Assembly: GCA_950295325.1 (NCBI GenBank)
Contig: OX485804.1
Coordinates: forward strand, 68,114,033-68,178,032
Reading direction: 5' to 3'
Length of the DNA: 64,000 nucleotides
Source of the DNA: Polytrichum commune
Lineage: Eukaryota; Streptophyta; Polytrichopsida; Polytrichales; Polytrichaceae
Position 1 is the stretch's first letter, and each line of letters begins with the position of its first letter. The position numbers and the translations under genes were made by a program. A model generated the notes under the pieces. That model was not told the origin of the DNA and searched no databases. It saw only the letters and a list, made by a program, of their open reading frames with translations. Positions 1 through 64,000 of the stretch are shown here, in pieces.

Positions 1-113
1 CTAATCTCTTCCATGTATTCGAGGGCATATGAGGATCGTTACTTGCAGAAGATGATTTTGTTAAACTAAATAAGAATTTGGCAGCTCTCTCTGGATCGGA
101 AGATGCACCCTGA
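1..113 (-). pseudogene. Degenerate copy of the 1559-1690 exon-like fragment
   Basis: On the minus strand this begins after an acceptor-like AG and reads GASSDPERAAKFLFSLTK, then loses frame. About 22 bases present in the copy at 1559-1690 are missing here, just after the DPHM residues. The similarity to 1559-1843 also covers the upstream intron-like sequence to about position 262, so this is one arm of a direct repeat about 1.5 kb apart. I do not recognise the protein. The deletion makes this copy non-coding. Confidence 0.5.
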
Positions 114-367
114 AGGGCAGAACTCCCCCACCAATTTCAAAATTCTTTCAAACTCCCTCCCTTTCCTGCGAAGTAGATTACATAAAACCTATCCCAATCT
201 GCTGCAACACAATACAAACCCAACAAAATTTTGATTCAAATTCTTTGAGCAACAAACCCCACCACTCCTTCTACCCCACCAGCAGCAATCGTAACCACGC
301 CAGCAAGATTGCGGTAAGAGGTCAAAATTTAAAAAGAGTCGGGCACTTGTGCCAAGCTTAATCATAC

Positions 368-455
368 CTGGAGCAAATATGTAAGCTTTGAGGCACGATA
401 GAGCACATCATGCTGCTTGCCATTTGCAACATCCAGCAGGATCATGATAACAAGT
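368..455 (-). pseudogene. Kinesin motor-domain exon fragment (SKLT..LLQ region)
   Basis: An 88-base open stretch sits between a good acceptor (CTGCAG) and donor (CAG|GTATGA) on the minus strand. It reads LLDVANGKQHDVLYRASKLT followed by YLLQ. This matches the kinesin segment normally written VPYRDSKLTxLLQ, and the DVANGK part resembles plant kinesin-12 type motors. The canonical YRDSKLT is altered to YRASKLT. The P-loop exon (GQTxSGKT) that should lie between this and the fragment at 1918-2007 is absent from the intervening 1.4 kb, so a working motor is not encoded here. Confidence 0.65.
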
Positions 456-1195
456 CTGCAGGGTCGACACAAACTACTCATTAGAAATATGGAATACTGT
501 TACCACTATCACAAAGTGCTTCTTCCTGAGAAGGAGTTTTATTTACAAGCGTGAACTGTTGCAAAAGTTCTCCCGGTTTAGGGAGCACAAGAATTTAAAG
601 GCGTTTCTCCGTCATTTTCCGGATTTAAACAAATGTAGCTATGATACGGTATTTATCCTGGTAACAACATTTCTGGAAATAGTAGAATTGGTTCCCCAAC
701 CTGTATTCGTGAACGGCATGCAACTAGCTTTTCTTTACGTCACACCAATGTGTTCCTGAACCTCATACGTTCAAGTATCTACGTTTGTCCAACAATAATA
801 CAGTAATGTCCAACAACTCCCTGGACACCTAAAGAGGCACTTGCGAATGTGCAAGTGTTTCTCACACTACATGATGCAGATGGTTCATCAATATAACCCA
901 TATGGAATGAAAAGCCATGCTACATTACAATGGTCGAAGCTTTAGCCAAGCGTGGCATGAACATCTAATTCACAGCATCATCAGTTTTAGAGGGACGTAA
1001 AAGGCGGCTGACGCGTTAACTCAATGGAACACCTGTATTTGATTGGTGTGTGGTTAGGTGAGGATCAAAGAATGACTATGCAATCAAGTAGTACTCAACT
1101 TTATAGGTTCCTCCGTCAAATCAACAGCACTGGAGTTTAAGAAAAATAGCAAGAACAATTCAAAACCAAGTGGGAATTAGAGATCGAAATCTGAC

Positions 1196-1273
1196 CTGCT
1201 CCTAAAGGATACTCAGAGATGCTGCAATCTTCTTTCGTGACAGAAACTCCATCACGAACATCAGCCGCAGTTG
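1196..1273 (-). pseudogene. Unassigned exon-like fragment
   Basis: A 78-base open stretch on the minus strand is flanked by an acceptor (TTACCAG) and a donor (GCAG|GTCAGA). In the open phase it reads TAADVRDGVSVTKEDCSISE followed by YPLGA. I do not recognise the family. Support is only the splice-like borders and the same orientation as the neighbouring kinesin- and calnexin-like fragments, so this is a weak call. Confidence 0.3.
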
Positions 1274-1558
1274 CTGGTAATAAGGATTACGTGTAGTTGA
1301 CGTTCATGTAATCGTTTAGATGGCGTAAATTTCTGCATAAGACAATAGATGTGCTCAAAATTTCCGTTTACATCTTAGTTGCAAATTGTGCACAGGAGGT
1401 GGATGCAATTCAAGTTGAAGCCAAAGTACTTGTTCACTCTGACAGTAGGGTACTTCAAGAATACTTCTTCACAACCTGCCTGCCTTGTAATTTATTCAAT
1501 AACAACGGTTTAGGGTTTGGGATAAGTCCCTACTTCAATTATGAAGCGTGTAGCTAGA

Positions 1559-1690
1559 ACTAATCTCTTCCATGTATTCGAGGGCATTTCGAATAACCTC
1601 TCTTTCCATATGAGGATCGTTACTTGCAGAAGATGATTTTGTTAAATTAAATAAGAATTTGGCAGCTCTCTCTGGATCGGAAGAAACACC
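1559..1690 (-). pseudogene. Exon-like fragment, intact member of a direct repeat
   Basis: After a pyrimidine-rich acceptor (TTCTGCCCTTCAG) the minus strand is open through GVSSDPERAAKFLFNLTKSS, SASNDPHMEREVIRNALEYM and EEIS. The copy at 1-113 has the same start but a frameshift. The residue pattern suggests a helical protein segment. I cannot assign a family. The exact 3' border is uncertain because no clear GT donor follows the last residues. Confidence 0.4.
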
Positions 1691-1917
1691 CTGAAGGGCA
1701 GAACTCCCCCACCAATTTTAAAATTCTTTCAAACTCCCTCCCTTTCCCGCGAAGTAAATTACATAAAACCTATCCCAATCTGCTGCAACACAGTACAAAC
1801 CCAACAAAATTTTGATTCAAATTCTTTGAGCAACAAACCCCACTGTATATTGAAGACATCATTATTCATTAGCACATGCAGATAACAGGACATTGAATAC
1901 TTGCAGAAATCAAGTAC

Positions 1918-2007
1918 CATTAAAACCAGCCACAGAATATAGAACAACGTCCTTGGCGCGCTCTTCATAGATGTTGATATTCTTTACTGCTGATCCAAAT
2001 ATCGTGT
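1918..2007 (-). pseudogene. Kinesin motor-domain exon fragment (upstream of P-loop)
   Basis: A 90-base exon lies between the acceptor TTTGCGCAG and the donor AATG|GTACTT. It reads TIFGSAVKNINIYEERAKDV followed by VLYSVAGFN. In kinesins this is the block VFG..x..VYxxxAKxVVxSVxxGxNG immediately before the AYGQTxSGKT P-loop, and the exon ends exactly where the P-loop exon should begin. No P-loop follows within the visible downstream sequence. A second motor exon is at 368-455. Either a truncated gene or a captured fragment. Confidence 0.65.
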
Positions 2008-2483
2008 CTGCGCAAATTGGGAAGGCAGTATAGTGACCCCCAAGAGTTAAAATCCATCCACAAGCGTACAGTGAGAACAAGGAAGATCCAAAAACCTGTA
2101 CCACCACCATAAAAGGGAATTCTAAGCTACGAAACTCTTCAGAACGTAAAGAGACGTTGGGTCATCAGAGACAGGAATCTCAAGGTAAGAATCGAGTGAG
2201 TGCTCTACGAATGCTAGTCCAATTACAATTCATGGCCACTTCAGGAGGGAAATATGATTTTTAGAATCCGCAAGTTAAAACTTTGAAAGATTAGTCAGTC
2301 ACCCATCAACTTTGATAAAATCCTCAGTGCAAATACACTGGTGAGGATCAAGTCTATGCAGGGAGGGTAGATCTCTATCCCAAAGTGGCGATAACACTGA
2401 CATAATTTATTTGAGACCTTGGTACAGATTAGGCACATATGATTGATCATCATTGGGTGCTATATGTTCCTTGTATTTCGTAC

Positions 2484-2553
2484 CTCCATAACCACTGCTC
2501 TGAGAGACGACCCATCTTTCTTTGAAATCTTCATCGAAGGAATCGTAAAACAC
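2484..2553 (-). pseudogene. Calnexin/calreticulin-like exon fragment
   Basis: A 70-base exon lies between the acceptor TGTAACAG and the donor GGAG|GTACGA. It reads VFYDSFDEDFKERWVVSQSS followed by GYG. This resembles the N-terminal calnexin block (FYESFDExFxGRWIVSExxxYxG), the start of the lectin domain of this ER lectin chaperone. No further calnexin exon is visible downstream. The next recognisable fragments on the same strand are kinesin-like, so this looks like an isolated captured or relic exon. Confidence 0.5.
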
Positions 2554-2611
2554 CTGTTACACAAACATAATAGTAGAAATGGGTTAATTGGTTTGTGTCC
2601 ACTAACATAAA

Positions 2612-3390
2612 CGCCAGATGCCTTTCACAAGTGAGCCGTGTAAGCTATCGCCTCTTGTCTATTAAATCTATAACATGCTCGTTTTCAAATCCAAAGCTTC
2701 CCAAAGTGACACCAGAAACGTGTTAATAAAAGCGAAAGAGCGCGAAAAATACGAGAAAGCAATTGCGAATCGGTTGAGAAGTGCGCCGCAAGATATAATA
2801 ATTTTGACTCCCTCGCATCTCTCTCGCATCTCTCTCCAATCCGTCTTCCCCGAGGTCTTGGTGGATGCCAAAGGGAATGCACGCCAGATGCCTTTGTCAA
2901 GTAATACTTGTGCACTCTTAGTTCTTGTCTCTTGAATCTAGAACATGCTGGTTTTCGATTCCAAAGGCTAATGAATAGCATCAGAAAAATGTATAATGAA
3001 ATAGGAAGAGCGCGAGAAATACGAAAAAGGAATCGTGAGTCGGTTTGGAGTGTGTGCCACCAGCCACATCACACAGACAGAATAATGTGACCACCTGACA
3101 TCGCTCTCTCAATCCGTCTTCCTCGAAGACTTGGTTGATGTCTATTCGAATACACCCCAGATGCCTTTCATGTCAAGTAAGACGCGGAAACTATTGCTTC
3201 TTGTGTACTGATTCTACAACATCGTCGTTCTCAATTCCGAAGCCTTGCCAAATAACAACAGAAACATATAGAAAATGACGAAAGAGCGCGAGAAGTACGA
3301 AGAAAAAATCGAGTATCAGTTAAAGTGTGCGGCAGTAGTGACCTTGCAGAGACGAGACGCCGGCGGTGAATCCAACACATGAGGAGCAGC
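2612..3390. repeat. Tandem repeat, about 270-bp unit, three copies
   Basis: Units begin with (C/G)CCAGATGCCTTT at about 2612, 2882 and 3155. Each carries, in order, a CTCTTGT..AATCTA.AACAT segment, a GAGCGCGA(A/G)AA(A/G)TACGA segment and a C.TC..CAATCCGTCTTCC segment. Copies are diverged. The short open frames inside them differ between units, so I see no conserved coding. The array lies between the gene fragments and the telo-box-like motif. Confidence 0.75.
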
Positions 3391-3546
3391 AGGACGCATC
3401 GTACACTGAGAATCCAAGCAAGAAAAAGAAAAAAATCGAAGCCTCGGCACACAACCTCGGCAGCGGGACGAGAGAGCAATCCACTGCGGTGAATGGCGAT
3501 GAAGGCGACCAAGAGGCGCAGTGTGAGCGGCCCGAAATCGCTAACT

Positions 3547-3562
3547 AACCCTAACCCTAAAA
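3547..3562 (+). promoter_or_regulatory. Telo-box-like motif (two CCCTAA units)
   Basis: The sequence AACCCTAACCCTAAAA matches the plant telomere repeat and the telo-box found in many plant 5' regions. A CTAGGTGACGTGGACG stretch follows within 20 bases and contains an ACGT core (G-box/ABRE type). Without an adjacent confirmed transcription start I cannot say whether it is a promoter element or a short interstitial telomere repeat. Confidence 0.4.
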
Positions 3563-3569
3563 CGCCTAG

Positions 3570-4260
3570 GTGACGTGGACGCAGGAGAGGCCAGCATTTC
3601 GGGAGGCGGCTCTAGGCCTCCTCCTCGACAATTGTATACTCAATTACAATGGTAATGTGCAAAATTGTTCCCACCTAAATCAAGACATAACAAAAATTAC
3701 CCAAGGTTGTGCGTGCAAAGTTTGTATTCTCCAATCAAAAGGTTACATAGGAATGAATGTAGTTTGGCAAGTCTTAAAAATCAAGGCCACCAATACGTTT
3801 AGACTTGGTGAATGATAAGAAATATAAAGATATAAAATACAACATGTATAATTATAGATCTTTTTGGAAGGTGAAAATATCATTTATAATAAATAGAAAT
3901 TTATTGTTTCTACATTTTTAATACATGTTCAAGTTTTTGGAAATAATTATAATTTACAAAAACAAACCCCATATTTACGTCCACTAAGTCCAAATGTTAT
4001 TCTCTCAATCCATTTGAAATTTTATTCAACTAAGTCCAAATGCCATGTGCTTGTATTCCAATTTTCATGGTAGAGGTATTATGAAAATATTGCCTTGGAA
4101 TTAGTTGGATGGTTGTGTAGTGTGAGCAAGCACACTTGGCAATGTGTGCAAAAATGCTCTAAATGAAAGCAACTTTCTCCAATGTGTACAAAACATTGAT
4201 TATATATAGGATTTTAAAAAATTATATTTTTGGGTGATAAATGAATAGCTTCAGTCCAAC
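3570..4260. other. AT-rich stretch, no gene seen
   Basis: No open frame here resembles a protein. Part of the interval reads as low-complexity AT-rich intergenic DNA that precedes the duplicated block at 4.26 kb. Confidence 0.5.
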
Positions 4261-5001
4261 ATTTGAGAAGAAGGTGCACAAAATCCAAGAAAGGTTTGGT
4301 TATAGGTATAATAAATAGCCATGAACTAGCACAAGCAAATTGGATAGCCACAGTTGTAGTTTTTCATAAGAAAGGACAGAGCCTCACGGTTCTACCGTTT
4401 TCTTGTTCACTTATCCATAAGAAGTATCATCCAAAATGCTACCAAAGTGACATTAAATACCATATGACACTATATATCATATTCAGTGTAGTGTCCAACG
4501 GAGTGCACTTCATTCTTATTTCCAAAGTCATTAAAAATGTGCACAAGTTTGTTCTTTATAATTAAATAAGAGAAATATCATACATGCCACTATTGGTCAA
4601 GCCTTGTATTTGTTACGTTTATTTTTGTACGCCCTTCTAATTGTTATCTTTCTAAGTGTTAAAATTAACAACGAATTATTTTGCTACATGTTATCATTCC
4701 AATGCCATTTGTGCCAACAATCTTCACCCCCCAACTTGTAATATTTAAAGAGGGTTATTTGCAGTTGGATTGTTGTCTCGCAAGATTTGACCAGTGGTTG
4801 GAATTCAGATGATAATCATAAGTAATCGGGCAACTTCAAATCTTGGTAAAAATGTACATGACAAATTGTCAGTGGATGAAATACTCACTCTTTTGATAAC
4901 TCGATTATATGGTACCTATCTGTGCATGTATTGCTGGAAGGTAGAGGGAAGCCAAGAGTCTCCAATTCACCATCCACTTTATATTCCAAATTGACTTTAA
5001 A

Positions 5002-5696
5002 ATGCCAAAGGAGCCAATTGAACTTTCACGAGATTTATGGCCTTGCTCTTGGACACAGCTCTCAAATCCTACACTGGGAAACTTGAAATATTTCCTCAGA
5101 GATGCCATGAACAATTTAATCACTTTTGTGTCAAGGCTCACGCCTCAAATTGAGAGTCGCACCGTCTCGGCAAATACCACCCTCTTTGCTACAGATAAAA
5201 GGTTTGAAGACATGTTCACATGACAAGAAATGTTCGTTTGTACATTTATCCCAAAACCGGTAAACTTTTTCCTTAAATCTGATGTCATTAGGGTTTCTAG
5301 AGATGAATGTCTTGCATAATTTAGTTCCCGTCACTTAGACATGCCTCACAGTGCAGGACACAGACTCCTAATCAGATTGGAAGAGTGCAACACGACTTTG
5401 TTTAGTACCATCCCTTTGGAGGAACTCCACAGACGGCTTATCTGATGCCCCTTCAAAAACTTGGCTCAAATGTTCCTTGTAATCAAGAGCCTACTCCTAC
5501 CCAACACAAATGTGCAGAAAAAGGAAACGTTTTACCAAATGAAAAGACTAAATTCTTACAGCTTGTGCAATCCAACATATTGCTTAAAAACACTAGAGGC
5601 CCACCACTTTACTGTGACTTGCCTCTGCAAATAGGATTGTGGTCTTCTCCTGTTCATGCTGATAATGCTCTAAATGTACATGGTCACAAGAAGTGA
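5002..5696 (+). pseudogene. Decayed open frame, paralogous to 34.93-35.62 kb
   Basis: Plus-strand frames read KEPIELSRDLWPCSW, then VIRVSRDECLA, then MPLQKLGSNVPCNQEP and a C-terminal ALNVHGHKK. Stops and a frame change interrupt them. The paralogue near CBL preserves much of the same reading but has its own interruptions. I do not recognise the protein. Conservation between the copies may only reflect recent duplication. Confidence 0.35.
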
Positions 5697-5716
5697 CTGA
5701 CAGGAGCCATTGATGT

Positions 5717-6178
5717 TTGAATACTTGAGAAAGTAGACGGCATTACTAAAATATTATAAAATATACACACTAAATCAGCACACTAAATTTAAGTGTCATT
5801 TTAGAATGACAAAAACAATTTCAAATGGTAAGTCATAAAAATTATGACCTCAATGTTAATAAGGAATTTATAATTTTATTTGACCTCCAAGTTAATTACG
5901 TGCTTCATTGATGGTTTCACTTCCGGAATGAAATCCCAATGAATTGCTTATTTACTTGTTGGAAGTGCACATATATATTGGATTTTAGACCTTGAAGGTG
6001 AAGTGCACTCATTATGGGATTTGTAGTCAAGCGGCCTTCAAGAATGCAAGTGCAATGTTTTTTTCCAAGTTGAGCGGGGTAGGCAGCAGTTTTCGATCGG
6101 GTTCAAAACTTTCACTGGAGGCTGCCCCTGCCCGGATCTGACACTCCCCATAGTTCGTATGGGGAAACTTAATGTCCG
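5717..6178. mobile_element. Half of a foldback element
   Basis: The sequence from AATACTTG.GAAAGTAG to the end near GAGGCTGCCCC matches the right arm of the complete foldback element at 26883-28139 in the same orientation. The other arm is missing. It sits inside the truncated CBL copy, at the breakpoint where CBL exons 7 and 8 are lost. Confidence 0.65.
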
Positions 6179-6222
6179 CAGAATTATACAGATGTACACA
6201 CAAGGAGGAATGGCAACTCAAC

Positions 6223-6302
6223 CTTATCCAATATCTCTCCAATGACTTCATATGTCAGATCCATATTCGATACCCTCAGCAATGCATCCAGCATTTGCTC
6301 AC
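6223..6302 (-). pseudogene. CBL exon 6 relic with frameshift
   Basis: This is an 80-base copy of CBL exon 6 (81 bases at 36341-36421). One A is missing after the start (GTGAGCAAATG instead of GTGAAGCAAATG), so the frame is lost. Splice-site dinucleotides are retained on both sides. Other CBL exons are not found nearby. A non-functional duplicate. Confidence 0.8.
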
Positions 6303-6372
6303 CTGCCACAACATAGGCTTCTTATTGGTTTATCTATAGGTATCATCCTCTTAATGCAAAGACAAAAATACA

Positions 6373-9300
6373 CATAATTACATAGGATTGTGAACCTAAT
6401 TACATTTATAAGCATGATATTTATCGGGAGCATACTATATTGTCAAAGTGGGATTTTAATTTGGTGCCACACATGTGGTTTATAGCATGCTTAGAAGCAG
6501 ATAGTTGGAGGGACTTATCTATGTGAGAAATGATATGTATAAAGAACTGGACTGAGGTGCAGGTTATAACTAAAATATTCAATTGCATGGTAATTTCCTT
6601 TGATAAGACATGCAGTTATGACAATATTTAAACGAAATTGATTAAATTGTCATTATTCATTGATAGATTATATAGGCATGCATCACAACGTAGTACACTC
6701 ATTTTTTATTGGTATGTCTCAATATCATATCATTCAAATAATTACTGAGAATTCTTATATCTCTCATTGAATTTTAGATAGTTATATTGAAAGTACATTG
6801 ACAAATCCGCTCATGGAATTGAGGAAAGGACCAAATAGGTAAGCGTTTGAAACACATCCAATTTTACTCACATACAAGCGTGAACCGGAAAGCATGGTGT
6901 TAGATCTTTGAACTGAGTTACCGTAAGTGCAGTGAAATCTTGGTGGTTGTCATTGTGGGATTCGGTTTCAATGTGTGCATACACGTGTTTTCACGGCGAC
7001 CATGAGCACTCCCTCACATCTAAAGGGAATGGACCTTTGAGTTGAGCTCATTGTGCTTAGTATGCTTGTATCCAGGTTTGTGGAGGTGCCACATGATGTT
7101 ATCCACATTTGCTGGGACCTTTTTTGGGTGGTGGTTATTGGCAGGAATAAGACTGTTATGGCGCATTGCAAGCTCAAGGATGTATGACACGAGGGCAAGC
7201 CATGAATGGTAGGCCTCTTGGTACATCATGGGCCCTTCATTAGCAACCATGCAAACTTTACATTTGGCAAACCTCAGGTTAACTCAAGCAATGTTTGGGC
7301 AAGGCCATGTGTCATGAAGCTATGTGCCACATATTGGTATGTTGCCCCAACTGGCCTGGTTCGAGGCAAGAAGCCTAATTGGTGTGTTTTCAAAAAAAAT
7401 CCTAAGCCACAAATCTTATTCAATTTCTAAAAACAACATCCAATAGCGGTTCACAAATTATATAGCACCCCACCTTCTTAACCATCAAAAAAAAGACAAT
7501 AAAATTAAGATTCCTTAACCCCAAAAGAACATGTGAATTTTAGCACATTTGGGCTTCTTAAGCATTTAGCGATGTACATGGATGTGACATGGCCCCTGGC
7601 CATCACATTGCTTCATGTTAGGATGTGATGCCCACTAATGTGGTAATTTTTTTATGTGCCCCAATTTTTGTAAAAAAACAAATCCCATTTTGGACCAATT
7701 GTTGTATTGGATGCAACCAATAGTTGGCTTCTTAAAAGGAAACTTAAGATTCCAAGAAATCTAAAAAACATATATGAACTGTAAAACCATGTTAGATGTA
7801 AGATTTTGTTAGATGCAAGATCTCACCATCCTAAAAAGTTCATATTTTAAATTTAAAAAAAATCCCCTAGAAGTCAATTGATCCTAGTCCATTGCAAGAA
7901 TCAAATTTGAGAAATTGGTTGTTGTGGATTGATTGCTAAACCAAAAATTCCAAAAATCCAAAAAAATCCAAAAAATCTTGGATGGTCAAATTTTATAAAT
8001 TTATTTTTCTTTTGCAATCAATCATTGTGTCAACTATTATTTTGCAGCCGATTCCATGTTAACCACAAAATAGCAGTTGACATGACTGTTGACCAGAGGG
8101 TTGACCACGTCAATTTGCCCCTAGGTAAAATGCTAAATATACCCCCCCACACATGTGATTTTTGGGTCCGGCATCACGTTGGTATCATAGGATGTGACAA
8201 ATGTGGACGTGAAATCCTTAAGGAAAATGACATCAAATACTTCACCTTTATGAACATTTTGCCAATTCCTGGTTCCATTATACTAATATGTCTTAAAATA
8301 CACATTCTTAATCACTCATCCACCTATAATTTAGTTAGATTCTACACCGTCCCCCTCTTTCATTTCTCACATAAACGAGATGGTTAATGAATTATCTTCA
8401 CATTGGATAAAACCAACAATTTCGCTCATTCTTTCTATTCTTTTCTTTTCTTTTCTTGTTAAACCTATTGTTGTGGATTACCATGCATAGAATGTCTTTT
8501 AAGCTTAGTAGGGAATCTCATGAATTGAGTGGAATCATTGAAAACTATGTGTAGCATGTAGATTTTAGCTTGAGATGCAATTGGTTAGAAGGTAGGTACC
8601 TACTAGGAATGGTATCTTTCCTTGATGATGGGGGCATGGATAAATATTCCTCCCTTGTCCCTTGTGTGACTCTTACAATTTAGTACAACCATGTCTCTTG
8701 TGCTTGCTCCAATGTGGTGTCGACACCAACTAGCATGGTGCCAACCAATGGTGTAGATTCTTTTAGGAGGGTTGTTAAGGTGCCTCATGTCATGTAGTGG
8801 TTGGTCGAACATGAGAAGAAGTTGACATGGCATGAATATAAATTGAAAATTTGACTAGAAACGTGCCTATTACACTGGCAAAGTCTTTCGAGTCAAATCA
8901 AAGAATCACAAGGAAGGTAAGCGGACTTGGAAACATGCATTGTTCGGCTCTGCAACCACTTATTGTGGGACTCTATGCCACAAGAAATTAGGGCAAGATG
9001 ATTAGCAAATCCAAATCGTGTGCATGATAGCCAAGTCCCTCAAAATATTTGGAACTCGTATGAAAATCCTACTCATTTTCTATTCCCCTCCTTTGTCTGT
9101 GAGATCACACATGATAATTACATAGCATTTTTGAGGAGTGTGCATCTGTTCATGTGGGCTCATAGAATATATCTATGGGATGCCCCAACCTAGTGCAAGG
9201 AGACTCAAATTAAGACTCAATTTGTACTAGGACGGAGCATCCCATGGTTATATTCTATGGGCCCAGATGAATGGACGCACACTGCTAAATAATGTTATGT

Positions 9301-9907
9301 AGTTAATAAGTTAGTGGTGAAGGTAAGCAAGCCTAATTTGCTTACTCAACTTAAACAAAACATGTATTTGAGTGGTTTGTGGGCAAGTCTATGTCTAAGA
9401 ATGGACACCAAAAGGCCTTGTGTAGAAATTACGAGCTCAAAATTTGTTAACCATTCTAGGTTGAATGTTCAACATTAGTGTGTGAGTGTGTGTGTGTGGG
9501 GGGGGGGGGAAACCGATATGGTCATATAATGAGCTTGAGATTCTTCACTTTGATAACAAATAAGAAGTTCACGTGAGCATTGAAAATTATGAGGAAAATG
9601 ACCATGAACACAATTTAAAAGGCCAATCACCCATACACTAATCGCGTGGTTCATATTCTACAAGAAGTGGGTGTTGACCTAAAAGTATCTATTTAAGGCA
9701 TGCTTACCTTAAGATATGCAAGCATTACTTTGTTACCTTTCTCAATCAAACACCTATAGGCGATTGGTGTGTGCCATAAATGAGGATCAAGAACAAACAC
9801 CACAAAGACACATGTTTAACAAAGATTAGATTATGTGTTCAATTTTTAATACACTCAATAGTGAACATAATTGGAAGAACATATGTATTTAGTTTAGAAA
9901 CCAACAA
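6373..9907. repeat. Repeat block paralogous to 43.0-49.4 kb
   Basis: Matches run along 6.55-7.43 kb with 43.0-43.5/44.97-45.3 kb, 7.95-8.6 kb with 45.4-46.4 kb, and 8.7-9.9 kb with 47.0-49.4 kb. No credible gene is present. The longest frame (7929-8387) is rich in low-complexity segments and is not conserved in the second copy. A GT/poly-G tract lies at about 9480-9510. Confidence 0.6.
9118..9304. mobile_element. Hairpin MITE
   Basis: The arms GTGTGCATCTGTTCATGTGG and its near-complement CCAGATGAATGGACGCACAC enclose a short centre that itself folds (AACCTAGTGCAAGG / GTACTAGG). The copy at 47843-48024 is a better palindrome (GCAGTGTGC .. GCACACTGC). It has no coding capacity. The class is not determined because I cannot separate TIR from target duplication. 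Confidence 0.6.
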
Positions 9908-10844
9908 CATGCACTTCCAATAACGATAACTAAATTAGGGAAAATTTGATCTTCAATCCATTTTTTTGTTGGTGTTTCATTGTAGATTTGCTAATGCAAC
10001 ACAAGTTTTGTTTGTGTGAATCTAATCAGTAGAAATTGGAGATCATGCCCAAAAAAGGCCAAATAACACCCACATAAGTACCAAGCTATGGTATATTTTT
10101 CATGCAAAGGACGTGAAGTGCCCGGATATTAATTTATTTTGAATTGTTCCATGCTGTCATCATCTGAGATTAAATGCTAGAAGCCCACAACCATGGGCCT
10201 CAATAGCGGGGCCGGGCACGTGGATGTTATCCGTGCAACTTACTTTGGGCTGAAATCATATTACAAAAACTTAATTTTCTTTTATACATTCATTCATATA
10301 GCAATCACAATGAATAAATAAATATTGTGTTTTGTAACTGTGATAATAAATGTTCATCATAATGTGGAATATTGATAAATTAGCATGCGGCAGCCTACAT
10401 TGCACATATTCGTGTAAGTTGCTAGAGATCTAAAATTATCATGTATGCTAATCATCAAAGTGACACTATCTGTTAACATAAATAACTTCTTGAAGTGAAT
10501 AATTATTTACATCATGGCACCTAGCGTTAGTTAGCACATTGGAGTACTTGGTGTGATAGATTTACATTATAGTATGTAAAAAGAAGATATTATTGAACAT
10601 AGTAATGCCAAGTGTCATGTGGTTACACTAATGGTCAAGTTATTGATCATTAGTGTAACTTACTTATAGACCTCATAATAGGAGAGGTAACATTATTTAC
10701 CACAAACCGTGCACATCATTTCTGGTATATAGTGTCACTTACTATTTAGAATTACACAATGCAATAACTTCTTACTCTTGACTTCAATTTTCACTCACAA
10801 AAGTTGAATGGGTGGTTCGGACATTATAGAGCATAAATGACTTT

Positions 10845-11008
10845 AACACCATATTCGAAATTTTGGGAGATTTCCAGTTTCCCAATTTGATGACAGTTTA
10901 GGTGGAGTCGACCTAAAATGTACCCAGTGGGTACATTTTAGGTCGACTCAACCTAAACTGTATTTTCCCAAAATCATGGAATTTTCCCAAAATTTCGAAT
11001 ATGGTGTT
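10845..11008. mobile_element. 164-bp hairpin MITE with CTTT target duplication
   Basis: The terminal repeats AACACCATATTCGAAATTTT and the exact complement at the right end are flanked by CTTT on both sides. Block B has the empty site (ATGACTTTGCG) near 21925. The centre is a second palindrome (TACCCAGTGGGTA flanked by matching arms). No coding capacity. The insertion postdates the block duplication, or was lost cleanly from B. Confidence 0.85.
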
Positions 11009-11354
11009 CTTTGCGTGGTAAAATTTTACATTCTCAATATATAGTTATAGCATTGTGTAACTCCGAATAGTAAGTGACACTAAATACCATAAACGGTGCA
11101 GTGGTGACATGTTATTTTTTGGGGTGGCCATATAAAGCCAAAACTTGGTAATGATTTTAGTGCTTCCCACACCCTTAGGAATTGTCAAATGATAAAACAA
11201 TAAAGAAATCCAAGTATTTGTTTATAGTGTCTTGGAACCATAGCACGATGGAAAACGTTTTTGTCATGTTTGTAATGGGCACATACCATTACTCAACATA
11301 ATTTGTTAGAGCATTCCCTTCTAATTTGAAGGAGCTAACAATAGGTCCAACCTA

Positions 11355-11842
11355 TAGTAATCTCCCGCTTAAGTATGCACTTTGAACCAGAGCCGTTGGT
11401 GCTCACTTAGTTGGTAGGTGCGCACTTTACTCATATCGCTTTCTAGACCCTCTGATTCGATGAATCGCAACGGGAAACGGATAAACCTAAGGCAACCCGC
11501 TTGACCCAAATCCAACCTATCAAGACATTGGATGTACTTGAAAGTGCTACCGACTTCAAAGGCTTTGAAGCTTTACACAACACTGTTCTCGACATCGACG
11601 ACCAATTGCTTTCCTCTGGTATTCAAATGGAAGCTAAACATATGTATGATGAATAGTGACAATCGTTTGAGACATTTTAGCGAAATGTTAACACACTAAC
11701 ATTGAATGTCAAGCAAAAAAAATGCATGCATTCGCAACAAATGACTATGCATGACATGTTCAAACAATAAAGTATGAACCCTAATTTTTGTCCAAAAATT
11801 TGCGCACTTGACCGGGATGCGTACTTAAGCGGGAGATTACTG
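11355..11842. mobile_element. Tc1/mariner-like MITE, copy in block A
   Basis: The ends (C/T)AGTAATCTCCCGCTTAAGT are inverted at the two borders and flanked by TA, as expected for Tc1/mariner-type (Emigrant-like) MITEs. The orthologous copy in block B is at 22271-22739, so it was present before the duplication. No transposase frame is seen. Confidence 0.7.
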
Positions 11843-13450
11843 TAACATGGTCGGCCCTTACACCCCCAACCCTGCCATGATGTGAGGTTTACTGTTGATG
11901 TTTTTGATGGTACTGGCCCAAAGCAATGTGTAATTTAGGTACTTGTGATTGAAAAACACGGGCAGTGGGGAAGGTCTTACTTCACTGGATGTAAGTCAGA
12001 CTTTGTCCCTGGTATTTTCTTGATCTTGCATTCCTTTTTTTTTGTGAAACACCCACAACTAGGATTTTACCAGACCTTCATTCAGTCTATTTGGGCTTTA
12101 TGCTTGAGGATAGGTAGGGAGGGACTGAAGGGAAGGCATAAGTAGGTATTAGTGCTGGTAGTGAAACTGAGCATGACAGGCATTTCACCCAAGGATCGGT
12201 CTTAACGCATTCACGAATTTAGTTGGCACATTTTAGTCAAATTATCAACACTTCCTTGTTACAGGTTCTCTCAATAGTACTTCTTAACACATGAGGACAT
12301 GAAACTATGTTTTCATCGGCACCAAGTCACAAAATCAGTTTTCCTTTGGTATATTGTGTAATGTGATCTACTCTGTATACGTAGGAGAATTTAGTTATGG
12401 TGAGGAATGAGCTTAATCCCAGTTGATTTGAGGAGAGTTGCGAAACAACTTTGAGCATTGAGAGAGGTCATGGTGATGCCGCTCTCTGTCAAGGAGAAAT
12501 ACGATGATGTAGGTTCTTGTACATATAACATTTATTCGCTTTGTGAAAAGGCAGAGATCAAGAACATATGCAGCTTCTGTTTTGACACTGTATGGATGCT
12601 GCCTACTGTTAAAAGGATTTATGAAGGTGAAAGGAAGGCGAAAGGTGAGAATGAGATCACAGATTAGGGACATTGGGCCTACATTTTTTTGCAGTCAGTG
12701 GTAGTCTCTTCGTCATATGTTGATGGTCCTGGATGAAATCCACATTGATCTTAAGCTTATTGTGTGAGTAGTTCTGAGGCCCACTCACTAGGTTTTGTCC
12801 ACTTTATCACATGTTTCTCTTGGGATTGAAGTAATTGTTCAAAACGACACCGATAGATGGGTATTCCATTTAATTATCTGAATTGCATGCATCTCAGTGC
12901 CACTGCTAAGTTAGTCCTTCCTTTCCCACCTCCATGCATTGGTGGGGATAATGCATGAAGGTGCACCAACTAAGTCATCTCGGGAGGTGTACATGGTATT
13001 ACTGTACGCTATTCAAGTTCCCAATAGGAAAATTTCCACAATCAATTTTGTTCGACATCTTTCACAAGAATGTGGATGATTTTACAATGGGAATTTTGAG
13101 AAATTACAAATGTTCACTTCCGATTTGTAAACATCAGCAGATACAACATGTGGTTTGGGGAATCCGGTGTTTCAAATGTGGTCACATGGTATCCTCAGCT
13201 TTCTTGAATTGAATACTCCATGTCACTAGCAATCCTAACAATGTCTTATCAATTGTTCAATAACACCACAACAAGCAAATTTTCAACCAACAATGCATAC
13301 AATTAGTACCATATATTGATCACTTGAGTCAATTTGAAAGAATGCTTACTACAATTGGTGGAATCTTCGTATTTGGAGGGGCCCATGATTGTAAATTTTT
13401 GGGCCTAGAGAGTAGGGTTACATGTGAAGCACTGTATTCTAAAACTTAAT

Positions 13451-14314
13451 CACGGGGAGGTCACTTAGTGCATTTTAAAAACGACGTGCGGCATAATATA
13501 GGGAGGATTAAAATCATTTGACATAAAAATTATAAAAGAATTCCAAATAATGAAGGGTCCATTAAAAGTACATAAGCCCATTACAAGTAAAATAGATAGG
13601 TATAAAATATGGGCCATTCCCTTTTAGTAAAAATAATATAAGGGCTGAAAATAAGGATCTTAGGATGTATGTTTAGTAAAATCAATTTCGTAAGCATGCC
13701 TCACGAGGGATGGATGAAAAATTACTCATCATTCACACAAAAATGAATGAAATTGGAAGCCTAACTCTATGCCAAACTTCTCTTGGTGGTTTTTCTCCCC
13801 TTCTCTTTTGAAACTCTTCAACCCGATTGTAGGGCGCCCGTTTGTGCACAACATTTGAGCCTCACTGTTGTGTTTAGGGTTTAGGATTGTTTGTCGTCAT
13901 CCTCTTCTCCAATCTTGTGTAGAGTTTTTTAGCCAGGCTGCGTGATATGATGCGGAAACCTTGAAGAGCAGGTCTGAAACGATGCACTTTAAGTTTTTCA
14001 CTTTAAGTTTTTGTACTTTGTTTTTGCAATGGTACGTAATTTTTATATTTTTTTTGTTGCCATGCTTTTCCCATCACTTTTGCATTGCATACATTCTTAA
14101 ATTCAAAATTTTTAATTAAAAGGAATATAAACTACAAAAAATTTCAATGACATGGGCATTATAAGTTATGGCAGGGTACAAAAAATAGGCCATTTTAGAA
14201 TATTATGTAATTATAGGGAGCTTTTAATTCGTGCCTTGGAGGTAAATAGCCCCTAAACAAATACCCCTCCGCCGCACGTGGTACACAAAAATCCTACTGA
14301 GTGACCTCCCCGTG
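13451..14314. mobile_element. Non-autonomous hAT-like element, 864 bp
   Basis: The termini CACGGGGAGGTCACT and AGTGACCTCCCCGTG are perfect 15-base inverted repeats with further subterminal similarity (a CACGTGCGGC-type motif). An 8-bp target duplication AACTTAAT flanks the element. The empty site (AAACTTAATATACAATG) is preserved in block B near 24820. The 8-bp duplication and CA.GG start fit the hAT superfamily. There is no transposase-sized frame. Confidence 0.85.
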
Positions 14315-15341
14315 AACTTAATATACAATGCAAGGCATGTATCACCAGACATTGTGTTTAGGGTGGTATTGTTCGTGACCTTAATGATCTTGTGTTCATA
14401 GCCGAACTTGGAAAGAGAAAATCATTGCTATATTGTGATTGTTGGGGTCCTGAAGGGAGGGGTTGTACTATCAAGTAGATCTTGCAATACCAAGGTAACA
14501 CTTGCAGGTCCTCGCAACAAGTTGTTGAATATAGCCCTCACCCGAGACAAATTGGATTAATATCACGAGGGTTGATGAGCCTCATATGAGTTATTACATT
14601 GGTAAGAACATATACTACACTTGATAGTATGCTATTTTCGTTAGAATTTTTGGAGCTCATATGAATCAATTACTAAGTGAAGATTCTCTTTCTTATTGAA
14701 TGATCATATAAATCCCCCAATTCATTTGACAAATGACCCTAGAATGGTTAACAAATTTAGAACATGAACAACTCTTAGGTGACCAAATGGAGCTAGAACA
14801 AGGCACTGGAAATGTCAAAATCCTAAAAGCAGAAAAGGCCTCTTGGCATTGAGAGGCACACGTGAATAATTTTGAGTTAGGCCTTACTAGATGATTGAAT
14901 CTAAAGTTGAAAAAGGACCTCTGGCCATTGACAATTGACCAAGGGTCACATATCATATATTTTGAGAGTCGAGGGATCACGTTTCCAAATGATAAAAAGA
15001 AGTGAATTTTTAGTACATGTAAAAACAACCCAACCAAAGGCTGCCTCGTCATTTGGGAACACTCTAATTCTTGATATTTTGAGGAGCCATGTGTCAACCC
15101 GGACTAAAGTCTTGAAAGCATGTTCCCAAGAGTCGCCACTTTGCGATGTACTCTGAAGGGCTTGAGAATATTGCCAGAAACCCCCAATCATTGAAAATGC
15201 AATTGAACTCTTAGATGACAGCCTCCGCTAAATGCCATGTTGCAAGAAACTAATTATTTTCAAAGCTACTTTGTTGACAAAAAAATGTCATGTTGATGAT
15301 TAATGGATGTGACATTTCTAGGTCTTTGTAATTGAAATCAA

Positions 15342-15957
15342 GATTTGGACGGTGGAGATCACCTTTTAAAAATCGGAAGGTAGAGATTGCGAAATGAGGT
15401 TGCGGAATGAGGTAGAGAACAAAGCTGCGCACATGAGGGTTCCTCCGCCGCTTGGCCAGGCGGAGGACGACGAAATTCATCGGGCTTTGGATGCCAGCCC
15501 TCCCTCCGCTGGCTGTGGGAGGCGGAGCGGATCATCCGCCCCAGCCCGGAAGGGACGGGTCCGCCTCCATTAGCCTCACTAAATTAGGCAATAAAATTCT
15601 ATAAATGTTTTTTTGTTACCGTTATCTAAGTAAAGAAGGAGAAGTGGAGGGCGAAGGTGCAGCCAGGCAGCCTGGCTGATCAGCCATCTCCCGGTGGTCT
15701 GACAGGGCCCACCTCCGGCCAACCGCGGGGGGCCACCTGGCGTCAGCCAGGCTGGGGCGGAGGCGGCCCTCCGCCCATGTGCCCTGCTCTAACCTTGGCG
15801 CCCTGGTCGGCCGATCGTAAGTTGAGCAGTGCGCCTTAGGGTTTCTCTTCTGTGTCGAATGGCTGCATGGTGATCACTGCCAAATCGTTTCCACAAAGTT
15901 ACACGCCGGCGCCTGACACTCTGTGACTAAATAGAGTCCGCACCCACCCTAAGTGGG
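15342..15957. other. GC-rich spacer upstream of kinase 1
   Basis: The spacer holds a CCTCCGCC..GGCGGAGG hairpin near 15440-15470 and several more GGCGGAG/CTCCGCC repeats to 15780. I see no credible gene in it. From about 15830 (TGCGCCTTAGGGTTTCTC) the sequence is shared with the region upstream of kinase 2 from 28140, so the common promoter/leader begins there. Confidence 0.5.
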
Positions 15958-16145
15958 CTGGGATCAGTGCCACAGGGCGAGCAAGAGCGAGAGAGAGATC
16001 GAGTCTTTTGAGGAATAGTGAGAGAGAGAGAGCGAGAGAGCAGTGGCCTGGCAGCTGCTAAGTAATCTCCTCTTCTGTTTCTCTCACTGCCTGTGGTGGC
16101 AATCAGTCTTTCCGAGCGACCGGAGCCGATCTTCCAGGGTTACAT

Positions 16146-16485
16146 GTAAGTAGGGTGGGAGCTAGAGCCGGTCGAGCATATCGCTTTTTGAAGCTGTAGT
16201 TGCGGCAGCAGCGACCTAGTGGTAAGATCCAGTCGGGTGCTTTGGTGTTCTTGTTGTCGTCGATCGGTTTTTGAGGGTGTAATTCCTGGCTCTTACTTGT
16301 TCGAACATGGAGTTGGACCCAGTTCTTGAGCACTGGGATCTTTATTTTAGCTCGTTTGATTGATAGGATTATGTGATCTAAACCACACATGTGCTGCTTC
16401 TTATTAGCTGGCTAGTTCATTTTGTTTTAGCCTCGAGATCGTAGGATTGAACAATGTTACATTGGTGTTTGATATTGCGGTTCAG
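16146..16485 (+). other. Predicted 5'-UTR intron of kinase 1
   Basis: The donor ACAT|GTAAGTAGG and the acceptor GCGGTTCAG|ATATTC bracket 340 bases. The start codon lies 20 bases after the acceptor. The same intron, with near-identical sequence, occurs at 28618-28957 ahead of kinase 2. Its high conservation contrasts with the diverged coding exon that follows. Confidence 0.65.
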
Positions 16486-16505
16486 ATATTCTGACGGATA
16501 TTATC

Positions 16506-19477
16506 ATGGTGTTCTACAAATGCACTCTCTACAACGGGACCGGCCATGCGCTCCATATCAAAGGATTATACCTGGGTATATACATACCTGAATATATACA
16601 TATTTCTCAAAATGATTTTGTCATAAACCCCGGCGAGAAATATATATATATGTTCCCTTTTGATGCGGATGCTACCTATCGAGAGTTTGCTGTCTGGCGT
16701 GACCATGAAACAAATGGTCGAGATCGCTCTATATTTTTTACTAATGGCGACGTTGTCGAGTGGGAGGAGATTAAATTCTATACGCCACTGGACGGCGTCC
16801 ATGACGAGTGGGTTGGCACCAAGAAGCGGCCAACCAGGATTTACGGGAAGGTATCAAGTAATCCCAATGTGACCAAATCTACTTCCATCCGGTCAGCAGT
16901 ATGTTGCATACACGATTTCATCACCATTTAGAAGTACCTATTTGTTACGTGTACGAATTTGTATTGCAAGTACATGACACGAATAACTTGCTAAGAAGTT
17001 TCTTAGATTTTTTCCACAATGAAAAGATAATGTCATACTCTCAAAGTTGATCAACAAAAGAACGCATCAAAACTACGAGAAATATAATAAAAACTCCAAA
17101 AATAGAAGTGAACATGACTGTAGGCATTTTGTTCCATCAATAACCACTAAATATGGGGATTTGACAGAAGACATGCCATGTGTTGTGGTTGGAATCCTTG
17201 ACCTAGTCATCACCCCCTACAATAAACATATTGAGCTCCCAATCGTCATTTTGTTCAACTTCTTAGATCCATGATAATCATAATACTATTAAAAGGTAGA
17301 CTTCAATAACTTTAATTGACCTCTAGCTGCAATTGAAATCTTCTTCAAGATCGAAACTGAGTATGATCAACAAGAAAGCCATAGTTTGGGTTCCTGGTAC
17401 GATAGGGGTTAGTATTGTGTTCTCCTTTATTACTTTCTAATCAAGTAAGAACAAGTATACTAGACTACAAGGTATATATGTACCTATGACCTGAGGAAAA
17501 TTTGATGATGTAAAAATTTTAGTCAACACGTAGGTGGAGTGATTTTCCTCGCAAATAGAATGTGTTTCAGTGTAGTCTTGTTATGGTAAAGTTTACTCAG
17601 TCCTAGAGTTCAAGCTACGGGTTATTGCGGTCTATTTTACTAGAAAAGATTCGAAGGATATACTTTCTGGTGAATAAAACTGGAGTAATCGAGAGGTTTG
17701 GATATGCTATTTTCCATTTAAGAGGTGTCTGGATACACGCATGGTTGAGCTTACTTTATACCCTTGAGTTTTCACTTCTTGTATGACACTTGGTTTCGTT
17801 GTGCTCCAGGAAAGGGATGAGTACGAATCTGTGAAAAAAGACATTTCTGCGAGAATGAAAATGATTCTTTCACGCTGCAACAAATTGGAGGTGCATCTGA
17901 AAAACATCAAGATATATCATGCACAAAGCAAACATCTTGTTCAAACTTTCTCGGAGGGCATTCAAGAAATGGCAGAAAACTACACAAAGTTTTCACAAGT
18001 CGAGTCTAACATTGTGAGGTTGTATGCATCCAGGAAATTGCGGATCCTACTAAATATTTTAGACAGTCTCGAGAATTGTGTGCGGGATACAGAAGAGTTT
18101 TTATTGGAGTGCAAAGGGGAATGGAAAGTTCTTGCTATTCAACTCTCTGTGCAGTTACGTTATCCTGGAACGACCAGACGATCTAAGTTTGACCACCTCA
18201 TTGGTGAGCTACGCTGGAATCTTGACAAAATCCAATATATACTATGCTTGGGAGAGGCATTAGCGGAGGTAGAATGGAATTGGTGCAATATACGATGCAG
18301 GTATGTATTAACAGAAGCAGGCCGTGGAGGTGTAGATCATGAAGGACCTGATATTGGTGAATCAAGTGTAGGTTACAGGGACAGTGACCGTGCCAATTTA
18401 AGTCACCACTTGGAGGATGGATCCATATTTGCACTGGAGAATTTCCTTACTATTTTGAAGCCCTGGACGTGGTTTGCTCAGAATGGATCACCAGAAGCTT
18501 TTGGAGAAATTCTGAAGAAGAGGTTGTGTATAGAGAGATGTATCTCCAAGCCTAGTTCAATTCCTGTAAAGAATTTTGAGATTAATCATCTGGAACTCAA
18601 GTATAAGAGTACGAAGCCCTCAAACGGAGGAGCATTTAAGAGTATCTACAGAGGAGAGTGGTATGGACAGGAGGTTGCGATTGCCATTATGGTGGAGAAT
18701 GAAGATGTAGAACTAGAGTGTCTCGTGGAAAAAGAGGCAGGGTTTTTGCTGGAGCTGCAACATCCAAATATTGTGGCGTTTTATGGGTATTCCTATACAC
18801 GTGTTGCACGTTTGCCTGAATCCAAGAGTCCCACAGCAGCAGCTTATCTTGTAATGGAGCTGATGGACAGCGACCTGTCACAAGCAATAAGGACCCGCTG
18901 GAGGTCTACAGGCCCTTTCTCAATCTCTGTCGCACTTGATATTATGTTGCAGATTGTTGAAGGCATGGTCTATCTGCATGAACAGGACATCATGCATCGA
19001 GATCTTAAGCCCATGAATTGCTTGGTGAAAGCTAGATCTGCACCATCAGATGTGTACTACACTGTCAAATTAACTGATTTTGGATCAGCCAGAGAAGTGA
19101 ATACAGAATCCACATCCGATTTGTTTACTGTGAGGCCAGGAACTACGCGGTGGATGGCACCAGAAATGTTGGGGACCAAAGGCAACTGCGAGAAGGTAAA
19201 ATATACAAAATCTGCAGATGTGTATGGGTTTGCCGTAATTTGCTACCAAGTTGTCACTGGTGTGGTGACACCCATGCCTGAGATAAGACCACGTGATGTG
19301 ATGGAGGCGGTAAGGAATGGCGCACGACCTTCATTTCCCGCATCTCTCAGTTATCCAGAGGCTTTGAAGCAGCTCATCATCAATTGTTGGCACGAAGAGC
19401 CTGGCTCTCGACCAAACTTCGTAGACATACGGGAAAGATTGTGGACCATCAGAAAAGATGTAGAGCTTCAAGGATAG
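16506..19477 (+). CDS. TKL-like kinase with WNK-like lysine placement, copy 1
   Basis: Predicted exons are 16506-16850 and 17810-19477, joined in phase 0 (K|ERDEYE), giving about 670 residues. Residues 1-115 form a beta-rich domain of unknown family (CTLYN..TGHALHIK, INPGEKY, WEEIKF). Residues about 116-290 are helical and charged (SARMKMILSRCNKLEVHLKN; LENCVRDTEEFLLEC). A kinase domain spans about 375-660. The catalytic loop is HRDLKPMN (D513), the metal motif is DFG (D538), then GTTRWMAPEM and SADVYGF, which are TKL-like. The glycine loop is NGGAFKSIY with a lysine at 392. The VAIK position is VAIA, so the usual lysine is missing. A likely alphaC glutamate is E424. Relative to copy 2 there is an in-frame 45-base insertion (LENFLTILKPWTWFA). 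No signal peptide or membrane segment is obvious. The first exon could instead end at its own stop (16931) if unspliced. Confidence 0.8.
17047..17700. other. Intron 2 of kinase 1 (16851-17809), no internal gene
   Basis: The 959-base intron runs from AAG|GTATCAAGT to GTGCTCCAG|GAAAGG. It is nearly identical to the matching intron of kinase 2 (29329-30275), apart from small indels. Open frames inside it are not conserved between copies. Confidence 0.7.
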
Positions 19478-19549
19478 ACGCCGGACTCCTACAAATTATT
19501 CATGAGGCATCTGATGCATATGGGTACAGATAACCCTCCAGAGATGTTA

Positions 19550-19965
19550 GAGCATCCCCACCAAACCGGGTATGGGGAATGCCAACGCCAAAATGGGGTA
19601 TCCCGGGTTCTTAGGTGGCGGTACGGGTATAAATTGAGCCCCATCAGTGTCCCGACCCCCATGATTTAGGACCGGCCCGGGTATAGGAAATACCTTCCCC
19701 CGTCATAAATGATTCATGTAATGGCCCTCTTCCAGCCTGCCAAGAAATTACTTTAATATCAGATACTTCGATATCCTACTTTATCCCATGTCAGATAATA
19801 GGTGTCGTTGTCTTATTGATTGCTTCCTAATTATACTGGGGTTATGCCTAGGCTTTGATGGGCTTTGGCTCAAGATGAGCTGCCCCGCCCAAGATGAAGG
19901 GCTCCCAAAAGGTATAGAATATTATAGACTTTATTTGGCGTGTACCTGATCTGGTGGGGATGCTC
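19550..19965. mobile_element. PIF/Harbinger (Tourist)-like MITE, 416 bp
   Basis: The inverted ends GAGCATCCCCACCA .. TGGTGGGGATGCTC are flanked by TTA on both sides. The empty site (GAGATGTTACCTCGATAAG) is intact downstream of kinase 2 near 31970, so the borders are exact. TTA duplications are the signature of PIF/Harbinger elements. There is no coding capacity. It lies 72 bases after the kinase 1 stop codon and may fall in the 3' UTR. Confidence 0.88.
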
Positions 19966-20947
19966 TTACCTCGATAAGTGTTATGTCATTCTAAATCCTC
20001 AAAGAAATATGTTTATTTAGATCTTAGATGTTACTGATTATTTAGAACATCCTTTGTAAGTTTACCTTGTTAAGTGTTAAAATAACGGAAGTATATGAGC
20101 TAGGCAGGATAATTTGGAGTTTAATCATGAGCTTTATGATCATTTGTCCAACTTGTATACCTATGGATGCACATATTGTATTGATAAAACAATCCTCAAT
20201 AAAAATAACAGATTTGTTCAAATTCAAACCACTACATTGATTATCCCAATCAGTGTGTGTTGTTATTCGGAGTTGTGTAGAGCAATAGCGTTTTACTCAA
20301 GTGTTCAATTTTTACTATGAAAGTTCAATAGGTTGTTTGGACATTTTATAACATAAGTGACTTTGATTGGTAAAATATTATGTTCTCATTAAATAGTTAT
20401 AGCACTGCGTAACTCCAAATAGTAACATGCACTTATTGGGATAATCAGTGTACCCATGTCATTGCTTTGGGAAATATCAACTTGCCAAGCTAATGATGAT
20501 GGATGACAATATGATAGTTGACACTATTGAGAATGAACCTCCTTTCCAAGAAATATTTGTAAAAAATTGTATCCGCATTCTTTAGATTTCTTTAGACTTG
20601 AACAAAGTCCATTTGGTACAACTAGCATCATCAAGAATGTCATTACATCTCTAGAGAAGAAGCTTGAAAAGAGACGTATAAGTACACTAAATATGATATT
20701 TAGTATCACCAATTCTAATTGTCTTGCTCAATACTAATTGTAAACCGCCATATAGTGTCACCAACACTAAATATTAACCCAACATAATTTGTCATTCCTT
20801 ATGTATTTTTTGGGGGATTAAAGATTTACAGTGTTGCAATTACTCTCACTTACCAAGTGATTTTTCATCCAAATTTCAATCATCCATGACAATATTCCAT
20901 CATAAGTTCCTGACAATAGAAGGTGGGGTTTTGGTCAATGGATGCAA
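19966..20947. repeat. Downstream flank of kinase 1, shared with kinase 2
   Basis: The flank matches 31975-32930 downstream of kinase 2 in order and orientation. It contains a diverged MITE at about 20238-20455. I see no gene. A truncated frame at 20524-20712 on the minus strand is not conserved. Confidence 0.65.
20238..20455. mobile_element. MITE of the GATTATCCCAAT family
   Basis: The ends GATTATCCCAAT..AGTG are inverted at the two borders. The subterminal segment TTATTCGGAGTTGTGTAG mirrors CTGCGTAACTCCAAATAGTAA. A relative is at about 32250-32450 after kinase 2, and partial relatives occur near 41440 and 57450. I cannot fix the target duplication, so the superfamily is open. Confidence 0.55.
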
Positions 20948-20991
20948 GTGAACAGATAAGATCTTATAAGGTCCAGATCTTATCTGTTCAC
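20948..20991. repeat. Perfect hairpin at the start of block B
   Basis: A 16-base perfect inverted repeat (GTGAACAGATAAGATC .. GATCTTATCTGTTCAC) has a 12-base loop. Its right edge coincides with the first bases of block B (CATGCACTTCC). It could be a scar of the duplication or a tiny foldback insertion at the junction. Confidence 0.7.
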
Positions 20992-22270
20992 ATGCACTTC
21001 CAATAACGATAACTAAATTAGGGAAAATCTGATCTTCAATCCATTTTTTTGATGGTATTTCATTGTAGATTTGCTAATGCAACACAAGTTTTATTTGTGT
21101 GAATCTAATCGGTAGAACTTGGAGAACATGCCCAAAAAAAGGCCAAATAACACCCACATAAGTGCCAAGCTACGGTATATTTTTCATGCAAAGGGCGTGA
21201 AGTGCCCGGATATTAATTTATTTTGAACTGTTCCATGTTGTCATCATCTGAGATTAAATGCTGGAAGCCCACAACCATGGGCCTCAATAGCGGGGCCGGG
21301 CACGTGGATGTTATCCGTGCAACTTACTTTGGGCTGAAATCATATTACAAAAACTTAATTTTCTTTTATACATTCATTCATATAGCAATCACAATGAATA
21401 AATAAATATTGTGTTTTGTTACTGTGATAATAAATGTTCTTCATAATGTGGAATATTGATAAATTAGCATGCGGCAGCCTACATTGCACATATTCGTGTA
21501 GGTTGCTAGAGATCTAAAAATATCATGTATGCTAATCATCAAAGTGACACTATCTGTTATCAAAAATAACTTCTTGAAGTGAATAATTATTTACATCATG
21601 GCACCTAGCGTTAGTTAGCACATTGGAGTACTTGGTGTGATAAATTTACATTATAGTATGTAAAAAGAAGATATTATTGAACATAGTAATGCCAAGTGTC
21701 ATGTGGTTACACTAATGGTCAAGATTTTGATCATTAGTGTAACTTACTTATAGACCTCATAATAGAAGAGGTAACATTATTTACCACAAACCGTGCACAT
21801 CATTTCTGGTATATAGTGTCACTTACTATTTAGAATTACACAATGCAATAACTTCTTACTCTTGACTTCAATTTTCACTCACAAAAGTTGAATGGGTGGT
21901 TCGGACATTATAAAGCATAAATGACTTTGCGTGGTAAAATTTTACATTCTCAATAAATAGTTATAGCATTGTGTAACTCCGAATAGTAAGTGACACTAAA
22001 TACCAAAAACAGTGCAATGGTGACATGTTATTTTTTGGGGCGGCCATATAAAGCCAAAACTTGGTAATGATTTTAGTGCTTCCCACACCCTTAGGAATTG
22101 TCAAATGATAAAACAATAAGGAAATCCAAGTATTTGTTTATAGTGTCTTGGAACCATAGCAAGATGGAAAACGTTTTTGTCATGTTCGTAATGGGCACAT
22201 ACCATTACTCAACATAATTTGTTAGAGCATTCCCTTCTAATTTGAAGGAGCTAACAATAGGTGCAAGGTA

Positions 22271-22739
22271 TAGTAATCTCCCGCTTAAGTATACACTTTG
22301 AACCGGAGTTGTTGGTGCGCACTTTACTCATATCGCTTTCTAGACCCTCTGATTCGATGAATCGCAACGGGAAACGGATAAACCTAAGGCAACCCGCTTG
22401 ACCCAAATCCAACCTATCAAGACATTGGATGTACTTGAAAGTGCTACCGACTTCAAAGGCTTTGAAGCTTTACACAACACTGTTCTCGACATCGACGACC
22501 AATTGCTTTCCTCTGGTATTCAAATGGAAGCTAAACATATGTATGATGAATAGTGACAATCGTTTGAGACATTTTAGCGAAATGTTAACACACTAACATT
22601 GAATGTCAAGCAAAAAAAATGCATGCATTCGCAACAAATGACTATGCATGACATGTTCAAACAATAAAGTATGAACCCTAATTTTTGTCCAAAAATTTGC
22701 GCACTTGACCGGGATGCGTACTTAAGCGGGAGATTACTG
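22271..22739. mobile_element. Tc1/mariner-like MITE, copy in block B
   Basis: The counterpart of 11355-11842, with the same TA-flanked ends ((C/T)AGTAATCTCCCGCTTAAGT). It is shorter by about 19 bases through a small internal deletion after TTGAACC. Non-coding. Confidence 0.7.
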
Positions 22740-23018
22740 TAACATGGTCGGCCCTTACACCCCCAACCCTGCCATGATGTGAGGTTTACTGTTGATGTTT
22801 TTGATGGTACTGGCCCAAAGCAATGTGTAATTTAGGTACTTGTGATTGAAAAACACGGGCAGTGGGGAAGGTCTTACTTCACTGGATGTAAGTCAGACTT
22901 TGTCCCTGGTATTTTCTTGATCTTGCATTCCTTTTTTTTTGTGAAACACCCACAACTAGGATTTTACCAGACCTTCATTCAGTCTATTTGGGCTTTATGC
23001 TTGAGGATAGGTAGGGAG

Positions 23019-23491
23019 CCCGGGTACGCAACTCCCATATTATACGCAGGGGGCATCGTATTAAAAACGGCTTAGAGGACGGCTTTTGTAAAAATTATAT
23101 CAAATTATATCAAATTAAAATGATAAAAAAGTTGTGTAAAGACCAAATTAAATAAATGAGATGAAAGAAAAGTTGGGTTGCATATTTATTAAGCCTCCCA
23201 TTAAAATTATAATTCATTCACAATGTTAAAATTTTATTAAAAAGTCCAAAAAGTTGGGTAGTTTGACCTATGGTACATGTATTCAAAAAATATATAATTA
23301 GGTTTTTAATGCAATTATATGCTTCAAAATATATTCATTTCCTACATATAATTACATTTTTGGATTCCTTGTTAGAAGGGCTACAAGGGTTTCCTACATT
23401 AAAACAAATTGTATCACTCAATATTGGACTAAAAGCGCACTATAAGTGATTATAATCAGGACCATATAATACGGGAGTTGCGTACCCAGGG
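23019..23491. mobile_element. 473-bp insertion with CCCGGGTACGCAACTCCC ends
   Basis: The ends CCCGGGTACGCAACTCCC and GGGAGTTGCGTACCCAGGG are inverted repeats, apart from one base, and extend into further matching sequence (ATATTAT / ATAATA). TAGGGAG (7, possibly 8 bases) is duplicated on both sides. Block A keeps the empty site (AGGTAGGGAGGGACTG) near 12115. The target size fits a hAT-like or related non-autonomous element. The interior is AT-rich with no long frame. Confidence 0.82.
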
Positions 23492-25861
23492 TAGGGAGGG
23501 ACTGAAGCGAAGGCATAAGTAGGTATTAGTGCTGGTAGTGAAACTGAGCATGACAGGCATCTCACCCAAGGATCGGTCTTAACGCATTCACGAATTTAGT
23601 TGGCACATTGTAGTCAAATTATCAACACTTCCTTGTTACAGGTTCTCTCAATAGTACTTCTTAACACATGAGGACATGAAACTATGTTTTCATCGGCACC
23701 AAGTCACAAAATCAGTTTTCCTTTGGTATATTGTGTAATGTGATCTACTCTGTCTATGTAGGAGAATTTAGTTCTGGTGAGGAATGAGCTCAATCCCAGT
23801 TGATTTGAGGAGAGTTGCGAAACAACTTTGAGCATTGAGAGGTCATGGTGATGCCGCTCTCTGTCAAGGAGAAATACGATGATGTAGGTTCTTGTACCTA
23901 TAACATTTATTCTCTTTGTGAAAAGGCAGAGATCGAGAACATATGCAGCTTCTGTTACGATACTGTATGGATGCTGCCTACTGTTAAAAGGATTTATGAA
24001 GGTGAAAGGAATGCGAAAGGTGAGAATGAGATCACAGATTAGGGACACTGGGCCTACATTTTTTTGCAGTCCGTGGTAGTCTCTTCGTCATATGTTGATG
24101 GTCCTGGATGAAATCCACATTGATCTTAAGCTTATTGTGTGAGTAGTTCTGAGGCCCATTCACCAGGTTTTGTCCACTTTATCACATGTTTCTCTTAGGA
24201 TTGAAGTAATTGTTCAAAACGACACCGATAGATGGGTATTCCATTCATTTATTTGAATTGCATGCATCTTAGTGCCACTGCTAAGTTAGTCCTTCCTTTC
24301 CCACCTCCATGCATTGGTGGGGATAATGCATGAAGGTACACCAACTAAGTCATCTCGGGAGGTGTACATGGTATTACTGTATGCTATTCAAGTTCCCAAT
24401 AGGAAAATTTCCACAATCAATTTTGGTCGACATCTTTCACAAGAATGTGGATGATTTTACAATGGGAATTTTGAGAAATTACAGCTGTTCACTTCCGATT
24501 TGTAAACATCAGCAGATACAACATGTGGTTTGGGGAATTCGGTGTTTCAAATGTGGTCACATAGTATCCTCAGCTTTCTTGAATTGAATACTCCATGTCA
24601 CTAGCAATCCTAACAATGTCTTATCAATTGTTCAATAACACCACAACAAGCAAATTTTCAACCAACAATGCATGCAATTAGTACCATATATTGATCACTT
24701 GAGTCAATTTGAAAGAATGCTTACTACAATTGGTGGAATCTTCGTATTTGGAGGGGCCCATGATTGTAAATTTTTGGGCCTAGAGAGTAGGGTTACATGT
24801 GAAGCATTGTATTCTAAAACTTAATATACAATGAAGGCATGTAGGACCAAACATTGTGCTTAGGGTGGTTTTGTTCGTGAACTTAATGATCTTGTGTTCA
24901 TAGTTGAATTTGGAAAGAGAAGATCATTGCTATATTGTGGTTGTTGGGGTCCCGAAGGGAGGGGTTGTACTATCAAGTAGATCTTGCAATACCAAGGTAA
25001 CACTTGCAGGTCCTCGCAACAAGTTGTTGGATATAGCCCTCACCCGAGACAAATTGGATTAATATTATGAGGGTTGATGAGCCTCATATGAGATATTACA
25101 TTGGTAAGAACATATACTACACTTGATAGTATGCCATTTTCGTCAGAATTTTTGGAGCTCATATGAATCAATTACTAAGTGAAGATTCCCTTTCTTATTG
25201 AATGATCATATAAATCCCCCAACTCATTTGACAAATGAACCTAGAATCATAGAATGGTTAACAAATTTAGAACATGAATAGCTCTTAGGTGACCAAATGG
25301 AGCTAGAACAAGGCACTGGAAATGTCAAAATCCTAAAAGCAAAAAAGACGTCTTGGCATCGAGAGGCACATGTGAACAATTTTGAGTTAGACATTACTAG
25401 ATGATTGAATCTAAAGTTGAAAAACGGACCTCTGCCCATTGACAATTGGCCAAGGGTCAAATATCATATATTTTGAGAGTCATTGAGGGAATCACGTTTT
25501 CAAATGACAAAAAGAAGTGAATTTGTACTTATACCTGTAAAAACAACCCAACCAAAGGCTGCCTCATCATTTGGGAACACTCTAATTCTTGATATTTTGA
25601 GGAAACATGTGTCAACCCGGACTACAGTCTTGAAAGCATGTTCCCATGAGGAGAGTCGCCACTCTGCGATGTACTCAGAAGGGCTTGAGAATATTGCCGG
25701 AAACCCCCAATCATTGGAAATGCAATTGAACTCTTAGATGACAGCCTCCGCTAAATGCCATGTTGTAAGAAACTAATTATTTTCAAAGCTACTTTATTGA
25801 CAAAAAAATGTCATGTTGATGATTAGTGGATGTGACATTTCTAGGTCTCTGTAATTGAAAT

Positions 25862-26543
25862 TTTAGTGTAGCTCTTTGCAAATAGTAGTGTACATGACAC
25901 TAAATATTATGAACAAAGTAAAGCCCTTAATCCTTGATTGTTGATCGTAACATGTCGGGGTTATCGATTATTCTAGATGCATTTCAAGTCTCCATTGAAA
26001 AATTTAAGTGAGACATGATTAAGTGGCATTAGTAGTTCAGGACTTAGAACTACATGATTCACTTCCAATTGATCTACAACATTGATTTTCTTATATTTGG
26101 ACCATTATGTCCTATTTACGAGTGGAAGTAAAATCAACATCCAAAAAAGGCTCTCGTCTTGGAACTCGTCAAATTATGCCGATTCCACATGCCAACCAAT
26201 TGTTGTATGAAATCGGCATGCCATGTCACTGAGGCTCTATGAGCATGGGCCATGGGGAGGGGGATCATGGGCAAATTGCATCTGAGCCACCCATTCACAG
26301 AAGCCCCAATTCAAGGGTGCATATCATGTGGGCCATCGGACAACTTTTAAAAATAACTCTCACGGGTGAGTGATACGCCCGTCAAGATGAAAAATGTGGA
26401 TTTACTCATCCAAGATGATATTTGAAAATTCACAATTTACTTGGACACATTCCCACTGCGTTCCCCGAAGACAAACTCCATTCATAACTTACAGAACGCA
26501 TTGGGAATGCACCCAAGTTCGTTGTAAACTCTCAAAAATCACC

Positions 26544-26587
<44 letters not shown>

Positions 26588-26882
26588 TTCATGATTGTGA
26601 TTATCATAGGGAATTGGAGGTGATGGTTATTAGTCCCCTCAAGCAACCTCATTTTAACGGTGGGCTTGATTCATGACTTCAAGTTGGAACTTTCATGGCG
26701 TGCGCTTGGAGCTGGAAAGAGTATTCAACCACCATGTTTCAGGAGCTCTGCCCGATCGGCGTTGCGGGCAGCCTTCTAGCCTTTAGATGCTACCATCCTA
26801 AATGGACGGCCACGATGTGGCTTGGCCGCCACCACCGGAGACTTTTCTAGCGCCTCCGCAGTCAGGCTAGGTACGCGGCTTC
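25862..26882. other. Spacer with (TA)n microsatellite, no gene seen
   Basis: A TA dinucleotide run occupies about 26547-26581. Around 26160-26230 there are ATGCCGATTCCACATG / GAAATCGGCATG repeats. No coding signal is found. The GC-rich segment 26690-26880 lacks a convincing frame. Confidence 0.5.
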
Positions 26883-28139
26883 CGGCTAGGGTGAACCAAC
26901 ACCCACACTCGTACCCTCGGGGGATGAAGGCCTCGCGGATGACACTGAAAACTTCATCCTTCTTTAGTGGGGAAGCTCCCCCTTAGAAAGGGGGCAGCCT
27001 CCAAGGAAATTTCTGAACCTGACCGAAAAGTGCTACCCGCCCCGCCCAACTTCAAAAAAAATATTGCTCTTGCATTCTTGAAGGCCGCTTGACTACAAAT
27101 CCCATATTGAGTGCACTTTGCCTTCAAGGTCTAAAATCCAATATATATGTGCACTTCCAATTAGTAAATAAGCAATTCATTGGGATTTCATTCCGGAAAT
27201 GAAACCATCAATGAAGCATGTAATCAACTTGGAGGTCAAATAAAATTACAAAATCCTCATTAACATTGAGGTTATAATTTTTTTGACTTACCATTTGAAA
27301 TTGTCTTTGTCATTCTAAAATGACACTTAAATTTAGTGTGCTGATTTAGTATGTATATTCTATAATATTTTAGTAACGCCGCCTACTTTCACAAGTATTC
27401 ATTAAAAAATTAATTAAAAAATTAATTAAAAAAATTAATTAAAAAAAATTAAAATACTGGAATTAATTAATTATTTAAATGTAATTACTGGAATTATAAT
27501 TAATTAGTCTTACTTAATTTGGTAAGCACACTTTTCTGATTTATTTGGGCTTAAATAGGATTCATCAGAATTAATTAGACTTAATGACATTAAATCACAC
27601 TGAATTGGTTTGAATGTGTATAAATACTTGTGAAAGTAGGCGGCGTTACTAAAATATTATAGAATATATATACTAAATCAGCACACTAAATTTAAGTGTC
27701 ATTTTAGAATGACAAAGACAATTTCAAATGGTAAGTCAAAAAAATTATAACCTCAATGTTAATGAGGATTTTGTAATTTTATTTGACCTCCAAGTTGATT
27801 ACATGCTTCATTGATGGTTTCATTTCCGGAATGAAATCCCAATGAATTGCTTATTTACTAATTGGAAGTGCACATATATATTGGATTTTAGACCTTGAAG
27901 GCAAAGTGCACTCAATATGGGATTTGTAGTCAAGCGGCCTTCAAGAATGCAAGAGCAATATTTTTTTTGAAGTTGGGCGGGGCGGGTAGCACTTTTCGGT
28001 CGGGTTCAGAAATTTCCTTGGAGGCTGCCCCCTTTCTAAGGGGGGGCTTCCCCACTAAAGAAGGATGAAGTTTTCAGTGTCATCCGCGAGGCCTTCATCC
28101 CCCGAGGGTACGAGTGTGGGTGCTGGTTCACCCTAGCCG
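26883..28139. mobile_element. Complete foldback element, 1257 bp
   Basis: Two arms of about 515 bases (26883-27399 and 27623-28139) are near-perfect inverted copies, from CGGCTAGGGTGAACCA at the left end to its complement TGGTTCACCCTAGCCG at the right. They enclose a 223-base AT-rich centre with runs of ATTAATTAAA. The right end abuts the shared promoter/leader of kinase 2. A related element is at 50390-51690 and a half copy at 5717-6178. No protein is encoded. Transcribed, it would give a very long hairpin RNA. Confidence 0.85.
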
Positions 28140-28184
28140 TGCGCCTTAGGGTTTCTCTTCTGTGTCGAATGGCTGCATGCTGAT

Positions 28185-28492
28185 GACAGGGCGAGAGAGA
28201 GCGAGAGCGAGGTAGAGAGATCGAGAGTCTATTGAGGAATCTCTAGAGAGGGAGAGAGCAAGAGAGAGAGAGCGAGAGAGAGAGAGAGAGATCGAGAGCC
28301 TTTTGAGGAATCTCTAGAGAGGGAGAGAGCGAGAGAGAGAGATCGAGAGTCTCTTGAGGAATCTCTAGAGAGGGAGAGAGAGAGAGAGAGCGAGAGAGAG
28401 AGAGAGAACGAGAGCCTTTTGAGGAATCTCTAGAGAGGGAGAGAGCGAGAGAGAGATCAGACAGAGAGATTAGAGATCCGAGAGAGAGAGAC
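28185..28492 (+). repeat. GA-rich minisatellite in the predicted 5' leader of kinase 2
   Basis: The motif TTGAGGAATCTCTAGAGAGG followed by GAGAGAG recurs at about 28231, 28302, 28353 and 28420, separated by (GA)n runs. Kinase 1 has a single short counterpart (15976-16042, TTTTGAGGAATAGTGAGAGA), so the array expanded in copy 2. GAGA tracts bind BBR/BPC-type factors in plants. Whether that matters here is inference. Confidence 0.8.
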
Positions 28493-28617
28493 ACCACATC
28501 CCACTGAGTAAGCAGTGGCCTGGCAGCTGCTAATTAATCTCCTCTTCTGTTTCTCTCACTACCTGTGGTGGCAATCAGTCTTTCCGAGCGACCGGAGCCG
28601 ATCTTCCAGGGTTGCAT

Positions 28618-28957
28618 GTAAGTAAGGTGGGAGCTAGAGCCGGTCGAGCATATCGCTTTTTGAAGCTGTGATTGCCGCAGCAACGACCTAGTGATAAGAT
28701 CCAGTCGGGTGCTTTGGTGTTCTTGTTGTCGTCGATCGGTTTTTGAGGGTGTAATTCCTGGCTCTTGCTTGTTCGAACATGGAGTTGGACCCAGTTCTTG
28801 AGCACTGGGATCTCTATTTTAGCTCGTTTGATTGATAGGATTATGTGATCTAAACCACACATGTGCTGCTTCTTATTAGCTGGCTAGTTCATTTTGTTTT
28901 AGTCTCGAGATCGGAGGATTGAACAGTGTTACATTGGTGTTTGATATTGCGGTTCAG
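28618..28957 (+). other. Predicted 5'-UTR intron of kinase 2
   Basis: The donor GCAT|GTAAGTAAGG and the acceptor GCGGTTCAG|ATATTC define 340 bases. The intron is nearly identical to the kinase 1 leader intron. The start codon lies 20 bases past the acceptor. Confidence 0.65.
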
Positions 28958-28977
28958 ATATTCTGACGGATATCATC

Positions 28978-31901
28978 ATGCGGTTGGTTAAATGCACTCT
29001 CTACAACCTCACCGGCCATGCGCTCCACATCAAAGAAAGTTTTTATGATCAAGGGATCCGCACCAAAGAAGGTTACTTTGGTCAAGACAGCAGCCATAGT
29101 GGTGTCATAAACCCCGGCGAGAAATATAGATTTCAAGTAGATTGGAATGCTTCCTATCAAGAGTTTGTTGTGCGGCGTGACCATGAGCCAAAATATCCAG
29201 ATCGCCCTCTATATTTTAGTTCTGAAGACGTTATCGACTGGGAGGAGATTAAATTCTTTACGCCAGGGGACGGCGTCGATGACGAGTGGGTTGGCACCGA
29301 GGCGCGGCGATCCTTGCCTTTCGCCAAGGTATCAAGTAATCCCAATGTGAGCAAATCTACTTCCATCCTGTCAGCAGTATGTTGCATATGCGATTTCACC
29401 ACCATTTGAAAGTACCTATTTGTTAAGTGTACGAATTTGTATTGCAAGCACATGACACGAATAACTTACTAAGAAGTTTCTTAGATTTTTTCCACAATGA
29501 AAAGATAATGTCATACTCTCAAAGTTGATCAACAAAAGAACACATCAAAAATACCAGAAATATAATAAAAACTCCAAAAAGAAAAGGGAACATGACTGCA
29601 GGCATTTTGTTCCATCAATAACCACTATAAATATGGGGATTTGATAGGAGACATGCCATGTGTTGTGGTTGGAATCCTTGACCTAGTCATCACCCCCTAC
29701 AATAAACATATTGAGCTCCCAATCGTCATTTTGTTCAACTTCTTAGATCCATGAGAATCATAATACTATTAAAAGGTAGGCTTCAATAACTTAAATGGAC
29801 CTCTAGCTGAAATCGAAATCTTCTTCGAAACTGAGTATGACCAACAAGAAAGCCATAGTTTGGGTTCCTGGTACGATAGGGGTTAGTATTGTGTTCTCCT
29901 TTATTACTTCTAATCAAGAACAAGTATACTAGACTACAAGGTATATATGTACCTATCCCCTGAGGATATTTTGATGTAAAAATTTCAGTCAACACGTAGG
30001 TGGAGTGATTTTCCTCACAAATAAAATGTGTTTCAGTGTAGTCTTGTTATGGTAAAGTTTACACAGTCCTAGAGTTCAAGCTACAGGTTATTGCGGTCTA
30101 TTTTTCTAGAAAAGATTCGTAGGATATACATTCTGGTGAATAAAACTGGAGTAATCGAGAGGTTTGGATATGCTATTTTCCATTTAAGAAGTGTCTGGAT
30201 ACATGCATGCTTGGGGTTACTTTATACCCTTGAGTTTTCACTTCTTGTATGACACTTGGTTTCGTTGTGCTCCAGGAAAGGGGTGAGTACGAATCTGTGA
30301 AAAAAGACATTTCTGCGAGAATGAAAATGATTCTTTCACGCTGCAACAAATTGGAGGTGCATCTGAAAAACATCAAGATATATCATGCACAAAGCAAACA
30401 TATTGTTCAAACTTTCTCGGAGGGCATTCAAGAAATGGCAGAAAACTACACAAAGTTTTCACAAGTCGAGTCTAACATTGTGAGGTTGTATGCATCCAGG
30501 AAATTGCGGATCCTACTAAATATTTTAGACAGTCTCGAGAATTGTGTGCGGGATACAGAAGAGTTTTTATTGGAGTGCAAAAGGGAATGGAAACTTCTTG
30601 CTCTTCAAGTCTCCGTGCCGTTACGATATCCTGCAACGACCAGACGATCTAAGTTTGACCACCTCATTGGTGAGCTACGCTGGAATCTTGACAAAATCCA
30701 ATATACACTATGCTTGGGAGAGGCATTATCGAAGGTAGAATGGAAGTGGTGCACTATACGATGCAGGTATGTATTAACAGAAGCAGGCCGTGGAGGTGTA
30801 GATCATGAAGGACCTGATATTGGTGGATCAAGTCTAGGTGACAGGGACAGTGACTGTGCCAATTTAAGTCACCACTTGGAGGATGGATCCATATTTGCAC
30901 AGAATGGATCACCAGAAGCTTTTGGAGGAATTCTGAAGAAGAGGTTGTCTACAGAGAGATGTATCTCCCATACGAACAAGTCTAGCTCAGTTCCTGTAAA
31001 GAATTTTCAGATTAATCATCTGGAACTCAAGTATAAGAGCACGAAGCCCTTAAACAGAGGAAGTTTTAAGAGAATCTACAGAGGAGAGTGGTATGGACAG
31101 GAAGTTGCGATTGGCATTATGGTGCAGAATGACGCACTAGAGTGTCTGGTGGAAAAAGAGGCAGGGTTTTTGCTGGAGCTGCAACATCCAAATATTGTGG
31201 CGTTTTATGGGTATTCGTATACACGTGATGCACGCTTGCCTGAATCCGAGAGTCCCACAACAGCAGCTTATCTTGTAATGGAGCTGATGGAAAGCGACCT
31301 GTCTGACGTTATTGATCGTCGCTGGAGGTCTACAGGCCCTTTCTCAATCTCTGTCGCACTTGATATTATGTTGCAGATTGTTGAAGGCATGGTTTATTTG
31401 CATGAACAGGACATCATGCATCGAGATCTTAAGCCAATGAATTGCTTGGTGAAATCTAGATCAGCACCACCAGATGTGTACTACACTGTCAAATTAACTG
31501 ATTTTGGATCAGCCAGAGAAGTGGATACAGAATCCACATCCGATTTGTTTACTGTGAGGCCAGGAACTACGCGGTGGATGGCACCAGAAATGATGGGGGC
31601 CAAAAACAACTGGGAGAAGGTAAAATATACAAAATCTGCAGATGTGTATGGGTTTGCGGTAATTTGCTACCAAGTTGTCACTGGTGAGGTGACACCCATG
31701 CGTGAGATAAGAGGAGGTGATGTGATGGAGGCGGTAAGGAATGGCGCACGACCTTCATTTCCCGCATCTCTCAGTTATCCAGAGGCTTTGAAGCAGCTCA
31801 TCATCAACTGTTGGCACGAAGAGCCTGGCTCTCGACCAAACTTCGTAGACATACGGGAAAGATTGTGGACCATCAGAAAAGATGTAGAGCTTCAAGGATA
31901 G
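28978..31901 (+). CDS. TKL-like kinase with WNK-like lysine placement, copy 2
   Basis: Predicted exons are 28978-29328 and 30276-31901, phase 0, giving about 658 residues. The layout matches copy 1: an N-terminal beta-rich domain (1-117), a helical domain (about 118-285) and a kinase domain. The glycine loop is NRGSFKRIY with a lysine at 382, and the VAIK position is VAIG (G397). HRDLKPMN (D501), LTDFG (D526) and MAPEM are intact, so catalysis is possible if K382 replaces the missing lysine as in WNK kinases. The N-terminal domain matches copy 1 only about half, while the kinase exon is roughly nine-tenths alike. In-frame differences are the absence of the 15-residue insert and a small indel (SHTNKSSS versus SKPSS). 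No signal peptide or membrane segment is seen. A cytosolic signalling kinase is likely. Its pathway is unknown. Confidence 0.8.
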
Positions 31902-31974
31902 ACGCCGGACTCCTACAAATTATTCATGAGGCATCTGATGCATATGGGTACAGATAACCCTCCAGAGATGTTAC

Positions 31975-33493
31975 CTCGATAAGTGTTAATATATGAAATA
32001 TTATGCCATTCTAAATTCTCAAGGAAATATGTTAGATCTTAGATGTTACTGACTATTTAGAACATCCTTTCTAAGTTTACCTCGTTAAGTGTTCAAATAA
32101 CTTGAAGTAAATGAGATAGGCAGGATAATCTGGAGTTTAATCATGAGCTTAATGATCATGTGTCCAACTTGCATGCCTATGAATGCATACTGTATTGGTA
32201 AAACAACCCTCCATAAAAATAACAGATTTGTTCAACTTCACACTAACTGCTTATCCCAATTAGTGCTATTTGGAGTTACGCAGAGCAATAACGTTTTCCT
32301 CAGGTGTTCAATATTTACTAATGAAAGCTCAATAGGTTTTCCGGACATTTTAGGACATACATGACTTTGCTTGGTAAAATATTACGTTCTCAATAAATAG
32401 TTATCGCACTGCATAACTCCGAATAGTAACATGCACTACTTGAGATAATCACTATACCCATGTCATTGCTCTTGGAAATGTCAACTTGCCAAATTCATGA
32501 TGATGGACGACAATGTGATAGTTGAGACTGTTGAGAATGAACCTCCTATCCGAGAAATAACTATAAAAGATTGTATCCACATTCTTTGGAATTCTTTAGA
32601 CGTGAACAAAGGCTATTTTGTACAACTAGCCTCATCAACGATGTCATTACATCTCTAGAGAAGAAGCTTGAAAAGAGACGTATAAGTACACTAAATATGA
32701 AATTTAGTATCACCAATTCAAATTGTCTTGCTCAATACTAATTGTAAACCATGGTATAGTGTCACCAACAGTAAATATTAACCCAACATTATTTGTCATT
32801 CCTTGTGAAATTTATGGGGGATTATAGATTTACAGTGTTGCAATGGCTGTCATTTACCAAGTGATTTTGCATCCAAATTTCAATCATCCATGACAATATT
32901 TCATCACAACTTCCTAACAAGAGAAGCTAGGAATGTCGTCAATGGATGAACTCATCCATCATCCATGACAATATTTGTTTACTTATTCATGAGAAGTGTC
33001 ATCCGAAAAGTTACCATAGTGACATTAAATTCCATGTGACACTTAACATGATATTCAGTGTAATGTCCACCAAAGTACACTTTGTTCTTATAATTTTCAA
33101 AGTAGTTAAAAATGTGCACATGTTTATTGTTTTTGATACAAGAAGAGGAATTTTATACATGCCACTATTGGTCAAGCCTTGTATTTGTTGCTTTTGATTT
33201 TGTACGCCCTTCTAGTTGTTATTTTTCTAAGAGTTAAAAATAATAATGAAATATTTTGCTATATGATATCAATTAAATGTCATATGTGTTAATAATCTCC
33301 ACCCCCCAACCTGTAATATTTAAAGGGGGTTACTTGTAGTTGGATTCATATCTCACAAGATTTGACAAGTGGTTGGAGTTCAGATCAGAATCATGAGTAA
33401 TTGGGCAACCTCGAATCTTGGTAAAAATGTACATGACAAATTGTCAATGGATAAAATAGTTATACTTTTGATAACTTGATTATATGGTACCTA
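31975..33493. repeat. Kinase 2 downstream flank, then a CBL-side duplicated block
   Basis: Up to about 32930 this follows the kinase 1 downstream flank. From about 32960 it follows 4.41-4.91 kb instead. No gene is seen. Short frames at 32143-32364 and 32946-33197 are fragments without conserved counterparts. Confidence 0.6.
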
Positions 33494-34846
33494 CACTAGT
33501 AGAGATCATGATTTTTTTGTACACTTGGAATGAACACGATGGTAATTTGTATTGTCCGGACCACGCTCATTTTGGATCGCCATTGAGCCATTTTGTCATA
33601 CGGGCCACCATTAAATTTGTGTTATTAATCTTGTACATTATAATCACATTTTTGTGCCCGGCCGTGTTGCCGTCTTGCTATTTTGTTGGCCATGCGCAAG
33701 GTCCATGAAGTTTCCATTATTTTTTTGGCTACTCATTAAAGCTTACACATTATATCTCATGTTTATTATTGAACGTCCATGAAAAAATGTTCTATCTTTG
33801 TTTTTATTTTAAATATTTTGTAGATCTAGATGTGAGCCACCTTCTTAGGTAATCACCAATGTGAAAGGGAGAGAGGAAATTACCATATACAAGTGTTTGT
33901 CATTCATCCAACAAAGAGGCCTGAAAATATCAAACAATCTACAATTTACTGTTTTTAGTGATTGAGACATTGGATTTAGGTTCAAAGCCCCAAATTAGTC
34001 TAGTCCAAGTCATTTGAGATAAATCCGCCAAAAATCTATAAGGGACAAAATTTTATGTTGGATGGATGAGAGGTATTTTACTATCTACATTCTTCAAATA
34101 CAAGGTAAAACGGCCTCCCCATATATATATATATATATTTTTATTTTGAGATAGAAGGCCAACATGCCAACGCCAAAGCACAGGTGGCAGTTCACCACCT
34201 GGCAAGTTTTCCGTCAAGTAGAGAGGAGATTTCATAGCCGGGATTCGAACCGCCAACCTCTTCCTTGAGATTTGGGTATCCCTCTACCATCACCCGGTAG
34301 TTTAAGGTCATCTCGGACCAAACGGCCTCCCCATATAGAGAACTTCAAAACCCATTCTTTGCATGTGTGAGGTGTAATGGGTTGGTGGCCAACGTGTCGG
34401 AGTAGGGCTAGGAGGACCAAGATTTGAATCATTGGCTTGACACTCCTTGGCCTCATCTTATAGGCCGGAGGTCCCTACCTGTGTGTCAGATTTAGTTTTA
34501 AATGAATATACTCAATTTTTGAAATTTACCACCAACCAAAAATTACTATGTCAGAAAATGAATTTGGTAAGTACTAAAAACAAGATTACCGTTTGCATAC
34601 ACAAACATATCTGTGTTAGAAGCCATCATAATTAATTTGTCATTAAATTTGGGGTGGACCCGAGCAATCTGACGAGGCCAACAATAGGAAGGGATTTGTG
34701 TCAAGGGGGGCATGAACCTTAGAACATGACCCGAACAACATTTTTTGGACCAGCTGGACCAAGTTTTAAACACTAGTACAAATGGCTCTTTTTGTGTTAA
34801 AATGGCTCTTTTTTCATGTTCAAAAGAGCCATGATTTGTACTAGTG
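33494..34846. mobile_element. Non-autonomous CACTA (En/Spm-like) element
   Basis: The ends are CACTAGTAGAGATCATGATT at the left and TCATGATTTGTACTAGTG at the right, with a 3-bp target duplication CTA. The paralogous site at about 4911 (GGTACCTATCTGTGCATG) is empty. Subterminal repeats (AATGGCTCTTTTT and AAAAGAGCCAT) cluster at the right end, as is typical for CACTA elements. No transposase frame is found. A SINE is nested inside at 34126-34319. Confidence 0.85.
34126..34319 (-). mobile_element. tRNA-derived SINE nested in the CACTA element
   Basis: On the minus strand the body starts near an A-box-like GGGTGATGGTAGAGGG, followed by a canonical B-box GGTTCGAATCCCGG. It ends in an A/T-rich tail (AAAATAAAAAT plus (AT)n). 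An 18-bp target duplication AAACGGCCTCCCCATATA flanks it exactly (34108-34125 and 34320-34337). Target length, pol III boxes and tail fit a SINE. It is not a functional tRNA gene. Confidence 0.88.
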
Positions 34847-34879
34847 CTATCTATGCATGTCAGGTAGAGGGGAGCAGAG

Positions 34880-35623
34880 AGTCTCCAATTCACCATCCAC
34901 TTTCTACTCCAAATTGCCTTTAAAAAGCCAAAGGAGCCAATTGAACTTTCAAGAGATTTATGGCCTTGCTCTTGGAAACAGCTCTCAAATCCTGCACTGG
35001 GAAACTTGAAATATTTCCCGAGAGATGCCATGGACAATTTAATCAATTGTGTGTCAAGGCTCACGCCTCAAACTGAGAACCACACCTTCTGGGCAAATAC
35101 CAGCCTCTTTGCTATGGATAAAAGGTTTGAAGACATGTTCACATGACAAAAAGTGTTCGTTTGTACATTTAATCCAAAACCGGTCAAAGTTTTCCTTGCG
35201 ACTAATGTCATTAGGGTTTCTAGAGATGAATGTCTTGCATACTTTAGTTCCCATCACTTAGATTTGCCTCACAGTGCAGGACACAGACTCCTAATCAGAT
35301 TGGAAGAGTGCAACATGAATTTGTTTTAGTACCATCCCTTTGGAGGAACTCCACAGACGGCTTATCTGATGCCCCTTCAAAATCTTGGCTCAAATCTTCC
35401 TTGTAATCAAGAACCTACTTTTACCCAACACAAATGTGCAGAAAAAGGAAACATTTTACCAAATAAAAAGACTAATAAATTCTTACAGCTTGTGCAATCC
35501 AACATATTGCATAAAAACACTAGAGGCCCAACACTTTACTGTGACCTCCCTTTGCAAATAGGTTTGAGGTCTTCTCCTGCTGATGCTAACAATGCTCTAA
35601 ATGTACATGGTCACAAGAAGTGA
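34880..35623 (+). pseudogene. Decayed open frame next to CBL, paralogue of 5.0-5.7 kb
   Basis: Read with interruptions, the plus strand gives KEPIELSRDLWPCSW, MDKRFEDMF, FNPKPVKVFLATNVIRVSRD, SAGHRLLIRLEECN and MPLQNLGSNLPCNQEP, ending NALNVHGHKK. At least two in-frame stops separate these parts. I cannot identify the family. It ends about 45 bases beyond the CBL stop codon in opposite orientation, so it may overlap the CBL 3' UTR. Confidence 0.4.
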
Positions 35624-35666
35624 CTGACAGGAGCCATTGATGTTTGTGCTCCATGTGTATCCAACA

Positions 35667-38600
35667 TCATGTGAAATCAAGTGTGTCATCCACTCCAGTA
35701 TTGAAGACGAAACTGGGGAATGATGCTGTGATATTCCTGCAGTGATATTTCAGTGGGCTAATTAGAAAAAGCATTTTGTTTCTTTGTATTTGGATCATCT
35801 AGTGCACTTTAGTGATTCTTTAGCCAGGTCGGATGAGTTAGATCATGTGTCTCATATCATCATAAAAACCAAATACAAGAGTCTCAATATGCATAGCAAT
35901 AAGGTGACCTACTTCATGGTTCATTGACACAAATACACAGCACACACACTTAATACAATATGGATTTTAGTGCTTGTCCAATAATAGATCAGTATTCTAA
36001 TTTTGCCTAAAGAACTTGACTCTCAATCTTGGTCATTACTTGAGGTAAGGAAGCGTCATGTTCTTCATCAAAGAAGGATGGTGCATGACCAGATTGTGCC
36101 ACTCCTCCCGGTCAATGCGACCATCGCTCTTTGTGTCTGCTTCTTCAAAGGTCTGATTTCCACATCAATAGCATTATGAGTATACTTCTTCATCCACTGC
36201 AGATGTAACAATGTATGCCACCCTCAGAATATGTCACCAATGCTTCTTTTGGACTACAAAAACCACAAAGGCCATAAAATAGGCTGAAAGGACTGGCAGA
36301 ATTATACAGATGTACACACGAGGAGGTATGGCAACTCGACCTTATCCAATATCTCTTCAATGACTTCATCGGTCAGATCCATATTCGATTCCCTCAGCAA
36401 TGCATCCAGCATTTGCTTCACCTGCCATAGTATAGTATTCTTATCGGTTTATCTATAGATATCATCCTCTTAATACAGAGACAAAAATCTTTGTTTCAGA
36501 CTCAGTACTGACATCCCAACCAAATTCAGTCAAGTTACAGATAGTTTAAACATGTTCCAAGGAGGCTTGTGATGTGGCTACAAATGCCAATCGAGTCAAT
36601 TAAGACGTTTGCAGATTAAAGGAACAAGAAGGCAGGATGTTCAAGTACCTCTTCCCGTTCAATGTAGCCTGTTTCACGCAGGTCGTACAACCTGTATGTA
36701 ACTGCAATAGAACCACACAGATTTGGGTGACTTCCGAGACAAATGACTGAAAATGGTAAATATGAATGACCAACAGTACAATTTGCATGATACACTTTTC
36801 TGTGATCTAGTTTAGACTTCATGTGGACTGTATTGGAAGAAACTCACTGTGCACTCAACCAAAATGTCTCACTATTCAGACGCTCAAGTGCACACAAAGG
36901 ACCCAATCTTGTAAGAAAATCCACAAGTGACGTCTCACTATTCAGAAGCTCCAATACAGACCGAGGACCCATACTAATAAGAGCATTCACGAGTTACAGG
37001 GCGGGCTGCTTCGGTAGCATATGACTTAATTGCTGTTCTGAGCAGAATGCTATATCCATTCGTTACGTAATTGTGCACCCTCTAGATTTTCACATTGTGG
37101 ATAGAAGAACAGGAAGTTGAAATTGGATTCTTAGAGAGCAAGCCTTACAGTCAATCTTATCTTCAGGAGGTGCATTTGGGTGAAACACGCTTAGTGACCG
37201 CACAAACTCGCCAAACTCAATCACGCCATTCTGTTTCTTATCGAAAAGATCAAACACCTGCAGAACAAAAGCCGAAACAACCACTATCAACAAAAAAGCC
37301 CACCATCTAACGACTATGTCAGGTTTTGCCTACTTAACTCAGATGTGTTTATTAATTACTATTGCAATGATGACCAACAGCCTCTGCACAATTGTGTGAC
37401 GACCAGTTAGCCTCAGAAACAAGGTTAGGAGAATATTCATTACCCGGTCCACAAATAAGTTTTCCATCCTGCTGTTCCTAAATATTGCAAGCTGAAACTC
37501 TTCCTGCGAGCAAGTATGCATGTTAAAATGAGCGTGCCAAATGTTACAGATAAGGAAACCACAGGTTGAAGTCCAAAAACTTTCTAAGGTTATTAGAACG
37601 ACAGTCTGAGTTTCATTGCCACATTCGTCTAAAATACTTGACCTGAACATCACTGTGCAGAGATTGAAGCGATCAGCACACAGAACAACACATATTAACC
37701 CCTTATTTGTATTATCTTTGTTCTGCAGCAAATCCCACCACATCTGCTTAGGTCCTGAACATCCATGAAGAGCTGCGGGTTTGGATCAACATGCAATTGG
37801 ATATAATGAGCATACAACACACATTTGCTAATTTCGAGAAGGGCTCCATAAAGTAAACTGATGATTCCTAATTCAAAGAAAGACCTTCTGGCCTGCACAG
37901 TCTTACTGAGAAATGATAAGTGCTTGCAAGCAGTAAACTGTCCCAATTGCTTTGCAGTATCTGAATTCCTTTGACTCGAAATAGTGGTAGATAATTGGAA
38001 AAAAGAAGGGCAGGCTTTCGTGTGAACCTTGTGTATGAGGCCATCGTCAATCACAGAACTGCTGATTTTCTTAAAAAGCTCATAGAGAGCCTCCACCTCG
38101 TTCACGCTGACTGAGCCACAATCATTTCCGAAGTGATTCAGAAGAGTTTTGTGACTTTCAGGATAGCGAACAAGGCACAAAAATTTAAGCTTGTTTCCTC
38201 CTAGTTAGATGCAATCCTCTACAGATGCAAAGGCGGTGGCTACTGGTCTACTTGGACGATATATCTCTACTATGCAGATTCTAAATTTTCTGAATACTTG
38301 ATCGTTTCTTAAAACTTAACAAGCATCGCTTACATTCCATTTTCTGCGTCTGCCAATCTGCAAGGACATTGTTTCTCTTCATATAACAAGTCAATCGACA
38401 TGCATCATCTAACCCTTGCTATACTTACAAAGAGGTTTATGCACAGGTGATTGAAGTCTGAGATTCACAAAGAAAGAGAGCAATGAAAGAGAACAGGGGA
38501 GATTAATTCGACCGAAGAAAGTGATTATGTACAGCTATAAAATTGCAAAGCCTTGCATGGTAAAGTGAACAACTCTTGATTCTTGCACATGTTTGAGTGA

Positions 38601-39606
38601 AAGTGATTCAAAACAATATTCTAACTTTGAATTTAGTGAAAAAAAAGATCATAAACATTTAATAAACATATTGATCTACAAAGTCAAGCAATTTATGTTG
38701 ACAAAAACAATCTCAAAAAAAGTTTACATATTTTAAAAGATGGTGTAAGTGGGTGTGCAAGTGTTGATATTGAACAAGTAATTGTCAAAATTTTGCATAA
38801 AGCATGATAAAATTACATTGAAGTAACAATTTTGTACAAAAATATTTGATGATGACCTCAAGTGTATAATGAATTCAAAGAATATGAAAAATAAACAAAA
38901 TAAATAAATACAGTTCAAAATAGTTAAGGTCATGAAATTCACGTCCAGAACCAAATCTAACGATTTGCTTCTAAGCATCACTTTTAATGATAAGTTTAGA
39001 AGATCTCATCTTGGTATTGTACATTTGAGTACTTAACACAACAATAGAGGCCACCATGAAAAATATACAACTTTAACAACATTTTGCTATTACTTTTAAG
39101 CATGTGAACAAAAAAACTATGATTCTAAGATACCGAAGCACTTCTTTGGTACACTTTACAATGCCTTGCACCCCGTTCTTGAAGTTAATCAGATCGATTT
39201 ACAAAGACAGCACACTCCAATGATTAGGCTGATTGATATTGTTGAGTCCAGGATTTTAATTTGAAACTTTACATTCAGGAGTCTCACCGCAACAGTTCTG
39301 CTATACTTTAGGGAATCCAAACGACGGCTGCCAACTTTCTGCCATGGCTGACAGCACTTCTCTTCCAGAACTGCAACTCATTCTGACTTTTGCATACATA
39401 CCGCTATGTATCAGTATGATGCTTCGCACAAGGCAGCTGCACAATTTCGTCAAGGATATATACGGGGACTCACAAGCTGTTTCGTTAGCGAGAAGCACAG
39501 GGTTTTCATAGCCAGGCGGTTTTTTGAAACTCGTCGCCAGCAAGCAGCTTTTGAGGAGGCTCACAACATCGTTCAGCGCCACTAGAAGAGGCAGAATTAG
39601 CGACAT
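35667..39606 (-). CDS. CBL10: Calcineurin B-like calcium sensor, CBL10 type
   Basis: Eight exons on the minus strand: 39606-39474, 38110-38028, 37503-37444, 37257-37149, 36701-36649, 36421-36341, 36152-36040 and 35736-35667. All borders are GT-AG and the phases fit, giving 233 residues. The N-terminus ([20 protein letters not shown]) is hydrophobic and lacks the MGC myristoylation start, as in the CBL10 group, which anchors by a membrane segment. Four EF-hands follow: the first is the shortened CBL type ([15 protein letters not shown]), then [30 protein letters not shown] and [15 protein letters not shown]. The C-terminus holds FPSF (about residues 217-220), the motif whose serine CIPK kinases phosphorylate. 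Family role: calcium-dependent recruitment of CIPK kinases to membranes in salt and ion homeostasis. Exon 7 would otherwise read into a stop (CTCAAGTAA) if the last intron is retained, removing FPSF. Confidence 0.9.
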
Positions 39607-39957
39607 GAGATCTTCTTCGAGACTCGCCACCGCGGCCCCTGGAAGTACGAGTTCAAAAATGTGGTGAAATTTCCAACAGAGCAAAGGCCTTAAACAAAGT
39701 CTTCAACCAATGGCGCGCTTCATCGAAACTCTCTTAAATCCACATAGGACTGAACAATTTCTTGCCAAGTTCAAGTTAGCAACGGCATGTGTACCTTGAC
39801 TCAAAGAAATTGATGAAACATCGTCAAGACACAATACCAAATATGAGAAGATCGGATGAGCGGAATACCGGGGACGCATGGTAAGTTAAACATGTGAGTA
39901 TTCCCGGTTATTCGCTAAAATTGATGTTGCGCTCTGAGAACTCCAAAGACTTTGATA

Positions 39958-40288
39958 ACAGATTTCTCTCACTCTGTCTGCCGAATCCAAGAACCGGGGA
40001 ACCATATTCTACTGTCCGATCTCTCTTTGCCTCTATCTAGTCCTAACGAATCGGCCAATTTCGCTCCAAAGCCTAGCCATTCTACGCCTCTCTATTTCTA
40101 TTACGAGCTCGCGTAGAGACTTCTCTCACCCTGTCTACTAAATTCGCGAATCAGAAAACCGCAAACCATATTCCACTCAGTGATGTTTCTTAGTCTCCAT
40201 CAAGTCCTGATGAATCAGCTATATCTCCCCAAACCAAATTCACTCCACGCCTCTCTGCTTAAGTGACTTCTATGAAAGCTTGCGAAAC
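39958..40288. repeat. Two-copy tandem repeat upstream of CBL
   Basis: Units start at about 39958 and 40115, each with a TTCTCTCAC.CTGTCT core, then (A/G)AACC.TATTC(T/C)AC and, further on, CTC(C/T)A(T/C).(T/A)AGTCCT.A(T/C)GAATC and ACGCCTCTCT. The second unit is slightly longer. It lies 350-700 bases before the CBL start codon, in the probable promoter or leader. Confidence 0.65.
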
Positions 40289-40433
40289 TACTTAAAATTA
40301 GGGCACCTGGAGATGTTGAAATCAAGTCACACGCCACGCCTCTCCGAAGCTCCAAAACGCAGCCAGGCTCATCCACACTCGAGGATCTGGACATCAGTTG
40401 ATGCAGTACAGGTACGTGAGACATAACTTTAAC

Positions 40434-42990
40434 TTACGGCATAACTGTTTCTTTTCTCAAGAAACAGGAACAAGAAGATTTAAAATAATATTGAAAGAAT
40501 AACTTGTGGCGGGGATGAGAACGGACAAGTGGAATAACAAATCCAATGAGTGCGGGAGTAAATCCTGTAGCTCCGACTTCGTCGATTGCCGCGCGATGCT
40601 TCGCGCGTGTCCGCTGCGTCCTGTGCACGTTGTTAGTTCGATGGAGTGCAGCCCCGAAGTTGCTTTCTTGGGGGCTGCCCTGGCAACGATTTTGCTTCAC
40701 CACACAACACCTCCCCAGAGGGGATACTGAATGGTCGGAGATGACCCCAACTAAACTACCGGAGGATAGTGGAAAGGTACCCAAACTGGACGGAGTGGTT
40801 GGCGGTTCGATTCCCGACTCTGAAATCGTTTATATAATTGACGGAAACTAGCCAAGTGGTCAAGCACCTCCTGTGTTTCAAGAAAAAAAAAGAAAAAAAA
40901 GAGGGGATATTAAAAACATTAATACCCGTCATACAGGTTTGTTGTTGATTCATCCAATTTATTATTACATGAAGGAGCGTGCCTTTCATTTGCAACCGGG
41001 AGACAGTTCCAGCCGCGGAAACAAGCCCGCCCTTCTCATGCATGCAGCAATGAACGGGAAGAATTGATTTGTGGTTACAAATGGACCAGTTGGGTTTGAG
41101 AAATATGCTTTTGAAGTTCAAGACTTTCAAGATAATGATTGATCCTATTAGAGGATTCTATGGAATATACCTCAAATTTATGAAGGGATGTTGCAAGGTC
41201 ACAACATGTGACCGGTTGGTCTTGGAAACACCACTAAGATCTCGACCGATTGTGCATGCTCAACAATCTCCATGGACATTGGATGCGGGACATGTGGATA
41301 TCTTAAATGAAGAAAAACTTATGTATTGACTGAGACTTGGCTGGATAAAATAAGACTTAACTAGATAAATTGGGATTTAATTGGAATTACTACCGGAAGA
41401 TGCAATGTTTTGAAACTCGATGTTGTGTTACACTCGAAACTTATTGCTACACCGTTTATGGTATTTAGTGTCCCTTCGTATTTGGGATTATGCAATGTTA
41501 TAACTTCTTATGATAGGTTTCGTTGTGTATCTACAAAGATTAAGTAGGTTATATGGACACTATTCAACCGCATTACAAAGTTTTAGGGCTAAGGGTTCAC
41601 AACACATAAGGTAGAAGCACCCAATTCCAACACCAACTTTTCTCCAAGGTGGGCAACTATGTACTTCAACAAGAGCACTAAATGTATTATTCTAAGGACT
41701 TCAAACGCAACTCATTGGTTATTGAAGACAAAATGTTGATGATTACCACTGTCCATTTGAGGGGGCTTATGTCACTTGAAAGGGTCAAGTGAGGTTCTTG
41801 AGGTCCGTGGATCAACCTAACACAATCAACATCAAGGATAGCAAGATTGGAGTGCTTTAGAATTGTTCTCACAAAAGCTTTATCCTCAAGAAGAGATTTA
41901 GAGTATCATTGACAATCATCAATATAAAATGAAAAGCCCGTTATGTTATCTGTAATTTCAATTTATTTTTGTTGAACGATATAGCTACCAAGCCGATGTT
42001 CGGCGCGGGCCATCGCAATCTATATACAATGCACAATGACATTGCAATGGTGGTGGTGGTGTTGCTGCTGCTGTTGCCATCGTCCCGCCGTTCCACACCA
42101 TTTCATATAGGCAGGGGAGTGATGTGTCATATGTATAGGTGCAAGAGGGTAGGATGGCATGGACGCATGCTACACTAAGTATTGTATTTAGTGTCGTATG
42201 ATATTTTATGTCATTGTGGTAATTTTTCTAATGACATTGAATGTTTTGAATAAGTTTATACATATTGTCATGGACGATTGACATTTGGTTGAAACCCATG
42301 CCAATTACTAAAACAAGGTTTGGTATATTCTACATCTTAACATTTATGTGATAAAATATTGTCATGGATGATTGAAATCTGGATGAAAAACCACTCAGTA
42401 AGAGACAGTAAAAGCACCATCGTAATTTGTAATGCCCCAAAAATTATATGGAATGGGGAGAGTGATATTTTGGTTGTGGGATGATCTTCCGTTGTTATGA
42501 ACCAAGTGGAAACTTACCCCTATAATGACCCTCTAACTGGTAAAACATGATCATCGTAAGAAAAAACAATCTCCCATTCAGGCTAATGTACAAAAACATC
42601 GACATTTATGTTATTTATTTTGTTATGTACTAAGTGAAAATAATTGTGGTAGACATTGAGTGTTGTATGAATTCTAACATTCTAAAGAATTTGAGTTTGA
42701 TGTCCTTCTTGTGGTTGAGGCATGGTGGTTTTTGATTGTGATGATCAATTTCAAGAATGTGCATTGCAAATGTAACTTGGTTATTTTGTACGTGAATGAT
42801 ATACATCCGCTTTCATGTTTTCATGTTGTTCTCTACACATGAGTTGGATGTGAAGTGTGATTATGCACACGATGTTCACGTTTAAGCAAGCAACGAATGC
42901 ATGTGATTGTTAAAGGTGGTGATAAGTTTGCCGAACTTGTGCACAAATATGATGGGTTGATATAATGTAGATGTTATACTCCAAATCTAT
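40434..42990. other. CBL upstream spacer, no supported gene
   Basis: A GC-rich patch (40546-40780) has open frames on both strands but no recognisable protein. At 40800-40830 a pol III B-box-like GGTTCGATTCCCG is followed by a TAGCCAAGTGGT A-box-like motif and an A-rich tract (40884-40902), so a truncated SINE is possible. From 41 kb on the sequence is AT-rich repeat DNA. A GGTGGTGGTGGTG microsatellite lies near 42048. Confidence 0.45.
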
Positions 42991-43527
42991 GTGAGAATTG
43001 ATATGTAAGTAAAATTGGACTGAGGTTTAGGTTATAACTAACATGTTGAATTGCATGGCAACTTCCTTTGATAGAATATGCCATTATGATAATATTTTAA
43101 AAAAATTGATTAAATTTTCATTATTTGTTGATTGATTGTATAGGCATGGATCACAATGAGGTACACCCATTTTTAATGTTATGTCTCAATATCATATCAT
43201 TCAAATGAGTACCGAGGATTCCCCTATCTCCCATTGAATTTTAGATAGGTATATTGAAACTACATTGACAAATCCGCTCATGGAATTGAGGCAAGGACCA
43301 AATAGGTAAGCTTTTACAATACATCTGATTTTTCTCACATACAAGCATGAAGTGGATAGCATGGTGTTAGATCTTTGAACTAAGTTACCATAAGTGCAGC
43401 GAAATCTTGGTGGTTGTCATTGTGGGATTTTGGGTATCAATGTGTGCACACATGAGTTTTCATGGCGATCATGAGCATTACCTCACCGCTAAAGGGAACG
43501 GAGCTTGAGTTGAGCTCATCGCGCTTA

Positions 43528-44966
43528 GGGGCAGTTTACACTATGGACCACGAAGTCAGACCGGGTTGCTATAAGAGTGTTGATTGGATGTTGAACTCGT
43601 CTTGGGACCACTTCGGTTTACACTAAGGGAAAAATGACAGAGGGATCATGAAGGTCGAGGTCCCCGAAATACAATTTTCAAGGCCTAATAAATGCATTGA
43701 TATGGTCCAATGGGTTTTGCGGTGAGAGAGGCAAGAGAGGTGGTATGGTAGGAAAAGGCAGGGGCCCATGGCAGAGATATGCCGTTAAAATGATTTTTAG
43801 ATTAAATTTTGTTGGGTGCTTTATATACAACTTTTCCCACGAGGCAAGGCATACTTTTCAGAATCTATATGATGTATTGAATCTTGAGAAGCAAGTCAGC
43901 CCTCTACGTGCCTAGATCATATTATAGCCCATGAGACATATCATTTCCTTTCATGCCCTACCCCTTAAACTTGCTCCCACATGTTTCATTAAACAATGTG
44001 CGACATCTAGAACTCAAGAATTTGAGTTCAGATTTGTATTTTTCTGGTCTACCAACTGATATGTTTGGAATTTGGGGGCTTGTAATATACCATTGGAGAG
44101 GTCTTGAAATTAACTTTCCAACGGTTTATTACACGCCCCAAAATTTCTAAAAATTACAGTTGAAAAAGAAAAGAATACATTTGTAGTCGTATAGTGACTG
44201 TAGATCAGGGTGGTCACAAGTTTTGCAATGGGAAAACGATTGTGGTTTTTTTTCCACTTAGTTTTCTACTACACTAAATATGAACGCATACACTAAATAT
44301 CAATAACCATGTCAAAGTAAGTAACATTAAATGTAAATTCAAACACTAAATCTCAACTAAGGTAATATGTGGGAGTTACATGTTTTAATTTAGTGTTAGT
44401 AAGGATATGAAAAAATAAAAATAACAATGATAAAAGAAGAATTCCAACATATCTTCTAGCAAATCTTCTAACACTAATTATCAAAGAATTGAAAATTAGT
44501 GTTGAGCAAGGTACGGTGGTAACAACATTAAATTTAAACAAATACTAAATATCTTATTTAATGTAGTGACAACACAAGGTACATGTCACACGTAAATTAC
44601 ATTAAACATGTACATATTAAATCGCTCATTTTTTTTTGTAAAGATTGTTGTGAGGAGATTTGCAAGCCACATCCTCGACACATTGAACAAGAAGTGAAGG
44701 CAAGTGAAGCCCAAGAGAAGACGAGAGAATGGTCAAACTTGATATTTTTGTCAACACTGCCCTTTTTGGGCATGTATTTTTATAAAAATCAGCACATTCA
44801 CTTTCTGGTGCATAGTCATTCTTCTTGGTCCACATTCAATTTACACGTGGTGAGGGGCCCAAGGCTTTCAAAACTAATTTTTAAGAAGTCGGATCATGGA
44901 AGTTGGACCACGAACTCAGACCATTGAAAAAGGCCCTCTTCCATGGTCCATAGTGTAAACCGCCTC
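43528..44966. mobile_element. PIF/Harbinger-like element, 1439 bp
   Basis: The ends GGGGCAGTTTACACTATGGA and the near-complement TCCATAGTGTAAACCGCCTC are flanked by TTA on both sides. The paralogous block near 7057 has the uninterrupted sequence. Internal frames (43697-43915, 43953-44150, 44583-44927) are short and unrelated to known transposases by eye. Its ends resemble those of 49515-50070 (GGGGCACTTTATATTA). Confidence 0.82.
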
Positions 44967-47842
44967 TTAGTTTAGTTATATCCCGGATTGTGGAGATGCC
45001 ACACGCCCTTATCCACGTTTTGTTGGGGCCTTTGCCGGTTGGCACGAGTTAGAGCATTATGGCACAAGCTCAAGGGATTATGACACGAGGGCAAGCCAAT
45101 AATGGGTAGGCCTCTTCGTACATCATGGGCCCTTTATTGGTGGCTATGCAAACTTTACAATTGGGCAGCCTAAGTTGAACTCGGGCAACGTTTGGGCGAC
45201 ACCATGTGCCATGAAGCTATGGCTCAATTATTGGTTTATTTGCCCGATTGGCTTGGTTTGAACCCAAGAAAGCCTGACCGGTGTGTTTTCCAAAAAAAAA
45301 ACCCTCGGCCACAAACTTTTAGAAACGCAATTTCTACCACAATTTCCAAACACATTTGTTGTGGTCAACTGTTAAACCAAAAATTTCAAAAACAAATCGG
45401 ACTGTCAGATCTTGGTAAATTTGTTGGCTCTGTATGTAGGACAGAGACTATGCATCAACTTCTTCGTTTCAAGAGCAAATTTCCTAACCACTTTGTGTTC
45501 ACACTTGGACGTTACTTGTTCTTGTTATTTTTGGTCCACTTTATGTAATGTGGATGTTAACTATAGTTTATATATATATATAAAAGTGCTCCCTAGTTAA
45601 CTATAGTTATTCCGGCAGTTCTTGATTATTTATTTTCAAAATTTCGGGTGATAAGTGAGTAGTTTCAATCCTTGACCCGTATTTGAAAAGAAGGTGCATC
45701 AAATCCAAGAAAAGTTTGGTATAGTGAATAGCCATGGATTGGCATGTGCAAAGTAATCAACTACAATTGTAGTCTTTCATAGCAAAGGACAGAGCCTCAC
45801 GGTTCTACCGTTTTCTTGTTTCTTTTGCATTTGATTGTTGTGTCGACTGCTATTTTGCAATCGACTACCATGTCAATTGTAAAGCAGTAGTCGACATGAT
45901 TGTTGACCAGGGGGTTGACCGCGTCAGTTGGGTAAATTGTTAGATATTACCCCCCCCCCCTGCCGATGTGAATGTTTTGGTCCGGCGTCAAGTTGTTGTC
46001 ACATGACGTGACGGATGTTGATGTGAAATCCTTGGGGATTAATGACATCAAATACCTCACCTTTATGAAGATTCGGCCAAACCATGGTTCCGTAACACTA
46101 GTATGTCTTAGAATGCACATTCTTAGTCACTCGTCCACCTATTGATAGATAAGTTACATATTACACCACTCCTCTCATTTATTTCTTACATATTTGATAT
46201 GGTTAATGAACTATCTTCACATTGGGTAAAACCAACAATTTTTCCCTTTCTTTCTAATTTCTTTCTTTTCTTCTTAAACCTATTATTGTGGATTGTGGAT
46301 TGTCATGCATAGAATGTCTTTCAAGCTTCGTAGGGACTCTCTCATGAATTGAGTGGAATCCTTGAAAGCTATGTGTAGTATCTAGATATTAGCTTGAAAT
46401 GCAATTGGTTAGAAGGTAGGTTACTTACTAGGAAAGATATGTTTTCTTGATGACTGGGACATGGATAAACATTCCTCGCCCGCCGCCTAATAACTTTCGT
46501 CAACGTGCCCTTTGGTGTATGCAACCAATTGTCATGCTTCAATATCCTCTTTATGAAAGCTTAGGATTGAGAAGGAAATTGTTGGATTTTTGATGTAATC
46601 AAAACTACTCGTAGACTTGGAATCTAATACTTGTTATGGAGAGAAAAAATGCTCAATGTTGGACATTCTTGTTTAAGAGTAATTAGGTACAAATGAATGA
46701 TTTTGCACGTACTAGGATAGACATTTGAATGGAATTGCTTTCCCACCACTTCCAACATAGCCCCAATTTTTAACAAGTGGTAACCGATGAGGTTTTTAAC
46801 TTGGGAACCAATGGCTTCATTGGGATGACCTCCCATTATGGCGAATGAACACTATCACATGCAACTATCATCCAACACACACACACACACACAAAAACAA
46901 AAAACTCACCAAAAAATCACACATCAAATGAAACGGTGTACAACAACACGAGGCATCCACATAGAATATATGCAACCGAGTTGTTTGTTGTTGAGGGTGC
47001 ATAATTTAAAGTGTGTGAGGCTTACAATTAAGTGCACCCGTGTCTTTTGTGCTTGCTCCAATGTGTCGACACCAACTAGCACAGTGCCAATCAATGATGT
47101 AGATTCCTTTTGGAGGGTTGCTAAGGCCTAGTTGGAGATGCCAATTTTTTTGATGTGGCGGCCCAAGTACCATAGTACCTTATCAATTCCGGAACAATAT
47201 AATAAGTCTCTTGGGTGAAGGTGCCTCATGTCACATTGTGGTTGGTTGAGCATGTGAAGAAGTTGATTCGGCTTAGATATCCATTCTAAACTTGACTAGA
47301 AAAGTGGCTAGTACAATGGCAAAGTCTTTCGAGTCAAAGAATCACAAAGAAGGTAAATAAGCGGACTTGGAAACATACGTTGTTTGGCTCTACAACCACT
47401 TGTTGTGGGACTCTACGCAACAAAGACATTAGGGCAAGGTGATTCGCAAATCCAAATCGTGGGCATAGCCAATTTCCTCAAAGTATTTGGAACTCGTACG
47501 AATTTCTTATTCATTGTCAAAGTGAAGATTCTATTTTTGATTTTGATGACTATTTCAAAGTCTTCTCCCCCCTCCCATTATGTTGACATTTGAGTTTAGA
47601 ACGGTTAACAAATTCTTAATACAATAATAGTCCAATCTCTTTGAAATGCACGTCTTTATGGTGTTCATTTTTAGATCCCCATCCAACCACACAACAATCC
47701 AATATATCTATCCAACCAAAATAAGTAATTGAGCAAGACATGCTTACCTGACTTTAAATTGAGTCGTTTGACTCTACCAATGGAGAAATCAAGTCTTAGA
47801 TCTCGCGTACAAAGGATTTATGGAAATTTCACACATGATACT

Positions 47843-48024
47843 AACATAACATTGTTAAGCAGTGTGCATCCGTTCATGTCGGCCTAGAGAATATAACCAT
47901 GGGATGCCCCAACCTAGTGCAAGGAGACTCAAATTAAGACTCAATTTGCACTAGGTTGGGGCATCGCATGGTTATATTCTCTAGGCCCACATGAATGAAC
48001 GCACACTGCTAAATAATGTTATGA
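47843..48024. mobile_element. Hairpin MITE, second copy
   Basis: Long near-perfect palindrome with arms such as GCAGTGTGCATCCGTTCATG and CCATGGGATGCCCCAACCTA and their complements. The outer arms continue as CATAACATT / AATGTTATG. The homologue at 9118-9304 is more decayed. Confidence 0.65.
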
Positions 48025-48377
48025 ACTTAATGACTTAGTGGTGAATATAAGAAAGCCTAATTCGCTTACTTGGCTTAAACAAAAACATGTAGTTGAGTGG
48101 AGTGTGGATCTAAGAATGGACACCAAAAAACCTTGCGTAGAAATTATGAGCTCAAAATTTGTTAACCATTCAAGGTTGAATATTCAACACAATTGTGTGT
48201 GTGTGTGTGTGTTGGGGGGGGGGGGGGTGGGACCTATACGATCATATAATGAGCTTGAGATTCTTCACTTTAATAATGGATAAGATATTCATATGAGCCC
48301 TGAAATTTATGAGAAAAATGGCCATGAACACAATTTCAAAAGGCCAATCACCCATACACTAATCGCGTGGTTCATAT

Positions 48378-49182
48378 TTGTAATGTAACTAGAATTATTA
48401 AGGAATATTCTAACTACATGTGCCAGTGTGTAAGCAGAAAAAGATGAGAGCTAGACAACTCTCGGTTGAGGATGAATGGAAAGGAGTAAGACAACTCCAG
48501 ATTGACAACATGTGCACTGGAGTTAGACAGCTCCGCATTTAGTGCATTGGAACTAGACCATTCCAAGTGAGAACAAGTGCACATGAGTTAGACAACTCTC
48601 GATGAGGTGCACAGGAGTTAGACCACTCCATGGATAAAGCTAGTTGGAATTAGACAGTTCCAACTAGAAGATTGACTAGTTGGAATTAGACAATTCCAAC
48701 TAAGAGAAAGGTTGGATGAACCAAGTTGGAATTAGACAGTTCCAACTGGAATGAAGGATGAATGTATTTAGTTGGAAATTAGACAGTTCCAACTAGAAAG
48801 AAGAATGGATGAATCCAATTGGAATTAGACAGTTCCAATTGGAAGAATGGAATTGAGATAAGAGATGAAAGAAGGTTCTAGAAGAACCATAGATAGAAGA
48901 TTCATAGTAGAACTATGAGATAGAGCTATGAATAGAATACTTTTACTATATGTAAATATAGAAAGTAAAAGTAGTGCTTCGGCATAAAAGGAAGCTCGGG
49001 GGAGGAGAGAGGATCTTTTTTGTCTCTCTCCTATGGTCGGGTGGTAGAGCTTCATTGACCAAACTTTATTTGGTTGCGGTTTGTACTTAGAGGAAGAAAT
49101 AAAATTGGTGTTGGTTTCAATTCTTTACTTTGAGATTTTGTGGTCAAGACACAAATTGCCAACCGGTGAGAGGTGCGTAATA
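48378..49182. mobile_element. Solo-LTR-like insertion with hairpin array
   Basis: The 805-base insertion has a 5-bp target duplication ATATT. The paralogous empty site (GGTTCATATTCTACAAG) is near 9650. It begins TGTAATGTAAC and contains, late in the element, a TATA-like CATAAAAGG (48984), a downstream pyrimidine-rich segment and AATAAAA (49098), so U3-R-U5 order is plausible. The end is ...GTAATA rather than the usual CA. The first half carries about 11 short hairpins with a shared loop. No reverse transcriptase remains. Confidence 0.7.
48440..48845. repeat. Array of about 11 hairpins with TTAGACAR loop
   Basis: Each unit is an inverted repeat around TAGACA: for example GAGAG-CTAGACAA-CTCTC, GGAG-TTAGACAG-CTCC, TTGGAA-CTAGACCA-TTCCAA, AGTTGGAA-TTAGACAG-TTCCAACT and AATTGGAA-TTAGACAG-TTCCAATT. 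Stem sequence changes from unit to unit but both sides change together, while the loop stays. Spacing is irregular (about 25-65 bases). Confidence 0.85.
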
Positions 49183-49514
49183 ATATTCTACAAGAAGTGG
49201 GTGTTGACCTAAAAGTATATATTTAAGGCATGCTTAGCTTAAGACATACAAGCATCCTTTTGTTACCTTTCTCAATCGAACACCTACAGACGATAGGTGT
49301 GTGTGTTAAGTAAGGATCAAGAACAAACACCACAAAGACACATGTTTAACAAAGATTAGATTATGTGTTCAATCTTTAATACACTCAATAATGAACACCA
49401 TTAGAAGAACACATGTATTCAACTAAGAAACCAACAAACATGCACTTCCAATAATGACAACTAAATTAGGGAAAGTTTGATCTTCAATCAATTTTTTGTT
49501 GGTGTTTCATCTTA

Positions 49515-50070
49515 GGGGCACTTTATATTAGGGCCCATTTGGAGTTGGGCCCATTTGGAGTTGAGCCCACTTGGACTTGAAGTGGGCCTTAACTTTAGCC
49601 CTACTTTACCAAGTGGGCCGTAGAGTGGGCCTTGCAATATAAAGTCCATAGGCCCACTTGTAGGGCCCAAATTGGAAATTCTACTTTAAAGTGGGCCTTC
49701 CAAATGGGCCTAGGGACTTCATATTGTAAGGCCCAATCCACAGCCCACTTGGGCTTAAATGAATTATGCCCTTGCTTGAACTAAAGTCATAAAGTCATAA
49801 AGTCATAAATGACCATATGACGGAAGTTGGGTGAAGTGGGCCGAAGTTGCAAAGTGGGTCTCCATAAACCCTCGACCCAATTTTTTGACATCGGCCCATT
49901 TCTTTCCCTCCAAAACGCCGCCATGTCACCCGCCACGTAAGCTTTAGGAGAAGCAGGCCGACTCTCAATATAAAGCCCTTGGGCCCATATTAGGGCCCAT
50001 TTGGGCAATCTAAGCACTCTTATTGGTTGGTGCCTAGGGTTTGGAAATGGGCCCTAATATAAAGTGCCCC
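49515..50070. mobile_element. PIF/Harbinger-like MITE, 556 bp
   Basis: The ends GGGGCACTTTATATTAGGGC and GCCCTAATATAAAGTGCCCC are perfect inverted repeats with TTA duplicated outside. Blocks A and B show the uninterrupted sequence (TTTCATTGTAGATTTGC). The interior is rich in GGGCCCA and AAGTGGGCC repeats, a self-similar structure typical of MITE expansion. Non-coding. Confidence 0.88.
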
Positions 50071-50389
50071 TTAGATTTACTAATACAACACGTTTCGTTT
50101 GTGTGAATCTAATCGGTAGAAGTTGGAGTACACTCCAAAACCAAAAACAACACACACATGCATACTAAGCTACGGTATATTCATCATGCAAAGGACGTGA
50201 AGTGCCCGGATATTAATTTATTTTGAAGTGTTGCTTGCTGTCATCATCTGATCTGAGATTGAATGCTGGAAGTCCACAAACATGGGCCTCAATAGCCGCC
50301 CGAGCACGTGGATGTTATCCGTGCACCATACTTTTGGGGGCACCTTAGACCTCCCCCTATGACCTTTTCGGGGGAGGTAGATACAAATT

Positions 50390-50944
50390 TTTTTTGGACC
50401 TGACCGAAAACTTCTGCCCACCCCGCCCAACGTTCAAGATTGAAGCCCTTATATGAGTTTCATTTTGAAGGGTTCTCAAATTTCAACCCTTCGGTTTCGG
50501 TTGAAGGGCCGGTTCAATTCCAAGTTGTTAATCTAAGAATATAGAAATGAAATACAAAACTCATATTAAACTTGTGCATGAATTGTCTGGTACATGTTTT
50601 CAGTACAGTGTGAAGAATTAAGAATCAACCATCTAACTCCACTTCTTGTAGTGACAGTGTCCTACGCTTGTTGGTTCTTGTGGCGGGCAGATTATATTGA
50701 GGGTTTCAAGTGACGTCTTCATTTTCAATTTGGGGTTGCGTTTCGAAGGGTTGTTTTGAGAGGGGTATATTTTGAAGGGCCAAATCGTGTTTGAAGGGCA
50801 TTGAAGACTTCAATCTTGAACATTGACCCCGCCCGACTTCAAAAAAACCATTGCTCTTGCATTTTTGGAGGCTACTTATCCACAAATCTCATATTGAGTG
50901 CACTTCACCTTCAAGGTCCAAAATCCTATATATATGTATATATT

Positions 50945-50987
<43 letters not shown>

Positions 50988-51499
50988 CCACTTAGTAAAG
51001 AAGCAATTGACTTGGATTTCATTCCAAAAGTGAAAGTGTCAACAAAACACGTAATTAACTTGGAAGTCAAAAACATTACAAAATCCTCATTAGCATTGAT
51101 GTTATAACTTTTGTAACTTACCATTTGAAAGGGTCTTTGTCATTCTAGAATGAAACTTAAAATACTGTGTTGATTGTAGCATGTATGTTTTATAGTAGTT
51201 TAGGTAATGTGGCTTGATTACATTTGATCAAGCTTAATTAGTTTGAATGCGTATGAATACTTGTGAAAGTAGGAGGCATTACCTAAACTACTATATAAAA
51301 TATACATAGTGAAATCAACACAGTAATTTAAGTTTCATTTTAGAATGACAAAGACCCCTTCAAATGATAAGTCACAAAAGTTAGAACATCAATGCTAATG
51401 AGGATTTTGTAATGTTTTTGACTTCCAAGTTAATTACGTGCTTTATTGACACTTTCAATTCTGGATTGAAATCCTAGTCAATTGCTTCTTTACTAAATG

Positions 51500-51536
<37 letters not shown>

Positions 51537-51690
51537 TGATTGGATTTTGGACCTTGAAGGTGAAGTGCACTCAATATGGAATTTGTGGATAAGTGGCCCT
51601 TTAAAATGCAAGGGCAATGGTCTTTTTGAAGTCGGGTGGGGTAGGCAAAAGTTTTCGGTCGGGTCCCAAAAATCTCGATTTCTTTTGGGG
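50390..51690. mobile_element. Second foldback element, with nested MITE
   Basis: The arms (left from GACCTGACCGAAAAC; right to GTTTTCGGTCGGGTC) are inverted copies meeting at a centre near 51230 (CTTGATTACATTTGATCAAG). They are related to the element at 26883-28139. (TG)n and (AC)n runs at about 50960-50988 and 51506-51533 sit at mirror positions in the two arms, so the microsatellite seed was present before the arms were inverted, or is kept by exchange between them. Confidence 0.75.
50432..50821. mobile_element. MITE nested in the left arm of the foldback
   Basis: The ends GTTCAAGATTGAAG and CTTCAATCTTGAAC are perfect inverted repeats, with GAAGGG/CCCTTC repeats inside. It splits the arm sequence ACCCCGCCC(A/G)AC, which appears on both sides as a target duplication of about 11-12 bases, apart from a few extra bases at the right. 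A Mutator-like size, but uncertain. Confidence 0.65.
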
Positions 51691-51699
51691 GTTGCCCTT

Positions 51700-54340
51700 G
51701 CCCATATCTAACATTAAACATCTCTTTTGGTTGCATTGTGTGGGACCGAGCTATCACATGAGGAAAATCTTCCTTAGATCAGGGATTCCCCATTTAAGGT
51801 AGATGAGGCTAATTTGGTTAGCTTCCTTAATCAGACACTTATTTTTTGCTCCTAATTGGCGGTACAATCACTTTAATTCGGTGGGTGAGTAATACATCAT
51901 GATTTAGCCACTGCCTCGATGATATGTATTTGGGCTAGTCACATTTGATTGTTAATTACAATTTTGATACCCACGGGTAGGTTCTTTGATACCATTATAG
52001 TTGATGTTGATTATTGGTATCATAGATTCACCTGTATAGTAGATCAACACTAGTGGAGACCCTTGCCCGAAAACGTGTTAGTTGTAGAATTAATCATGTG
52101 CGCCGGCCGTAACTTGAAAAGTAGTTTCGGAAATTGGGCCCAAGTTTTTGGATTTGGTTAGGACTCCGTATAAAATCTTGGGTTGTCGGAAGTTGGGAGG
52201 TTTCATTTTTCTCGGCCAAATCCCACAAAGCTCACATCCTTTCTCTGCCAAGTGAATTTAGTGCCACTCATTTGGCACTTGGTTTTGAAAAAGTGAAAGT
52301 AGTTACAATGAGCATGCACCCAAAGTGAATTTGAACCAAGAGTTCCGCTCAAAGAGTCAACCAATAAGAATTATTAGATTCTTGGCCCAACTTGCTTTTA
52401 AGCCTCCACCTAAAGTGGACCGTTAGTATGATACGGATAACATTACCCAACCCAAAGGTCTTAACTCCGGCGCGGAGTTCGATGCGGCTCCCGGGAGGTT
52501 CGGATGCCAGCTCCGGTGGGTTCGGGTGGGTTGGGGCAAAAATTGCCCCCTATTTTTTTGATTGGGTGGGGCCTTACTTGATCTCATAAGGGGCCTCCTA
52601 GAGTAATTTGGGGCCGTAGAACCCAAATTTAGCCAAAAAAAACCAAAAAAAGTCATCAAGGGGCCAAAACGGGGAGGGCCAGAAAAATGGACCCACCGGA
52701 GCTGGCATCCGAACCTCCCCGGAGCCGCATCGGAGCCGCATCGAACTCCGCGCCGGAGTTAAGACCTTTGGGTTGGGTAATGTTAGGGCGTTCACATACG
52801 AATATTCCTAGGGCAGCCATGACTGGTGAGGAAACTATTGTATAGCTTCTATAAACATTGATAAAGAGAATGGCCTTTTCCGTGTTAAGGTATGCCTAAG
52901 TTGATAGAAATTTCCCCATAGCCTTAGGAGACTGGGGATTTACCCACTCCTTTGTCACAAATTCTCCCGGACTAGGGGAGCTTGAAGAACTATCTACCAT
53001 TACCTCCGTCTTTGTACATTATACTAAATATTGTATTTAGTATCATATAGTATTTTATGTCACTGGTAAAGCTTTTATAATGACACTTGTTTTGAATAAG
53101 TTTACAAGTGCTCTCATCTCAACTTGCTTTCGATTTATCCATTGTCCGAAATCCTACCTGCTCTGTGGGGGTTGTTGATGTGCGGTTGCATGTATGCTCT
53201 TGCTCGATCACCCACTCTTTTGTGGAATAATGCATGAGATCCATGCCAATTTAGTAAGTGACAATTTTTGCAACATCGTATATCTTTAATGCTCGGATTT
53301 TTCTTACAAGGAACGACAAAGAATGTTAACTTAGGTTCAATTGGTGTTAGTGACACTACATGTGTAGTTTACAAGTAGTATTGAGCAAGACAAAGGGAAT
53401 TGGTGACGCTTAAGGAAAAAATTAGAGTAGTTTTTCATCTTAGGAATGGAAATTGCATCAAGGAGCCAAGATCAAATGTATTTTGCCACATGCGCAAGGG
53501 ATGAATTGGCACTCCACCTCCTTCCCCTCCATTTAATTGGTGCAACCTCCTTTAGATCACGATGTAATAAGTAATGCATGAGGGAAGTGCATTGGGGAAA
53601 TAAAGACACCGTGCGAGGGCTGAACATATATAGGTGTCCATGTTCCCACTCTCTTTAATGCATTAATGAATGCAAAGGTCCAAGGACGGATTTCAACGGC
53701 TCTGATTATTTGGAGAAACGTAGTGACTTGCCTAAAAACGTAATGCACTCCGAAATACATGGGATGCAATATGCAAAGGAAGGGTATCTCATATTCTAAA
53801 GGGAAATTCGACTTGGATCGTAAGTACGTGAAGAGTTGAAACAACACTGAAAGACTTCCTAACGCCTACACAGCGTTGCAACTTCAGCTGCTTCCACTGG
53901 ACGATCGAGATGATTGATGTTGTTGTGAAGCCTCTCCTTCTGCGAATTCGCTTGACGGGACTGCGAAAGTGGCTGGCATTGGAGATTTCGGAGAGAGCGC
54001 AACAATGCTTTCCCAGAGGGTGTTTTACGAAAAACGTAGTTGGGTGGAGTACGAGGGTCCTCCCAAATGGCGACCTCTTGTATATGCAGCAGTGCTCCAT
54101 CTTCGATACTGATCAACGCTCCCTCATTTCAACACCCAACCCATTAATTGAAGCAAGGAACCACTTGACAAAACAGTACTCAGTGTAAATATCAATGCAC
54201 AGGGTGTTGAAAGCCTCACCTCCTAGGTGTTCGTTTAAGATCAGAGACCGAATTACGCACATCTACCTTATGCTGTCGTAGCTAATCTCAGTGAGGAAAG
54301 GGCTGTGCTGGAATGTGTTGCGAGTGTTGAGCACGTCCAT
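51700..54340. other. Intergenic repeats, no supported gene
   Basis: Apart from the MITE at 52440-52783 I see no bounded element. The minus-strand frame 53859-54116 (SIEDGALLHIQEVAIWEDPR) is open but unrecognised and unsupported by splice sites or a second copy. Around 53330-53400 there is an inverted relative of the repeat near 20700. Confidence 0.45.
52440..52783. mobile_element. TA-flanked GC-rich MITE, 344 bp
   Basis: Inverted ends of about 100 bases start ACATTACCCAACCCAAAGG and run through CTTAACTCCGGCGCGGAGTT. They are flanked by TA, fitting Tc1/mariner-type MITEs. The right arm has an extra tandem copy of GGAGCCGCATC. GC content is far above the surroundings. Non-coding. Confidence 0.8.
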
Positions 54341-54359
54341 ACATTCTTGCTCTACTTAC

Positions 54360-54470
54360 ACAACCATGTCGACGCGGGGCTCGAAGGCAACCGCGTGGAT
54401 GATGGCCTTGTCGTCCGTCGTCGGGAGGGTGGTGGGGGATAGAGGCCATGCGCTGCCGCGTCTCAATTAG
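54360..54470 (-). pseudogene. Partial copy of the F-box 3' exon
   Basis: The stretch matching CGACG(C/T)GGGGCTC(G/A)AAGGC and GGCCTTGTCGT.(C/T)GTCGTCGGG duplicates the last part of F-box exon 3 (about 55012-55090). Only the C-terminal end is present and the frame breaks. A small tandem duplication immediately downstream of the F-box gene. Confidence 0.7.
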
Positions 54471-55002
54471 CGCGAGATGAGTAGCAAAAACTTATTCATG
54501 TCCGAAGCCACTTTCCTTGTCTTTCTAGGAGCTCATACGAATATCTTACCCATTATCAAAGTGAAGATTCTTGGGTTCAGTAAATGGCCATAGCCCTCCG
54601 TCCCAAACTTGGTTGACTATTGATTCACTTAGAATGATTACAACATTTCTTTGCATGCAGTCCAATTCCTTTCAAACATATGTCTTTTAAAAGGTATCTG
54701 TTCATGGAGCCACACCAAACCACGACATACTACCTAAATATTGGGTATCTTAGTAAGAAACGTGACCAATGAACAGGCAGAACTGACTGCTAATTACAGA
54801 TGAACCGGTTGGAGTTCAAGACTTCAGGAAAATTACCCATCATTGTAGAGAAATCTATGGAATATATCTCAAACTAGTAATCGAAAAACCAAAAAAATAC
54901 AACATGTAACTGGTTGGACTTGGAAATACTAGTATTTGGACCGATCATGCCCAAAAATCTCCCCGGACACTGACCGCAACCACCTCAATATGGGTGTCCA
55001 CC

Positions 55003-58000
55003 TCACACGACCACGTCGAGGCGGGGCTCAAAGGCGACCGCATGGATGGCGGCCTTGTCGTTTGTCGTCGGGAGGGTGGTCATGGGGCGGAGCGGCATCC
55101 GCCGCCACGTCCTCTTGCGCAACTCACACACCAGCAACATCTTGAGCTGCCGGCGTTGCACGGCGTACATGAGCACCAGGGCGTGTGCCCCTACGCACCG
55201 GACGTCGGGGCCGTAGCCCAGGAGCTGCTCGCACAACAGGGTGGGCATGCACCGCCCCACTCGCACCCACTCCCACGACATCGTCAAGTCATCCGGATCC
55301 GCGGATATCATCGAGGCGTCTTCTCGGCGAGGAGGAGGAGAGATGGTGGTTGTTGTGGTGAGCTCCAGAAGACAGATGCTCGTCGACGAGATGCTCCTTC
55401 TCAGGCCCGCCACCATCATCAGCTTCCCGCCGCACTCCACCAGCTTGTAGCACTGCAACCGATCTCCGAGCCAACGTCGTTAAGAATTCATCGCTCAGTC
55501 GCGACATTTTTATTGCATGTATAAGGTACGAGGGTCTTAAACAGACACTTTTCTGTCTGCACCCATTTCCTCGGAGGATGAGAGTGAGTGAGAGAGAGCG
55601 AGGGATTGCCTGAATGAGGCTTGCTTCACCTTATCATAGCCTTGAGTTCATATGTGAACCCAGAAACAAACAACTACAGTAGTGCGAGATGATTAGCAAA
55701 TCCAAACTGTGCATGTAGTCACTTCCTTCATAATTTTCAGAGCTCGTATGAGTATCCTATTCATCATCAAAGTGAAGATTCTCTAAGTTATTTAAATGGC
55801 CATAAAGGTCTCCAACATGTTCCCCCTCCATTATGTGACTGTTGCGGACTTAGAAAGGTTGACAAAAGTATGAGCATCTACTCCAATCTTGTTTCAAAAT
55901 GTGTCTTTTTGGTGTCCGTTCTTAGATTTGCGCTTGACCATACACCCCTCAAACATAGGTGTCCATTTAAGATCAAACATTGAATTAGACCCATCTATCT
56001 TAACCGGTTACTCATCCAAGTGGAGAGGACTTATGGCAACTCCCTTGAAGCTCTAGAATATGTGGTTTACATCCATGAGCATATCGATTGCTTCCCATCA
56101 TTGGCGAGGGTGGGTGGATGTCTCACTACTATCACAACTCATCATCGACTCTCTTCTCGCATGTTATGTAGTTTGTAAATATCAATCACAAACTTTTGGT
56201 TTGTGTTTATTAATTTTGATCCAAATCTTCACAAGCGTTGTTGCTGATTGGAGTTCATTAGGACACACTTCCAAACACCGGCCAACTTGTCGGTGATGAA
56301 AATTTGAAACCCCCATCTACATGGAAGTGTGCTCGCTTTTTCAAGCTGTGAAAAAGAATTCAAAAGAGAAGTTGAGGGTTCCAATGGGGGGCGAGGGGGT
56401 GTTGACCTCCTCCCTATTGTAGAACCGGGTCTTTGGCTTTGAGGTGAGTTGAAAAGAAGTTGATTTGACAACCCCTATCACTAATGCATTTCGTCTGCAT
56501 TAATGTCAACTCATTGAGCACAATAATGTCACAAATATGACACTTTCTCTCAATGGAAACTAAGAATGTCACAAAGTTGACAACCAAATATGACATCAAA
56601 TCCAATGGTGTTTTATGCCCCTTGATTCATGTAAGTCTCTATTACAAATTTTCCCTACTGTACACAAATCTTTTTATGCTAAAAATTTCCTATTATCTGA
56701 CATCTTCAAGTTTTTATATATTAGACTTTTTTCATTTTTTTAGGACCTTTGAGGTATGAAGTTCAATAAATCCATTTATGTAACATCCAAAAATAATAAT
56801 AAAATCGGATGCCAACCACATTGCAAGTTGATGTTTGACATCAAAACAAATATCTCTTATGAGCTTCTCCCTACTTCAAATGAAAATACTTTGCCAACAA
56901 AATGCTAGAAGATCCCGTCCAATGCTTTGTAGACATAGGCAAAGTTTAATCTTCTTTGCTCGAACGAGCACCAAATGGAAGTCAACCCTTAGAGCAAGCC
57001 CACTACTTTGTTGTATGCATAGCTATAAACATTTGTCATGAGTGAAAAGTGGATATTATGTTGGAAAATATGTAAAGAGGACTCCCAACCTTCGCCGCAT
57101 CCGCATTGGATTGCGGAAAGTGAATGGGCCATCCACTTCTTCCAACCGATTGAGCCCTTTTCTTGCCACCACAAACTCTCCACAAACATAATGAGACGAC
57201 AATCAATGACCTCATCTCCACTTGGATATCCCCCAAGATCCACCTAAAAATGATTGAACCGCCTTAAATAATCAAACCTTTTTTCAAGCTCTTAAATACC
57301 ATGTCTTCTTGCAAGACAACACGAAACCAAAAAAAAAAAATTGATTTCCCCTAAATGCGGATGTGGATCCTCGAACCAATGTTTTGTAAGATCCGAACAA
57401 CCTATTGATCTTTCGTAAGATCAAAGTAGATCAAAGTAAGACATTATTGCACTGCATAACTCCGAATAGTAATGCACACTAATTGGGATGATTTAGTCGA
57501 AAATCTACGCCTTTTATGACTCATCCAAGTAAGCATGGGAATGGTGGAAAGGGGAGGTAAGAAAAGTGTCATACAATTTGGAAAGAGCGGTGCTTCTGAG
57601 CGAACACTTGGCTCCAGACTTCGGTGGCGGGGTCGAACTTCACCAGGATGTCGGCGACGTAGCACCACGCATAAAGGTTGCCGTTGCACGCAATTGCCAC
57701 CGATCGGTAGTTCCCGGGCTGCACAGCGCCGGACTCGCGCCAACAGTCTGTTTGGGTGTCGTAGAGCTGCGTGGTGGACACCAATTTGTACACCTCTCGC
57801 CGCCCATGGCCGCCTTCTTGCCTTGTGTCCACGGTGCGGTGGATTCCCGACACCATCACCTGTCATCCAATATAATATCCCCTTGTCAAAAAGGAATTCT
57901 TGCAGCACAAGGAATTCGCCTTACAGTACCGTCCCCATACCCGTCGTCTTGGAGGATTAAGGTTGAAAAACGGACGTTTCGACCGACCTTGAAACCGAGC

Positions 58001-60161
58001 TCGGTAGGTTAAGGTTAGGCGCGTGTCAAGGTTGGAATTCACTCTCACCTTGGTCCACCGAACTGCGTGTCAAAACCGGCGTTTTGGAACGTGTGGGACC
58101 GCCCCCCACATGAGCAAGACCAAACTTGGAGAGAGTATGAGTTCAGTACATCTAGCATAACATATTTAAGTAGCCTATTTAGGTTGTGGCGCAAATGGAA
58201 TGATGCCTGGGTCATTCGCTTACCCTAAGAATGACTCCATTTTGGGCACACTCCTCCAATTGAATTTTATAGGTGGGAGAAGGCTTTGTGTCCGAAGCTA
58301 GGCAACAATGAGGAGAGGATCAATGAGAGCTTGCCACTTGACTATGGCATTCATGCATGTGATCAAGGACCTTCATTCTTAACATTCCTGAAGCTGGAAT
58401 AGAAAGAGAGCGCCCTTACACATGCTTAAGAATGTTTCGGAAGCCTAACAGAAGAGAACGGCTTAAAAGCGAGAATAAAATATGATAGGATTCACACAGG
58501 GGTAGAAGCAGGTCACTCTAAATCAATGAATGGGCAGGTAGGCCATTTCCAAAAGTGAGAGATACCCATCATCTGGTCACACTACTAATTTGCCCTAATT
58601 TCTGAGAGCTTCATCAGCTACAATCTGTACAAAGCAGCAGGACTCATTGAACTACTTTCCTCCTTTCGCACTTCAGCAGTTGCCTGCAACAATTATCTTC
58701 CTTAAAAATCATGGTGAGTTGAAGATCTGACTTGCAGACAAAATTGAGGTGGCTCAGATGCAGTGATGCAGTTTTACAGGAAATCGAGGGAGATAGTGGC
58801 TTTCACTCCCTCAGATTTAATTAGGCACTTGAGCAAGCATGGGTAGCAGATTAAAGATGGTAGTATTATGTAACCTCGCAGTTGTTGTCCGCTGTGCATT
58901 AATGATCTGACTTTTATATACCACTCGCGCACGGTGAACATCAGACATTTCGGAACGTCAAGGACCCTCCCACAAGTTGGGGAGCCACCAATTTGTGCAC
59001 CGAGAACGTTTGACGTCCGATCACAGTGTTTAAAACAGTCGTCAAACGTTTTAAAACGTTCAACAACTCTTAACGCATAATAAGAGAAAAGACCAAGTTA
59101 CCTTCCTCGTCACAAATCCCCGGCTTGAGATTGACGACAATTTTATTCAACCTCGTGTGTGAGTCATGACTTTCTACCCAAATCACTTTACCCAAACGTT
59201 GGACAATTGGAACATTCGACGTCTCGAAAAAAATCTGCACTCGCACGCGTGATGCTACTTTTTTAAACATCGGATGTTCGGCGTGTGCGAGTGATGTATT
59301 AAATCGGAGGTGGCTCAGATCATGCTCTGATCGACTATTCTGCAGATTTTAGAGGAAAGTGAGGGAGAATATATTTGATATATATATATAGCGGCCTACA
59401 CCCGCAGAGATTGATTAAGAGGCACTTGGACAAGCTGCACGATGGTTGCAATTGTCAGCAGAATAAAGATGGTGAAAATGTATGATGTAATTAACCTTGT
59501 AGTTGTTGTCCTTGTCAACAACCATGCCGGCAGCGATGAGCAACACCATCTCAAGCATGGGTGGGAGGGTCCTCCATGAATTTGTGAGGGGATTGCACAC
59601 AGCCAAAGTCATGTAACCCCTGGCATCAAACTTGGAGATGAAGCATGCCAACCCTCCATGTGCGGCACACAAGCTAAACCCGTCGTGGCCCAACAGGCCA
59701 GCAAACAGTTTGGGGATCTTGTACCATTTGCCTGGCCCTTCCGGATCGAACGTCAACCCATCGTTGCTGCATTCGCTCGCAGAAAAGTAGAACCAGGAGT
59801 TGCCCCAATTAGCGTTGGAGGCTGCCGAGCGGCCGCATGCTGTCAGAAACCGTGGTTCTTGAATCAACGCGTTCCAAGCCTTGCAAACAGTGCGGAACCG
59901 GAAAAGTGATGGCAGTGGTAATCGGGGAAGAATGTCTTCGATGAGGATGTCTGGGAAATTGCACCAGAGATCAGCGTCCATGGTGCTTGATGCAAGCTGG
60001 TCTAATTCTTTCTGGGTTTTGGTGGCCCGGACAGCGGACACTTGTAAGCAGCTGTCCATTGTTCTGGCTGTGGATGATGCTACTGCTGCTTTCTTGTTAA
60101 CTGCTACAATAGTCTTGGTCACCGGGACCACGACAACTGATTTTGTTTGTCTGGGCTTCAT
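55003..60161 (-). CDS. F-box protein with kelch-like C-terminal domain
   Basis: Three exons on the minus strand: 60161-59496, 57859-57575 and 55452-55003, all phase 0 with GT-AG borders, giving about 466 residues. The start ATG (MKPRQTKS) is the first in frame after a TGA 42 bases upstream. A basic, low-complexity N-terminus is followed by the F-box at about 66-105 (FPDILIEDILPRLPLPSLFR then FRTVCKAWNALI). The C-terminal region has kelch/F-box-associated repeats (CNPLTNSWRTLPPM; YDTQTDCWRESG; GNLYAWCYVADILVKFDPAT; CGGKLMMVAGL). Family role: substrate receptor of an SCF ubiquitin ligase through SKP1. It resembles the plant group with a single-kelch-like C-terminus; the substrate is unknown. 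Poly-Thr and PPPRRE in exon 3 look like a loop expansion. Both introns are long (1.6 and 2.1 kb) and hold repeat DNA. Confidence 0.85.
55453..57574. other. Intron 2 of the F-box gene
   Basis: The 2.1-kb intron contains repeat fragments, for example 55685-55800, related to 8990-9080 and 47440-47540 (GATTAGCAAATCCAAA..GTGCAT). No nested gene is recognised. Confidence 0.6.
58740..59520. repeat. Intronic direct duplication spanning the splice donor
   Basis: The segment 58740-58895 (GAGGTGGCTCAGAT .. CTCGCAGTTGTTGTCC) is a diverged copy of 59305-59520 (GAGGTGGCTCAGAT .. CTTGTAGTTGTTGTCC), which contains the 3' end of exon 1 and its donor. The inner copy has altered donor-side sequence. The MITE at 58916-59308 lies between the copies. 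Confidence 0.6.
58916..59308. mobile_element. MITE-like insertion in F-box intron 1
   Basis: The ends are imperfect inverted repeats of about 40 bases: TCTGACTTTTATATACCACT then CGCGCACGGTGAACATCAGA at the left, and the complement of TCCGATTTAATACATCACTC then GCACACGCCGAACATCCGAT at the right. The interior has repeated AACGTT-containing motifs. The target duplication is not clear. Confidence 0.6.
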
Positions 60162-60234
60162 TCTTCGATCGGAACATGCAGTTCGAATCTCAAATGCCAA
60201 ATCTCAAAAGCTAATTCTGCTGAAGGAGTGAAAA

Positions 60235-62159
60235 AATTTCCACAAGGCAGGGCTTCTTTTACAAGTTTGGAGTATTTTTGCAGCCTGACAGTGAATATGA
60301 GAGCCATGGATTAAGTGATCCCTGCAAAGAAAAAGATGATTCTTCACCTTCTTCGGTAGCAAGCATCTATTATACCGTCATCCTTATTTGATGGATCTGG
60401 TGATGCCATCCTTCATGAGTCAGTTATCTGTAAGAGTAAAGATGGGGATCTTTTGTGGTCGTATACTGCTAAATGATGGTTGGCACAATAGCAGATTTTT
60501 CTCAAGAATCCAAGCATAAAGATCCCATACAATGAACTTGATGAAAAGCCAGGACTCAGAAATGCAAGAAACACTGCATTCCAAGTCACAACAAACTGAG
60601 AATTTCTCAACACATGGAGGTTCGAATCTTGCAAAGAGGCCGCTACAGACTGATTTCAAAGAATGTCTGTCTAATTGAGAACAAGACACTGGTATTGATT
60701 TGTGGTTGGGTTTCACCATAGGATGAGACACAGTACCTGCAATCAAACATGTGGTGAGGATTGCGAGTCTCATGCAATATCTGTTGCAAGATAGAAGAAT
60801 CATGAGTGTTCATTTTCAGAAATCCATAGGGGGGGGTCTACACAACGTTGCTACACTTTGATGAAAGCGCATACCTCTATATGTCCATGGGCTACGTCAA
60901 GAAACTTGTTCAGAAAACTGGAAACACTGGAAAGAAAACATTCCACTGAGTAGGTGATGAGAAGTTGTTCTTGGTGTTGTTGAGTAGGCCAGTTGCAACG
61001 AGAAGAGGGTTGCTGGAGGGGCGGACAGGGAGGTGAAAAGGCAAGATGCGAGATGCGACTCTCCCAGCAGTCCCTGCTTCTTAGGGCGACTGACTGGGAG
61101 GTGGCAGATTGTTGGATTGTTGAAGAATATTCAAAGATCAAAACAGAAGAGGGGAGGTTGTGGCACAGGATCCGGATGGATTGGTACCTTCGACAGTTGA
61201 GGATTGAGCAAAGGCATACCAATGCATAGTCTTGAAGAATGCTTATTTGCATTCACATTGGACACCAGATCTGCTACAAAACCAGGCAGCCAAAGGGCAA
61301 GAACTTGCAGTCCAACAAAGAACTTGAGAAACCATGTGTCAATCGCTGTGCAAGGAATGAGGCCAGTTATAGGATCATAATCAAGCTCAACAATTACCAT
61401 CAACAATTCTATTTGCATGCTATGTGCTGGAAAGTTTGGATCCTGCTTGTCAGAGCACAAGTGTCCATAAGAAATATCAACATCACTCAGTAATTTCTGG
61501 ACAAAATCCAGATCCCAAAACCTCGGGACTTGGAATCTGAGGTCTTTCTGTTTGAAACAGATATTAAGAAAACTAGAGCTGGAAATCCAGTCGTAGCCAC
61601 TATGGTGGTTTGTTGGACTTTTGTAGAGTTCATTCTATTCATACATCCCGAACTGTGAACTGCTTTGCACTACTGCTGAGAAAGATACCAAATGTGCCTA
61701 GTGAGCTTATTAGTCACCTGTAAGAGTCACCTAAAAGTGGTCGACGTCTAAACTCAGAAGACATACTATCTTCAATATGAAGACAAGGGATTTTTGAAAT
61801 TGGAGTGGGAATTGAAGAGACATCTAAGGACAAAGTGTCTGATTAAAAAATCAAGACATTTGCTCAACTTTTTCTTTATATACATGTAAAGATCACACAA
61901 TGACGCAATTGACAGTCACTAATATTTTCCACCATTGCACTCCTTTCCGCAGTGACCAGAAATTGCATGTGAATATCTGTTGGATATGCAGCATATGGTC
62001 GGATGCATCTTCGGTCACTCATTCATTCTGAGTAATGAACTCCTAGAACATTCTGAATTCCAGAACTTCTAGTACACTCATTAAAGACTCATTGCTGGAC
62101 ATTCCTTGCCTCCCAAAAAAACTGCAGATATTTCGTGGAACACTAAAGAATTTGCCTCA
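60235..62159. other. Spacer between F-box and golgin genes
   Basis: Head-to-tail on the minus strand, this holds the presumed golgin 3' UTR and the F-box promoter/leader. Frames at 60420-60803, 60851-61252 and 61131-61460 (minus) are open but resemble no family and lack support. No repeats of the kinds seen elsewhere are evident, in contrast to 40-54 kb. Confidence 0.5.
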
Positions 62160-64000
62160 CTACCCAGTGCTATGAACACGGCCTAATCCAACAGAAGAAA
62201 GAATCAAGAAAACAACAACATGAAGACCTAGTACATAAGCAACTGTCAAAGTGCGTAGAAACATACTCCTCCTCAGCTGACTCCCAGCATGCATACTAAA
62301 AGCATCAACAGTTCGGGCCACCCGTGCTACATTTTCTGTAACCTTTGCACCCCTCTGCCGAATGGCTGCAGACCGCTGTGTAGCATTCTCTAAAGCAAGT
62401 GTTGCAGCTTGTGATGACAGTCCCGATGATGACCTGCCAATCTTGTTCCTCTTGAAAAAATCAAGGTCACCATTGCCAGCCAGTAGGTTACGACGTGCCT
62501 CACTAGCTTGCTCTAGACGAAGTTCCAGTGCACTTCTTTCATTTGCAAGTGACTCTGCCTGAGCCTGTATGCAAATATAAGGAACATCAATTCATGTACC
62601 TTAGACCTAAATTAAGCATCTGATCCAGCCCAAAGCATTTTGGTAAGTGAAAACTATGCTGAAAATCAGTGACCAATATTCTTTGCGTCAAAAGTACATG
62701 CACCATAGTAACTAATTTGCTCTACAATGTGAAGTTTTACTAGCATAGCCGCAGAGAGGAAACACCATTATATGTTCAGATGGATCTTCTTACAAAATCA
62801 GATCATTGACTAGTTACATATGCTGTTTGACCTGATAATAAGACTGGAGTTGAGCAGGAAATTTGGTGATACCTGCTTTGTTACAAGTTGCTCAGTCAAG
62901 CTTCGCAACCTTCGCTCAAGCTCTTTCTCTCTTTGTGCTGCAATACAACCAAAACCCATATTACTTCAACTGTCACACAATCTGGACACCTGTTTTGGAA
63001 ATATCAGCCCTCTTTTATAGCTTGATCCCCATATATTGCAAGTCTAAGTCTCCATGCACATTGAGATTGCCTAAGAGCCACATATACAAGTCTGAGATAC
63101 TTAGCACTCCCAAATACTATGCGTTTGCTCTCCAAACTTTACCGCCATATAAAGGAAACTGATTCTTACATGGGGAAGGATATCTTGATGTATTGTGCTG
63201 CAAGGCCACCCACTCTTTCTCTAATCGTAGCACTTTGCTTTCCCACCTTGCCTGCACAAGATTTTCTCATCATCCTTTCAACATTTCTGGAAGAATCTTT
63301 CAACTCTGACGAGTCCAATATTTCCACTCATTCTCAGACATAAATTGACCGTCCTTATCATTATCAAAATGAACACCTCTGGGGACCAACAGGCCCTAAC
63401 AAGCAGTGAAGAAAATTTTCTTATATATTTCCTATCAAGAATTAAGGCATGCAAACAGTGGGGAACTATTTAATTACAAAACTACCAGTTAGTGTCCAAA
63501 TGATGACAGTTTTTGGACAGGAGTGTTTTATATTGCCTTTGAAACAAATGTCCCAGTGATGTAGACAACTCTTACCAGCTCAGTCTTGATAGAATGCAAT
63601 TCTTGTTCTTCAAGTGTGGTGTCATTTGGCGAGCCAGATAATGCAGAGTGCTTGTCTTCATCTAATTGCTTCTTCTCACTTAGTGCTGCTAATGAAGCAG
63701 CACCATCCCTTTCAGCAAGAGCTGCTTCTAGATGCTGCAGCTCAGCCTTCAGCTTATCTTCAGTAAACTCCATATCCTGTGAAACATATGCCACACAGCA
63801 AAGTAAGAATTGACAATGAACATATTCACAACTAGTCATGTTCCCTCACAACAGTTGTAAGAAATAAATCCACTTGCATTGAATCTGAAAGTGGAAGTGA
63901 AAGTGCTTCCTTATTCAGAACATTCTCTAACCAAGGACATGTTACAGAAAGGTATTCGAAGGAGTTCTACAAGTGTATATACCATCTGTGGGCATTGACT
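62160..64000 (-). CDS. Golgin-84-like Golgi coiled-coil protein, C-terminal part
   Basis: Four consecutive exons of a minus-strand gene whose 5' part lies beyond the window: 63776-63576, 63251-63170, 62937-62873 and 62564-62160. All have GT-AG borders and compatible phases. The product is a charged coiled coil (MEFTEDKLKAELQHLEAALA; REKELERRLRSLTEQLVTKQ; ESLANERSALELRLEQASEA). A GNGDLDFFKRNKIG linker follows. The C-terminal membrane anchor is FLRTLTVAYVLGLHVVVFLI, ending GRVHSTG. The coiled-coil/anchor layout and the KQxQxExLxxERxxxExxLE segment match plant golgin-84 (golgin candidate 1/2) proteins, which tether vesicles at the Golgi. No further exon is recognised in 63777-64000. Confidence 0.85.

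Follow-up and report, generated by a model that had tools for sequence, protein, structure and literature searches.

The window, the whole 64,000-nucleotide stretch of moss DNA analysed here (C2:68114033-68178032), carries two copies of a tandemly repeated gene. The searched assembly comprises 408 Mb in 64 contigs, of which C1 to C7 measure 77.9, 70.3, 59.2, 59.1, 52.9, 44.7 and 42.1 Mb. Exon and kinase searches of this assembly place a tandem array of five copies (k1, k2, k3, A and B) on C2 at 68.066-68.146 Mb, with A and B inside the window and k1, k2 and k3 upstream of it. A sixth family member, L004, is a distant copy on C1 with a kinase exon 54% identical; frames between its DUF7748 exon and its kinase exon (L004:2595-6984) look Copia-like when judged by eye. 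In each array copy a leader exon is followed by intron 1 (340-341 nt), by an exon 2 made up of 20 nt plus the DUF7748 part, by intron 2 (947-959 nt) and finally by the kinase exon. The leader exon, putatively non-coding, is predicted from splice sites. A preliminary description of this DNA had placed introns 1, the coding exons and introns 2 of A and B correctly; its "first exon" is more exactly the first one that codes, with the putative non-coding leader ahead of it. The features of A and B are as follows.

16036-16145, plus strand: copy A leader exon, putatively non-coding; 5' limit approximate, a GTAAGT donor closing the block of homology
16146-16485, plus strand: copy A intron 1 (GTAAGT...TCAG), differing by 2.4-5.9% between the array copies
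16506-16850, plus strand: copy A hypervariable coding exon, DUF7748 (PF24928); 345 nt, 115 codons; Pfam E 2.1e-6, 28.2 bits, cut-off 25
16851-17809, plus strand: copy A intron 2 (GTATCA...CCAG); 2.5-5.5% divergence among copies
17810-19477, plus strand: copy A last exon (open reading frame) with helical region, linker, TKL kinase and stop; PK_Tyr_Ser-Thr 2.5e-44
17813-18340, plus strand: copy A helical region, related in profile comparisons to MLKL_N-like regions of other TKL kinases of the same genome
18629-19444, plus strand: copy A kinase domain
18638-18640, plus strand: copy A glycine-loop lysine (GAFK) at a WNK-like position, from an alignment of 30 TKL kinases
18683-18685, plus strand: copy A alanine replacing the VAIK lysine, same alignment
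28618-28957, plus strand: copy B intron 1, from comparison among the five copies
28978-29328, plus strand: copy B hypervariable coding exon, DUF7748; 351 nt, 117 codons; Pfam E 9.6e-10, 38.9 bits, cut-off 25
29329-30275, plus strand: copy B intron 2, from comparison among the five copies
30276-31901, plus strand: copy B last exon with helical region, linker, TKL kinase and stop; Pfam 1e-43; 6lba_A E 3.5e-36 over the kinase
31035-31868, plus strand: copy B kinase domain
31068-31070, plus strand: copy B glycine-loop lysine (GSFK), same alignment
31113-31115, plus strand: copy B glycine replacing the VAIK lysine, same alignment

The leader regions of A and B are 95.5% identical over 16034-16145. 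Upstream of gene B lies an inverted repeat with 520-nt arms that are 99% complementary (26883-27402 and 27620-28139); together with related pieces at 5718-6128 and 50826-51671 it forms a foldback-type element family. The window also holds an F-box domain frame (59415-60203, minus strand; PF00646, 6.6e-8) and a Golgin A5-like exon (62160-62591, minus strand; PF09787, 8.4e-9).

Both last exons encode TKL kinases (Pfam 2.5e-44 for A and 1e-43 for B), with HRD, DFG and APE motifs in the translations. A PDB search with exon 3 of B returns, by way of its kinase, 6lba_A as best match (3.5e-36), 6ka4_A as second (4.8e-28) and MLK4 as next (1.4e-26); we take 6lba and 6ka4 to be Arabidopsis MLKLs (AtMLKLs). 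No WNK kinase appears among the best 60 of 1087 PDB matches of the B exon, the best being MLKL, MLK and RAF kinases, and searches with the single relatives L010 and L014 give kinase matches only. For comparison, 29 further kinase loci (L010-L038) were taken, of which 24 had a usable frame and were aligned, while L022, L025, L030, L031 and L032 had none. In the alignment of 30 TKL kinases, the VAIK lysine is replaced by alanine or glycine and a lysine is present in the glycine loop in six of six family members; the beta 3 lysine is kept in all 24 other TKL kinases aligned. Absence of the VAIK lysine and presence of a lysine in the glycine loop is the WNK motif, and the glycine-loop lysine of the array may serve WNK-like catalysis.

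The helical region in front of the kinase is linked to MLKL through other kinases of the genome. A profile built from the helical regions of 12 of them hits 6lba over residues 20-127 (2.1e-7) and, next, mammalian MLKL N-termini (0.008-0.02), and a 21-row profile that includes the array finds 6lba at 1.7e-8. The helical region of L023 matches MLKL_N at 2.6e-8, over the cut-off (one of eight regions scanned), and eight of 20 MLKL_N matches in the genome are over the cut-off. The array's own six-row helical profile found no MLKL (best E 0.68, GSK3), and the B helical region gave no MLKL_N match. With hhalign, the array region aligns to three other TKL regions at E 5.7e-5 (probability 66%) and to twelve at 4.6e-4 (probability 33%). 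The array helical region is thus probably MLKL-like, not a proven MLKL, and may be of HeLo type. The array is best explained as one protein type, in which DUF7748 precedes a helical region, probably MLKL_N/HeLo-like, and a TKL kinase with a displaced catalytic lysine. Exons 2 and 3, modelled with AlphaFold2 from two-row alignments, reached mean pLDDT values of 47 and 31, too poor for fold comparison. A PDB search with the DUF7748 profile gave two matches and nothing useful (best E 1.1), and the literature searched yielded no mention of DUF7748.

Between A and B, intron 1 is 96.8%, intron 2 95.4% and the kinase exon 95.6% identical over ungapped columns (64 gap columns in the kinase exon), whereas the DUF7748 exon is 82.4% identical, and 60 of the 378 columns of its DNA alignment contain gaps. 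As protein this exon is 55% identical, which agrees with the preliminary description of exons that match about half between near-identical introns, and codons 2-4 all differ in the codon alignment, as it had said. Sampling of further paralogues extends the exon-specific divergence to ten of ten array pairs: the DUF7748 exon differs by 18.6-37.6%, with 18-108 gap columns, compared with 2.4-5.9% of aligned sites in introns 1 and 2 and 3.2-11.1% in the kinase exon. Kinase exons are close, as described earlier, within A/B/k3 and within k1/k2 (3.2-5.7%), but differ by up to 11.1% between these groups. Edit distance, an alignment-free lower bound on divergence, gives 98/351 (0.279) for the DUF7748 exon of A and B, 0.032 for intron 1, 0.060 for intron 2 and 0.080 for the kinase exon, and over the ten pairs 0.275-0.455 for the DUF7748 exon against 0.026-0.074 for the introns. 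This contrast is far beyond chance, which is rejected as the cause of the exon divergence. Because five loci carry the same pattern, the A/B exon pair is unlikely to be an assembly chimera. The upstream regions of both genes share four blocks of 0.9-1.3 kb with 93.0-97.5% identity, matching the introns, so the introns are not unusually conserved. Within the DUF7748 exon the differences are clustered, with short stretches changed wholesale. Open DUF7748 frames are kept in A, B, k1 and k2, and the k1 coding exon 2 is short (243 nt) and only poorly alignable. Coding exon 2 of k3 (L002:1455-1776) has 322 nt and is frameshifted near its 3' end; the k3 kinase exon is open, and k3 may be a pseudogene or encode a truncated product.

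For codon analyses of the DUF7748 exon, gapped codons were excluded from the codon models and the k3 exon was cut before the frameshift; k1, whose exon is barely alignable, was left out of the DUF7748 codon models and of the comparison of dN with intron divergence. The preliminary description had proposed diversifying selection and had named a dN/dS at or below 1 as the sign against it. NG86 estimates for the DUF7748 exon range from 0.97 to 2.60 and exceed 1 in nine of ten pairs (1.11-2.60), k1-k2 being the pair at 0.97. In the six pairs that do not involve k1, dN is 7.2-10.8 times intron divergence, with bootstrap limits from 4.7 to 16.1, and 6.2-9.5 times when gap-adjacent codons are removed. 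Site models prefer M2a over M1a for k3/A/B (p = 4.9e-5, selected class omega 11.5) and for k2/k3/A/B (p = 8.2e-8 and 8.7e-7 under two topologies, class omega 9.0-9.7). A single omega tested against 1 (M0) is 1.63 and not significant for k3/A/B (p = 0.16); for four copies p is 0.004-0.005. Thirteen DUF7748 sites have a posterior above 0.9, and 11 of them lie outside anchor stretches chosen by eye.

The kinase exon likewise prefers M2a (p 5.0e-8 and 1.3e-8), as does the kinase domain alone (p = 4.7e-7), so DUF7748 is not the only part with a positive-selection signal. Values above 0.9 are reached at six sites of the kinase exon, two of them in the glycine loop (261 and 263), three after APE (440, 442 and 444) and one at 347. 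For the helical part alone, M2a is not preferred (p = 0.09), and M0 gives an omega of 1.72 (p = 0.03). Since recombination can inflate site-model tests, we place more weight on the intron comparison and on a control of stand-alone DUF7748 genes.

A genome profile search for DUF7748 listed 58 matches, of which 52 are over the cut-off. Copy k3 scores 44 bits, next to 28.2 for A and 38.9 for B (cut-off 25), and k1 and k2 are absent from the 58 matches. The control consists of eight stand-alone tandem genes among the 52, five on C1 and three on C3; three partial matches at C1:32494603-32494862 were left out. Across 13 of 13 pairs, omega is 0.14-0.38 in the C1 cluster and 0.43-0.51 in the C3 cluster, and the 3' flanks differ by 24-57%. 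The same domain in the same genome thus has the opposite pattern, purifying selection, in the eight stand-alone genes. The excess of amino-acid change over the introns, the rejection of M1a and this control together support diversifying selection on the DUF7748 exon of the array.

Silent divergence of the DUF7748 exon also exceeds that of the introns, and the intron-referenced ratio therefore overstates selection. Exon dS is 3.6-6.1 times intron divergence, or 2.2-3.9 times away from gaps, and in every one of the ten pairs codons for the same amino acid carry more silent change than the introns (P 1.7e-10 to 0.026), so that age, local mutation or misalignment accounts for some of the excess. 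The opening 150 nt of intron 2 are enriched in variable columns (24/150 versus 65/778, p = 0.006), and the intron 1 side is not significant (8/50 versus 28/300, p = 0.20).

Different parts of the array support different relationships among the copies. AU tests support k3 with B in intron 2 (0.995; others 0.002 and 0.007) and k3 with A in both the kinase exon and the 3' flank (others <2e-4); in intron 1 only k3 with A is rejected (0.011), and in the DUF7748 exon no topology is rejected. These conflicting topologies indicate that the array paralogues exchange sequence. The 3' flanks of A and B are 87.1% identical because the B flank is close to those of k1 and k2, and neutral divergence is consequently not uniform. 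From window position 31902 onward, compared with L003 and L001, the B flank differs by 0-9% from k1 and k2 in most 150-column windows, with maxima of 18% against k3 and 31% against A, which points to a breakpoint of exchange within the kinase exon or close to it. Between the k1-k2 and k3-A-B groups, kinase exon dS is 0.07-0.12, above intron divergence. A literature search on exchange between paralogues found no paper.

Several of these observations suit an account in which the copies are ancient duplicates whose introns and parts of the kinase exon were overwritten by recent conversion, while the DUF7748 exon escaped and owes its divergence mostly to age under weak constraint. The raised exon dS, the exchange between copies, the older neutral DNA in the 3' flank, the faint halo in intron 2 and the kinase exon dS between groups all speak for it. 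However, selection is required if one and the same exon is to escape in each of the five copies with its limits close to the splice sites, and dN is larger than dS in nine of the ten pairs. Nor is the silent change uniformly old: with anchors chosen by eye in four copies, pS is 0.05-0.13 in anchor codons and 0.09-0.34 in variable stretches, where pN is 0.28-0.53. The silent excess and the halo fit an exon shielded from homogenisation by selection for difference, and partly fit old duplicates too; we hold the latter account to be possible, though doubtful.

Patchwork exons produced by replacement from divergent DUF7748 donors would account for clustered differences and wholly changed short stretches, and the genome with its 52 matches over the cut-off could have supplied such donors. 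In DNA searches of this assembly, with the best candidates scored, the variable stretch of A matched only itself and the whole B exon gave eight matches, all within the array (C2 68.067-68.144 Mb); the corresponding protein search gave four, again all from the array. Conversion from an outside paralogue, as put forward in the preliminary description, is therefore not supported in this assembly, and we consider donor replacement improbable. Decay of a dispensable DUF7748 part under relaxed constraint would explain the frameshifted k3 exon (322 nt) and the shrunken k1 exon (243 nt), but it predicts change at about intron speed, whereas amino-acid sites change 7-11 times faster (pairs without k1) and frames stay open in A, B, k1 and k2, which makes it quite improbable. 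Self/non-self, mating or gamete recognition would leave the same signature, and the sequence does not name the partner, but we judge such a driver highly improbable given that NB-ARC shares a single frame with related TKL kinases of the genome, and given the action of plant MLKL-type kinases in pathogen resistance, as passages of PMC10951266 and PMC9950082 report.

The explanation we prefer, at a probability of roughly 0.5, is diversifying selection on the DUF7748 exon of an array with homogenised flanks, the exon encoding a recognition domain on an MLKL-like kinase. Sequence exchange would keep the tandem copies similar in their introns, their leader and parts of their kinase exon, and selection for difference would favour amino-acid changes and in-frame indels between conserved anchors in the DUF7748 exon. 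Converted exons would be selected against, so that the exon would gather more silent change than its flanks. By analogy with proposed integrated decoys (Sr43) and with Pm13, DUF7748 may act in recognition, either by binding a ligand that changes fast, for instance a microbial effector, or as a decoy that mimics the conserved stand-alone DUF7748 proteins. Signal relay could fall to the kinase and helical region, which might execute cell death in the manner of MLKL; ligand contact, immunity and cell death are roles suggested by this analogy. More tentatively, and with some doubt, the array could encode a non-NLR moss immune receptor that joins a hypervariable DUF7748 sensor, an MLKL-like helical executor and a WNK-like TKL kinase in one polypeptide, with one exon diversified and the array otherwise kept uniform by exchange.

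Hypervariability limited to one exon flanked by near-identical introns, with conserved stand-alone genes of the same domain as internal control, is unusually clean evidence for a recognition surface in an uncharacterised family, and it gives DUF7748 a testable role. If the MLKL-like reading is true, receptor and executor would be combined in one chain, outside the NLR class and in a non-flowering lineage.

Among known systems, plant MLKL or MLKL_NTD-kinase proteins (Arabidopsis MLKLs and Aegilops/wheat Pm13) share with the array an N-terminal helical region, a linker and a C-terminal kinase. The array differs in the added DUF7748 in front, in the displaced catalytic lysine and in a helical region without a direct MLKL profile match. 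Parts of PMC10951266 describe Pm13 as a cloned resistance gene of MLKL_NTD-kinase architecture, and an AtMLKL2 structure is noted in PMC9950082, in an excerpt, as deposited in the PDB. In portions of PMC11218826, MLKL is listed among NLR-associated proteins present in all species surveyed, including mosses; those portions contain no DUF7748-type fusion. Kinase fusions with a proposed integrated decoy, such as wheat Sr43 (a kinase and two DUFs), resemble the array in joining a kinase to another domain, and sections of PMC10260397 propose such fused domains as effector traps. The array's fused DUF7748 also exists as stand-alone proteins; compared with Sr43, its fused domain is N-terminal, hypervariable between tandem copies and in a moss.

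PK-NBS-LRR proteins (PNL, Pkn-NLR), described in the moss Physcomitrella (PMC3352924), are matched in this genome by related TKL kinases in a single frame with NB-ARC, for example at C7:27386251-27387963 in a frame of 1503 amino acids, whereas the array genes end after the kinase and have no NB-ARC. An NB-ARC profile search of the assembly gave many matches, at least 126 scored of 466 candidates; in its control, one of 14 genomes (Bacillus subtilis) also gave a signal. The abundance of NB-ARC and its linkage to TKL kinases point to a plant, probably a moss. WNK kinases share with all six family members the missing VAIK lysine and the glycine-loop lysine, but the array kinase is MLKL/MLK/RAF-like by its PDB ranking (best 60 of 1087 matches), so a WNK-like lysine swap would be convergent. 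As in fast-evolving tandem recognition clusters, the array combines an excess of amino-acid change over a neutral reference, with silent change raised too, and exchange among its copies.
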